64,000 nucleotides of DNA from Owenia fusiformis (taxonomy: Eukaryota; Annelida; Polychaeta; Sabellida; Oweniidae), in assembly GCA_903813345.2 (NCBI GenBank), contig CAIIXF020000007.1, positions 377,730 to 441,729 of the forward strand, given 5' to 3'. A program made the position numbers and the translations under genes. How positions within the stretch are numbered: the first letter of the stretch is position 1; each line of letters opens with the position of its first letter. Positions 1-64,000 of this stretch are shown here, piece by piece. The notes under the pieces were generated by a model. It worked only from the letters and a program-made list of their open reading frames with translations. It was not told where the DNA came from and made no database searches.

Positions 1-824
1 ATCTCTTTGTTCTGCCGATAAACCCATACAATCGGCGATCTAACAACATAAAAAGAATTCTAAAATACTCTGGAATGTATCGAGGTAGGTCATTTAATAG
101 TGCAATGCGTAGTCCATTCTCCGACATTGTAGAAAGACAGGCTTACCAATGAATCGGGCGTACGACCACAATCTAAAGGGGTCTTAGGATACGATAAATT
201 GGAAATACATATGTAGGTCTAAAAAACATTCACTCGATGAACAATTTACAAGTCTTGATCGAAAAAGAAGTATTTCAGCACTCTAATACTTACACGGATT
301 GATGATACTGATGTAAGACACAGTTAGAGACCAAAAGAAAGCCGCGGATTGACTTAAGGTGTCACTCCTGTAAATAGCACTTCCGGGTAGGACAGTGTTT
401 TTTAATACTTTAAAAACGAAGCCATGCCAACTTCAATGGTGTGTATAGTAGGTTTAAGTGTTTGCAATGTGGCCATTTGAGGTATGTCTGTAAAGCTGAG
501 GCCAAGTACTTTCTAAATGTGCCATTTTAAGAAAACAATCGCAAGAATATAGTCCCGTAAACTGGAACTACTTTATTCGTTAATTTTCATCGGTGAAGCA
601 GGGATTTTACCTAAAAATGAGTCCCTTTGTTGGCGTAGTGATATTTAAAAATCGAGACGCAAACCCTATGTTAAATATAGTGTCAAGATGAAGGTTATAT
701 ATAGGGGAACGCAGAAATATAGTCATTGTATGGGCTAGTTCGTTCGAAAATGGCTATATGTACCCCAGAACTTGAATTTCGTGATTTTTTTCAACATTTT
801 TCAATGATTTACCGTAGTGACACC
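1..824. other. No recognised feature
   Basis: AT-rich sequence with no long open frame, no recognisable repeat end and no RNA gene that I can see. It leads into the left arm of the palindrome that starts near 825. Confidence 0.5.
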
Positions 825-2130
825 TTAAGGTACCATGGAAGTTAACAGGAAATGACGAAACAGGAAGTGAAATTTTTTTTGCATTTTTAGACATTTTTTG
901 AACAAAGATAACAGAGTTATGGTTTGACCTCCAGTCAATTTAAGTATTTCCACATATCATTTACATGACTAGGATCACAATGTGCATGGTCAGAATGACC
1001 CTAAACATGATGAAATAACCTTTTTAGCCCTTTGAAAGTGTGACTGAAAAAAAGCTAAAAGTAGGAGCTAGGGAAGGTCACTGAACAGAATCTTTTGAAT
1101 TTTTCAGAAAATGTGCCTAATATAATGCTCACGCGGTCCTAACTTCGACCGTTAATTTGAATTTTTGACCTACCAGATGCTTGAAAATCAAGGATTGCGA
1201 GTCTCATAATGCACCGTTTTTCTTCAAACTTATACCATTAAAAGCAAAACAAAATTGCCTTTCTTTCGGTGCATTACTTTATTGTAAAGAGTCCCTCGTT
1301 CTACCAGCGTTTTGGTCCCCAACTATTAGAAGGCCTTCTTACAGCTGGGGACCAGAATGCCGCTGGAAGTTGAGACTATGTTTTAGAGAATATTGTATCA
1401 TCAGAAAGAGAATTTTGTTATGCTTTGAATGGAACAAGTTTGAAGAAAAACAGTGCAGTATGAGACTCGTAATCCTTGATTTTCAAACATCCGGTAGGTC
1501 AAAAATTCAAATTAAGGGTCGAAGTTAGGACCGCGTGATGCTCTAATTGATACAATCTTTGAAATCTTAGAAAATTGTCTTAAACAAAAATGGCGGTCAT
1601 AAAAAGGAAAATAGATCGCTTTTCAAATCAGTTTTTTCATTTTTTTCTTCTTTTTCTATGAATGATATCAAATTTTCAAAGATTGTATCATTAAGAGCAA
1701 TATATTGGGCACATTTTCTGAAAAATTCAAAAGATTCTGTTCAGTGACCTTTCTGGGTGCATTCATGCGCCTCTGGGCCTTTATTTATATATCTGAGATT
1801 TGTCATAGCTCTAGTGACCCTATCAAAACTCCGATAGTCAAATAAGTCATTAGAGCCGTGGATCCACGTCTATGACCTTTCCTACCTCCTACTTTTAGCT
1901 ATTTTTCAGTCACATTTTCATAGGGCTGAAAAGGTTATTTCATCATATTAAGGGTCATTCTGACCATGAACATTGTGATCCTTGACCTGTAAATGGTATT
2001 TGGAACTAGTTGAATTGACTGGAGGTCAAAACAGAACTCTGTTATCTTTGTTCAAAAATGTCTAAAAATGCAAAAAAAATTTGTCACTTCCTGTTTTGTC
2101 ATTTCCTGTTAACTTCCATAGCACCTTAAT
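825..2130. repeat. Large imperfect inverted repeat (foldback-like)
   Basis: The left arm, about 825-1215, reads as the reverse complement of about 1440-2130. Landmarks are the block with GGAAGTTAACAGGAAATG at the outer end and the block GGTCCTAACTTCGACC near the inner end. The right arm is longer because it holds a nested 161-bp inverted repeat (1539-1699) and about 110 bp of extra sequence near 1765-1880. The centre near 1300-1360 has its own short palindrome around GGTCCCCA. No transposase is visible. It could be a non-autonomous foldback element or a local inverted duplication. No target duplication was found. Confidence 0.75.
1539..1699. mobile_element. Small MITE-like inverted repeat nested in the palindrome arm
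   Basis: The ends are inverted copies of about 27 bp: TGCTCTAATTGATACAATC at the left and, on the other strand, TGCTCTTAATGATACAATC at the right. The segment is absent from the partner arm (about 1110-1135), so it arrived after the palindrome formed or was lost from the other arm. Target duplication is not clear. Confidence 0.6.
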
Positions 2131-2438
2131 TCGATTTCAAAGGTCACAATCATTCAGCTGTCCAAATGCTCCGTGGGAAAGCTATTATATCAAAATCCAA
2201 ATAGCTGTACCTTGACCTGTAAATGGTATTTGGAACTAGTTGAATTGACTGGAGGTCAAAACAGAACTCTGTTATCTTTGTTCAAAAATGTCTAAAAATG
2301 CAAAAAAAAATTGTCACTTCCTGTTTTGTCATTTCCTGTTAACTTCCATAGCACCTTAATTCGATTTCAAAGGTCACAATCATTCAGCTGTCCAAATGCT
2401 CCGTGGGAAAGCTATTATATCAAAATCCAAATAGCTTT
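1980..2438. repeat. Tandem duplication, two 230-bp units
   Basis: The segment starting CTTGACCTGTAAATGG at 1981 recurs at 2211. The two units are nearly identical over about 228 bp, including the outer end of the palindrome arm. The near identity indicates a recent duplication. A short open frame across the second unit has no protein resemblance and is not called. Confidence 0.85.
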
Positions 2439-3225
2439 CGCAGGAAGTAACTCTAAGTTAACCCAAAAAGGACTTGATACCACAGTCAGAGAGAATGTTC
2501 TGGCGAAAGGAGATTCTGGGATTTCAAATTCTTGAAGTTGGGAAACCCGGATGAAAAAAATGAAGTTACCTTTTTTAATTCCAGAATCTCTCCGAAATTA
2601 GCTCATCTTGGTGACTGTAAATTATACAGCTGTATTCAATGGAGTCTTGTCATATTCAATCAGCCTCAATTTTAAAGTGTATATTTTATTTTTAACGTGA
2701 TTTCATCGTTTTTTGTCGACTGGTAAGAATCCGCTGGGCTAATGGCAAGATGGATGACTTTTGACCTGACCTTGGCCGATGGCGGTGACGTCATCAATTT
2801 TATCTCGACGTTGATTGGTTCAATGATGATTGTTTGGGAAATTTGAATTTAGTTCTCGTAACCTCCCGTGACCTCCCGAATAGGTCACGTGACCTTGTGC
2901 CAGAAGTCCGACTTTTTTGTCAGTCGACCTGTTCAAAGTACATTTAGTAATAATTATCGCTTTTCAGAACAATTTAGGAAACAATAATTTCTATCTACGT
3001 CGATTACAAAGCATCTAAGGTACGTAAATTTATATGAACAACTGAGTCAATAGGGATAAATAGCCCAACGAGAGTCGGCGTTTTTGAAAAATACTTGGAT
3101 CTGGATGCCAGTCCTGTTATTGATATCATTCCCGTTCGAAGAACGTATTAGATGTCTGTGCTTGATACAATTTCCTGTGTGTCGGACAGACACTGAAGAA
3201 TATTTTTGCTAGGCCTAAGAAGTAG
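2439..3225. other. No gene seen
   Basis: Non-coding sequence with stop codons in all frames and no repeat structure that I can define. Confidence 0.5.
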
Positions 3226-3872
3226 CAGTGGCGTAGTGTCGTTTACGCAAAGTACGCAAATGCGTCCACTGGAACAATCCAATGTTTATCTGAATATTTG
3301 GAAATTCTAAATTTCTCAAGTTTTAATAAGCAAAGCCATTGTTCAACCTTATCATTTCACTTCAACCATAGAAATTAGGTGTTAATTTTAGTCCCGACAT
3401 GTCATTAATGATTCTTTCAAATTATACTCTCATAATTTCATGAATACTCTTATGTAATCCATATGACCTCCCCGTATTAAGTACACAATAGCTGCTCATG
3501 TGCCGAATCCAGCTCCAGTTTTGGCGTAAGTATCTTTTGAATTTAATGATGCAGACATCTTTTTGTTCAGTGTAAATTATTCAGGTAAGGTTTTTACAAT
3601 GATAATAGATTTTTTAAATGTTCAAAATTATTTTTGTGTAGAAATGGACCAGATTATGATGATCTACTTGGAGACGAGGCACTGCGTGATTGTTTGACTG
3701 ATCCAGGGAGAAAGCGACATTATATATTTTTGCTTGAATTTCTACAAGACTTATAATGAGTACTTATGAGTAAATTTCAAGTGGAAATGAATGCGTATCA
3801 GGTAAACCCCCCCCCCCCATCCCAATTTTGGAATTTTGCGTCCCCATGTAAAATTGCCACGCTACGCCACTG
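3226..3872. mobile_element. hAT-like non-autonomous DNA transposon
   Basis: The terminal inverted repeats are CAGTGGCGTAGTG at the left and, read from the other strand, CAGTGGCGTAGCG at the right. AGTAG flanks the element directly on both sides (3221-3225 and 3873-3877), giving a 5-bp target duplication. The CAGTGGCGTAG terminus is typical of hAT-superfamily elements, some of which make 5-bp duplications instead of 8. No transposase is present. Inside, 3643-3756 is a 38-codon open stretch ending in TAA and preceded by a TTTTTGTGTAG splice-acceptor-like site, and GTAAGT-type donors lie upstream. That stretch could be a captured exon or a transposase scrap. Confidence 0.7.
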
Positions 3873-4083
3873 AGTAGGGGTGCTTCGGTCAGTTACTAGA
3901 GTGAGTGAATTCCGGTGCTGACTGTCAGACTACCTCTAGAAGCTGCCATCTTCAAATCCAAGCTTCTGTGTATAAAATGTTAGACATGATAGAAGTAATA
4001 CTCACAATATCCAGGCCAAACTTTCGGAATTCTGTAAGCAGTTGGGAACTACGTCATCAATGTATGTGCTCCATGTAGGCTAG
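3873..4083. other. No gene seen
   Basis: Short single-copy-looking stretch between the hAT-like element and a possible promoter. It contains a half CRE (ACGTCA) near 4051. Confidence 0.4.
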
Positions 4084-4195
4084 TGACGTCATCCAGGAGT
4101 ATATGAAAAGTCCATCAAAGAAAGCAGTGTTTCTCATTTCTCTCAATCACTACTCTGCAGTCTATTCTTTGACATGGCACTGGCTAAATGTAAGT
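4084..4195 (+). promoter_or_regulatory. Possible promoter with CRE and short first exon
   Basis: A perfect CRE palindrome TGACGTCA lies at 4084-4091, followed by a TATA-like GTATATGAAAAG. Near 4174 an ATG opens a very short frame (Met-Ala-Leu-Ala-Lys) that runs into a consensus splice donor, AAAT then GTAAGT, at 4190. This resembles a promoter plus a first coding exon on the + strand, but no downstream exon was found before the minisatellite element. It may be a displaced host gene start or coincidence. Confidence 0.25.
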
Positions 4196-4341
4196 ATATT
4201 TCATTAAGGAACAGCTAGAAAATAAAAGTTTGGTAAAAAATTGCTATAGGCGGCACAGTGATCTCCCCAGGATTTTTTCTCTGGTGGGTGCATTTTTTTC
4301 TGGCAAATATTTGCCACTCGCTTCGCTCGCAGTGGGGTCAA

Positions 4342-5505
4342 CCCAGTTGTCCGAAACCCAGTTCTCCGAAACCCAGTTTTCCGAAACCCAGTTGTCCGAA
4401 ACCCAGTTCTCCGAAACCCAGTTTTCCGAAACCCAGTTGTCCGAAACCCAGTTGTCCGAAAATTAGGGGATCTTATTTGAAAAATACAATTTTTTTAAAC
4501 GAATCTCGTTGTCGCAACCTCTGCGAATCACAACATAACATTGGAATAACGTTGACATCATTGCAAAATTAGGCTAAATATGCGAAGTCATTGTAAAATG
4601 GCGTTTACACAACATACATAGATAGGGGTCTACAATTTTTAAACCAATTTTCTTTATGGCCCATGGGCCTTTTTTGAGAGGGAACAACATTTTTCCAATG
4701 GGTGATGAGCGTTCATAAAAGGAAAAATAGCTTTCCCAAGCCAGTGGGCATTTATTTAGTAAAGCCTTGACATGTACATCTTTTGAAACCAAAACTTATT
4801 CTTCATTTACGTACTCTGTTCGAGAAATAGAGATTAAAAGGATGAAGTGAGTACATGGCGAAAATGAAACTTCTTGCGAATGGGAGAACATCCATTTTGA
4901 TACGAGGACAGCCTGCCTTCGTTTCCAGTTGATCCCAAGTGATTAAGTTAAGAATGTTTTGTTCTTTTACGATTTGATAAAATACAGAGACTAAGAAATT
5001 AAATGCGACGAAATATTTTGACAACGTAATATGTATACTGTTTTATTCTTAAAGTACTATATGCGTAAACTTATTTTATCTGTTTCAAAATGATTCATTT
5101 TATTTTGCCTATATAAAAGAGATTGAAGAAGATAAGATAAACTGTTCCGTAATATATATTGTGTTTTGATAACTTTTTTTTAGAATCACAATGTAAAATA
5201 AATCCCCCGTTCCTGCCATTCTGGTAACGCGTGCAATGGATGCAATTCAAAGTGAGAGAGAGATCTATGAACATCAGAATGCGTCCATGTCATTAATTTG
5301 GCCAAATACATGGCATGAAACTGGCCTAAGCTTAGTACGGTTCCCCTTTCTCTGGTAAATTATGACTATTTTTCGGAGTAATGGGTTTCGGACAAGTGGG
5401 TTTCGGACAACTGGGTTTCGGAGAACTGGGTTTCGGACAACTGGGTTTCGGACAACTGGGTTTCGGACAACTGGGTTTCGGACAACTGGGTTTCGGACAA
5501 CTGGG
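4342..5505. repeat. Inverted pair of 15-bp minisatellites with unique core
   Basis: Eight units of CCCAGTTNTCCGAAA run from 4342 to 4461. Nine units of the reverse complement, TTTCGGACAACTGGG, run from 5371 to 5505. The 0.9 kb between them is unrelated AT-rich sequence without a convincing gene. The mirror placement gives the segment long terminal inverted repeats made of minisatellite, a form seen in some non-autonomous elements. The open frames across the arrays are translations of the repeat. The outer flanks both carry CGCTTCGCTCGCA in the same orientation. Confidence 0.8.
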
Positions 5506-5623
5506 GTGCACCCGCTCGCAGTTATAAAAATCATGAAAATATTCGCCGCTCGCTTCGCTCGCACCTCACAAACTATCTTCGTCTCCTCAGAGGCCATGAT
5601 GACCCCAGATACAGGCTCTAAAT

Positions 5624-5902
5624 TAGTTCAACAAGTTAAACCTAGTCTGGGCCTTATTTCTCATCTGACATATCTTGTGGCCCGCCCTAGGTTTAACGTC
5701 CGTGCCTATTCAGCCCTTGATGCAAAAATTTTAATGGTGGCCTATGGTAGCGCATAGAATTTCATGCGCGTTTAATTCATAACTGGTAGTGAGAATTTGC
5801 ATCAAATAAAGGCATAGCACGGAAGTTAAACCCAACCACGGTAACAAGAACATTCAGATTAATAAATGAAAGCCGTGGTATTGGGTTTAACTTGTTGAAC
5901 TA
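5624..5902. mobile_element. MULE-like MITE, 279 bp
   Basis: Perfect 19-bp terminal inverted repeats, TAGTTCAACAAGTTAAACC, bound the element. The nine bases GCTCTAAAT precede it at 5615-5623 and follow it at 5903-5911. A 9-bp target duplication points to the Mutator (MULE) superfamily. The inside has no coding capacity. The perfect ends and perfect duplication suggest a fairly recent insertion. Confidence 0.85.
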
Positions 5903-5911
5903 GCTCTAAAT

Positions 5912-6248
5912 AGGCAACTTCCATCGCCCCTAGGGCAAAGTAGGGCAATTTCGTGATTATATGATATGCGTGTCTTCAATGATATATGTAGTAATGCTTT
6001 ACCTGTGAACACGTTCCAAACTTTTGCAAATGTTTATTTATTTGCTTGCTAATGCGATCCCGTTGAAATTATTGAAAAACATATTGCCATGACGAAGTAA
6101 TTGCACATTTTGTGTATATGGCAACGTGTAGGACAAATTCGTTAAATGTAGGGCAATTTCGACGATAGGAGGGCAATTTCGTTATTGGAATAAAATGTTG
6201 TTAAAAACGAATTTACATTTTTTTCACTATCAAAAGGGTGAACTGTGA
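5912..6248. other. No gene; short interspersed AGGGCAATTTCG repeats
   Basis: The motif AGGGCAATTTCG occurs three times between about 5940 and 6180. Nothing else is recognisable. This is the left flank of gypsy element G1, and its last bases before G1 lead into the ATATT target site. Confidence 0.5.
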
Positions 6249-6253
6249 ATATT

Positions 6254-7978
6254 ATAAAATACTATCCAATAACCCGGAAGTGAATTATAGAAATATAGGT
6301 AGCGTGAGCCAGAACAAAGGGAAATTGGACTAGTACTTCATAAGAAATTACTAATGAGGTAAGTGATGAATCGGTGTCGGGAATATGATAGAATGATAGG
6401 TCTAGTGTAAAAGGGTGAAGTTACAAGGTGAAATATAAACCTACACAAATACAACACAGCAAGCTAAAAAGAATAAGGGATTAGGTACTTTAAATATCAC
6501 CACACCAACTACCAACTAATAGTAAATCACACAAGAAATATATTCATTCAATAAAGTCTATTCTATTATACTTGCGTTTCATGTCACAACTGAAATATAT
6601 ATGTACAATGCGAATAAATAGTATTTAAATTATATAGATTATAATTTACATAAATGCTTAGTGTCTTTAAATCTATTAGGATGAAATTAATCTCAATAAC
6701 GCTGAAATCTGCAGTCTGATAAAATGTCTTCAAAATTATGACCGGGATACTACTTCAAATCAGAAGAGAATTGCCAACAACGATCTTGTAATAAAGTTGA
6801 ATTTTATGCCCTCTATAAATTCAGTCGGGAACTAATAGCATGAAAAGTGACGTCAGATATGCGTTAAAAGCCCGAACGAGATTTCGATAAATGGGAAAGA
6901 GCTGTGAACTTTCAACCGTCAAAGACTAAGGATGTTATTTTAAACACCAGAGGTGCGAACTCAATGGAATGTGCCCGTAAGGACTTCTTTCAATTACAAT
7001 CAAATTCAAGTTCAAGTTAAAAGCTGTCTAGGATACAATAATCCACAAAGATGCTCAAGTTTTATGAATGAATCTAGACTTCAAAAGTGACGTATGTGAT
7101 CACGTGACTAAGTCGTCTGCTTTCCCCAAAGTTATGATTTAATTTGACCAATAATTCCCTTAATTGATAACGTGAATCTCTATTCTGTACTATCTTGAAC
7201 CTTCCCAGCATATGGGCTTATCAGGACAAACTCCCAATCTTGTTCAACTGTTACAGACTGCAGATAACACCGTTAGGAAATACGTGCGGGAAAAATGAAA
7301 GTTTTGAAATGTTTTCTCAAAGTTCAATTATCGATCAATATTACTGTCTTAAATCTCTTCACTCCCTAATGGAATGCTATAGATTTCTATACAGTACTGA
7401 AAATCAACTTACCCAAACGCCAACACCCCGTTTTCTGTCAAAGATCACGTTCATAGCTCAACCGATCAAATCTAAGGATACTGTGCTGTCAGGCTGTAGC
7501 GAGTATTTTCCGAATCTTAGGTTCAGCAGTGCAGGAATTGTTACATTGTATCCGCGAAAGACACTTGTTTATATAGCAACAGATGGACATACGCAATCTT
7601 GGAGACGACGTAGGTAAAAATATATGTAATGTTGCTAAAAATGGGATATTACCAAGGTTTTTAGAGCTACGTAGGGTAGAAAAAAGGGCAGAAAGAGCAG
7701 CTTATTGGACAAGAATTATGAGGTAGGGACTGAGAAAATGATGTCACTTTGAAAAGTGACGCAAAGTTGAGACTGCAAATTCAGCGTTTTACAATGATAA
7801 ATAGGTTTTTTCTATAAATATACTGGCTCTGATACGATGGTCCAGGTCTACGTATTGCAATAATATGATCATGTTAAAGGGACATGATATGGTTTAATAC
7901 TGATTATAGATATTAAAGGGGCACACACTGATTAAATATGTTATAATAAAATAGCTATATACAGGGTGGGTCTCTACA
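6254..7978 (-). repeat. G1 3' LTR
   Basis: 1725-bp long terminal repeat, read on the minus strand from TGTAGAGACCC to GTATTTTAT. It is nearly identical to the copy at 21265-22981. It includes an E-box ATCACGTGAC near 7099 and an ETS-type CCGGAAGT near 6273. An open stretch on the opposite strand (about 7195-7617) and a second one after it (7586-7726) are present but show no sign of selection. Confidence 0.92.
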
Positions 7979-7992
7979 ACTACCCCCCTCTT
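7979..7992 (-). promoter_or_regulatory. G1 polypurine tract
   Basis: The minus strand reads AAGAGGGGGGTAG immediately before the 3' LTR, the expected place and composition for the plus-strand primer of a retroelement. The G2, G3 and G4 units have an equivalent purine run at the same place. Confidence 0.8.
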
Positions 7993-8148
7993 AAAAATTC
8001 AGGTTTGTCCTCAAACACAAAAGTAGAATCATCATTATAACCACCTAATAGCAGCAGTTAATAGTGCTAAAATTACAGAAAACAATATTTCAAAATAAAT
8101 AACAATGTATTCTGAGCGTTAAAACGCTAGATCATCAATCATTATCAT

Positions 8149-8733
8149 TCAATCAAAGTTCAGCAGTAAATCAACGTCTATATGGTCATCTATATCTCCC
8201 AGGTCGGCCCCTCCGAGCAGGTTCTCTATTTCTTCAGCAGTCAAGCCCAAAACAGGTTCTGCACTCCCGGCCTTCAGTCCCCGAACTTGAGGTTGGTCAC
8301 CATTCGCAGCCTCACGCTCCTCTCGGGGATGCACGGCGGCTTGGAGCTGGGGCGTCGAGATCGACGCGGGATCGACCCCCAGCTCCTGCCCCGTGCCATC
8401 CCCCCCGACCTCTGTCCTTTCTTTCTCCACCTGGGGATGCACGGCGGCTTGGAGCCGGGGCGCCGAGATCGATGCGGGATCGACCCCCAGCTCCTGGCCC
8501 GTGCCATCCCCCTCGTCCTCTGCCCTCTTCTTCTTCCGTGAGGGCTCTTCCGTCCCCAGGTTGAGGTGCCTCCGCCGGTGGAAGGCGAGCTCCTCAACCT
8601 GGGCAGGGGTGAACATCTGTGGGCAGTCGCCCACCCCACAGGCTATAGTGTTATCATGGGCGTTCGCCCTGTGGAGTTGCCAGTCCCCCTGGCTCACAAA
8701 CTGGGCAAGGCAGCGATAGGGCCGCCCGGGCAC
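8149..8733 (-). CDS. G1 accessory ORF: zinc-finger-like, basic patch, acidic tail
   Basis: Roughly 194 residues, between pol and the 3' LTR. The N-terminus has Cys/His residues in a zinc-finger-like arrangement: a first set ending in DWQLHRANAHD, then CGVGDC followed by HRRRH about 15 residues later. A basic patch (RKKKR) near residue 67 could be a nuclear localisation signal. The middle holds two near-copies of an ELGVDPASIS segment, and the C-terminus is acidic and leucine-rich (DIDDHIDVDLLLNFD). Related ORFs occupy the same place in G2, G3 and G4. A splice-acceptor-like TTTTATTTTCTTTTAG lies just upstream (AG at 8769-8770), suggesting expression from a spliced RNA. The composition resembles a small transcriptional activator. 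The function is inference and I know of no named homologue. Confidence 0.7.
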   Translation of the reverse strand: MPGRPYRCLAQFVSQGDWQLHRANAHDNTIACGVGDCPQMFTPAQVEELAFHRRRHLNLGTEEPSRKKKRAEDEGDGTGQELGVDPASISAPRLQAAVHPQVEKERTEVGGDGTGQELGVDPASISTPQLQAAVHPREEREAANGDQPQVRGLKAGSAEPVLGLTAEEIENLLGGADLGDIDDHIDVDLLLNFD

Positions 8734-9125
8734 CCATCCTCTGGTGGGTCAGCTGACATCTGGCAGACCTAAAAGAAAATAAAACTCTTACCTTCTCACC
8801 CTACTAGAAAGGTTTTTAGTATTTTTATACGAACCTCCTCTAGGATCTCAAGGTACTAGTTTTCTTTGATATTCAATTAATACATAAGTACTCGACAATA
8901 TTGAACTAGAATGAACATCTTTTCATCCCTTTTTCAATCTATTCAAGTCTTTAAAAGTTAATCCTCTACGATCAAAAAAGGGCTAAAAGAAAGTTTATAA
9001 GGACGGGTACAAGCCATAAGCACAAGCTAAATCACTTTAAATATAATCGTGAAAGTAATATAGGATAAATGTACATGATAAGAATATTAAGGCACTTGAC
9101 TCGACTTATGAATTCTGAAGTGAGA

Positions 9126-12100
9126 CTACTCTATAACATAATCAGTCAGCCATTCAGGTTTCTTTCGGGTCCTTTGCCCTCTAGAGTTTTCAATAATTTC
9201 GGGAGCATTCTCAAAATCTGAGGATTGGGAATTCTCAACAGGGGTTTCCGTCTCTTGATCTAGACTCTCATTAGTATTTTGTGAAATGAATGTTTTGAGG
9301 CGGTCGTGGTGAATGACTCTTGTATCTCTCTCATTAATTTTAATTAGATACCTTAAATCATCTATTCTCTCCGCCACCTCATAGGGTCCATGCCACTTTA
9401 GAGCAAACTTAGGAGTCTGGCCAACCTTCACAGCTGGTATATGGACCCAAACACGTGATCCCTTTTTGAATGACTTTAAATTTGCTTTGACATCATACCC
9501 TCTCTTCTGTCGGTCACTAGATAATTTGATATTGCCGCGAGCCGCCTCGTGAATATTGAGTAGAACTTCTTGTAATTTCTCACAGTATTTTGTATGACAT
9601 GTGCTATCAAGTTCTCCCCTCTCAATTTCAGGAGGAGGCCCGAGCAACAGATCGGTGGAGGTCCGAACCTCCCTTCCGAGCATCAGAAAATTTGGGCTGT
9701 AGCCAGTAGTAGCATGAACAGCACTGTTGTAAGCAGAAACAACAAAGGGGAGACATCGGTCCCAGTCCCTCTGATCAGATGCAACAATTTTAGACAACAT
9801 AGCCTCCACAGTCCTGTTTGATCTTTCTACCATACCATCAGACTGTGGATGATATGGAGTCGTTCTTGTCTTACTCATGCGGAACATTTCACATAATTCT
9901 TTAAATAGTTTTGATTCAAACTGGGCACCTTGATCGGAATGAATTTGAAGAGGTGACCCATAAATACAAATGAAATGATGCAGCAAAGCTTCTGCCATGG
10001 TGGCAGCTTCTTGATTAGGGACAGGAACCAATGCCAGGACCTTCGTGAAATAATCTTCAATTGATACTACATACTTGTTCCCCAATAGACTTTCGGGTAA
10101 AACTCCCAAAATATCAATGGCTATTCTCTCAAGAGGGGCACCCACATTGTATTGTTTCATTGGTGTTCGATGTTTCTTATTGGGTGGATTTCTCCTCTGA
10201 CACAAAAGGCAACCCGCTACCCATCTAGCAAGGTCAGACTTGAAACCAACCCAATAGTATTTGGCCCTCAAACGATCAAGAGATTTATTGACCCCGAAAT
10301 GCCCACTGTCAAGAGCCCCATGAGTCATTTCTAAAATGGTTTGGCGCATATTTTCAGGCACCACGATTTGCCAGCTAATGATCCCAGTATCAGTATCTAC
10401 CCATTTTCGATAAATAACCCCCTGTTCCAATCTGAACCTGTCCCACTGAGACCAGTAATGTTTAAAGGTAGGTGATTTGTCCGATACGTCTGCCCAGTCA
10501 GGTCGGTTCCCCACTTTAAGCCAATTGTTGATTGTTAAAAGACATGGATCCTGAGCCAAGGCCTCTTCATACTCTTTGAGAGATATTCCCGGTGCCCAAG
10601 TGCACCCTGAAACAGGAACATTCCTCAATTTGGGAGTATGAACAAGCTCTGGCTCCAGGTTTGAGTCTAAGGTTACGTCAAAACTTCTAAGAAGCAAGTC
10701 AACCTCAGAATCAGTCAAAGTTTCTCCCTTCCCAGGAACTCTACCCAGTCTCTCTTGTCTTTCGCAATATGCACAGTCAGTACAGGGACGTCTAGACATT
10801 CCGTCGGCGTTCAGATGTTTTGTACCAGGTCGATGTTCAATTTTGAAGTCATATTGCCCCAATAACTCTAACCACCGGGCAATCTGTCCTTCAGGACGTT
10901 TAAACCTCAACAACCAAGCCAAAGAGCCATGATCCGTTCTGACTTTGAAACGACTGCCGTAAAGGTAATGGTGAAACACTTTAACAGCCCTCACTATAGC
11001 CAACAATTCCAATCTAGTGACACAATAGTTACGCTCAGGTTTGGACAATGATTTCCCCATCAACTTCCTGTTGTAACACAGCACCAACCTGACAAGCAGA
11101 AGCATCAGTATCCAAGATAAACTCTTTGGACTTATCTGGGTAAGCCAACAATGCAGAACTCAAATAAAGTCTCTTCAATTCCTCAAAGGCAAATTGACAA
11201 TCCCCTGACCAGACAAATGGAACACCTTTCTCAGTAAGTTTGAACAAGGGTCTAGCCAGTCCTGAAAAACCCGGAATGAACTTCCTATAATAAGAACAGT
11301 AGCCCACAAAGGACTGGATTTGTTTCACAGTACGAGGAACAGGCCAATTCACAATCGCCTCAGTTTTCTTTGGATCAATTTTTACTCCATCTTCAGACAC
11401 AACATGACCCAAATAGGATACTTCTTTCTGAAACAACTTACATTTTTTCGGGGACAATTTCAACCCAGAACTTCTCAATTTTTCAAAGACTTGACCTAAT
11501 TTTTCCAAATGACTTTCAACGTCCTGGCTGAATACAATTATATCATCGAGATAGACTAAACACATCTCCGGAGACAAACCAGCAAACACGCATTCCATAA
11601 GCCTCTGAAAAGTGGCTGGGGCATTAGCCAAACCGAACGCCATTACATTAAATTCATACAAACCACGTTTGGTGCAGAAAGCGGTCTTTTCAGCGTCAGC
11701 ATCGTCCATAGCTATCTGCCAAAACCCACTAGCCAAGTCAAGTACAGTGAAGTATTTAGAACCGCACAAAGAGTCCAAAGTATCGTCAATTCTGGGCAAC
11801 GGATACGCGTCTTTGATGGTGACGTCATTAAGTTGTCTGAAATCTATACAGTACCTATAGCTACCATCCTTCTTTGGCACCATCACAACAGGTGAGACCC
11901 AAGGACTTTTGGATGGCTTAACTATGTCATGTTCAATCATTTCGTCCAAAGCCTTGTCATATTCAGTCTGTTTAGACAAAGGCACACGTCTAACAGGTTG
12001 TTTGATGGGTCGGGCATTCCCTGTGTCAATTTTATGCTTTATAACTTCCGTCTTTCCCAGGTCAAATTTGGATTTTGCAAAACCATCTTGATTTTGTAAC

Positions 12101-13344
12101 AGAAAATACTTAACTCTAGTACGGTCACAGTCGGACAAGTTTTCTGTCGAATTGTCAATCAGATGTCTTAAATGGTTGGGTATATCTTCGTCCGTCTTTT
12201 CGAGAGATTGGTATTCAATGTCACCAGCTGCAATGTTATTTCCAGGCACTAATTTAGACCTTACTACATCATCGTCATGAGAGCAGAGGGCGTGCCCTGG
12301 ACAATCATTCATCCTATCCGTGTAGGGCTGAACGAGGTGCACGTTAGGCGCGTCTTCTAAGGACTTTTCAGCTTCACTTTCCAGCGCCACGCCAGCTACA
12401 GCAGTGCAGGGGGTCAGACCTAAACGTTTTCTCGGATCCCCAGTTAGGAACGCTCCAAAGCATAGGGGATCTTCAGTCTCTGAATGACCGTCATCATAGC
12501 GTCGAGACTCCTCCGGCTCGTCGCCACTGTCGCGAGGTAAAAGGTCAGGTCGTAGTCTAGCAAGTTTGCCCTTCACCACCTGAGTAACATTTTCCATTGA
12601 TTTACCAACCTCCCCAAAAGCACCACCTTCAACATCAACTTTTTCCCCACAAGAAGCAACGAGATTCCCCACATCGAATATTGGTTCCCCAGTTGCTACT
12701 GCAGTATTCTTGTAAAGGAACAAGGGTTCTAAACTAAGATTAGCCAATCTAATTGGAATGAAAGGTTGACTAGGGTCAACAAGGGATTTGGCAATAATCA
12801 GGGGAGGAAATTTTTCTCTATCCGCCAAATTCCCATTCATTTCAATTAACAGTGGTGTATCACCCAAGTGTTGACATTGTGCTTTTCCGGGAACAATCAT
12901 TTCTGTCATGGGAGGCACTCTGACAGTATCTTGCATTAAAATTCGGCACTTGATAGACAAATCAGTCTCTAATATACAATCAAAATCTTTGCCATGCATA
13001 GTCAACAGTGCATCCCCGACATTAAGGATTGCTTTTTGATTCTTTAAAAAGTCATAGCCTAACACAGCCGGAGTGGTTATGTCGGCCACTAATAATGTTT
13101 GAACCACCCGTATACCCTGGCCTAAGTAAAATCCACATTCAATTCTTCCATGACACTTTACTTTGTTACCATTCGCCACGGATATATTCAAATTGCTTGA
13201 TTTACATTGTTCAAACACTCCTAATAATTTGCTAGTTTCAGTTGACAATATGCTCACATTTGCACCGGTATCGATTAATGCAGGAACAGTAATTTCCCCA
13301 AAGTTCAATTGCAAATATAAGCCATTGTAACGACTATCGGTCAA
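9126..13344 (-). pseudogene. pol: G1 pol: protease, RT, RNase H, integrase
   Basis: Reading from the high-coordinate end: an aspartic protease with the DTGA active site (LIDTGANVS) near residue 25; a reverse transcriptase with palm motifs including VYLDDIIVFS near residue 600; an RNase H with FILDTDAS and the RTDHGSL region; and an integrase with the HHCC zinc module (HGALDSGHFG to CLLCQRR), a D,D-35-E core (AIDILG, HSDQGAQF, MVERSNRTVE) and a WHGPYEV GPY/F-like end. The order RT-RNase H-integrase is that of Ty3/gypsy (Metaviridae). Pol starts about 60 bases past the end of gag. The region is near full length and carries about one break. Confidence 0.93.
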
Positions 13345-13403
13345 ATGATTAAATATATAGGGTCTTTTGGAGTCATTAGTCGAAGTCTGACCCGGTGACT
13401 CGA

Positions 13404-15449
13404 CTATCGGCCGTTTCCCGAACTATTTTGAATCTGCCTACGAGGACATTCGGGAAAATAATGATCTGAAGTTCCACATATCCAACAACAACGAGCGCCA
13501 CCTTTAGAATTGGGATGTTTCTTTGGGCAATGCATAGTTAGGTGCTCTTGCGATTTACAGATCCCACAGGGACGAGGTTTACGATATCCCTGGTTACGTT
13601 CATTAAGAGATTTTTCCAAAGTTTGGAGTCGAGATTCCATTTCTGAGAATGTCATCTTGTTAACGGCAAGGTTAGTTTCAACCAATAAAGTGGAATTATC
13701 ATCACGCCCAATATTCGGAGTCAACCGCTTCGCCCGCCCTCTTTTGAAAGATTCATATTTTAAAGCACTTGTCAATGCTTCGTTAAGAGTTTTCGGACTG
13801 TTGGATTGGACATGCCATTCCATTGCACTATCATAAAGTGCGTCAATAAAAGAGGTCATTGCGAAATATTCAATGGTTTCTCGAGGGATATTTTTGAATG
13901 CTTCCCTCGATAAGCGCCTAACATCCTGTGCTAATTCTTCGAGCGATTCTTTGTGGCCGCGCAATTTGTTTTTCAATTTTGCCCTCGAAGTTTCATTCTG
14001 TTCCGGAGGCTCAAAACGGTACCTAAGGGCACCCACAAGCAATTGATAGTCAAAACGGTCTTCTAAACTTAAATCGGCTAAAATGGCTATAGCAGTGCCC
14101 TCTAAATGACCCACAAGTTGTAAAGCTTTTGCCCGGTTATCCCATCCATTCTCATACGCAATGGTTTCAAACTGAGCCAAGTAATTAGTCAGACTAGTCT
14201 TCCCATCATACTTACCACATTTCGGAAGTTTGTTACCAAACACACTGGCTGGGAGAGATATATTCTGTCTCACTCCAGCAACATTACTAATGGGGTTGGG
14301 TGCCCTACGACGATCATTGTCGTCATAGCGATCACGCCCCGAATGGTGGGCACTAAAAGTATGATCGTTAGTCCGTCCTCGCGAAAAATTATTGCTACCC
14401 GAGCTATCAATTCCATCGGAATAGCCTGAATCAGTATATCTATTAGAACCGGACTCAAAAACACCCTCACTTTTCCCCTGGTAACCCGATACATTGTGGT
14501 TAGAGTTATTAATTGATGGGTCAACAAAGTTACTATCCTCAAGGTCCTTTCCATAATTACCACTGCAAGGGGTGTTAGGGGGCACCCTCAACCCATGTCC
14601 ACCCATTCCACTTCCGGTGGAGTTGGACCCATTTGCCCTTGCTATACTACTCTGGTGAAATACGGAATCTGAAAATTGTACATGATTTTTGGATAACCCA
14701 ACCCCCTGATTAAAGATGGGCTTCCGTGTAACGTTAGATGATAATTCTGGCTCTGCAATATGTCCACCAGATTTAGGAATACTAATTTGAGACGACAATA
14801 AAGGCCTTTTATTAATCGCCCCAATTCCCACATGATGGTTCTCTGCGCGCGATGGCATAGGCGTAGATACGCGGTTTACAGGATTTTTCACAGGCATTGT
14901 CATTGATGTCCGAGCGGGCGTGGATGTACGCCTATTCAGGTCATCATTAAATAATTTTGCTGCCTGATCATTATCAGAGAAAATGGTAAATTCCTCCTGC
15001 CTTTGCAACGGGGGAGGAAGATGCCATTTTCCAAAGGGAGCAGAACGGGAACGGTTACCCTGTGCACGAGCACCGTTATCGCTACCGCTAGCCTTTTGAG
15101 TTTCTTCCGCGTCATCCGGATCAGTTTTAACGTCTGGCATTATATTTTCCTTATCGAGCAAATAAGATTTATCATCAACATTCAATTCCGTTTTCACAAT
15201 AGTGGGCCTAGGGTTTATGCGTTTCCCCGTATCCCCCTCACTAGTGGTTGTCGTGACCTTGTTGTCCCAGGACAGAGTGGTATCGTCTGGGGGGCCTGTT
15301 TCTCTTAATGGGTGCAGCCCGCCAAATTCCACCTCCCCGTCCCGGTAATTCAAAATGGTTACAGACTCCTCGACATCCTGTCGAGAAGGCTGGGTAACAA
15401 TTCCATCCCCCACAGCTGACGGTGAGCTATCCTCGAGATGTTGTTCCAT
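13404..15449 (-). CDS. gag: G1 gag polyprotein
   Basis: An open frame of 681 residues. The first 390 or so are low-complexity and polar, rich in Asn, Ser, Gly and Asp. A capsid-like (retrotransposon gag) domain follows, starting about PKCGKYDGKTSLTNYLAQF and including the YRFEPPEQNETSRAKL segment. The C-terminus has two CCHC zinc knuckles, CGICKSQEHLTMHC and CWICGTSDHYFPEC, each C-x2-C-x4-H-x4-C, for RNA binding. The initiator Met follows a leader with an AGTCACGTGATCAC E-box about 15 bases upstream. The frame looks whole. Confidence 0.9.
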   Translation of the reverse strand: MEQHLEDSSPSAVGDGIVTQPSRQDVEESVTILNYRDGEVEFGGLHPLRETGPPDDTTLSWDNKVTTTTSEGDTGKRINPRPTIVKTELNVDDKSYLLDKENIMPDVKTDPDDAEETQKASGSDNGARAQGNRSRSAPFGKWHLPPPLQRQEEFTIFSDNDQAAKLFNDDLNRRTSTPARTSMTMPVKNPVNRVSTPMPSRAENHHVGIGAINKRPLLSSQISIPKSGGHIAEPELSSNVTRKPIFNQGVGLSKNHVQFSDSVFHQSSIARANGSNSTGSGMGGHGLRVPPNTPCSGNYGKDLEDSNFVDPSINNSNHNVSGYQGKSEGVFESGSNRYTDSGYSDGIDSSGSNNFSRGRTNDHTFSAHHSGRDRYDDNDRRRAPNPISNVAGVRQNISLPASVFGNKLPKCGKYDGKTSLTNYLAQFETIAYENGWDNRAKALQLVGHLEGTAIAILADLSLEDRFDYQLLVGALRYRFEPPEQNETSRAKLKNKLRGHKESLEELAQDVRRLSREAFKNIPRETIEYFAMTSFIDALYDSAMEWHVQSNSPKTLNEALTSALKYESFKRGRAKRLTPNIGRDDNSTLLVETNLAVNKMTFSEMESRLQTLEKSLNERNQGYRKPRPCGICKSQEHLTMHCPKKHPNSKGGARCCWICGTSDHYFPECPRRQIQNSSGNGR

Positions 15450-16292
15450 TATTAAATATTAGTCACGTGATCACTTATTGTCTTTAAGATCAATTACACC
15501 GCACTCAGCAAGATAAAAATTTGAACTAATTCACCAAACTATTTGTACAACAAAGCAAGCAAGCAAATCACTTAATAATCTTAATTAAGATTGTTAAAAT
15601 TTAATTGGTAAATCCAACCCAATTTAAGTGAATGATTTATAAAAATTAAAAAGATTTCAACTCCCCTTTTATTGTTATTCAAAGCTATTATCGGAAAACA
15701 CACTAAAATCTCAATGGTAAAGAATCTTGTGGTCGGGGTACTATAATACCAAAAGGTAATAAATTACGGCTAAATCAGCAAGTGTTCAAGATCAAAGGTC
15801 GACTTAACCTTACGCTGGGAGTAAAATGAGTCACTCTTGAATAAAATTTCAATCCCAGAACAGAATAAAGTATGGAAATGTTCAAATAAAAATTGTTTTA
15901 TATGAATTATTCCTACTGCTAACTTAGCTCAAAATCAAAATATTCTTTAAAAGTCTTTAATTAATTGTTCAGAAGTAGGAGTGTAATAAACTATGTACAC
16001 AATTGAACGAGGTTTAAATTTCAAATTCCCGATAACATGAGACAGTGTGTATATATTCCTGCACAACTGTACAGATATAGCAACTTAAATAACTTATAAC
16101 CAAAAACAATGTCAAATGTACGTGAAATATATCAGCGATCTCTGATTAATAAACGGTTAAGCGAGAGATTTACAAGCACATTCACCACCACCACGATTAG
16201 TGTAAATTAAACTAAAATCCAAGCAAAAGTAATTTAAATGAAAAAGTATGAGAGGGTTCCTTAAAAGAAGTGTTTAAGAATATCTCACCAGA
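15450..16292 (-). other. G1 5' leader between PBS and gag
   Basis: About 840 bp of AT-rich non-coding sequence between the primer-binding site and the gag start. It is shared with G2 (43886-44616). This is where a packaging signal and a splice donor would be expected, but neither can be placed by eye. Confidence 0.6.
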
Positions 16293-16302
16293 GCTGCCAC
16301 CA
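16293..16302 (-). promoter_or_regulatory. G1 primer-binding site (tRNA-Leu-like)
   Basis: The minus strand reads TGGTGGCAGC two bases inside the 5' LTR. It would pair with a tRNA ending GCTGCCACCA. Metazoan tRNA-Leu of the AAG/TAG type ends GCTGCCA plus CCA, so a leucine primer is likely. The match covers about ten bases and then diverges. The same sequence occurs at 44617-44626 next to the middle LTR of the G2/G3 array. Confidence 0.6.
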
Positions 16303-16316
16303 TTATAAAATACTAT

Positions 16317-19300
16317 TACTTAGGGACCCAGCCTGAATATTTTTGTTTTTGAATATTGGAGAGTATTACGCGAGATTTTTTCATTTTCTTGTTGGAAAAT
16401 ATATTTATTTTATGATGTGGGGTGATATCTAGAGTTTGAGGCTTGCGAAAATAAGATATCCTCATCTTTATACCCCCCACCCTATAATTTCAGGGGGGTC
16501 AGAAGAAAATAAACTTTAATTCATATCTTTAGAAGTAAATGAGATACAAACTTAATTTTTTCACCATAATTTATAGAATAACATCAGTAATGCAGAAAAA
16601 ATATGTCAAACGAAAATAAGCTAATTTGCATAATTTAACCCTTAAACCGCCATAAAAACTATTAAATAACGGAATGATAATAAACAACTTTTACTGTAAT
16701 TGCCTTCATATGAAGTTATAACTTATGAAATAATTCCTAAAAATGCATCTATATATGTATATTAGATGTGCATAATATTAAAAGTGTATCTTACATAATG
16801 ACTGTGAAAAATATTTCTCCCCTTACCCTAAAATTGAAGGGAGGGGGTCAAAAGAAAATAAACTTTAATTCATAACTTTGGAAGTATATAAGATACAAAC
16901 TTAATTTTTTCACCAAAATTTACAAAATAATATCAGTAATGGAGAAAAAAATATTTTGAACAAAAATAAGCTAATTTGCATAATTTAACCCTTAAACCGC
17001 CATAAAAACTATTAAATGACAAAATGATAATATACGACATTTACTGTAATTACCTTCATATGAAGTTATAACTGATGAAATAATTCCTAAAAATGCATCT
17101 ATATATGTATAATAGATGTGAAAAATATTAAAAGTGCATCTTATATATAGATTGTGAAAAAATTTCCCCCCCTACCCAGATATTTCAGGGGGGTCAACTG
17201 AAAATGGACTTTAATTTATAACTTTGGAAGTATATGAGGTATAAACCTATTTGTTCACCAAAATTTATGTAATAACATCAGTAACTAAGAAAAAACATTT
17301 TTGATATGCAAATAAGCTAATTTGCATAATTTAACCCTTATACAGTCATAAAAACCGTTAAATGACAAAACGATAAAATACGACATTTATTTTAATCAAC
17401 CTCTCATGAAGTTATAACTTATGAAATAATTCATATAGTTGCATTTATATATGTATAACAGATGTGCAAAATATTAAAAGTGTATCTTACATAACGACTG
17501 TGAAAAAAATTCTCCCCCTACCCAGATATTTGAGGGGGGGGGGTCAAAATGAAAATGGACTTTAATTCATAACTTTGGAAGTATATGAGGTGCAAACTTA
17601 ATTTTTCACCAATATTTATGTGATATCATCAGTTATTCAGAAAAAATATTTTTTGATACGCAAATAAGCTAATTTGCATAGTTTAACCCTTATAAAGTAA
17701 TAAAAACCGTTAAATGACGAAGTGATAAAATATGACATTTACTTTAATTGACTTCTTATGAAGTTATAACTTCGAGAAAAAATTTACAACAGATATGCAC
17801 AATATAAAGAGGTTATTTTATATAATGAGTGCGAAAAGAATCTTACACCCTACCTTAATAATTTTGAGGGCTCGGGGGGGGGGGGGGGGGGTTAAAGAAA
17901 ATAATAGACTTAACTCATAACTTTGAAATAATTTAAGAAAGAGCTTATATTTCTTCGCTGAAAATTGAGAAATCACATCAATAATGAAACGAATATTACA
18001 TGGGGACAATACCATATTTCAACTAATTTGCATAATTTAAGCTTCAAACAGTCATCAGAATCATTATAAGGCAAAGTGGTTCTATACTGAAATTGACTTC
18101 ACATGAAGTAAGGACTTTGACAATATATCCTTTCTTAATACTAGCATTTAAATGGAAAAATGATATCAACAATTATGAAGCTATTTTTCCCAACTATTTC
18201 AATGCCCATGGAGATTTTCATAGATATAATACTAGAGGCAAATCAAACTTCACCCTTCCTAAAGCAAAACTGAAAATTATGGCAAAAAACAATAGCCTTA
18301 AGTGGTTACTCCATATGGAACAATCTCCTAGAAGAAATAAAAAAGTCAAATTCCATTTCTTTTCTTAAATCAAAACTGAAGAAGCATATTCTCTTAGCTT
18401 ATTAATCATTAGTTGACTATATCATTTCTTGTTTCTTCAGTAAGAAGGGTAGGCTCTCAAGGGAGGTACATGGGCCAACCTGGGGGCTGCTCCAAACTAC
18501 TTAAGATCTAAAATAATAATTCTGACCATACCAACCTTGGGGAAGGTAAAATAATAACTAATATTTTATAAGAATCACACATTTAACGATTATTTGCGTC
18601 AATGCGGTAGCCTGGTATCTTTAAATAATAATTAATGAAGCTACACATTCATAAAATTTCCCCATGGCATATGGCACCTTCTTGGCTTCAAATGAAACGA
18701 GCATCAATAAAGGTATGGGGGATCCATGACATATTGCTTTGTCCTTGTATCGTTTGCATGTGCAAAATGACTTTGGGATTTTTGTTATATCAAGTTTCGG
18801 TTTTTTGGTCATTTTAATGGTCTCAAGAGTAATATGAACCACTTGACATCCAAATCCATTCCCTGGCTCTGGAATCCCTAAAAGTGGTTTGTCAGCATTC
18901 ATTGAAATGTATAATTGTTATAAACCAAAAATGCATCCATAGTTAGTGGTAATGCTCTAATATCATTTTGGATGCTGTAAACAAGTGTAATACATCCAAT
19001 GATAGTTTGTTTTTATATTGAAATATAAACAAAAATAACGCAACTCCCTTAGACCAGAGATCGTGCCCATGTGGACAGTCAATGGAGACAGAAACTCACT
19101 TTAAAGTACAATGTCATATGTTTGAAAATGAACGATTAAGTCTGTTTGCCTAAATGACTGATATCCATAGTGACTTTTACATGTATACAAGTCTAGGAAA
19201 ACATTGTATAATAATGAATGAAAAAAAACTCTTCAAAGGACACTTGGAAAATGTATGATAAATATGTTAGTCAAAAGGCGTGAAATAGTTACATGCGATG

Positions 19301-21264
19301 GTCTCTAATAGGTCGGCATCAACCAGGAATTGTTTTAATTCATGTATGTATCTTAATGTAACATCTTTAGTGTGTCAGACTTTAATTAATAAATTTACTA
19401 CTACTACTAGTATAATATTGTTTCCATGTAATATTTGTTTCATTCTTGATGTGATTTCTCAATATTCTGGCGAAGAAATACATGTATAAGCTCTTTCTTA
19501 TACGATTTCAAAGTTATGAATCAAAGTTTATTATTTTCTTTTAACTTCCCCCAACCCTAAAATATTAGGGTAGGGTGTGAGATTTTTTCACACTCATTAT
19601 ATACAATACCCTTTTTATATTGTGCATACCCGTTGTAAATGTATTTCTAGGAATTATTTCATAAGTTATAACTTTATATAGCTTCCCCTTACTATTCCTT
19701 ACATGGTTCTGATCGTGGCGGATGCCGAGTAACCACATAACAACTCTGACCCCCCCCCCCCCTTGTATGGGATGTCAATAAATGAATATGCTGCCGGTTT
19801 TATGAGACCGCCAAAAATTTAATTCAATTTTTGGTTCAAATTTTAATTCACCTGCAATGCCGGACAGCCCTACAAGCTATTTCAAAACATTTATTGTCAT
19901 TAAACGAAGACATGTATGTGCCATACATGAAACATCTACAAAATAGCAAACTATTCTTTAACATACTACTTTAAGATGACAAAAACAAATGTCACGTGAG
20001 TTGTATTCTGCCTTAGCTTGCAGAATTGTCTCAAGTGAATAAAAATATTTTAGACTCGCGCACCCATCCTTCGTAAAATTCGATTTACTCGCGCACACGT
20101 CATTTTGCGAGACACAAAAGTGCGAATTTCTCTTTAACCGGGACACGCTTGGATGAGATATTTGGTGAATTAGATCGTCTTCAGACATTGATGGTACGGG
20201 ACAAGTTTCACAGAGATACAAAATCTTAAAACATGTAAAAAGTGTGATTACAAACCTCAAGCGAAAGAAAATGTGAATCACTCGCGCACACGTCATCCAT
20301 GAAGTCACGTGACAGACTATACCCAGGGTGCTCATATACTTCCAAAGTTATGAATTAAAGTCCATTTCCATTTGACCCCCCTCAAATATCTGGGTAGGGG
20401 GACAATTTTTTTTCAGCGTTGTTATGTAAGATACACTTTTAATATTTTGCACATCTGTTATACATATATAGATGCATTTTTAGGAATTACTTTATTTGTT
20501 AAAACTTCATGAGAGGTCAATTAGAGTAAATGTCGTATTTTATCGCATCGTCATTTAACAGTTTTTATGACTGTATAAGGGTTAAATTATGCAAATTAGC
20601 ATACTTGCGTATCAAAAATATTTTTTCTGAATTACTGATGTTATTACATAAACTTTGGTGAAAAAATTAAGTTTGTACCTCATATACTTTTAAAATTATG
20701 AATTAAAGTCCATTTTTATTTGACCCCCTCCCCTCAAAAATCTGGATAGGGGGAGAATTTTTTTCACAGTCTTTATGTAAGATACACTTCTAATATTTTG
20801 CACATTTATTATACATATATAGATGCATTTTTAGGAATTATTTCATAAGTTATAACTTCATATGAAGGCAATAACAGTAAATGTGATATAACATCATTTC
20901 GTCATTTACTAGTTTTTATGGCAGTTTAAGGGTTAAATTATGCAAATTAGCTTTTTTTCATTCAAAATATTTTTTTCTTCATTACTGATGTTATTTCATA
21001 AATTTTGGTGAAAAAATTAAGTTTGTATCTCATATACTTCCAAAGTTATGAATTAAAGTCTATTTTCTTCTGACCCCCCTAAAATTATAGGGCGGGGGGT
21101 ATAAAGATGAAGATATCTTATTTTCGCAAGTCTCAAACTCTAGATATCACCCCACATCATAAAAGTAACTTATTTTCCAACAAGAACTGAAAAAATCTCG
21201 CGTAATACTTTCCAATATCCATTTTCACTTTCTAGCTGTTTCTCAGAACTTGGGTCCCTGAGTA
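16317..21264. mobile_element. Foldback-type element with modular long inverted repeats
   Basis: The element splits the G1 5' LTR and is flanked by the 3-bp repeat TAT (16314-16316 and 21265-21267). Its tips are TACTTAGGGACCCA and, from the other strand, TACTCAGGGACCCA. The left arm holds five direct modules of 340-351 bp (signature AACTTTGGAAGTATATGAG near 16534, 16874, 17217, 17567 and 17918). The right arm holds four inverted modules (near 19505, 20340, 20690 and 21042). Each module has a G/C-run, an ATGCAAATTAGC-type box and a TTAACCCTTA-type box. The centre (about 18118-19410) is a LINE 3' end, and about 19680-20330 is further foreign sequence. No transposase is visible. A 3-bp duplication would suit PIF/Harbinger or another cut-and-paste enzyme acting in trans. 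Confidence 0.85.
18118..19410 (+). mobile_element. 5'-truncated CR1-like LINE fragment inside the foldback element
   Basis: About 18130-18410 encodes the C-terminal end of a LINE reverse transcriptase ORF: FHRYNTRGKSNFTLPKAKL is followed, after a one-base shift near 18305, by IWNNLLEEIKKSNSISFLK and a stop. The NTR...LP...SL...WN.LP.EIK pattern is the usual C-terminus of CR1/jockey-type LINEs. A long 3' UTR follows and ends near 19405 with TTAATTAATAAATT and a (TAC)n run, consistent with a CR1-type microsatellite tail. The insertion separates the two arms of the foldback element. Confidence 0.65.
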
Positions 21265-22981
21265 TATCCAATAACCCGGAAGTGAATTATAGAAATATAG
21301 GTAGCGTGAGCCAGAACAAAGGGAAATTGGACTAGTACTTCATAAGAAATTACTAATGAGGTAAGTGATGAATCGGTGTCGGGAATATGATAGAATGATA
21401 GGTCTAGTGTAAAAAGGGTGAGGTTACAAGGTGAAATATAAACCTACACAAATACAACACAGCAAGCTAAAAAGAATAAGGGATTAGGTACTTTAAATAT
21501 CACCACACCAACTACCAACTAATAGTAAATCACACAAGAAATATATTCATTCAATAAAGTCTATTCTATTATACTTGCGTTTCATGTCACAACTGAAATA
21601 TATATGTACAATGCGAATAAATAGTATTTAAATTATATAGATTATAATTTACATAAATGCTTAGTGTCTTTAAATCTATTAGGATGAAATTAATCTCAAT
21701 AACGCTGAAATCTGCAGTCTGATAAAATGTCTTCAAAATTATGACCGGGATACTACTTCAAATCAGAAGAGAATTGCCAACAACGATCTTGTAATAAAGT
21801 TGAATTTTATGCCCTCTATAAATTCAGTCGGGAACTAATAGCATGAAAAGTGACGTCAGATATGCGTTAAAAGCCCGAACGAGATTTTGATAAATGGGAA
21901 AGAGCTGTGAACTTTCAACCGTCAAAGACTAAGGATGTTATTTTAAACACCAGAGGTGCGAACTCAATGGAATGTGCCTGTAAGGACTTCTTTCAATTAC
22001 AATCAAATTCAAGTTCAAGTTAAAAGCTGTCTAGGATACAATAATCCACAAAGATGCTCAAGTTTTATGAATGAATCTAGACTTCAAAAGTGACGTATGT
22101 GATCACGTGACTAAGTCGTCTGCTTTCCCCAAAGTTATGATTTAATTTGACCAATAATTCCCTTAATTGATAACGTGAATCTCTATTCTGTACTATCTTG
22201 AACCTTCCCAGCATATGGGCTTATCGGGACAAACTCCCAATCTTGGTCAACTGTTACAGACTGCAGATAACACCGTTAGGAAATACGTGCGGGAAAAATG
22301 AAAGTTTTGAAATGTTTTCTCAAAGTTCAATTATCGATCAATATTACTGTCTTAAATCTCTTCACTCCCTAATGGAATGCTATAGATTTCTATACAGTAC
22401 TGAAAATCAACTTACCCAAACGCCAACACCCCGTTTTCCGTCAAAGATCACGTTCATAGCTCAACCGATCAAATCTAAGGATACTGTGCTGTCAGGCTGT
22501 AGCGAGTATTTTCCGAATCTTAGGTTCAGCAGTGCAGGAATTGTTACATTGTATCCGCGAAAGACACTTGTTTATATAGCAACAGATGGACATACGCAAT
22601 CTTGGAGACGACGTAGGTAAAAATATATGTAATGTTGCTAAAAATGGGATATTACCAAGGTTTTTAGAGCTACGTAGGGTAGAAAAAAGGGCAGAAAGAG
22701 CAGCTTATTGGACAAGAATTATGAGGTAGGGACTGAGAAAATGATGTCACTTTGAAAAGTGACGCAAAGTTGAGACTGCAAATTCAGCGTTTTACAATGA
22801 TAAATAGGTTTTTTCTATAAATATACTGGCTCTGATACGATGGTCCAGGTCTACGTATTGCAATAATATGATCATGTTAAAGGGACATGATATGGTTAAA
22901 TACTGATTATAGATATTAAAGGGGCACACACTGATTAAATATGTTATAATAAAATAGCTATATACAGGGTGGGTCTCTACA
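21265..22981 (-). repeat. G1 5' LTR, main part
   Basis: Remainder of the right LTR, with the first 12 bases left at 16305-16316 on the far side of the foldback element. It ends in TCTCTACA (+ strand) followed by the ATATT target duplication. Confidence 0.9.
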
Positions 22982-23154
22982 ATATTGCTTTATGTGTTTT
23001 ATTGGGCATTTGTGTTATCCTGATTGTGATCTCTTGTAAATTCAAATTTATCAGCTTTATTGTATTTCAATCCCCATCAGGGGTCATATACAAAGCATAC
23101 AAATAACTACAAACTACTTAAGTACAAAAATGAAATATAAATGTGTAATGCCCA

Positions 23155-23213
23155 CGGATGGTGGGAAGTCCTCCATATATTACTTAGATAGATGGAGGAC
23201 CTCCCACCATCCG
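23155..23213 (-). repeat. Hairpin in the LINE 3' UTR
   Basis: Two 22-base arms, 23155-23176 and 23192-23213 (beginning CGGATGGTGGGA), pair with a single mismatch around a 15-base loop. The hairpin lies about 200 bases past the ORF2 stop. Some LINEs use a 3' stem-loop for recognition by their RT, so this is a candidate recognition structure, but it could also be a small insertion. Confidence 0.75.
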
Positions 23214-23410
23214 TAATAATGCCACTAGACCCACTAGTATATGTGAATAAATACATACTAGTATATATATGTGGCTAGTAGACACAACATGACAAAGAAT
23301 ATAGATGGTCATAGTCTAAATATTACTAGCTTTAGTACAGTAGATTATACTAAGTAGTGTCCGTTAAGACTACCAAGGGTCATGACATATTATTAATAAA
23401 CTGGCTTTGT

Positions 23411-26400
23411 TTAAGTTACATCGCACGATGAAATAAATTTTGCGACCAGGTTTATCTCGGTACCTTCACAAGTCATACAATAAAAGAAGAAATTAAAATT
23501 GTCAAGTTTTGAGCATTCGGGGGCCGTCTTTTCTAGCATAAATTTTAAGAATTCTCTCTGGTAAATGTATTTGTGGCATTTTGAAACAAAATGTAATTCA
23601 TCGTCCACTAAACCGCATGTTTCACATAGCCTTATTGCTCTAGGAATAATTGGTCTGGTGTATCTTCCTTTTTCGATTAATAACTTATGGTTTGAAATTC
23701 TAAAGCGAGTTAGTGCTTTTCTTGCCTGTGAACATTTAACATCCAACAGGTAGTTTTCAAAACTAAATAACTTTTTAAATTTTCTATAGGTTGACAATTT
23801 GTTAGAAATAGTTGGATCTTTCAAGTCCTTATTAAGTGTTTCTGACCAATATGATTCCCATATCAATTTTAGGGAGAGAGTAAGTTTATTCACATCAAAA
23901 CATTCATCGTTTGATCTACCAATGTATGCACCCACGTCAAGCTGATCGTCTAAATGATTTACTATAGTTTTGATTCTTGTGAACCATGGAAGGGAATTTT
24001 TAACATTAATTTCAAGACATTCCTTTAAAAGCTCGCTCTTTGATTGTTTAATATGGTTTGTAAAATTAATTGTTTTTGTGAAAATATCAATCATAATTGG
24101 GTACTGGCCTAATTCCCCTAATACTGCAAGATTGGTTGCTTTCTTGTTAACTCCTAAAATGTGTTTCATGAAAGATAAATGAAGTTTTTCTATTGGATTC
24201 TTATCAAATTTTGAAATAAAGCTGGCAAAATCATTCGGTTTACTGAGTCCTTTGATGCCCCATATTTCAGCTCCATATGTTATGATTGGATTAATTAATT
24301 GTCGAAATAACTTAATACTTAATTTTGGATTAGGAGTAGAATCCTTGAGCCACCTTTTAAGCTTAAAGACTGCTTTCAAACCTTTGTCATATATTTTAGA
24401 TTCTGCTATTTTCATATTTCCTGTGATTGAGAAAGTAATACCCAAGTATTTGTACTCCCTTACGCATTCCAAGGGCTGGTTTTTGTACCAAAAAGTATCC
24501 TGAGTTAATTTGCCATTTGCTTGGAACTTGATAACTTTGGATTTTGAAGTATTAACAGAAAGTTTCCAGTTATCTAAGTATGTTTCTAAATGGTTTAATG
24601 AGTGTTGTAGACCTTCTTTTGATTCAGATAACAGGATTATGTCGTCTGCATATAGGAGCAAATTTATTGATGTACTTGATAGTTTCGGGGGATTAAATAA
24701 ATTCTCTTTACCTTCAAATACTTCTGGCAAGTCGTTCAGATACAGGTTAAAAAGACAAGGCGACAAAGTATCTCCCTGCTTAACGCCGCTATTAAATGTT
24801 TCAAAATTTGTTATGTTCAGCTCATGTTTAATACAAAATTTGGTGTCCTCATAAATTGTTGACATTAATTTAAATAGGTTCCCTTTGATCCCGTATTTTA
24901 AAAGTTTATAGAATAAGCCCTGTCTCCACACAGAATCAAATGCTTTAGATAAATCGATAAAACAGCGTATAATGGTTTCTTTCTGTTTTTACTAAGATCT
25001 ATCAGGGTGTTGAGAACAAACATATGGTCTGATGTCCTCGCACCTTTTTCAAACCCAATCTGGAATCTAGTTTTAATTTTCTTTGACTCCAGAAAGGAGA
25101 CTATCCTGTTATTTATGATACTATTTAAAACTTTACTCAAAGAACAGTTGATTGTAATACCCCTGTAATTGGTTTCTAATGACTGGTCCCCTGATTTAAA
25201 GATCGAAGTAATATAGCCAGTCTTCCATAAATCTGGATATACATTGTTACTCAACATTTTATTAAATAATATTTTTAGGTAAGGTGTTAGCAAGTGACTA
25301 GAGTTTTTTATCATTTCATTGCTAATACTGTCCAGACCAATAGCCTTGTTAGGTTTAAGATCTCTAATGACACGGTCAATTTCAATATTTGTTATTTCAT
25401 CGTCGAGTACACTTGAGTGCGGTTCATTTACTAGATTTTCAATTTTTTTCTGAAGATCAGGATCCTTATAGTTATTATTGTTTAGAAGTGAATCATAATG
25501 TTTAGTCCAATCTTCAGGAGATAAAGATGAATTATTCACATCATTGTTTTTTGAAATATTTCTTAACTTGTCCAATAATTTCCAGTATTCTTTTGGATTA
25601 TTCTCATTTAAGTCCTCTATCTTTTTAAGAATCAGTTGTTTGTATTGTCTTTTTTCTTGTTTGCATTTTTTCTTGAATTGCCTCTTCTTTTTGTAGAAAG
25701 ATTCCCTTAAATTATTGTTGGATGGGGTACATGCTAGTTTTTTCCCTAGTCTTAAAAGCTCGCGTTTTATCTCAGAGCACGACTTGTTAAACCAAGATTT
25801 AGTTTTCCGTTTGTTTTTCTTATACGTTTTTGGTATTAAACAAGATTTAGCAGCATGCATAATAATTTGAGTGAGCTTATTTACATCATTGTTTATGTCA
25901 ACATCATCAAACTGTGTAGATTTTAGACATTTGCTTAATTGTTCATTGAACACTTGGGATCTTGAGTTGTCCCACACAAAAGTTCTGGGTAGTTTGTTCA
26001 AATTATTTATGTTATCCTTTTTGTTATTATTCTTTGAATATTTAGCTGCCAGTAAACAGGAAACAGCACAGTGGTCTGACAGACCCCCATTGAATTCATG
26101 AACTTTGAAATATTTGATTTTGTCCATAATTGACTGATGAGTAATTATGTAGTCAACACAACTAGAACCGTTATAGTGATGGCAAGTTAATTTGCCGCTT
26201 AAGTCTCCAAAAGTTCTTCCATTAAGTATTCGACATTGAGAGGATTTGCATAATTCAATTAATTTTCTACCCTGAGAACATGCTACCTTATCTTGATTAA
26301 ACCTATTTAGTAAAGAGGTGTCATCGTGGGGTAGACAAGAAGAGGCTCCATCGTGGTTGTCATGACCATTTTGTATGAAATCAGTTAAATCCCCAGTTCT

Positions 26401-26907
26401 AGAGTTAAGATCACCTAGAATGATTATATCCCCTTTATTAGAGTAAGATATCATCTCCTCCTCAATATCTTCAAATGCTTGTAAGTTGTTATTTTTACTG
26501 TAAGTTGAATTTAGGGGTGGTATATAAACTGAGGCTATGAAAATATCCCGTTGGAAATTGAAAAACCTTCGTTTTAATTTAATCCAAATCCGGTCACTAC
26601 TTTGAGTGATATTTAGTAACTCAATTCCTGACCATATTTCATTTTTTACAAATATTGCCACCCCACCTGAAAATTTAGTCGCCTTTTTATGTTTATTTCT
26701 GGCATTGATAATTTGTTTATACCCGTCAATATTTATAAATGTACCCGGCTTGATATGTAGTTCATTTAATGCCACAATGTCATGCCCCCTGATAGTCTTT
26801 AGGAATTCCTCGTCATTAATTTTTTGATTGTCCATGCTTTTGTTATAAATACCTTCTATGTTCCAATGTAGTAATTTGACACCATTTATCGTGGTTTTTA
26901 TCGCCAT
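23411..26907 (-). pseudogene. LINE ORF2: APE-like endonuclease and reverse transcriptase
   Basis: The first 245 or so residues form an exonuclease-endonuclease-phosphatase fold: LHWNIEG, the catalytic Glu in VALNELHIK, IILGDLNSRTG, SCVDYIITH and GGLSDHCAV. A linker rich in Lys and Asn follows, then a reverse transcriptase with the YADD catalytic box (LLLYADDIILLS), KQGDTLSPCLFNLYLNDLP, and the thumb region YKYLGITFS. The C-terminus has a CCHC-type motif (CETCG...H...C). A one-base loss near 24960 separates the palm A motif (FIDLSKAFDSV in outline) into another frame. All other catalytic residues are present. The ORF nicks target DNA and primes reverse transcription in this family. Confidence 0.9.
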
Positions 26908-27343
26908 TTGAACTATATTGTTTCAAATGATCAAAGAGAAAGAATGAAGACCGAAGCTTAACATATGTACATGTAAGTCATGTCATTGCTCATTAACCTT
27001 TTAAACCTATAAAACATTAAATATTGTGTACAGGCTTAACATCATAAGTATTCTATCCTAATGAATTTTAAACAGTAACTATATCTATCATATCTAGTTG
27101 TGAGTCATACTATTATAACATGTATGACATATTGTCTGATTTTCACTAAATATGCTATGAATAAGCTTATCAATTGTAGATTACCATATTTGTAACTATA
27201 TAAAATACATCAATATACCCAATATTGTATCAATGCACAGTTCAAAATCATACTAGTTATAGTATTTAGAATCACCAACTATTGGTAGGTCTATAAATCG
27301 TTTGTTTGGCAACTGTTTGGAACAACTTTGGTTGATATACATG

Positions 27344-29895
27344 TCATATGTACTTTAAAATGCTCCTAACTTTTGTTTTAATGTTATTGAAGAGAAGTTT
27401 CTCACCCTCTTCGTTTGGGTGACATAAATCCCTTTTAAACAGTCTTGGAATGACCTGGTGTTCATAATCAGATAGGTTTTTATGTCCCCACCACATAGTG
27501 TGGGGCCATATTGTCGGCCTAGGCGCGTCCGTCTGTCTGTCCGTCTGTCCGTCTGTCCGTCTGTCCGTCTGTCTGTCCGTACGTCCGGCAGTTTTCTCCA
27601 AAACCGCTACAGATATCACCTTCAAATTTTCAGGGATAACTTATGAGTGCATACAGATGTGGATGAAAAAAAATTAACTCGATACCTACTTCCTGTCGGC
27701 CATTTTGAAGTCAAATGCTAAAATCCTTGTCTGCAAACTTTAAGAAAAACTGCTTCACAGTTGCTTTTAAAACTTTAACATCTTGTTCAACTCACTTCAT
27801 TCTAGATCTGATTAGGTTTTGGACCTGCTAGCTCAGTCATGTCAGCCATTTTGAATGTCTTAAGAAAAGTTAGCGCGCGATAATACTTTGTATCATATTG
27901 AATGGTGTTTTTGAGTTTTCATACTTTAACTGTTTAGTAGCTTTATAAATAATTTCAGATGTACTTTGCTGTAAAAGCCTACTTTATTGTTAACAGTAGT
28001 TATATGTGATAATTTTGTAAAAAAAAATCAGCAAAAACTCATAAGGACTTTTTTATTGTCGGCCATTTTGGATTTTTCGGTCCTAAAATCTTGTCTGTGA
28101 AGTCTTGTCTGCGCGTTTTCAGGTGAACCGTTTGGTGGATCAATTTCAAATTTTCAGGGATGATTCTTAGTATAAAAATCTAGATCTCATTAGTTTTTTG
28201 GCATTCTGGGTAAATGTCAAGGCAGCCATTTTGGATTTTCCGTCCTAAAATCTTGTCTGTAAAGTCTTGTCTACTCGTTTTCAGGTGAACCGTTTCGTAG
28301 ATCAATTTCAAATTTTCAGGAATGATTCTTAGTATGAAAATCTAGAACTGATTAGTTTTTTTGCATTCTGGGTAAATGTCAAGGCAGCCATTTTGGATTT
28401 TCCGTCTTAAAATCTTGCCTGTAAAGTCTTGTTTACGCGTTTTTAGGAGAACGGTTTGATAGATCAATTTCAAATTTTCAGGGATGATTCTTTGTATGAA
28501 AATCTACATCTGATTACTTTTTTTGCATTCTGCGTAAATGTTAAGGCAGCCATTTTGGATTTTCTGTCCTAAAATCTTGTCTGTAAAGTCTTGTCTACCC
28601 GTTTTCAGGTGAACCGTTTGGTAGATCAATTTCATATTTTCAGGGATGATTCTTAGTATGAAAATCTACAAACAGATTAGTTTTTTGACATTCTGGGTAA
28701 ATGTCAAGGCAGCCATTTTGGATTTTCCATCCTGAAATCTTGTCTGTAAAGTCTTGTTTACATGTTTTCTGGTTAACTGTGTGACGGATCAATTTCAAAT
28801 TTTCAGGGGTGGTTCTTAGTATCAAAATCTAGAACTGACTAAATTTTTGGCATTCTGGGTAAATTTTAAGGTGGCCACTTTGGATTTTCTGTCCTCAAAT
28901 TGTGTTGGTAAAGTCTTGTCTACTCATTTTCAGGATAACCATTTCACGGGATCACCACTTGGTGGGGACATTTTGTACACATTTGTGTTCTTGTTGTTCT
29001 TGCACAATGATATGAAAGAGGGATAGCTGCCGTCGAAATATTTGTCTTCGATACAAGAGTTAATGTAGTCTACTTTTTTGTTGTATTCCGGATTATCCCC
29101 TCTGTTTGGAAGTAGCGAAATTACAAACTTGTCGTTTTGGTAGACTTCATGGGTATCCTTAATTAGACATTCCAGATCTTCAACGCATGTGTCAGGATGT
29201 TTGTGTTTTAGATCATTCGATAGTTGTTGTAACACAATAACATCTGGTGTAGTGGTAAGATTATTCAGTGTGTATCTTGCTTCGTCAATTGTGTAAGCCG
29301 TACAGTTTCTGGTTGTCATTTTGTCGCTAAAGCGTTTTGGATCGAGGTTTTTCAATATTGATGTTCCAATGATTGTAACATTGGGCTTATTTTCTTGAAA
29401 GTGTTTATTGTTAGATGATTGATGATTGGAATATCGTGGCTGATGATACTGTGACGAGCCATGATACCGTGGTGGTGAAGTGTCACGATTTTGATTTCTT
29501 CTGTCCCGGGTTTGATTTCTCTTATCCCAATTTCTGGATGCCGTTTCACGTGATGGGCTCCTAGGCCTACGTTGTCTATATCGTGGTGTTGGTGTCATGT
29601 CCTGGTTTTGATTACTTCTGTCCCAATTTGCTGACATAGTTTCACGAGAGGAGCTCCTAGACCTACGTTGTTTATATCCATGGGTCGGTTTCGAAACTCC
29701 TGGATAGAGGGCAGTAGTCACTTGACTTACTTGTCCGGATTGGTTGTTCCCATCCTGATTAATAATAGCCTTGGTAATTGTTGTCTGGGTTGTATGTGGT
29801 TCCTGTACAAAAACTTTTGGAGAATCATTCACTTTAGAGGATGTAGATTCTTCCTCACACTGATTTAGAATTAGGAACCTATTATCATCTTTCAT
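27344..29895 (-). pseudogene. LINE ORF1b: SGNH/GDSL esterase, interrupted by a 1.5-kb insert
   Basis: The ORF starts at an ATG that overlaps the stop of ORF1a (ATGA). The N-terminal 160 residues are rich in Arg, Ser, Asn and Gln with YRQRRPRSPSRE-type repeats and are probably nucleic-acid binding. An SGNH hydrolase follows: block I GTSIL supplies the Ser, DVIVLQQLSNDLKH carries the Asn-Asp block, and RDLCHPNEEGEKLL near the C-terminus has the Asp-x-x-His dyad. The last 46 residues lie beyond the element inserted at 27482-28971. Without that element the codons flow in frame as VYK-NLSDYEHQV, which shows that this is one gene. Esterases in ORF1 are known in CR1-like LINEs and may act on lipids or membranes. 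Confidence 0.85.
27482..28971. mobile_element. Inverted-repeat element with 162-bp tandem repeats, in ORF1b
   Basis: The tips are ATGTCCCCACCA and, from the other strand, ATGTCCCCACCAAGTGG, with a 3-bp direct repeat TTT (27479-27481 and 28972-28974). Inside, 27526-27590 is a GTCC/GTCTG microsatellite. From about 28059 to 28960 at least six units of about 162 bp recur, each with GGCAGCCATTTTGGATTTT and TCAATTTCAAATTTTCAGG (starts near 28059, 28221, 28383, 28544, 28708 and 28870). No coding region is visible. It is a non-autonomous DNA element whose insertion interrupted the esterase gene. Confidence 0.8.
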
Positions 29896-31314
29896 TTCTG
29901 ATAGGAGATTCGCAACGTTTCCATCAATTTTTCGACCTTCCTTTGAATTTCATCATATTTCTCCTGTATACTTAGGTCATATTGGTTTTCTTTGTTACCA
30001 TACTTCTGGTTTAATCTTGGTCCCATGTTTTCTACTTTCAAATATATCTCTGATATTTTATCATCCATTTTACTGATTTTTCCTGCCATTAAGTCCAACT
30101 TGTCATTTAATTGTACTGTGAGTGAAGCAAGGGCTTCCTCTGTTTTAACTGACTCCTTTTGTATATTTTTTAGCTTCTTTCCGGAAATATCGTGTTTGTT
30201 TTGAATCGCATTAATTTTACCAACCATTTGAGTTGTAAGGTCATTCATAGATTTCTCCAATGTAGCAGACTGCGAGTTTACTTTCGAACTATCTGATATA
30301 ATCTCAACTAATTCACACAGAGTGGCTTCAATTTTTTCAAAACGATCAGTTGTCATCATAAGTTTCCTTGGAGATTTTGATACATTAGCCAATTTCTGGG
30401 GAGTGTCTGTTCCGGTGTCTCTCCATTGCTTCTTTACAGAATCAATTGTTTTCTTGAGATCAGTTGTGTCAAATTGGGGTTGGTTCCGAAGTGTGGGTGT
30501 TTTAATATCATCTATGGGACAAGGAATATCACTTTCACAATCGACTGTGTTAACTGTTCCTGTTTTTCCTACTGTTGGTGTACTCATGTTTACTTCATTT
30601 GTATTGGCCTTGGTATTTTCAGCATTTTTTAAGATCAGTTTTATTTCATCATTATCGTCATTATCAGCGCAACATGCTTCACATACATATTGACGTCTAA
30701 CTTTGGTTTTGTACTGGGCTATCTCGTATGCCGGAAGTTTGGTGCACACATAGTGTATCCATTTGATACATTTGTTGCACTGGATCATATAATCATTGTC
30801 CAGCTCCTTACAATATGGGCAACTTGGACTTGGTGTTATTGAGTTGTTTTTCTCATTATTTTCACATTGTGTGTTAGTGTTTTTTGCCAACCCGCGTTTT
30901 GCTAACTGGTCAGCTTGTTCATTTCCATGTATCCCGGAGTGACCTCTTACATGTGTCCATTTAATGTTGATATTGTTTTCCCTGATTGACTTGAATAGTA
31001 ATTTCCATCGTTCCACCTTCTTTACTCCAACCCATCCCTTACTAGCCCATTTGTACATCCAATCGGAGGCTCCATTAATAACAGGTACTGTCCGACATTA
31101 TTTCCAAATTTTTCATCTTGTTTTTTGTTGCTAGAGTTAAAGTTTTGATAGCAGCTTCAAGCTCTGCTTTTTGATTGGTTGGAATAGGGTCATTTAGGGG
31201 TTCACTCACATTTAAGTTATGTAGGTTTTTATTTTCCCAGTAAACTCCAATACCTCCTCTTGAGTTTGGCATGCCATTTTTTTCACATGCTCCATCTATA
31301 TAAACAACCTCCAT
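29892..31314 (-). pseudogene. LINE ORF1a: RNase H, PHD finger, coiled coil
   Basis: The N-terminal 140 or so residues are a type-I RNase H with all four acidic positions visible: VVYIDGACEKNG, NQKAELEAAI, EIMSDST and RGHSGIHGNEQADQLAKRG (the last with the His of the active-site flap). A PHD finger (C4-H-C3) follows: CPYC, CNKC, HYVC and CEAC. After an acidic, Thr-rich linker come about 150 residues of heptad-like sequence (SATLEKSMNDLTTQM onward), probably a coiled coil for oligomerisation. A one-base gain near 31080 splits the RNase H. In other LINEs RNase H, when present, lies after the RT, so its N-terminal place here is striking. It could remove RNA from the cDNA hybrid in trans. Confidence 0.85.
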
Positions 31315-31320
31315 GTTTAG

Positions 31321-31554
31321 CTGTCAACGTGATATACAGAATTAATTGTAATGACATCTATAAATAAACTAGTAAGATATGCACAGTTTTTAAAATTACA
31401 TTTAGGTGACATCTATTGGTTGTATTTAGTTCTATACTAAACTTAGAATTTTCTTTGAATCACTTGCCATCTATACATTATGTAGGAAGGAGAAACAGTA
31501 TGTCAAACTCAAAACTTGACATAACAATAATATCATACCTGCCAACCTAAGACC
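31321..31554. other. Upstream of the LINE; no gene seen
   Basis: Probably the 5' UTR of the LINE and then flank, about 230 bp without coding signal. The boundary is not visible. Confidence 0.4.
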
Positions 31555-32400
31555 AAAATTTTGCGGTAGATTTTTTTAAAATTGCTGTATTTTTGCGGTA
31601 GATTTTTTCAAAATACGGTAGTTTTTGCGGTATTTTTCAACAAAATTGCGGTAGTTTTTGCGGTAGATTTTAGAAAAAAACGGTAGTTTTTGCGGTAGAT
31701 TTAAAAAAAACAGTAGTTTTTGCGGTAGAATTAAAAAAATACGGTAGTTTTTGCGGTAGAAGTTTAAAATATACTGTAGTTTCAGAGGTTTGGGGTAGAT
31801 TTTTGAAAAAAGTGTAATTTTGCGGTAGAAATTTGAAAAAAGCGGTAGTTTTGCAGAAGATTTAGAAAAAATACGGTAGTTTTACGGTAGCTTTAAAAAA
31901 TGCGGTAGTTTTTACGGTAGTTTTTTGAAAAACCGGTAGTTTTGCGAAATATTCTGAAAAAATGCGGTAGTTTTACGGTAGATTTTGAAAAAATGCGGTA
32001 ATTTTACGGTCGTTTTTTGAAAAACCGGTACTTTTGTGGAAAATTTTGAAAAAATGCGGTAGTTTTACGGTAGATTTGAAACAATTCGGTAGTTTTTACG
32101 GTAGTTTTTTAAAAAACCGGTAGTTTTGCGGAAGATTTTGAAAAAATGCGGTAGTTTTACGGTAGATTTTGAAAATTGCGGTAGTTTTACGGTAGATTTT
32201 GAAAATTGCGGTAGTTTTTACGGTAATTTAAAAAAAAACGGTATTTTTGCGGAAGATTTTGAAAAAATGTGATAATTTTATGGTAAATTTTGAAAATTGC
32301 AGTCGTTTTTACAGTAATTTTTTGAAAAACTGGTACTTTTGCGGAAGATTTGCCAAAATGCGGTATTTTTCGGTAGATTTTGAAAAATGCGGTAGTTAAA
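31555..32400. repeat. Degenerate CGGTAG tandem array
   Basis: About 850 bp of variants of TTTTGCGGTAGATTTTGAAA and AATGCGGTAGTTTTTACGGT. The basic step is irregular, with alternating T-runs, A-runs and GCGGTAG or ACGGTAG words. It is a diverged minisatellite. It starts just after ATACCTGCCAACC and ends near 32395. No gene is present, and the frames that stay open are by-products of the repeat. Confidence 0.8.
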
Positions 32401-33204
32401 CCTTTATACAATGCGGTTTTCTATATTAATACAATGTTTACGTGGTCATATTGTTTTTGTTATTGTGAATACATATTTTACTGCAAGAGTGCTTTTGATA
32501 ATTATTGTGGATTTTACACGTTTTTACTCACCATCTTAGATGATCTATCACTCTAACGAATTGAAATGACAGACATAATGTTCATATAACATTGGAATCA
32601 TATGGTATTAAATATTGATTTGTTCACTCGCAAGTCTCTAATGATATCAATGTGTTTGTCTGGCACAAATAGAAAATAAGTACAGATCAATTGTCTTTCA
32701 AAAATAATCTGTTATGAGCATTTGCTGAAACCTTTCCCCTGAGACATCGTTTAGATTCGGATATCACAATACTTTTATAATAAACCAAAACTCAATGTAT
32801 TTGTTACTGATATAATGTGTTCTGATGAAAAATACAACATTTTATCGTACTGTAAACAAATTGATTAAACTATGTATAATGTATATTTGGCGTTCATTAC
32901 TGATCATAACAAATCAAACTACGCATATTTCATACGCTAAAACAAGTAGTTTTTGTCATTTCCGCTCATTTATCATTTAGATGAAGAGCAACTAAAATCA
33001 TATTTTTGTTGCATTCGGAATAAAGATCTGTGTACAAAAGGGTTTGGTTAACTACAAAAATCATGGCAGAAAGAATTCTTTCTAGCTAGTGGTATTTTTT
33101 TGTTGAATTTCTTTTTTGAATATGATTTAACTTCATTTTTAGTATGTTATTTTCAGTGTTTAAAAGCAATTTTCAAGATTGCATCAGTATTTCTCATGGA
33201 TATT
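32401..33204. other. No gene seen
   Basis: AT-rich unique-looking sequence without long frames or repeat structure. Confidence 0.5.
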
Positions 33205-35947
33205 CATTGTTAAAGCCTGACCAAGGGTGACGCCCACTTTATCAACATGTTAAATATACAAGTTAATGAGTCTTCTATAATGAATACAATAATTACTTAA
33301 TAAGGCTGAATAGAATTGATAAGATTAAGTCAGTTATTTATGTTAAGATGATAGATGCTGTAAGTAAGTCAATTTCACTGTTAAAGGTTTTTGAAAGGCC
33401 ACGCCACCTTTTAGATATTAAGATATAATAATATATAATTCACAATTAATGATACATTATTTTGGCTTTTAATGAGAGCACTTTGACTAATTGATACAAG
33501 TTACATGTACCTCATTAAGTATCTTAACTGCAGTTCAAATATCCTATTTTGTGCATTTAAGCACTTCAACACTCTATTATCATTATCACTGACTTAGGTG
33601 CCATGTCCATTACAATCCCTGTCACACAAACACAGGGCAGTACATGCAAGATTGGCTTTAAAGCACTTGCATCTTTTTGTTGAGCATTGTTGTTTGCAGC
33701 TGCATTTTACTAGCATTTGGCATGCATCTGAAGCTTGGGGCAATGTTTTCCACACTGGCACCCAAATCATTTTCCCAGCCTTTGTGGTAATGGATTCCCA
33801 ACCCAATTGAAGGGAGGACTGACATAGGTATAATTGGCCCCACAAATAAACTGCCTGGAATAGAACATGTTTGATATGCTGTTGTAAAGCATGCAACTTA
33901 TGTTGGTGGTATGCTCTCAATTTGATTTGTTTTCTTGTGAACATTTCTTGTCTTGCAGCATTTACAGTTGTTTCATTGTTGTCTCTACTGTATAAAATCA
34001 CAACAAAATGTTCAATAATTGGCATAACTTTGGCTAACTTATTTGGATCTTCAGCCAAAGTTTTAAGTGCATTTGTCAACTCGGATAAGTAATCCAATGT
34101 TTCCATGCTGTTGTTTTTAATTAACCGTGGAATCCAGATGTAGTGTCTGAACCAGTGTGGGCATGAAATAAGGGGAGACACATAGCCCTACCATGTCCAA
34201 GGGCAGCTGCCAATTCATGGGAAGTGAGATATCTTTAATTTTTCACCTTTTCCAAAGCTATCTATTTTTGAACTTTGAGTTCTGATGATATACTGACTGC
34301 CAGACAGACAATATCAGTCTACTGTTCTAATCGTCAATGTGTTGTACCCAGACTTTACTGCATGGTGGATGTGCTTATTCATGTGTTGATGGGGAAATGT
34401 CTTGAATGGGCATTGGGGGATATGATAATACATCTTACAATACATTGTTTACATCATCTCTAATAAATTCCAATTTGATGGTAACATTGCATCTACCTTT
34501 GGGCACTGAACATGATCATATCCTGCAATTTGATTGGACATCGTATAGTGATGATCGTGATTTTTAAATAAATTATAAGTACACGAAAGAATGATAGTAT
34601 TATGGGAGCTACTCACTTCTTCTGGACTGATATTGAGGATACAATATCTTTGTTTTCTAATGAGTACATGTCATTTGAAGTCTCCAGAAAGGATTTCTCA
34701 TCTATTCTATGGTTTCTTATAATAATTTCACATTATCTTTGAATCTTTGTTGTATGCTTATACTTTGTTCATGATTAGATAGGTCTTCATCTTGATCATT
34801 AGTTATATTGTTCTCAATTCAGTGATCAGCCTGGCCAATTCAGGGCCCCCAACCATCCACTAGAGTTGTCTGGTTGTCAAAGAGCCCCACCACTTGATTT
34901 ACATGTATCTAGACTGTTATTCTGCTTGTGAACCTGGTCAGTAGCAATGGCTGAAAAGGTCCATCTTAAATTGGTTACAGTGAAGTAGTCTTTCGTGAAG
35001 GCTTCGTAGACTTCTCGATGTATTTGTTAGAGTTGTAGCATATCCCTTATGTGAACTGGTAATCAGCAACCATATTGACTGGAGATAAAGAGGGTAATTG
35101 CCCTCTCTGATAGCCCACACTTAGTTAAGGCACAGTATTTCGATTAGAATAATAGGAAACCAAAACCTGAAGACTGGTACATTCTGTTGGTCAGCACACC
35201 ATTCATCAAACTGTTAAATCCCTTCATATAGATTCTGGACAGCTGTATATTTAGCATAGACTCTCTTGAGAATTTAGATACTGCAGCCTGTGACTGTGGT
35301 GGCCCTTCTGGTTCTGGTTCAATCCATGAAAGAGGTTTAATAGCCTAAATGTTCAGCATATGAAAAGTGGGCGTCGCCCATGATTAGTCTTTAACAATGA
35401 TGAAAATCAAAGAGAAACCATCTGGAGATAAAGAGGAAAATTCTCCTGTCCTATAGCCCTCACATAGTCAAGTCTCAGTATTTGAATTTGAATTTGAATA
35501 ATCAGAAACCAAAGCTTGAAGACTGGTACATTCTGTTGGTCACCACACCATTCATCAAACTGTTTAGGCACTTGGTCAGCACACGATTCATCAAACTGTT
35601 TAGGCACTTCATCAACTAGATTCTGGACAGTTGTATCTATAGCATAGGCTCTCTTGAGGAGAATATAGAGACTTGACATACATGTACATAGAATAGTGGA
35701 TAAATGTTGTAGATCTGGGACATCCGTTGCTTGCTTTCTTCTTTCTTCTAAACAGAGGTGTGATATGTTATAAGCCTTTAAGAAGTCAAATTCTAAGATT
35801 AATTATAGCACCTAACATCAAAAAGGTATCTGGTGTTATCCAGAAAGCTGAAGTACATTCATTTGTTCAACTCATGATAAAGATTCAATAACCTAAATGT
35901 TCAATATATGAAAAGTGGGCGTCGCCCATGACTAGTCTTTAACAATG
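33205..35947. repeat. Inverted 36-bp repeats flanking the CXC-domain gene remnant
   Basis: CATTGTTAAAG...GGGTGACGCCCACTTT at 33205-33240 is matched, inverted, by AAAGTGGGCGTCGCCCATG...CTTTAACAATG at 35912-35947 and again at 35364-35399. A weaker direct copy of the left one lies at about 33374-33411. Together they bracket the decayed CXC-domain gene. They could be ends of a mobile element that carried the gene, or independent copies of a small repeat. Confidence 0.55.
33594..35700 (-). pseudogene. Decayed copy of a multi-copy CXC-domain protein family
   Basis: Minus-strand remnants in several frames follow the order of a widespread but uncharacterised metazoan protein family: FDEWCGDQQNVPVFKLWF and NFPLYLQ; REGNYPLYLQS; LPVHIRDM; then FSAIATDQVHKQNN; GPELARLITEL; LENKDIV; HELAAALG to PLFHAHTGSDTTSGF; AWKHWITYP; IEHFVVILYSRDNN; and a C-terminal Cys-rich end with KCSCKQQC, KRCKCFK and CTALCLC, like a CXC (tesmin/TSO1-type) metal-binding domain. 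The last 195 residues (33594-34181) are still open. The 5' part is present in two imperfect copies (about 35090-35300 and 35407-35690). I recognise the pattern from memory of the family and cannot name a function. It may be transposon-derived. Confidence 0.65.
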
Positions 35948-36497
35948 ATGAAAATCGATGATAAATCATCTTGTTATGTTGCAAAACTTCTTTGTCATGA
36001 AAATGGCACACTGAAACTGCAGTATGACCATATTCAAAGAAATTTTTTTATTGAAAAAAATTCCTAACTCTCCCCACCCCCACAGGATTTGGGGGGAGGG
36101 GGTACTTACTATTTTTTGATCATTCTAGTGGACCACAAAAACGGCTCTGGCTCTTAAATCAAAGGGAATGGTATTCTGATGATATGTGGAAAGTTTCACG
36201 CTTCGTTCCATGAATGAACTATTTGCCTGTTTTCTTGCACTATTGATCTCGCTATAATTGAAAGATCTAAAATGAAAAAAAATTGATAGCAGTAAAGTAT
36301 TTAAAATTCATAATAAGATTATTATAGGCTAACAGTAGTACACAGTACCAATATGTCTGAATGTAAGCTAACAAAAATGTCAAAAGAACTGGATAATAGC
36401 ATATGTGTAATATCATGCATAATCATGGCATAACTGTTGGGATTCAAACTTTCATTGTTTAAGTAGTTGCATTAATGGTGTTTTAAATTCCATGTAA
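35948..36497. other. No gene seen
   Basis: AT-rich non-coding stretch with a G/C run near 36070-36110. No repeat ends were recognised. Confidence 0.45.
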
Positions 36498-36569
36498 TGC
36501 CCATGTGGATTCGAACCACTCCTCCCAATCATTTCTGACTGAATATGCTAACCATTACACCAAAAGGGC
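36498..36569 (-). tRNA. tRNA-like sequence, probably a pseudogene
   Basis: The minus strand reads like a 72-base tRNA: A box TGGTGTAATGG, B box GGTTCGAATCC (both pol III consensus), a D stem GTGT/GCAT and a T stem GTGG/CCAC. The anticodon loop GTCAGAA would give CAG with T33 and A37 in place. The acceptor stem pairs for the first four positions (GCCC/GGGC) and then has mismatches, and the anticodon stem is poor. It lacks the long variable arm expected of a leucine tRNA. It is most likely a decayed tRNA or the head of a SINE. Confidence 0.4.
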
Positions 36570-37256
36570 GTCAAATCACAACGGAACAAACAACAAAAAT
36601 GCAACAACTAATTTCTAATCTATAAATACAAATGAGCATCAGCAATTGTATCAATATATCACAGGCTTCCCCTGGCCTGGGGAATAGGAGTGTGGGGGTA
36701 AGCAAACCCAGAAGACTGTCTGTGTTTGCTTGCCCCCCCCCCCCCCGTCACACACACTCTCTCTTATCAATGTGCAATAAAAATGTGGGAGCAAATAAAA
36801 TGGATTTGTTATTTAACAATTTTGGACATGTTTATTCAAACATTTAAAATTCACAAGTCAGTTATTTTTTTTAAAATATGTGGTCGGGCAAATTCGACAT
36901 CTAGAAAGAAGTAAGAATATCAACCTAAATCAATGTTTCATCACACAAAAAACATGTTAAATATAATCTTGGAAACCACTGAAAACATATTTCATTTGAG
37001 ATAAAGCTGAAGGTTGTGATTTGACTTGAATAGTTTGAAAAAAAGAGAGAAATTTTTTTTCTGTTTTACTCACAAATGTTTACTTCCGGTGGATGCCGAT
37101 TTTTACCGATGATTCCCGAAGTCGGAAAATAACAATATGGCCGCCCCCATGGATTAAAAGTAAGAAAAAATATATTTTACAATTTTATCAATATAGCTTC
37201 GATTAGCTATCACTATACGATGTGCTATCATAAATCAAGTGCCACATGACGCTTAT
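36570..37256. other. No gene seen; flank of gypsy G2
   Basis: AT-rich sequence with a C-run at 36736-36747. Near 37080-37160 an ACTTCCGG (ETS-type) site precedes ATGGCCGCCCCCATGGAT and a stop. This could be the end of a promoter region but is too short to call. Confidence 0.4.
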
Positions 37257-38409
37257 ATAAAATACCATCCAATAATCCGGAAGTGAATTATAGAAATATA
37301 GGTAGCGTGAGCCAGAACAAAGGGAAATTGGACTAGTACTTCATAAGAAATTACTAATGAGGTAAGTGATGAATCGGTGTCAGGAATATGATAGAATGAT
37401 AGGTCTAGTGTAAAAAGGGTGAGGTTACAAGGTGAAATATAAACCTACACAAATACAACACAGCAAGCTAAAAAGAATAAGGGATTAGGTACTTTAAATA
37501 TCACCACACCAACTACCAACTAATAGTAAATCACACAAGAAATATATTCATTCAATAAAGTCTATTCTATTATACTTGCGTTTTATGTCACAACTGAAAT
37601 ATATATGTACAATGCGAATAAATAGTATTTAAATTATATAGATTATAATTTACATAAATGCTTAATGTCTTTAAATCTATTAGAATGAAATTAAACTCAA
37701 TAACGCTGAAATCTGCAGTCTGATAAAATGTCTTCAAAATTATGACCGGGATACTACTTCAAATCAGAACAGAATTGCCAACAACGATCTTGTAATAAAG
37801 TTGAATTTTATGCCCTCTATAAATTCAGTCGGGAACTAATAGCATGAAAAGTGACATCAGCTATGCGTTAAAAGCCCGAACGAGATTTTGATAAATGGGA
37901 AAGAGCTGTGAACTTTCAACCGTCCAAGACTTAGGATGTTATTTTAAACACCAGAGGTGCAAACTCAATGGAATGTGCCCGTATGGACTTCTTTCAATTA
38001 CAATCAGATTCAAGTTCAAGTTAAAAGCTGTCTAGGATACAATAATCCACAAAGATGCTCAAGTTTTAATGAATGAATCTAGACTTCAAATGTGACGTAT
38101 GTGATCACGTGACTAAGTCGTCTGCTTTCCCCAAAGTTATGATTTAATTTGACCAATAATTCCCTATAATTGATAAAGTGAATCACTTTGGAAAGTGACG
38201 CAAAGTTGAGACTGCAATTTTTACAATGATAAATAGGTTTTTTCTAAAAATATACTGGCTCTGATACGATGGTTCAGACCTACGTCTTGAAATGAAATGA
38301 TCATGTTAAAGGGACATGATGTGATTAGATACTGATTATAGATATTAAAGGGGCACACACTTATTAAATATGATATTATAAATAGCTATATACAGGGTGG
38401 GTCTCTACA
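37257..38409 (-). repeat. G2 3' LTR (short form)
   Basis: Matches the G1 LTR at both ends (ATAAAATACC and TCTCTACA) but is 1153 bp, shorter than the others. Confidence 0.9.
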
Positions 38410-38696
38410 ACTACCCCCTTCTTAAAAATTAATGGTTGTCCTCAACCGCAAAAATAAGATCATCATTGTTATCACAAGATAGCAACAATTAATAGTGCCA
38501 TAATCACAGAAAGTAAGAATTTAAGGGTATAACAATGTATTCATTCTTCAGACCAAAAACAGAAAGAAAACACTACTATAGACACTGTAATCACTAGACT
38601 GTTGCGTGTTAATGTCCAGAGTTATTTGTCTGTATCAGAACCCATTAATGCTATCAATGTTCAAATGTATCTGTATGTATTAGAACTCATCAACGT

Positions 38697-39140
38697 CTAT
38701 AAGTAGTTCAGTAACTCTGTAACGTCTAACTCTGCCAACTCTTCCAATGGGACGTCCGGCCCTTCTAACAGGGCTGCCTCCTCCGCCTCCGTAAACTGGT
38801 TCGACCAAGATGCTAGCATGGGGTCTTCACTGCCGACCAAACTCCTCACTCTCGCCTCAGGGATCGCTTCTGGTTCTGCTGGCTCTGACCTCTTCCTCTT
38901 CTTAGGAGGTTCCCCCTCGGCCTCACTCACGACGACGTGCCTATGCCGATGGAGGGCAAGCTCCTCGGCTTTGTTAGGGGCGAATAACTGGGGGCAATTG
39001 CCCACCCCGCAGGCCACGGTGGTATCATGCGCATTAGCTCTGTGGATCTCCCAGTCACTCTTCACTACGAACTGAGCCAAACAGCGGTATGGCCGAGGTC
39101 CCGGCCACCCTTTCGGGCGCTTCCACGGCATCTGGCACAC
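38697..39140 (-). CDS. G2 accessory ORF
   Basis: 147 residues, in the same position as the G1 accessory ORF. The open frame begins exactly at a splice-acceptor-like site (TTATCTTGTTGTAG, then GTGTGCCAG). The zinc-finger-like N-terminus (YRCLAQFVVKSDWEIHRANAHD in outline, then CGVGNC...HRHRH) is followed by a strong basic patch PPKKRKRSE and an acidic C-terminus ending ELAELDVTELLNYL. The central repeats of G1 are absent. The basic patch and acidic leucine-rich tail are kept although the middle differs, which suggests that they matter. DNA binding and activation are inference. Confidence 0.65.
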   Translation of the reverse strand: MCQMPWKRPKGWPGPRPYRCLAQFVVKSDWEIHRANAHDTTVACGVGNCPQLFAPNKAEELALHRHRHVVVSEAEGEPPKKRKRSEPAEPEAIPEARVRSLVGSEDPMLASWSNQFTEAEEAALLEGPDVPLEELAELDVTELLNYL

Positions 39141-39494
39141 CTACAACAAGATAAAACTCTTACCCTCTATACCCTACTAGAAAGGTTTTAAGTATTTTTA
39201 TACGAACCTCCCCTAGGGCCTCAAGGTACTAGTTTTCTTAGTGTTTAATTAAAACATATATACTTGACAATATTGAACTAGAATGAACATCTTCTCATTC
39301 TCTTCAATCTATTCAAGTCTTTACAGTAAAAGTTAATCCTCTTTATTTGAATGGTCGAAAAGAAAGTTATAAAAATGGGTATAAGCTATAAGCACAAGCT
39401 AAGACACATTGAATTACTTTGAAAGTAATATAGAAAAATGCACATAATAGGGATATTAAGACACTTGACTCGACTTATGAAATCTGAAGTGAGA

Positions 39495-42400
39495 CTACTC
39501 TATAACATAATCAGTTAGCCACTCAGGTTTCTTTCGGGTCCTTTGCCTTCTAGAATTTTCAGTCTCATTTTCTTTAATTTCAGGAGCATTCTTAAAATCT
39601 GAGGGTTGGGAATCCTCAACAGGGGTTTCAGTTTCTTGATCTAGACTCTCATTAGTATTTTGTGATATGAATGTTTTGAGGCGATCATGGTGAATGACTC
39701 TTGTATCTCTCTCATTAATTTTAATTAGATACCTTAAATCATCTATTCTCTCCGCCACCTCATAGGGTCCATGCCACTTTAAAGCAAACTTAGGAGTCTG
39801 GCCAACCTTCACAGCTGGTACATGGACCCAAACACGTGATCCCTTTTCAAATGACTTTAAATTTGCTTTGACATCATACCCTCTCTTCTGTCTGTCACTA
39901 GATATTTGGATATTTCCGCGAGCCGCCTCGTGAATATTGAGTAGAACTTCTTGTAATTTCTCACAGTATTTTGTATGACATGTGCTATCAAGTTCTCCCC
40001 TCTCAATTTCAGGAGGAGGCCCGAGCAACAGATCGGTGGAGGTCCGAACCTCCGAACATCAGAAAATTTGGGCTGTAGCCAGTAGTAGCATGAACAGCAC
40101 TATTGTAAGCAGAAACAACAAAGGGGAGACATCGGTCCCAGTCCCGCTGATCGGATGCGACAATTTTAGACAACATAGCCTCCACAGTCCTTTTTGATGT
40201 TTCTACCATACCATCAGACTGTGGATGATATGGAGTCGTTCTCGTCTTACTCATGCGGAACATTTCACACAATTCTTTAAACAGTTTTGATTCAAACTGG
40301 GCACCTTGATCGGAATGAATTTGAAGAGGTGACCCATAAATACAAATGAAATGGTGCAGCAGAGCTTCTGCCACTGTGGCAGCTTCTTGATTAGGGACGG
40401 GAACCAATGCCAGGACCTTTGTGAAATAATCTTCAATTGATACCACATACTTGTTCCCCAATAGACTTTCTGGTAAAACTCCCAAAATATCGATGGCTAT
40501 CCTCTCAAGAGGAGCACCCACATTGTATTGTTTCATTGGTGTTCGATGTTTCTTATTGGGTGGATTTCTCCTCTGACACAACAGGCACCCCGCTACCCAT
40601 CTAGCAAGGTCAGACTTGAAACCAACCCAATAGTATTTGGCCCTCAAACGATCAAGAGATTTATTGACCCCGAAATGCCCACTGTCAAGAGCCCCATGAG
40701 TCATTTCTAAAATGGTTTGGCGCATATTTTCAGGCACCACGATTTGCCAGCTAATGATCCCAGTATCAGTATCTACCCATTTTCGATAAATAACTCCCTG
40801 TTCCAATTTGAACCTGTCCCACTGAGACCAATAATGTTTAAAGGTAGGTGATTTGTCTGATATGTCTGCCCAGTCAGGTCGGTTCCCCACTTTAAGCCAA
40901 TTGTTGATTGTTAAAAGACATGGATCCTGAGCCAAGGCCTCTTCATACTCTTTGAGAGATATTCCCGGTGCCCAAGTGCACCCTGAAACAGGAAGATTCC
41001 TCAATTTGGGAGTATGTACAAGCTCTGGCTCTAAGTTCGAGTCAAAGGTCATGTCAAAACTTCTAAGAAGCAAGTTAACCTCAGGATCAGTCAAAGTTTC
41101 TCCCTTCCCAGGAACTCTACCCAGTTTCTCTTGTCTTTCGCAATATGCACAGTCAGTGCAGGGACGTCTAGACATTCCGTCAGCGTTCAGATGTTTTGTA
41201 CCAGGTCGATGTTCAATTTTGAAGTCATATTGTCCCAATAACTCTAACCACCGGGCAATCTGTCCCTCAGGATGTTTAAACCTCAACAACCAAGCCAAAG
41301 AGCCATGATCTGTTCTGACTTTGAAACGACTGCCGTAAAGGTAATGGTGAAACACTTTAACAGCCCTCACTATAGCCAACAATTCCAATCTAGTGACACA
41401 ATAGTTACGCTCAGGTTTGGACAATGATTTGCTATAATGGCTGACAACTTTCATTTCACCATTAACTTCCTGTTGTAACACAGCACCGACCTGACAGGCA
41501 GAAGCATCAGTATCCAAGATAAACTCTTTGGACTTATCTGGGTAAGCCAATAATGCATAACTCAAATAAAGTCTCTTCAATTCTTCAAAGGCAAATTGAC
41601 AATCTCCTGACCAGACAAATGGAACACCTTTTTCAGTAAGTTTGAACAAGGGTCTAGCCAGTCCTGAAAAACCCGGAATGAACTTCCTATAATAAGAACA
41701 GTAGCCCACAAAAGACTGGATTTGTTTCACAGTACGAGGAACAGGCCAATCCACAATCGCCTCAGTTTTCTTTGGATCAATTTTTACTCCATCTTCAGAC
41801 ACAACATGACCCAAATAGGATACTTCTTTTTGAAACAACTTACATTTTTTCGGGGACAATTTCAACCCAGAACTTCTCAATTTTTCAAAGACTTGACCTA
41901 ATTTTTCCAAATGACTTTCAACGTCCTCGCTGAATACAATTATATCATCGAGATAGACTAAACACATCTCCGGAGACAAACCAGCAAACACGCATTCCAT
42001 AAGCCTCTGAAAAGTGGCTGGGGCATTAGCCAAACCGAACGCAATTACATTAAATTCATACAAACCACGTTTGGTGCAGAAAGTGGTCTTTTCAGCGTCA
42101 GCATCGTCCATAGCTATCTGCCAAAACCCACTAGCCAAGTCAAGTACAGTGAAGTATTTAGAACCGCACAAAGAGTCCAAAGTATCGTCAATTCTGGGCA
42201 ACGGATACGCGTCTTTGATGTTGACGTCATTAAGTTGTCTGAAATCTATACAGTACCTATAGCTACCATCCTTCTTTGGCACCGTCACAACAGGTGAGGC
42301 CCAAGGACTTTTGGATGGCTTAACTATGTCATGTTCAATCATTTCGTCCAAAGCCTTGTCATATTCAGTCTGTTTAGACAAAGGCACACGTCTAACAGGT

Positions 42401-43446
42401 TGTTTGAGGGGTCGGGCATTCCCTGTGTCAATTTTATGCTTTATAACTTCCGTCTTTCCCAGGTCAAATTTGGATTTTGCAAAAACATCTTGATTTTGTA
42501 ACAGAAAATACTTAACTCTAGTACGGTCGGACAAGTTTTCTGTCGAATTGTCAATCAGATGTCTTAAATGGTTGGGTATATCTTCGTCCGTCTTTTCGGG
42601 AGATTGGTATTCAATGTCACCAGCTGCAAATGTTATTTCCAGGCACTAATTTAGACCCTACTACATCATCGTCATGAGAGCAGAGGGCGTGCCCTGGACA
42701 ATCATTCATCCTATCTGTGTAGGGCTGAACAAGGTGCACCTTAGGCGCGTCTTCTAAGGACTTTTCAGCTTCACTTTCCAGCGCCTCGCCAGCTACAGCA
42801 GTGCAAGGGGTCAGACCTAAACGTTTTCTCGGATCCCCAGTTAGGAACGCTCCAAAGCATAGGGGATCTTCAGTCTCTGAATGACCGTCATCATAGCGTC
42901 GAGACTCCTCCGGCTCGTCGCCACTGTCGCGAGGTAAAAGGTCAGGTCGTAGTCTAGCAAGTTTGCCCTTCACCACCTGAGTAACATTTTCCATTGATTT
43001 ACCAACCTCCCCAAAAGCACCACCTTCAACATCAACTTTTTCCCCACAAGAAGCAACGAGATTCCCCACATCAAATATTGGTTCCCCAGTTGCTACTGCA
43101 GTATTCTTGTAAAGGAACAAGGGTTCTAAACTAAGATTAGCCAATCTAATTGGAATGAAAGGTTGACTAGGGTCAACAAGGGATTTGGCAATAATCAGGG
43201 GAGGAATTTTTTCTCTATCTGCCAAATTCCCATTCATTTCAATTAACAGAGGTGTATCACCCAAGTGTTGACATTGTACTTTTCCGGGAACAATCATTTC
43301 CGTCATGGGAGGCACTCTGACAGTATCTTGCATTAAAATTCGGCACTTGGTAGACAAATCAGTCTCTAATATACAATCAAAATCTTTGCCATGCATAGTC
43401 AACAGTGCGTCCCCGACATTAAGGATTGCCTTTTGATTCTTTAAAA
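39495..43446 (-). pseudogene. pol: G2 pol: protease part, RT, RNase H, integrase
   Basis: RT (VYLDDIIVFS), RNase H (FILDTDAS, TDHGSLAWLL) and integrase (HHCC zinc module, SDQGAQFES core, WHGPYEV end) are all recognisable and closely match G1. The integrase tail repeats the acidic TETPVEDSQPSDF segment and ends RKKPEWLTDYVIE. The protease end is incomplete. This part is broken, with a few breaks. Confidence 0.88.
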
Positions 43447-43885
43447 AATCGTAGCCTAACACAGACTCAAAAACACCCCCGCTTTTCCCCTGGTAACCCG
43501 ATACATCGCGGTTAGAATCATTAATTGATGGGTCAACATAGTCGCTATCCTCAAGGTCTTTCCCATAATTACCACTGCAAGGGGTGTTAGGGGGCACCCT
43601 CAACCCATGTCCACCCATTCCACTTCCGGTGAAGTTGGACCCACTCTGCAATATTGACACCAGACTTAGGAATACTAATTTGAGACGATAACAAAGGCCT
43701 TTTATTAATCGCCCCAATTCCCACATGATGGTTCTCCGCATGGATGGCATAGGCGTAGATACGTGGTTTATAGGATTTTTCACAGGCATTGTCATTGAAA
43801 TTGTCATTGACAGCATTGAAGGCTGGGTAACAACTCCATCCCCCACAGCTGACGGAGAGCTATCCTCAAGATGTTGTTCCATCAT
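43447..43885 (-). pseudogene. gag: G2 gag remnant
   Basis: It keeps the gag start (MEQHLEDSSPSAVGDG) and pieces of the polar N-terminal region. The capsid-like domain and zinc knuckles seen in G1 are not present. Broken. Confidence 0.8.
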
Positions 43886-44628
43886 TAAATATTAGTCACG
43901 TGATCACTTATTGTCTTTAAGATCAATTACAACGCACTCAGCAAGATAAAAATATGAACTAATTTACCAAACTATTTGTACAACAAAGCAAGCAAGCAAA
44001 TCACTTAATAATTTTAATTAAGATCGTTAAAATTTAATTGGTAAATCCAACCCAATTTAAGTGGATGATTTATAAAACTTAAAAAGATTTCAACTCCCCT
44101 TTTATTGTTATTCAAAGCTATTATCGGAAAACACACTAAAATCTCAATGGTAAAGAATCTTGTGGTCGGGGTACTATAATACCAAAAGGTAATAAATTAC
44201 GGCCAAATCAGCAAATGTTCAAGATCAAAAGTCGACTTAACCCTACTGCCAACTAAGCACAAAATCAAAATATTCTTAAAAAGTCTTTAATTAATTATTC
44301 AGAAGTAGGCGTGTAAAAACCATGCACACAATGGAATGAGGTTTAAATTTCAAATTCCCGATAACATGAGACATATATATTCCTGCACAACTGTACAGAT
44401 ATAGCAACTTAAATAACTTATAACCAAAAACAATGTCAAATGTACGGGAAATATGTCAGCGATCTCTGATTAATAAACGATTATGCGAGAGATTTACAAG
44501 CACATTCACCACCAACACGATTAGTGTAAATTAAACTAAAATCCAAGCAAAAGTAATTTAAATGAAAAAGTATGAGAGGGTTCCTTAAAAGAAGTGTTTA
44601 AGAATATCTCACCAGAGCTGCCACCATT
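43886..44628 (-). other. G2 5' leader and primer-binding site
   Basis: Leader sequence like that of G1, ending in the PBS TGGTGGCAGC at 44617-44626 beside the LTR. Confidence 0.75.
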
Positions 44629-46387
44629 ATAAAATACCATCCAATAACCCGGAAGTGAATTATAGAAATATAGGTAGCGTGAGCCAGAACAAAGGGAAAT
44701 TGGACTAGTACTTCATAAGAAATTACTAATGAGGTAAGTGATGAATCGGTGTCAGGAATATGATAGAATGATAGGTCTAGTGTAAAAAGGGTGAGGTTAC
44801 AAGGTGAAATATAAACCTACACAAATACAACACAGCAAGCTAAAAAGAATAAGGGATTAGGTACTTTAAATATCACCACACCAACTACCAACTAATAGTA
44901 AATCACACAAGAAATATATTCATTCAATAAAGTCTATTCTATTATACTTGCGTTTTATGTCACAACTGAAATATATATGTACAATGCGAATAAATAGTAT
45001 TTAAATTATATAGATTATAATTTACATAAATGCTTAATGTCTTTAAATCTATTAGAATGAAATTAAACTCAATAACGCTGAAATCTGCAGTCTGATAAAA
45101 CGTCTTCAAAATTATGACCGGGATACTACTTCAAATCAGAAGAGAATTGCCAACAACGATCTTGTAATAAAGTTGAATTTTATGCCCTCTATAAATTCAG
45201 TCGGGAACTAATAGCATGAAAAGTGACGTCAGATATGCGTTAAAAGCCCGAACGAGATTTTGATAAATGGGAAAGAGCTGTGAACTTTCAACCGTCAAAG
45301 ACTAAGGGTGTTATTTTAAACAGCAGAGGTGCGAACTCAATGGAATGTGCCCGTAAGGACTTCTTTCAATTACAATCAAGTTCAAGTTAAAAGCTGTCTA
45401 GGATACAATAATCCACAAAGATGCTCAAGTTTTAATGAATGAATCTAGACTTCAAAAGTGACGTATGTGATCATGTGACTAAGTCGTCTGCTTTCCCCAA
45501 AGTTATGATTTAATTTGACCAATAATTCCCTTAATTGATAACGTGAATCTCTATTCTGTACTATCTTGAATCTTCCCAGCATATGGGCTTATCGGGACAA
45601 ACTCCCAATCTTGTTCAACTTTTACAGACTGCAGATTACACCGTTAGAAGATATGTACGGGAAAGAATTAAAGTTTCAAAATGTTTTCTCAAAGTTCAAT
45701 TATCGATCAATATTACTGTCTTAAATCTCTTCACTCCCTAATGGAATGATATAGATTTCTATACAGTACTGAAATTAACTTACCCAGACACCGATGCCCC
45801 TTTTATCGTCAAATAGGACGCCTGTGTTCATTTCAGTGTAGCTTGTCTCGCTTAGCTCGCTTCGTTCTGTACAGTATAAGACTAAATTACGTCACTTTCG
45901 CGTGAGCTCAGAGTGTTTATCGGATCCCCGGTTCAGCTGTGTGAGAGTTGTTACATGGTATCCGCAAAATACACTTGTTTATATAGTAACAAAATGGTCA
46001 TACGCAATCTTGGGGACGACGTAGGGAGAAATTTATGTAATGTTACTAAAAATGGGATATTACCAAGATTTTTAGGGCTACGTAGGGTAGTAAGAAGGGC
46101 AAAAAGAGCAGCTTATTGGACAAGAATTTTGAGGTAGGGACTAAAAAATGATGTCACTTGGAAAAGTGACGCGTAGTTGAGACTGCAAATTCAGCGTTTT
46201 ACAATGATAAATAGGTTTTTTCTATAAATATACTGGCTCTGATACGATGGTTCAGGCCTACGTCTTAAAATAATATGATCATGTTAAAGGGACATGATGT
46301 GGTTAAATGCTGATTATAGATATTAAAGGAGCACACACTGGTTAAATATGATATTATGAATAGCTATATACAGGGTGGGTCTCTACA
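44629..46387 (-). repeat. Shared middle LTR of the G2-G3 array
   Basis: A 1759-bp LTR that serves as the 5' LTR for G2 and the 3' LTR for G3. It carries the full LTR pattern, with a segment near 45790-45910 that reads differently from G1. Confidence 0.9.
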
Positions 46388-46510
46388 ACTACCCCCTTCA
46401 AAAAAAATAACGTTCGTCCTCAAACAAGTAGTGGTTTATTACTCATTTAGTACATTAGAAAAATACTGCTGTCCATTGGTAGGCGAAATCAAATCGTTCC
46501 AATCACAAAT

Positions 46511-47041
46511 CTAAACACTATTCAACAGTTTGTCTATATCTATCTCCTCTATCTCCACATCCGTCCCACCACCCAGGAGCTCGTCTACCTCATCGGCGCT
46601 AATACCCAGGAGTGGGTCTCGGCTTTCTGCTAGCAGGCCTCGGAATAGAGGCGAGTCCTCTAAGTCATGTCTATCTTCCTGGTCCGCCAGGGGATGCACG
46701 GCGGCTGTGAGCTGGGTCATCGAGATCGATGCGGGATCGACCCCCAGCTCCTACCCCGTGCCATCCCCCTCCTCCGGTGCGCGATCGGCCTTAGATCTTT
46801 TGTTGGGTGGCTCTTCCGAATCCGCCGAAACAGTAGCATGTCCTAGCCGGTGGAAGGCTAGTTCTTCCACCTCCGAGGGGGCAAACATCGCCACGCAACC
46901 CCCCACTTCATAAGCTACGGTGGCATCATGCACTCACTGTTTGTGTAACCCCCACCCTTCTTTGTCTATGTATTGTTTGAGGCATCTATGAGGTCTATCC
47001 GGATTCCATCCTTTTGGGGGTTTGCCATGCAACTGGCACAC
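46511..47041 (-). pseudogene. G3 accessory ORF region
   Basis: Another version of the accessory gene. The acceptor-like TTATCTTGTTTTAG lies just above 47041. The N-terminus is altered, the basic patch reads PPNKRSKADR, and the C-terminus keeps the acidic pattern (EIEEIDIDKLLNSV). An ELGVDPASIS segment as in G1 is present once. Broken, with at least one break. Confidence 0.6.
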
Positions 47042-47364
47042 CTAAAACAAGATAAAAACTCTTACCCTATTTACCCTACTAGAAAGGTTTTAAGTATTTT
47101 TATACAAACCTCCCCTAGGATCTCAAGGTACTAGTTTTCTTAGTATTTAATTAAAACATATATACTTGACAATATTGAACTGGGATGAGCATCTTCTCAT
47201 TCTCTTTTCAATCTATTCAAGTCTTTACAGTAAAAGTTAATCCTCTTTATTTGAATGGTCGAAAAGAAAGTTATAAAAATTGGTATAAGCTTTAAGCACA
47301 AGCTAAGACACATTGAATTAACTTTGAAAGTAATATAGGAAAATGCACATAATAGGGATATTAA

Positions 47365-48060
47365 CCTTTAGCAGACCACCGGCGACCGCGTCCGCCCATT
47401 CAAAATTACCGCCAGAATCCACCGGCGGATCCGGACGACACAAATCTAACTTTTGAAAACTTTACTTTTTCCCGCCGTTCTTATGATCCAATTAGATTGC
47501 CCAATTATTCAGTCCTTAGGAGGTGACTTCCTGTTGACCTAGAAATGGCGATGTTTCGAAAAATATTTCTCAATTCAACAATTTAAACAGTGTTTAAGTC
47601 GTTTTTAGTGAACAAATCGTACAAAATGACGGCCAAATACGATCACAACGAAAATGTGGAGGAAATGGATTGCGATTTCGAGCTCTTTAGGCTCTTGGAA
47701 GCCGATAATGGTCATCGAAAATAGAAACTAGAAGTTTTCTGAACTGAAAAGAAGAACATTCGATCGCTGCAAATTCAGTTTTGGATTCTGACCAGACGTT
47801 GAATCTCCCGAGGGGCGAAACGGCGGATTCCGGAGGAGTATTCATGGTATATTTATGCCCAGTCGTTTTTATGTACGAAAAATATTCATGAGAACATTTT
47901 TCTCATGAGCCACGCTAGTGTATCTTCCCTTTGTGAAAATTTTATCCAGATTCATTCAGTAGTTATTGAGATATTAATTATTTAGTCCAGGCATATCATT
48001 TTTGAAAAATAAGTCAGATGCGTAGGATATATTTGCTGAAATAAGTCAGAGTGCAGAAGG
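47365..48060. mobile_element. piggyBac-type MITE (copy 1), in G3
   Basis: A 696-bp element flanked by TTAA on both sides (47361-47364 and 48061-48064), the piggyBac target. The ends begin CCTTTAGCAG and, from the other strand, CCTTCTGCAC. Inside, 47626-47724 encodes a 32-residue acidic peptide (DHNENVEEMD...FELFRLLEADN) that looks like the very N-terminus of a piggyBac transposase and then stops. The element is therefore an internally deleted derivative of a longer transposon. It sits between the accessory ORF and pol of gypsy unit G3. Confidence 0.85.
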
Positions 48061-48099
48061 TTAAGACACTTGACTCTACTTATGAAATCTGAAGCGGGA

Positions 48100-48499
48100 C
48101 TATTCTATAACATAATCAGTCAGCCACTCAGGTTTCTTTCGGGTCCTTTGCCTTCTAAAATTTTCAGTTTCATTTTCTTTGATTTCAGGGGCATTCTCAA
48201 AATCTGAGGGTTGCGAGTTCTCAACAGGGGTTTCAGTCTCTTGATCTAGACTCTCATTAGTATTTTGTGAAATGAGTGTTTTGAGGCGATCGTGGTGAAT
48301 GACTCTTGTATCTCTCTCATTAATTCTAATTAGATATCTTAAATCATCTATTTTCTCCGCTACCCCGTAGTGTCCATGCCACTTTAAAGCAAACTTAGGA
48401 GTCTGGCCAACCTTCACAGCTGGTATATGGACCCAAACACGTGATCCCTTTTCGAATGACTTTAAATTTGCTTTGACATCATACCCTCTCTTCTGTCGG
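48100..48499 (-). pseudogene. pol: G3 pol C-terminal part
   Basis: Contains the end of integrase (WVHIPAVKVGQTPKFALK, GHYGV) and the shared tail RKKPEWLTDYVIE. The unit ends here against unrelated DNA. Fragmentary. Confidence 0.85.
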
Positions 48500-49284
48500 G
48501 CGTTTGTAAAACACGAACAAAACCAAAACGAAACCGAAACGAAACGAAACCAAACACTCATAGATAAAAGCGACAATTTTTGAAAAATAAAGTGTTTCTG
48601 TTTGTCCCCGGGAGTTAGTATGTTATTCTATGATGTTCCAAGATACTATATTCCAAAAATTACAAGGTAGACTCTTAACCACAGTTAACGTTATGAAATG
48701 AGGGAATGCAGAAGTGATACACCCACATTACTCAAAAATGCTGTTTGTGAACCTACGTTATTAGAACGACAGAATCTTATTCTTAATTAAGCAACAAGCT
48801 TAAACTGGACAAAATCGTTTCCCATGAGAAACACAAATTGGGTTTTATGGCAAAAACAAATAAAGAAATACTGCGAATAAAACATTTTAAATGAGACACC
48901 TCTTGTATCACTAACGACTAAATACATAAAATAAATTATACTGACGTATCGCAAAAAGGTAGCGCAGGTGTATTTTTGGCGTACCAAATTATAGTCCATG
49001 GTATGTAAATTCTAGGGCCTGGTGACCCAGTATTGCTTACCGGTAACTGAACTTGGAACTCAGTAGTTTTATATGTCCTCCATTTATTTTTAATAAAATT
49101 GAGTCTTTAGCTCCAGGCTTAATGGCCGAATTTTAGCTTTCTTTACCAGAGGTCAAATACGAAAAGTATTTGAAACATTTGTTTCAGGTCTAAAGTGACA
49201 TTTATTTGTAAATATCATGTGTTATTAATTTAAATGTATTTTCTCGCATATACGCCCCCCTAAATTTAGGCCCATGGGCCAAAA
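48500..49284. other. No gene seen; short CGAAAC repeat at the edge
   Basis: About 48520-48555 is a run of CAAAAC/CGAAAC words directly beside the broken gypsy end. The rest is AT-rich without recognisable content. Confidence 0.45.
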
Positions 49285-49346
49285 ATCGAGGGGTGATTCA
49301 AAAGTAATGGACAAATTTTATAGGCATACTAAATTTCACCCAATCA

Positions 49347-51241
49347 CACAGGCTGGTATCGAAATATTTGTCCGCTGTGACGGAGCATGCTATTTTTCAT
49401 AAAAACACTAAGAATACTTCACGATTTATTTTTTAACTCATATGTTTCGTTATACCATACAAAATTACTTACTCCATGCAATATAGTGTATTTATTGCAT
49501 CAATATTCGTAACATTAATATCTTCGGTTTTTACCCCACGGAGTAAGTTAAACCGAACATAAACAAAACCAGTTACAACAAATGGTACCTACTATCCCAC
49601 ATATAATTGACTGTCTTACACAACAAATATGTAAGATGCTTCAAAAGCGTATTCGATCCGATCAAATATAAATTTGATAAGTATTTTAAATATGTGCGAT
49701 GCCAAGTACCATTCGTATTGGGTAAATATATTCATTTGTGCTAAACATATTCATTTGTGGGGTAAGTCACGTGACTTACCGAATGATTTTGTATAAACCA
49801 TTGTTCACTGTTTTGATGTGGGGTAAGTCACGTGACTTCGACCATGTGACTTGCGCCATCTATATATTCAAAGAGCTCTGGTGTGATTCTCCAATCAAAA
49901 AACGTATCTTCTATTAAGAAAGGATCGCTAAGTTATGTAGCCTCATGCCTGTTGTAATGATCTAATAACTTCTCAATTTCCTCTCTGAATTGTGAATATG
50001 AATCGTATTCAAATTCTTTTTCCTCGCTAGTTTCATCCATTTTGAAATTTCTACGTCACTGGTCACGTGATTTACAGAATGGTTTTATGCTACATGCAGC
50101 ATGTGTCATTTATGTGGGGTAAGTCACGTGACTTACCCCACATCATTTTATGCGAAACATGTCATTAATTATGTGGGGTAAGTCACTATATGTCCGTGCT
50201 ATTTTGTACTCTATGCTTGTTCGGTAAATGAACATTGTTTGGTTCTAAAGTGTATTTGTATTTGATGCGTGTTCTAAATATATGTGTCAACTGTCTTTGT
50301 TCGTGTGTTTACATGGACTTAAATATGTGATATTTTACCAAACACTGAATAACATAAACCGCATATACAAGTGCATTTACCGCATATATAGGTACATAAA
50401 TCAAATATAAATGTGCAAAAACAAACAAATTTATTACGTGTTTCGAATCATTTTAATAGAGTGGAATATCGAATGGTTGTAATCAAATGCAAAAGTGTGA
50501 AAATCGAATAAAGATGCAGAAAAAATTCCATAATGCAATGGATATATCATTTGCGGGTAACTTTCACTTCTGTTTGAAGTCCAATTACGCTGGGTAGAAA
50601 AGCTATTGAAAATGGCGCCGGAGTATCACACTTCAAAATGTATCATTTCTTGTTTAACTTTATAATGGCACAATATAGTGACACGATAATATTTACACAT
50701 GGTTTCAGCATAACTATGAAGGTATAAATGAGATGTTGATGTATTTGGTCTTTTTAATTCTTTTATAAAAAATAATGTTTAATTTTATGTTTTTTGTCCG
50801 CTGTGACGGAGCAGTTGTAAATGTGAACTGTGAAAATGCTCCGTTACAGCGGACAAAAAAAATTAACATTATTTTTTATAAAAAAAATTAAAAAGACCCA
50901 ATGCATTAATATCTCATTAATACATTCAGAGTTATGCTGAAAACATATGTTAATATTATTGTGTCACTATATCATGCCATTAAAAAGTTAAAAAAGAAAT
51001 GGTACATTTTAGAGTTTGATACTCTGGCGCCGTTTTCAATAGATTTTACTCCTAGCGTTATTGGACTTCAAACAGAAGTGAAGGTTACACGCAAATGATA
51101 TATCCATTGCATGGAGTAAGTAATTATCTTTGATATAACGAAACATATGAGTTAAAAAATAAATTGTGAAGCATTCTTAGTGTTTTTATGAAAAATAGCA
51201 TGCTCCGTCACAGCGGACAAATCTTTCGATACCAGCCTGTG
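49347..51241. mobile_element. Palindromic foldback element with a 1-kb insert
   Basis: The tips are CACAGGCTGGTATCGAAA on each side, in inverted orientation, with the 5-bp direct repeat AATCA outside (49342-49346 and 51242-51246). The arms hold TTTGTCCGCTGTGACGGAGC-type blocks at the outer ends and again around the centre (about 50790-50865). Once the insert at 49483-50532 is set aside, the two arms pair over about 400 bp each with a centre near 50827. No coding region was found. CRE/E-box-rich sequence belongs to the insert and not to the arms. Confidence 0.85.
49483..50532. mobile_element. Insert in the foldback arm with repeated GTCACGTGAC palindromes
   Basis: The 7-bp sequence ATGCAAT lies on both sides (49476-49482 and 50533-50539) and the segment is missing from the partner arm, so this is an insertion of about 1050 bp. 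Its ends match each other inverted at about 19 of 27 positions. GTCACGTGAC occurs at 49766, 49827 and 50123, with a near copy at 50062. The one near 50123 is the centre of a perfect 24-bp palindrome (50116-50139). There is no coding region. The superfamily is undetermined; 7-8-bp duplications fit hAT loosely. Confidence 0.65.
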
Positions 51242-51627
51242 AATCAGTCTAATTTTTTCACAGTGAATAGATCAATCAATTCTCTACTTTGTGTCGAATT
51301 CTCATTTAAATGCATTTGAAATTGTTTCAGCTATGCATAACCATGGTAACAAGGGTAAGCATGGGTGGAATTGGTTTTTTAATGATAATTGAATGTTTTT
51401 GTCATTTTTGCTTGAATTCGTTTTAATGACTCAATTACCACACATGATATGTCTAACAAGCATGGTAATGCAATTGTCAAGCAAGACTCACATGCCCATG
51501 TGTTTGCTGTTGAGTTCTAAATTCAGCAACCAATTGTGCTATGACATCACAATGATATTTCTAAGAATGATGAGTCACAGTGAGTCAGAAAGTAGATCAG
51601 ACTCTTAGACTCACACACATCCAAGAA

Positions 51628-52212
51628 ATGTCTTCTTTACAACAAATCAAAGTAAAGCAAAGGATTGTTATTGAATATTTGGTAGATACTGGAGAGACAA
51701 GGCAGGCAGTGTCAAGAAAATAAAAGAGACACATGGAGACAAGGCCTTGTCAAGGCAAGCCATTGAGCGATGGTACAAACACTTTAGTGAAGGGGATACG
51801 AGAGTCTTAGATCTAAAGCGATCTGGAAGGCCCAAGACTGGCCGCACTGATAACACTATTCACCATGTAGAGTCCATCCTAAATGCAGACAGGAGATTGA
51901 CACTGAGAGAAATAAGTTCCATTACAGATGTGTCCTACTCTACAGTACAAAGGATTGTAAAATGCGACCTAAATATGAAAAGGGTGTGGATTCCTAAGCT
52001 TCTTACCGAAGAACAAAAGCAACAAAGTGTCGAAGTTGCGCAGGATTTTCTGAAGCAATACAACATTGAAGGAGAAGGATTCCTAAAGCGTATAATCACT
52101 ACTGACGAATCATGACTATACTTTAGAGATCCAGAAACTAAACTACAATCTACACAGTATATCAAAAAGGGTGAGCGGCGCCCAACAAAGGCTAGGCAAA
52201 GCAGCATGTATA
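51628..52212 (+). pseudogene. Mariner transposase, N-terminal half
   Basis: Begins MSSLQQIKVKQRIVIEYLVD. After a frame change near 51715, SRQAIERWYKHFSEGDTRVL and a GRPKTGR AT-hook-like linker lead into the second helix-turn-helix (LTLREISSITDVSYSTVQRI). The first catalytic Asp lies in RIITTDES. An in-frame stop (TGA where Trp is usual) follows, then LYFRDPETK and GERRPTKARQSS, the conserved segment of mariner. The remaining catalytic residues are missing beyond 52212. The residue pattern fits the mariner family (cut-and-paste, TA target). Non-functional. Confidence 0.8.
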
Positions 52213-52688
52213 CCATACTGTTGCACAAGAGTTAAGACTTTCACATCATCAGTAAGTTGCCCTGTAGTACTCCACACTTCGTCAACCTTTCCATTTACCA
52301 TTCTAACAGCATGTTTTTGTCTTGGCGTAGATGTCACCCAAGCACCATTGTCATCAGCATAAAGTGATTTATACTTTACACATTTTAAGTCTACAAGAAA
52401 AAGAGCGTTCTGTCCGACTCCAATTGGCTTGTGTTGCAAACAATGCCATCATCTGGCGCCTCTAATATCAGAGCATAAATCTCTTTGAAGGAAAGACCAG
52501 ACTCACGCGAGAAGGAAACCACTGGCATTGTTTTGTCGTCTTCATAGTACTGCTGTACTTTTCCTGAGCTATGCTGCTCCCTTGGTGTGGTTTGAGCCAT
52601 CTCTTCTTTCACCTTTTGGTGACTGACCTCTGGACTTGTTGAGGACACCACAATCACATTTGAAGAGTGACCTTCATCTCTAGGCAAC
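52208..52688 (-). pseudogene. Exon-like gene fragment of unknown family
   Basis: A minus-strand open sequence starts right after a strong acceptor (TTTTTGTCTGTTGCAG, AG at 52689-52690). It encodes LPRDEGHSSNVIVVSSTSPE and, after a frame change near 52440, NALFLVDLKCVKYKSLYADD and VWSTTGQLTDDVKVLTLVQQ. It ends at the mariner fragment. The second part loosely recalls the N-terminal region of multi-copy invertebrate proteins with MULE-type transposase domains, but the similarity is from memory and weak. It may be a host exon or part of a transposon. Confidence 0.4.
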
Positions 52689-53142
52689 CTGCAACAGACA
52701 AAAATGAGAATAAGTCTTCAGTAGTTTCTGGCGGCCCTGCCATAACAACACATTATCACGAGTACAAAATCACAATAGATACAGTGGTGGACAGAATTAT
52801 TCGAACACTATACATGTAAAGAAAAGTCCAATTTCTCCACAATGAAGCATGATATTTCAATTGTTTTTGTCTCTTCGAGCTAACAATTACATTGCAATTC
52901 TGACCTCAAGCTGCCATGTTCACTTATTATTCATATTTACCTTAACCTTTTACTAGAATAAGGTCCAGAAGAGGAGGCAATAACACTGTCAGGGCTGGAT
53001 TGAGGGCTTGGTGACCGTTTTCTTTACCTTCCTTGAAACAGAAGCGTCATCATGGACTGACCTGTGAACGTGCCTGAAGAAGATAATATAACTAGATTTG
53101 TAGTTCAATTGAAGACTCCAGATTTGTTTACCTAGATAGTTG
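52689..53142. other. No gene; one Tc1-like transposon end
   Basis: At 52780-52809 TA is followed by CAGTGGTGGACAGAATTATT, which looks like the terminal repeat of a Tc1-type element. No partner end or transposase was found nearby. The rest is not recognised. Confidence 0.45.
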
Positions 53143-53283
53143 AGTAAAGAGCTGAGTAAGTAGCTGAGTAGAAAGCTGAGTAAGTTGCTGAGTAAATAGC
53201 TGAGTAGAAAGCTGAGTAAGTTGCTGAGTAAATAGCTGAGTAAGTAGCTGAGTAAATAGCTGAGTAAGTAGCTGAGTAAGTAG
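53143..53283. repeat. 12-bp minisatellite
   Basis: About 12 copies of GTAGCTGAGTAA and variants (AAAGCTGAGTAA, TTGCTGAGTAA). The frame that stays open here is a by-product of the repeat length being divisible by three. Confidence 0.9.
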
Positions 53284-53624
53284 CATATATCTCATATTTT
53301 TACACTTCAGAAAATTCTTTTGTCCCATTGATTTAACATGGGGCACCAAATTTAGCGATTTTGAGATTTTAAAACGCCATAACTTTTGAACCAGAAGCCG
53401 GGTTGAAATTTGGTTTGCAGATTCGGATTCCTGATAAAATTCTACCCTAAGTTCATAAGTCATATGTTGAATTTGGAGAACTTTTTGTGTTGACCTACTT
53501 TCCGGACACCATATCTCAAAAACGGGTCAAAATACTTTATGACGGCAAAAGGCTAGCACTATTAGCATACTCTTTGCTATCTGTATACCAAATTTCGAAG
53601 AATATTTTTAAAGTGTAGTGTATT
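53284..53624. other. No gene seen
   Basis: About 340 bp between the 12-bp minisatellite and the LINE scrap, with no coding signal or repeat end that I recognise. Confidence 0.45.
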
Positions 53625-53712
53625 GACATCACAAATAACTTACGCTGGACTACACATATTCAAACTATTGTATCCAAAGCCAATAAGGTGCTTGGATTCC
53701 TCAGGCGCAACT
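53625..53712 (+). pseudogene. LINE reverse transcriptase scrap
   Basis: Encodes DITNNLRWTTHIQTIVSKAN and then KVLGFLRRN, the thumb-region pattern of CR1/jockey-type LINE reverse transcriptases (LG.....L.W..HI..I..KAN..LGFLRRN). It is cut off by the gypsy LTR that begins at 53713. No other part of this LINE was found to the left. Confidence 0.7.
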
Positions 53713-55208
53713 ATAAAATACTGTCCAAAAACCCGGAAGTGAATTGTAAAAATAGGTAGTGTGAGCCAGAACAAAGAGAGATTGGACTAGTACGTCATAA
53801 GAAATTACTAATAAGGTGAGTGATGAATAGGTTTCAGGAATACGATAGAATGATAGGTCTAGTGTCAAAAGGGTGAGGTTACCGGGTGAAAATATAAACA
53901 AACCTACACCAAATACAACACAGCAAGCTAATGTAGCGTTTTAGCCGAGATAATTATTAGTTTATATTGAGATAGAGATTATACATGTTGAAGTAAAACG
54001 TAAAACTTTTAGCTTTACATAACACATTTATATTTAGAATAAAGTGTGAGGCGATATTTATTACAAATGTGTTTATATTATATGTTGTCTACAATGTTAT
54101 ATTTATGTGTATTAACAATTAGTTTTAGTGTATTTTAGGAATGGTAAGTAGAATAAGTGAAAGTCACAGTCTTTCTAAGGCGCCATGAGAATAGGCTGTG
54201 AGTGGCACTAAAAGTAAATAGAATGAGAAGATGAGATTAAAGTTTATAACTCTTATTTTAACACATTGCCTGTTATGAATTATTATAACCACAAAAGGTG
54301 GATACTTAGGATACATGTATTAAGTATATGAATATTAATTGAAGTTAAAAGAGATCACAACACATCATAATTAATGAGTGCTATAAACATGATAAATATG
54401 ATATGAGAAACATGGAAGTGACGCTGAATATAACCTGTCAGAGCCCGTTACACACGAAATACTTACAAAGTGTGTAAATAAACGGGATGAACAGAGTCTA
54501 ATTGTCTTGAAATCTTGATTAAAACTTGAGTCTTGATAGCGGCTGTTCAGGTACGAAGGCCCATGAGCTGCAAGATGTGGCAGATGCCGTAGATGCACGA
54601 ACTGGTGTAAAAGTAGACAAAATTTGGAACTATTGATGCCAATTTGATGGTCGTGGTCTTCTGGAAAACTCAACGGAACTCACAAAAATGCACACAACAC
54701 AATTATTTATAGAGATAACAAAAAAAATGACTATAATTCTGTTAAAATAATGTGAATACAGGTTTGAGACATAAAGAGTCTGTAAAATTAAGAGGTTTTA
54801 ACATGCGATTATAAAGATATTAAAAGAATTCAAAAGTAATAGAGAGAGACAAAAATAATACCTGTCGAACCCAAAAGACGAAAATCAAGAAGTGATGCTA
54901 TCTGCCATGGATTGCGTAGCCAACCATACGAACCAATGAAATAAAGCCATAGACCCCCGTATTGCGGGGGTCATAGAATTCCCCAAAATGTGACGTAAGC
55001 TAAATGGGTTTCCCCGAAAACAAATATGGCGTGAAGAATTGAGAAATTAAATATTTGAAAAAAAAATTACCTAATAATGATGATAAAATATGTTGAGATG
55101 TAAAATACGATAAGTTAAAAGATATATGAAGGTAAGAAGAATAGACTACATGAAGTATAATCGCATGTGGAGTTGTAACGTACAAAATATAAAGTGGCCA
55201 ATGCCACA
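53713..55208 (-). repeat. G4 3' LTR, variant
   Basis: Starts like the other LTRs (ATAAAATACTG, CCGGAAGTGAATTG) for about 220 bp, then becomes unrelated to the G1 LTR. On the minus strand it begins TGTGGCATTGG after the purine run AAGGGGGGAGTGG. The mixture suggests a related lineage or a recombinant LTR. Confidence 0.75.
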
Positions 55209-55632
55209 CCACTCCCCCCTTAAATATTAGCTCGTCCCCGAGCTGTACAATTAAAATATTTACAATTTACATATTATGAGATAAAAATACATTTAAATAC
55301 AATACTTTATACAATAAAATACAATACACTGTAATATAATACCTGCAGCAATATAATATTTATATCACTATAAATTTTACAATACAATACTTACCGCTAA
55401 ACAACATATTGTGATGCATACATCTACAATACAATAACAAGAGAATACAATACTCACCACAATACTATATACATTGTCATATATCATTTTTAATACAATA
55501 ACAACAAAAATACAATACTCACCACAATACTTTACCATGAAATTTAAATATTTACTCCTGTTTAATATTAAAAACATTATAACAACTTAAAGTCCTGATT
55601 GAGCACATGTAGATTTTATATATCTGTTAACA

Positions 55633-55917
55633 GTCCAATATATATATGCGTTGTCTAGTTGTTGTGAATAAATCCATATTATGACGATTGTCCAATATAC
55701 ACGCGATGTCTTGTTGTTGTGAATAAATCCATATTATGACGATTGTCCAATATATACACGTTGTCTTGTTGTTGTGAATAAATCCATACGATGACGATTG
55801 TCCAATATATACATGTTGTCTTTTTGTGAATAAATCCATACAATGAAGATTGTCCAATATATACACGTTGTCTTGTTGTTGTGAATAAATCCATACGATG
55901 ACGATTGTCCAATATAT
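55633..55917. repeat. 55-bp minisatellite in G4
   Basis: Six units of 52-57 bp with the core GTCCAATATATACACG and GTGAATAAATCCATA start near 55633, 55690, 55745, 55800, 55852 and 55907. They overlap the far end of the accessory region of G4 and are absent from G1, G2 and G3. Confidence 0.85.
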
Positions 55918-56267
55918 AGTTCCAACTCCAAGCTACCCCCCTCATTGGCGCTACCCTTGACGTCGACCTCCAACAGCCTTCTCCTCTTCCGGGGAACTTG
56001 ATTATCCAAAGCCTCACCTCTTCTGGGGAACTTGATTATCCAAAGCCTCACCGACAGGTAGGCTGACGTGGCCACGTCGGTGAAAAGCAAGATCCTCCAC
56101 ACGTGCGGGTGGGAACTTCCTGGGACACCCCCCCCCCACTCCACACTCTCGTCATGGACATTCTCTTTATGTAGCTGCCAGTCCTCTCTTGACGTAAACT
56201 GTCTTAAGCAGCGGAAAATGCGGCTGGAAGGCCATCCTTTCGGGGGATCTTCAGGCAGTTGGCACAC
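55918..56267 (-). pseudogene. G4 accessory ORF region
   Basis: The open frame begins at an acceptor-like site (TTTTGTTATAG; AG at 56268-56269), as in G2. VCQLPEDPPKGWPSSRIFRC and TSREDWQLHKENVHD match the zinc-finger-like N-terminus of the other copies. The acidic tail is not seen. Broken. Confidence 0.6.
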
Positions 56268-56639
56268 CTATAACAAAATGAAACTCTTACCCTGTTTACC
56301 CCACTAGAAAGGTTTTAAGTATTTTTATACGAACCTCCCCTAGGGTCTTAAGGTACTAGTTTTCCTTGATATTTAATTAATGCATATATACTTGACAATA
56401 TTGAACTAGAATGAACATCTCCTCATCCCCTTTTTTTTCAATCTATTCAAGTCTTTACAGTAAAAGTTAGTTCTCTTTATTTGAATGGTCGAAAAGAAAG
56501 TTATAAAAGTGGGAATAAGCTATAAGCACAAGCTAAAACACATTGAAGATAATCGTTAAAACAATATGGGGAAAAATGTTCAGGAAATGAATATTAAGGC
56601 ACTTGACTCGACTCATGAAATCCGAAGTGGGACTACTCT

Positions 56640-59600
56640 AAAACATAATCAGTCAGCCACTCAGGTTTCTTTCGGGTCCTTTGCCTTCTAGAATTTTCAA
56701 TCTCATTTTTCTTTAATTTCAGGAGCATTCTCAAAATCTGAGGGTTGGGAATTCTCAACTGGGGTTTCAGTCTCTCGATCTAGACAATCATTAGTATTTT
56801 GTGAAATGAATGTTTTGAGGCGATCGTGGTGAATGACTCTTGTATCTCTCTCATATCTCTCTCATTAATTTTAATCAGATACTTTAAATCATCTATTTTC
56901 TCCGCTACCTCATAGGGTCCATGCCACTTTAAAGCAAACTTAGGAGTCTGACCAACTTTCACAGCCGGTATATGGACCCAAACACGTGATCCCTTCTCGA
57001 AGGACTTTAAATTTGCTTTGACATCATACCCTCTCTTCTGACGGTCACTAGATAGTTTGATATTGCCGCGAGCCGCCTCGTGAATATTGAGAACTTCTTG
57101 TAATTTCTCACAGTATTTTGTATGACATGTGCTATCAAGTTCTCCCCTCTCAATTTCAGGAGGAGGCCTGTGCAACAGATCGGTGGAGGTCCGAACCTCC
57201 CTTCCGAACATCAGAAAATTTGGGCTGTAGCCAGTAGTAGCATGAACAGCACTGTTGTAGGCAGAAACAACAAAGGGAAGACATCGGTCTCAGTCCCTCT
57301 GATCGGATGCAACAATTTTAGACAACATAGCCTCCACAGTCTCCACAGTCCTGTTTGATCTTTCTATCATACCATCAGACTGTGGATGATATGGAGTCGT
57401 TCTTGTCTTATTCATGCGGAACATTTCACACAATTCTTTAAATAGTTTGATTCAAACTGGGCTCCTTGGTCGGAATGAATTTGAAGAGGTGACCCGTAGA
57501 TACAAATGAAAGAAATGATGCAGCAAAGCTTTTGCCACCGTGACAGCTTCTTGACTAGGGATGGGAACCAATGCCAGGACCTTTGTGAAATAATCTTCAA
57601 TTGATACCACATACTTGTTCCCCAATAGACTTTCTGGTAAAACTCCCAAAATATCAATGGCTATTCTCTCAAGAGGGGCACCCACATTGTATTGTTTCAT
57701 TGGTTTTCGATGTTTCTTATTGGGTGGATTTCTCCTCTGACACAAAAGGCAACCTGCTACCCATCTAGCAAGGTCAGACTTGAAACCAACCCAATAGTAT
57801 TTGGCCCTCAAACGATCAAGAGATTTATTGACCCCAAAATGCCCACTGTCAAGAGCCCCATGAGTCATTTCTAAAATGGTTTGGCGCATATTTTCAGGCA
57901 CCACGATTTGCCAGCTAATGATCCCAGTATCAGTATCTACCCATTTTCTATAAATAACCCCCTGTTCCAATTTGAACCTGTCCCACTGAGACCAGTAATG
58001 TTTAACCTTTAGCGTGCTGCCGGACGAGTCCGCCGAGACTAAAATGTCTCTCACAACTGCCGGCGGACCCGTACGCCCGATTTCAAACTTTTAAAAACTT
58101 TACTTTTTCGCGCCATTCGTATTGTCCAATTAGATTGCCCGATTTATTCAGTGCCTAACATGACTTCCTGTTGACCTAGAAATGGCGATATTTCGAAAAA
58201 TAATTCTCAATTTAACAATTTAAACAGTGTTTTAGTCGTTTTTAGTGAACGAATCGTACAAAATGGCGGACAAATACGATCACAACGAAAATGTGGAGGA
58301 AATGGATTACGATTTCGAGCTCTTTAGGCTCTTGGAAGCCGATAACGGTCATCGAAAATAGAAACTAGAATATTTTCTGAATTGAAAAATTGAACATTCA
58401 ATCGCTGCAAATTCAGATTTGGATTCTGACCAGACGAAGAGGCGGAGCGGCGGATTCCGGAGGAGTATTCATGGTATATTTATGCCCAGTCGTGTTAATG
58501 TACGAATAAATTCATGAGAACATTTTTTTCATGAGCCAGGCCACTGTATCTTCCCTTTGTGAAAATTTTATCCAGATTCATTCAGTAGTTATTGAGATAT
58601 TAATTATTTAGTCCAGGCATATCATTTTTTGCACTCTTTGAAAAATAAGCCAGTTGCGTGGGATATATTTGCTGAAATAAGGCAGCATGGTAAAGGTTAA
58701 AGGTAGGTGATTTGTCCAATATGTCTGCCCAGTCAGGTCGGCTCCCCACTTTAAGCCAATTGTTGATTGTTAAAAGACATGGATCCTGAGCCAAGGCCTC
58801 TTCATACTCTTTGAGAGATATTCCCGGTGCCCAAGTGCACCCTGAAACAGGAACATTCCTCAATTTGGGAGTATGAACAAGCTCTGACTCTAAGTTCGAG
58901 TCGAAGGTCATGTCAAAACTTCTAAGAAGCAAGTCAGCCTCAGAATCAGTCAAAATTTCTCCCTTCCCAGGAACTCTACCCAGTTTCTCTTGTCTTTCGC
59001 AATATGCACAGTCAGTACAGGGACGTCTAGACATTCCGTCGGCGTTCAGATGTTTTGTACCAGGTCGATGTTCAATTTTGAAGTCATATTGTCCCAATAA
59101 CTCTAACCACCGGGCAATCTGTCCTTCAGGATGTTTAAACCTCAACAACCAAGCCAAAGAGCCATGATCTGTTCTGACTTTGAAACGACTGCTGTAAAGG
59201 TAATGGTGAAACACTTTAACAGCCCTCACTATAGCCAACAATTCCAATCTAGTGGCACAATAGTTACGCTCAGGTTTGGACAATGATTTGCTATAATGAC
59301 TGACAACTTTCATTTCACCATCAACTTCCTGTTGTAACACAGCACCGACCTGACAGGCAGAAGCATCAGTATCCAAGATAAACTCTTTGGACTTATCTGG
59401 GTAAGCCAATAATGCAGAACTCAAATAAAGTCTCTTCAATTCTTCAAAGGCAAATTGACAATCTCCTGACCAGACAAACGGAACACCTTTTTGGGTAAGT
59501 TTGAACAAAGGTCTGGCCAGTCCTGAAAAACCTGGGATAAACTTCCGGTAGTATGAGCAGTAACCCACAAAAGACTGGATTTGTTTCACAGTACGAGGAA

Positions 59601-59690
59601 CAGGCCAATTCACAATTGCCTCAGTTGTCTGAAATCTATACAGTACCTATAGCTGCCATCCTTCTTTGGCACCATCACAACAATTCAATT
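56640..59690 (-). pseudogene. pol: G4 pol remnants (RNase H and integrase) with MITE insert
   Basis: RNase H (FILDTDASACQVGAVL, TDHGSLAWLL), the integrase zinc module and parts of its core (AIDILG, KYVVSIEDYF), and the WHGPYEV end are recognisable. The region is interrupted by the TTAA-flanked element at 58006-58696. Little of RT and no protease remain. It contains many breaks. Confidence 0.85.
58006..58696. mobile_element. piggyBac-type MITE (copy 2), in G4
   Basis: A 691-bp sister of the element at 47365-48060, flanked by TTAA (58002-58005 and 58697-58700). The ends are CCTTTAGCGTGCTGCC and, from the other strand, CCTTTACCATGCTGCC. At 58263-58361 it encodes the same 32-residue acidic peptide with three residue changes (MADKYDHNENVEEMDYDFE at its start). 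The two copies arose from one internally deleted master. Confidence 0.9.
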
Positions 59691-61202
59691 TTTGAAAGCT
59701 TCCCTCGATAAGCGCCTAACATCCTGGGCTAATTCCTCAAGCGATTCTTTGGATCCACGTAGTTTATTTTTCAACTTCGCCCTTGAAGTCTCAATTTGCT
59801 CCGGAGGCTCAAAACGGTACTTCAGGGTGTCTACAAGCAATTGATAATCAAAATGGTCTTCCAAACTTAAACCGGCTAATATGGCCAAAGCAGTGCCATC
59901 TAAATGACCCACAAGTTGTAAAGCTTTTGCCCGGTTATCCCATCCATTCTCATACGCAATGGTTTCGAACTGAGCCAAGTAATTAGTTAGACTAGTCTTC
60001 CCATCATATTTTCCACATTTCGGTAATTTATTACCAAACACACTAGCTGGGAGAGAGATATTCTGTCCCACTCCAGTGGCATTACTAATGGGGTTCGGTG
60101 CCCTAAGACGATCATTGTCGTTATAGCGATCACGCCCCGAATCGCGGGCACTAAAAGTATGATCGTTTGTCCGTCCTTGCGGAAAATTATTGATACCCGA
60201 GCTATCAATTCCATCGGAATAGCCTGAATCATTATATCTATTAGAACCGGACTCAAAAACACCCTCACTTTTCCCCTGGTAACCCAATACATTGCGGTTA
60301 GAGTTATTAATTGATGGGTCAACAAAGTCGTTATCTTCAAGGTCCCTTCCATTATTACCACTGCAAGGGGTGTTGTGGGGCACCTTCAACCCATGTCCAC
60401 TCATACCACTTCCGGTGGAGTTGGACCCATTCGCCCTTACTATACTACTCTGGTGAAATACGGAATCTGAAAATTGTACATGATTTTTGGATAACCAAAC
60501 CCCATGATTAAAGATGGGCTTCCGTGTAACGTTAGATGATAATTTTGGCTCATCAATATGTCCACCAGACTTAGGAATACTAATTTGAGAAGACAATAAA
60601 GGCCTTTTATTAATCGCCCCAATTCCCACATGATGGTTCTCCACGCGCGATGGCATAGGCGTAGATACGAGGTTTACAGGATTTTTCACAGGCATTGTCA
60701 TTGATGTCCAAGCGGGCGTGGATGTACGCCTATTCAGGTCATCATTAAATAATTTTGCTGCCTGATCATTATCAGAGAAAATGGTAAATTCGTCCTGCCT
60801 TTGCAACGGATGAGGAAGATGCCATCTTTCAATTGGAGCAGAACGGGAATGGTTACCCTGCGCATGAGCACCGTTATTGCTACCGCTAGCCTTTCGAGTT
60901 TCTTCCGCGTCATCCGGATCAGTTTTAACGTCGGGCATTATATTTTCCTTATCGAGCAAATGAGATTTATCATCAACATTCAATTCCGTTTTCACAATAG
61001 TGGGCCTAGGGTTAATGCGTTCCCCCGTATCCCCCTCACTAGTGGTTGTCATGACCTTGTTGTCCCAGGACAGAGTGGTATCGTCTGGGGGGCCTGTTTC
61101 TTTTAATGGCTGCGGCCCGCCAAATTCCACCTCCCCGTCCCGGTAATTCAAAATGGTTACAGACTCCTCGACATCCTGTCTATCCTCGAGATGTTGTTCC
61201 AT
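59691..61202 (-). pseudogene. gag: G4 gag, N-terminal and capsid-like part
   Basis: Starts MEQHLED and follows G1 gag through the polar region to the capsid-like domain (PKCGKYDGKTSLTNYLAQF, LRGSKESLEELAQDVRRL). The zinc knuckles are not present. Broken. Confidence 0.85.
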
Positions 61203-61549
61203 TATTAAATATTAGTCACGTGATCACTTATTGTCTTTTAGATTGATTACACCGCACTCAGCAATATAAAAATTTGAACTAATTCACCAAATTATTTGTA
61301 CAACAAAGCATCCAAAAACCCGGAAGTGAATTGTAAAAATAGGTAGTGTGAGCCAGAACAAAGAGAGATTGGACTAGTACTTCATAAGAAATTACTAATA
61401 AGGTGAGTGATGAATAGGTTTCAGGAATATGATAGAATGATAGGTCTAGTGTTAAAAAGGGTGAAGTTACAGGGTGAAAATATAAACAAACCTACACCAA
61501 ATACAACACAGCTAGCTAAAAAGAATAAGGGATTAGATACTTAAAATAA

Positions 61550-63705
61550 GGTTATAGGTAAATTAATTGTTATGCAACAAACGGCTTATATTAATGGTCG
61601 TTTTATAGGAAATAGTAGCCGACTGGTATTAGATGTATTTGAATATTTTGAAAATCAAAATCAGATAGGTGGCGCTATAATCTTTCTTGACTTCCAAAAA
61701 GCGTTTGATAGTATAGAGTGGAATTTTATGTATGAAACGTTGAAAAAATTTAAATTCAGTGATAAGATTATCAAATGGCTCAAACTTTTATACGAAAAAC
61801 CTTTCTTAAACATTAAGCAAAATGGATGGTTATCAAAAAATATTGATGTTGAACGCTCATGTCGGCAGGGCTGCCCCGTTTCCGCAATGGCATTTATTTT
61901 ATGTTGCGAAGTTATGAACTTAGCAATTCAGCAAAATAATGATATATCAGGTATAACTGTTGATGGTAAAGAATATAAGATGTCCCAATATGCGGACGAT
62001 ACTTCACTTTTCATTAAAGATAAAGAGTCATTGAAAAATGCTCTTAATACTATTTCCAATTTCTCAAAATTTTCTGGTCTGAAGTTAAACATAGAAAAAA
62101 CTGAAGGCATTTGGCTTGGAAAAAATAAGGACTTTGAAAAGAAATGTGAAAATATAACTTTTTCTGATGAACCAATCAAATATTTAGGAATCTTTTTAGG
62201 ACACAACAAACAAAGATGTTATGAATTAAACTGGGAAGATAGAGTAAAAAAGGTAGAAAAATATTAGACAGCTGGAAGAACCGATACTTAACACTTTTTG
62301 GCAAAGTTACAGTGATTAAATCACTGGCAATTCCAAAATTAACTTATGCAGCATCAGTATTATCTGTGCCACATGAGATTATAAAAAAAAGTAAACAATC
62401 TTGTATATAAATTTCTATGGGATGAAAAAAAGGACAAAATAAGAAGATCTATAATCATAAATAATATTAATAAGGGTGCAATAAATATGATTGACTTAGA
62501 GTCTCAAATACATGCACTTAAAGCAGCATGGATCCCCCGTTTGCATAATCAAAACATTTACAATAAAATCCCTTACTTCTATTTCAATAAATTTCTTCCA
62601 AATATAGATGTATTATTCAAGATAAATGATACTAGATTCAAAGAATTTGAAAATGTTCCACTTTTTTATCAACAAGTGCTGGAAGCACATTGTTTATGTA
62701 AATGCATCAAAAATATAAGAGATATGAAGCAACATGAACTCTTGCAAGAGGTTATATGGGGAAACAAATTATTCACCGTCAAAAATAAACCAATTTTCTT
62801 CGAATCATGGATCAAAAGTGGAATTATATACATAAAAGACTTGATAATTCAGAACAGGTTCCTTGATGTTAATATGTTATATCAAAAACTTGTAAATAAA
62901 CAAAATTGGATATCTGAATATTACAGAGTTTTATCAGCCACGGGCACACTGAAAGAAAGATTCAATTTAGAATCTGTCAAGTATACAAATATTCATAATA
63001 CTTTTAAATTTAATATAAATAATGTGATTATCACTGTGAATAATCAGAAATCCAAATTCTTTTATGAAATATTAAAAAACAAACGATCGGAAAAATGGTT
63101 TATGAAAAGGAAATGGGAACAAGAGTTTTGCTATGAAGCCAATGATGAAATAAATTGGCAAAACTTTTTCTCTACAAAAATAAGTTGTAAAGAAAAGAAA
63201 ATAGGTAATTTCAACTTTAAAATAATCAACAATATTCTTCCTAGCCTTAGTGATTTATATATATTTGGTAAAAGTGAAACCTACAAATGTAGTTTATGTA
63301 ATGAATTATGTTCCTTAAAACATTTGTTATTTTCATGCTCATATTCTCAAAACATTTGGAAACATATTTATAATATCTCAGGGTTAAGAGTAACTTACAG
63401 AAAATTGATAATTGGTTACGATGGAAATGACAATCATACTGAATTTTTAAACTATTTTATAAGTATTGTGTTATTTATAAAACATATATTCAAGAACTGA
63501 ATAATGGTATTAAGCGTAATTTTGAAGGCACTATTAAAACTTTAAATTTTGAAATCTGTACTCTTAAAAATGTATTTTTTAAAAACAAATGGAAAATGAT
63601 TAAAACATAACTCATTATACATTATTGTAATTAATTGTATCATTGTATTTCTGTATCGTAAAAACCTAAATTGGAATAAACTATATTAGAAAAAGAAAAA
63701 AAAAA
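61550..63705 (+). mobile_element. 5'-truncated L1/Tx1-like LINE
   Basis: Flanked by a 14-bp target duplication GATACTTAAAATAA (61536-61549 and 63706-63719) and ends in an A-rich tail (AAAAAGAAAAAAAAAA in outline). It inserted into the G4 right LTR in the opposite orientation to it. Only the C-terminal part of the RT ORF is present, as usual for 5' truncation during target-primed reverse transcription. It is younger than the LTR that it entered. Confidence 0.92.
61560..63610 (+). pseudogene. L1-like LINE ORF2: reverse transcriptase and C-terminus
   Basis: The frame opens within the RT fingers (MQQTAYINGRFIGNSSRLVL). Palm motif A is FLDFQKAFDSIEWNFM, motif B is CRQGCPVSAMAFIL, and the catalytic box is SQYADDTSLFI, followed by KLNIEKTEGIWLG. 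The later part has YKCSLCNELCSLKHLLFSC, the Cys-His element typical of the L1 C-terminus. Three one-base shifts occur, two of them in A-runs: near 62260, near 62390 and near 63480. The endonuclease half is absent because of truncation. The motifs favour the L1/Tx1 group over CR1. Confidence 0.88.
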
Positions 63706-64000
63706 GATACTTAAAATAAACCACACCAACTACCAACCAATAGTAAATCACATAAGAAATATATTCATTCAATTAAGTCTATTCTATTATACTTGCGTTT
63801 TATGTCGCAACTGAAATATATATGTACAATGTGAATAAATACTATTCAGATTATATAGATTATAGTTTACATAAATGCTAAATATCTTTAAATCAATTAG
63901 AATGAAATTAATCTCGATAACGCTGAAATCTGCAGTCTGATAAAATGTCTTCAAAATTATGACCGGGATACTACTTCAAACCAGAACAGAATTTCCAACA

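Follow-up and report, generated by a model that had tools for sequence, protein, structure and literature searches.

A CR1/L2-like LINE of Owenia fusiformis with a putative RNase H1-type domain at the N-terminus of ORF1

Organization of the element in the window

The window analyzed here is a stretch of 64,000 nucleotides (C7:377730-441729) from the genome of the annelid Owenia fusiformis, of which 498 Mb were searched. It contains an APE-type LINE on the minus strand, running from about 31.3 to 23.04 kb. Its ORF1 combines, in this order, an RNase H, a C4HC3 PHD finger, a coil region and an SGNH esterase, and is followed by ORF2. The RNase H is split over two overlapping minus-strand frames (31323-31075 and 31097-29892), which both align nearly full length to the ORF1 of a related family, named F1 below (query residues 4-80 and 83-404). 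The first frame encodes the N-terminal half of the domain (31087..31320, minus strand; PF00075, E=1.2e-11, above the Pfam cut-off; 45% identity with F1 ORF1 over query residues 4-80) and contributes the active-site D, E and D in the blocks YIDGAC, KAELEA and MSDS. The second frame (401 aa) encodes the C-terminal half in its residues 6-70 (30888..31082, minus strand; PF00075, E=2.5e-10), with the fourth D and the histidine of the HSGIHGNEQAD motif (GHSGIHGNEQAD). It continues into the PHD finger (30672..30821, minus strand; PF00628, E=8.4e-6, 26.2 bits versus a cut-off of 24), whose eight metal ligands match those of F1 in the alignment. Both matches of this frame are above the Pfam cut-offs.

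The coil region (29964..30461, minus strand) shows only weak, sub-cut-off matches to coil-type Pfam families (ATG17_like, 0.026; Apolipoprotein, 0.086) and shares 24% identity with F1. The N-terminal part of the SGNH esterase (29038..29388, minus strand) contains the IIGTS and SND blocks and is 38% identical to residues 464-586 of F1 ORF1; taken alone, it has no Pfam match. It is separated from the C-terminal block with the D-x-x-H pair (RDLCH; 27356..27478, minus strand; 46% identity with F1 ORF1 599-639, E=6e-6) by a 1.5-kb insert (27479..29037, no strand assigned), more than half of which is a 162-bp x 5.4 tandem array (28062-28934). ORF2 is likewise read in two minus-strand pieces. The first (24958..26889) comprises the APE endonuclease and the start of the RT (PF03372, 3.2e-9; PF14529, 1.6e-8; 41% identity with F1 ORF2), while the second, in a separate frame (23414..24982), comprises the RT and the C-terminal part (PF00078, 3.5e-27; 42% identity with F1 ORF2 661-1190). 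This second piece has no RNase H, PF00078 being its sole Pfam match at E up to 1. A 3' untranslated region follows (23038..23410, minus strand). Family matches stop at about 23044-23038, and 10 of 58 other match rows (92-100% identical) end at query positions 657-663, i.e., within seven bases. The window copy is thus damaged by a frame break in the RNase H, another in ORF2 and the insert in the esterase.

A sequence-only reading of this DNA had described an ORF1 that opens with an RNase H fused to a PHD finger, placed at 29892-31314. The four acidic positions and the HSGIHGNEQAD signature that it located before the C4HC3 PHD finger are all present, spread over the two frames. The domain order holds as well, and in F1 it lies in an open frame; the window copy has one frame break inside the RNase H, so that 31314-29892 is not a single open frame. 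That interval does cover the RNase H and PHD finger, but the esterase and ORF2 continue to 23414 and the 3' end lies at about 23038. Of the proposed ORF1 content, RNase H, PHD finger and coil region were recovered, the coiled coil only as a region with the weak matches given above, and the SGNH esterase had been missed.

F1, a related family whose ORF1 is open

Searching the genome at the protein level revealed F1, a younger second family with the same domain order, at three more places. A search with the RNase H-PHD part only gave at least four places (the three of F1 and the window) and no other; these counts are lower bounds. Further copies in which the RNase H precedes the PHD finger and the downstream ORFs are the same, as the earlier reading had expected of a genuine family, therefore exist within this genome.

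The F1 ORF1 is an open frame of 644 aa (640 aa from the first Met) in two copies (C7:18497464 and C8:36813936), and the third copy (C8:14714706) is 5'-truncated inside the RNase H. DNA identity among the three ORF1 copies is 99.7-100%. According to hmmscan, the RNase H occupies residues 9-153 (E=1.8e-37). The PHD finger at 183-232 falls below the Pfam cut-off (E=0.0043), with C4HC3 ligands that are complete and of which all eight align with those in the window. The GDSL lipase match is also weak (0.025) and below the cut-off; the catalytic blocks align, and a profile built from five esterase segments of this genome has the ZfL2-1 ORF1p esterase (4c1b, 6.3e-10) as its best solved structure. No RRM or CCHC match was found in F1 ORF1 at E up to 1, nor a match to an N-terminal hybrid-binding domain; the catalytic domain comes first. 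ORF2 is 1190 aa long in one copy and encodes the endonuclease followed by the RT (Exo_endo_phos_2, 1.1e-7; RVT_1, 1.7e-38), with no PF00075 (RNase H) match at E up to 1. The copy with this ORF2 has the truncated ORF1, and both copies with a full ORF1 have a broken ORF2 (an insert in one, a frame break in the other). Among the copies read, none keeps both ORFs open over their full length.

The two longest F1 copies sit in unrelated flanks and share a common start of homology some 129 bases upstream of the ORF1 Met; with two copies, this shared 5' start may be the start of the shorter one. Other copies have staggered 5' truncations. Unrelated flanks and staggered truncation are as expected of LINE insertion. 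The 3' ends of the element agree within about ten bases and the 5' ends vary. Candidate target-site duplications are only 6-8 bases long, some of them away from the ends of homology.

F1 and the window family are well separated, with identities of 41-42% in ORF2, 45-49% over the aligned portions of the RNase H, 42% in the PHD finger, 37% in the esterase and 24% in the coil. For the RNase H, pN is 0.32-0.36 and pS 0.76-0.77; pS is saturated, so these values show constraint and yield no rate. The catalytic residues D-E-D-H-D are kept in F1 and, across the frame break, in the window. That a separate RNase H landed by chance upstream of a LINE, as the broken frame of the window copy might suggest, is refuted by F1, in which two copies hold the RNase H in a single open frame with PHD, coil and esterase, the same order recurring in the third copy and in the diverged window family.

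The window family also includes 5'-truncated copies, some of which are 99-100% identical in their 3' part, indicating that this family was recently mobile too. Its RNase H-PHD part was found only in the window copy. The nearest sister family, F3, shares 44% identity in ORF2. The sole F3 copy reaching upstream (L054) has the esterase and no RNase H or PHD match, and a second F3 copy begins inside the esterase. In L056, a sister at greater distance (35% in ORF2), ORF1 is open over 696 aa, its N-terminus is unrelated and it contains no RNase H. The domain thus characterizes this lineage but is not common to all of its relatives.

RNase H domains elsewhere in the genome

This genome also carries, commonly, ordinary LINEs with the RNase H after the RT. 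A search listed 71 match rows, of which 30 were obtained as loci and a further part was added. We scanned the contexts of 45 loci: four from F1 and the window, 33 other RNase H places and eight without the signature by pattern, of which three (L054-L056) are not RNase H loci. An RT motif was found upstream in the same frame in 15 of the 33 other places, and a PHD finger within 90 aa downstream in none, so the method tells the two arrangements apart.

Source of the RNase H domain

In a phmmer search against the PDB, human RNase H1 ranked first (117.8 bits), followed by E. coli-type RNase HI (92) and HIV-1-derived RNase H chains (59-69). Trees were built with two rows on the RNase H1 side (human and a partial host sequence). 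To these were added 24 of 80 bacterial loci and three rows from viral contigs, together with nine rows for the RT-linked RNase H of LINEs in this genome (nine usable of 11 chosen loci; L016 and L050 are absent). The bacterial loci are the best 80 of at least 526 confirmed relatives in a contig search, all with bacterial titles. The search of viral contigs gave three RNase H matches that cover only query residues 11-157 and were read as RNase H segments alone. In the first version of the host RNase H1 row, a single residue was assigned by analogy, and one or two residues at the ends are possibly intronic; the row's mark for the RNase H1 block depends on the assigned residue. Two trees and two AU tests were repeated with a corrected host row, which left the main grouping unchanged. 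The AU tests that include the window row use the first version, save that on F1 plus window.

F1 and the window fall into a single group with human and host RNase H1, with support of 100/99 (99/99 with the corrected host row). In second trees, built without the window row, L061 and L107, F1 groups with human and host RNase H1 at 99/99 (100/99 with the corrected row). F1 and the window are sisters in the first tree (82/44), a pairing that was not recovered with the corrected host row (AU p 0.353). On whether the domain comes from the RT-linked LINE type or from a cellular source, which the sequence-only reading had proposed to settle with a tree, these trees speak with moderate strength for cellular RNase H1, and the AU tests do not reject the rival placements. 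Motifs agree with the trees, in that F1 carries the WGxGxPLN block of RNase H1 and the GWK handle and lacks the NPG motif. The host RNase H1 exons are 73% and 53% identical to human, and F1 is 51% identical to them over 85 residues; the RNase H was therefore not copied recently from the host gene. Judged from these comparisons, the source of the ORF1 RNase H is likely, though not proven to be, eukaryotic RNase H1.

Two other donors were weighed. Acquisition from bacterial RNase HI draws on raw similarity, as F1 is 44-50% identical to the 24 bacterial rows and 42% to human, its best bacterial alignment score (296) comes close to that with human RNase H1 (302), and a position of F1 among bacteria is not rejected (AU p 0.156 to 0.338). 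Tree support for the RNase H1 grouping (99/99 to 100/99) stands against it, as does the NPG motif, which by the pattern used occurs in 23 of 24 bacterial rows and is missing in F1. The window RNase H, moreover, scores 238 with human versus at most 191 with bacterial and viral-contig rows. We therefore regard a bacterial donor as improbable. Slightly less credible still is that the RNase H of another LINE was moved from behind the RT to the front of ORF1. LINEs of that kind are common in this genome, and a common clade with the RT-linked type is not rejected (AU p 0.346 when the window row is included, 0.062 and 0.078 when it is omitted). However, all nine RT-linked rows lack the GWK handle and eight of nine have NPG by the same pattern, F1 being the opposite on both counts and having WGxGxPLN in addition, and F1 scores only 49-85 with these rows versus 302 with human RNase H1.

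Comparison with described LINEs

The content of ORF1 and the make-up of ORF2 point to a CR1/L2-like element. With the LINEs of the CR1/L2 lineage (ORF1 types III and IV), the families described here share an APE-RT ORF2 without RNase H, a PHD finger or SGNH esterase in ORF1, and 5' truncation. RNase H-bearing LINEs are found in the I clade, among plant and oomycete L1 elements and in Utopia, with the RNase H after the RT in ORF2. The present families resemble these in encoding their own RNase H but differ in its position at the N-terminus of ORF1 and in its RNase H1 type. The position of the RNase H behind the RT in ORF2 has been described for the I clade (PMC3849965), and archaeal-like RNase H has been captured repeatedly by LINEs (PMC5348765).

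For the Jockey superfamily, a survey of ORF1 proteins describes RRM, CCHC, PHD, esterase and coil domains among the CR1 and L2 lineages (PMC4120745). Its table lists esterase and PHD together in no single subgroup, and none of the words RNase H, RNaseH, ribonuclease and RNH appears in its text (PMC4120745), whereas here an RNase H lies in ORF1. Among zebrafish L2 elements, ZfL2-1 likewise combines a coil with an SGNH esterase in ORF1; ZfL2-2, as here, has an ORF2 without an RNase H domain but, unlike what is proposed below, depends on host RNase H2 (PMC6068448). The accessible portions of the reports on ZfL2-1 and ZfL2-2 mention no RNase H or PHD in ORF1, both of which are present here. With cellular RNase H1, the F1 domain shares the catalytic domain, the active site, the WGxGxPLN block and the GWK handle; it differs in that F1 ORF1 has no hybrid-binding domain match and in being joined, within a mobile element, to PHD, coil and esterase. 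The sequence-only reading knew of no family with this domain order, and the portions of the literature searched likewise contain no description of an RNase H in a LINE ORF1. An RNase H1-type domain at the N-terminus of ORF1 instead of after the RT would thus be what sets these elements apart from described LINEs.

Proposed role of the ORF1 RNase H

LINE RNA must leave the RNA:cDNA hybrid before second-strand synthesis, and LINE-1 and zebrafish ZfL2-2, which have no RNase H, need host RNase H2; overexpression of RNase H1 partly rescues LINE-1 from the loss of RNase H2 (all as reported in PMC6068448). We consider it reasonably probable that the element is a two-ORF, APE-type LINE of the CR1/L2 kind whose ORF1 N-terminus captured the catalytic domain of a cellular RNase H1, which would clear the RNA from the RNA:cDNA hybrid. 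If ORF1p binds and multimerises on the RNA of the element, as we assume by analogy with other LINEs, it would carry the RNase H into the RNP. After target-primed synthesis of the first strand, the RNase H of ORF1p would then remove the RNA from the hybrid, its activity reaching the polymerase in trans from the RNP, and second-strand synthesis could proceed without reliance on host RNase H2.

The RNase H fold may alternatively have been retained chiefly to bind hybrids or RNA, as a module of ORF1p that does not work as a nuclease. The missing RRM and CCHC matches in F1 ORF1 would leave room for such a module, and the window copy has no GWK handle; the conservation of all five catalytic residues in F1 and in the window, however, makes this reading unlikely. 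The location of the RNase H in ORF1, outside the polymerase, also means that it need not act at reverse transcription. It might instead act before integration, as counter-defense or housekeeping, on RNA:DNA hybrids that are sensed by hosts or stall the RNP, and play no part in second-strand synthesis. The literature, in the portions available, links LINE RNase H to template removal after reverse transcription (PMC6068448, PMC5348765), and we judge the pre-integration role to be quite unlikely.

Returning to template clearance by a captured RNase H1, a broader formulation is more tentative, with chances somewhat short of even: a LINE lineage may have captured the RNase H1 of its host onto its gag-like RNA-coat protein and so become independent of host RNase H2, with a nuclease on every RNP and a PHD finger by which the RNP could be anchored to chromatin.

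These elements touch on how LINEs without an RNase H clear their RNA template and on what an element gains from an RNase H of its own. The multiple acquisitions of RNase H by LINEs have been called enigmatic (PMC5348765). With an RNase H1-type domain in the ORF1 of a CR1/L2-like element, the two families resemble a naturally occurring form of the RNase H1 rescue. Possession of its own RNase H might let the element finish copying without host RNase H and, if the element is active, it would make the RNase H question directly testable.

Repeats and RT fragments

Two tandem arrays lie at the window copy of the LINE. A GCGGTAG-rich array with units of ~31/92 bp (window 31559-32394) lies a short distance upstream of ORF1, and a 162-bp unit is repeated 5.4 times within the broken esterase (window 28062-28934). 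A repeat at window 22701-22990 has 26 other long match rows with an identity of 91-100%; several are closely spaced on C10, C11, and C7, and two are other places within the window. A further RT fragment is located on the plus strand at window 61680-62201, with 27% identity to ORF2 of the second LINE family, F1 (E = 3e-6). The C7 copy of F1 (L036) contains an insert of ~1.4 kb in ORF2 (L036 about 5157-6564), which carries an ORF of 286 aa and is missing in both other F1 copies.

Host RNase H1-like loci and the ORF1 N-terminus

The same genome (G000) contains two intron-split host loci resembling RNase H1, C1:31623946-31625898 and C1:60516850-60519814, the latter with several overlapping partial matches.

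The more distant sister LINE L056 encodes an ORF1 of 696 aa (L056 564-2651; C6:12357001-12359800) with the coil and SGNH esterase but with an unrelated N-terminal domain, for which no Pfam match was found. This combination suggests that modules have been swapped at the N-terminus of ORF1.
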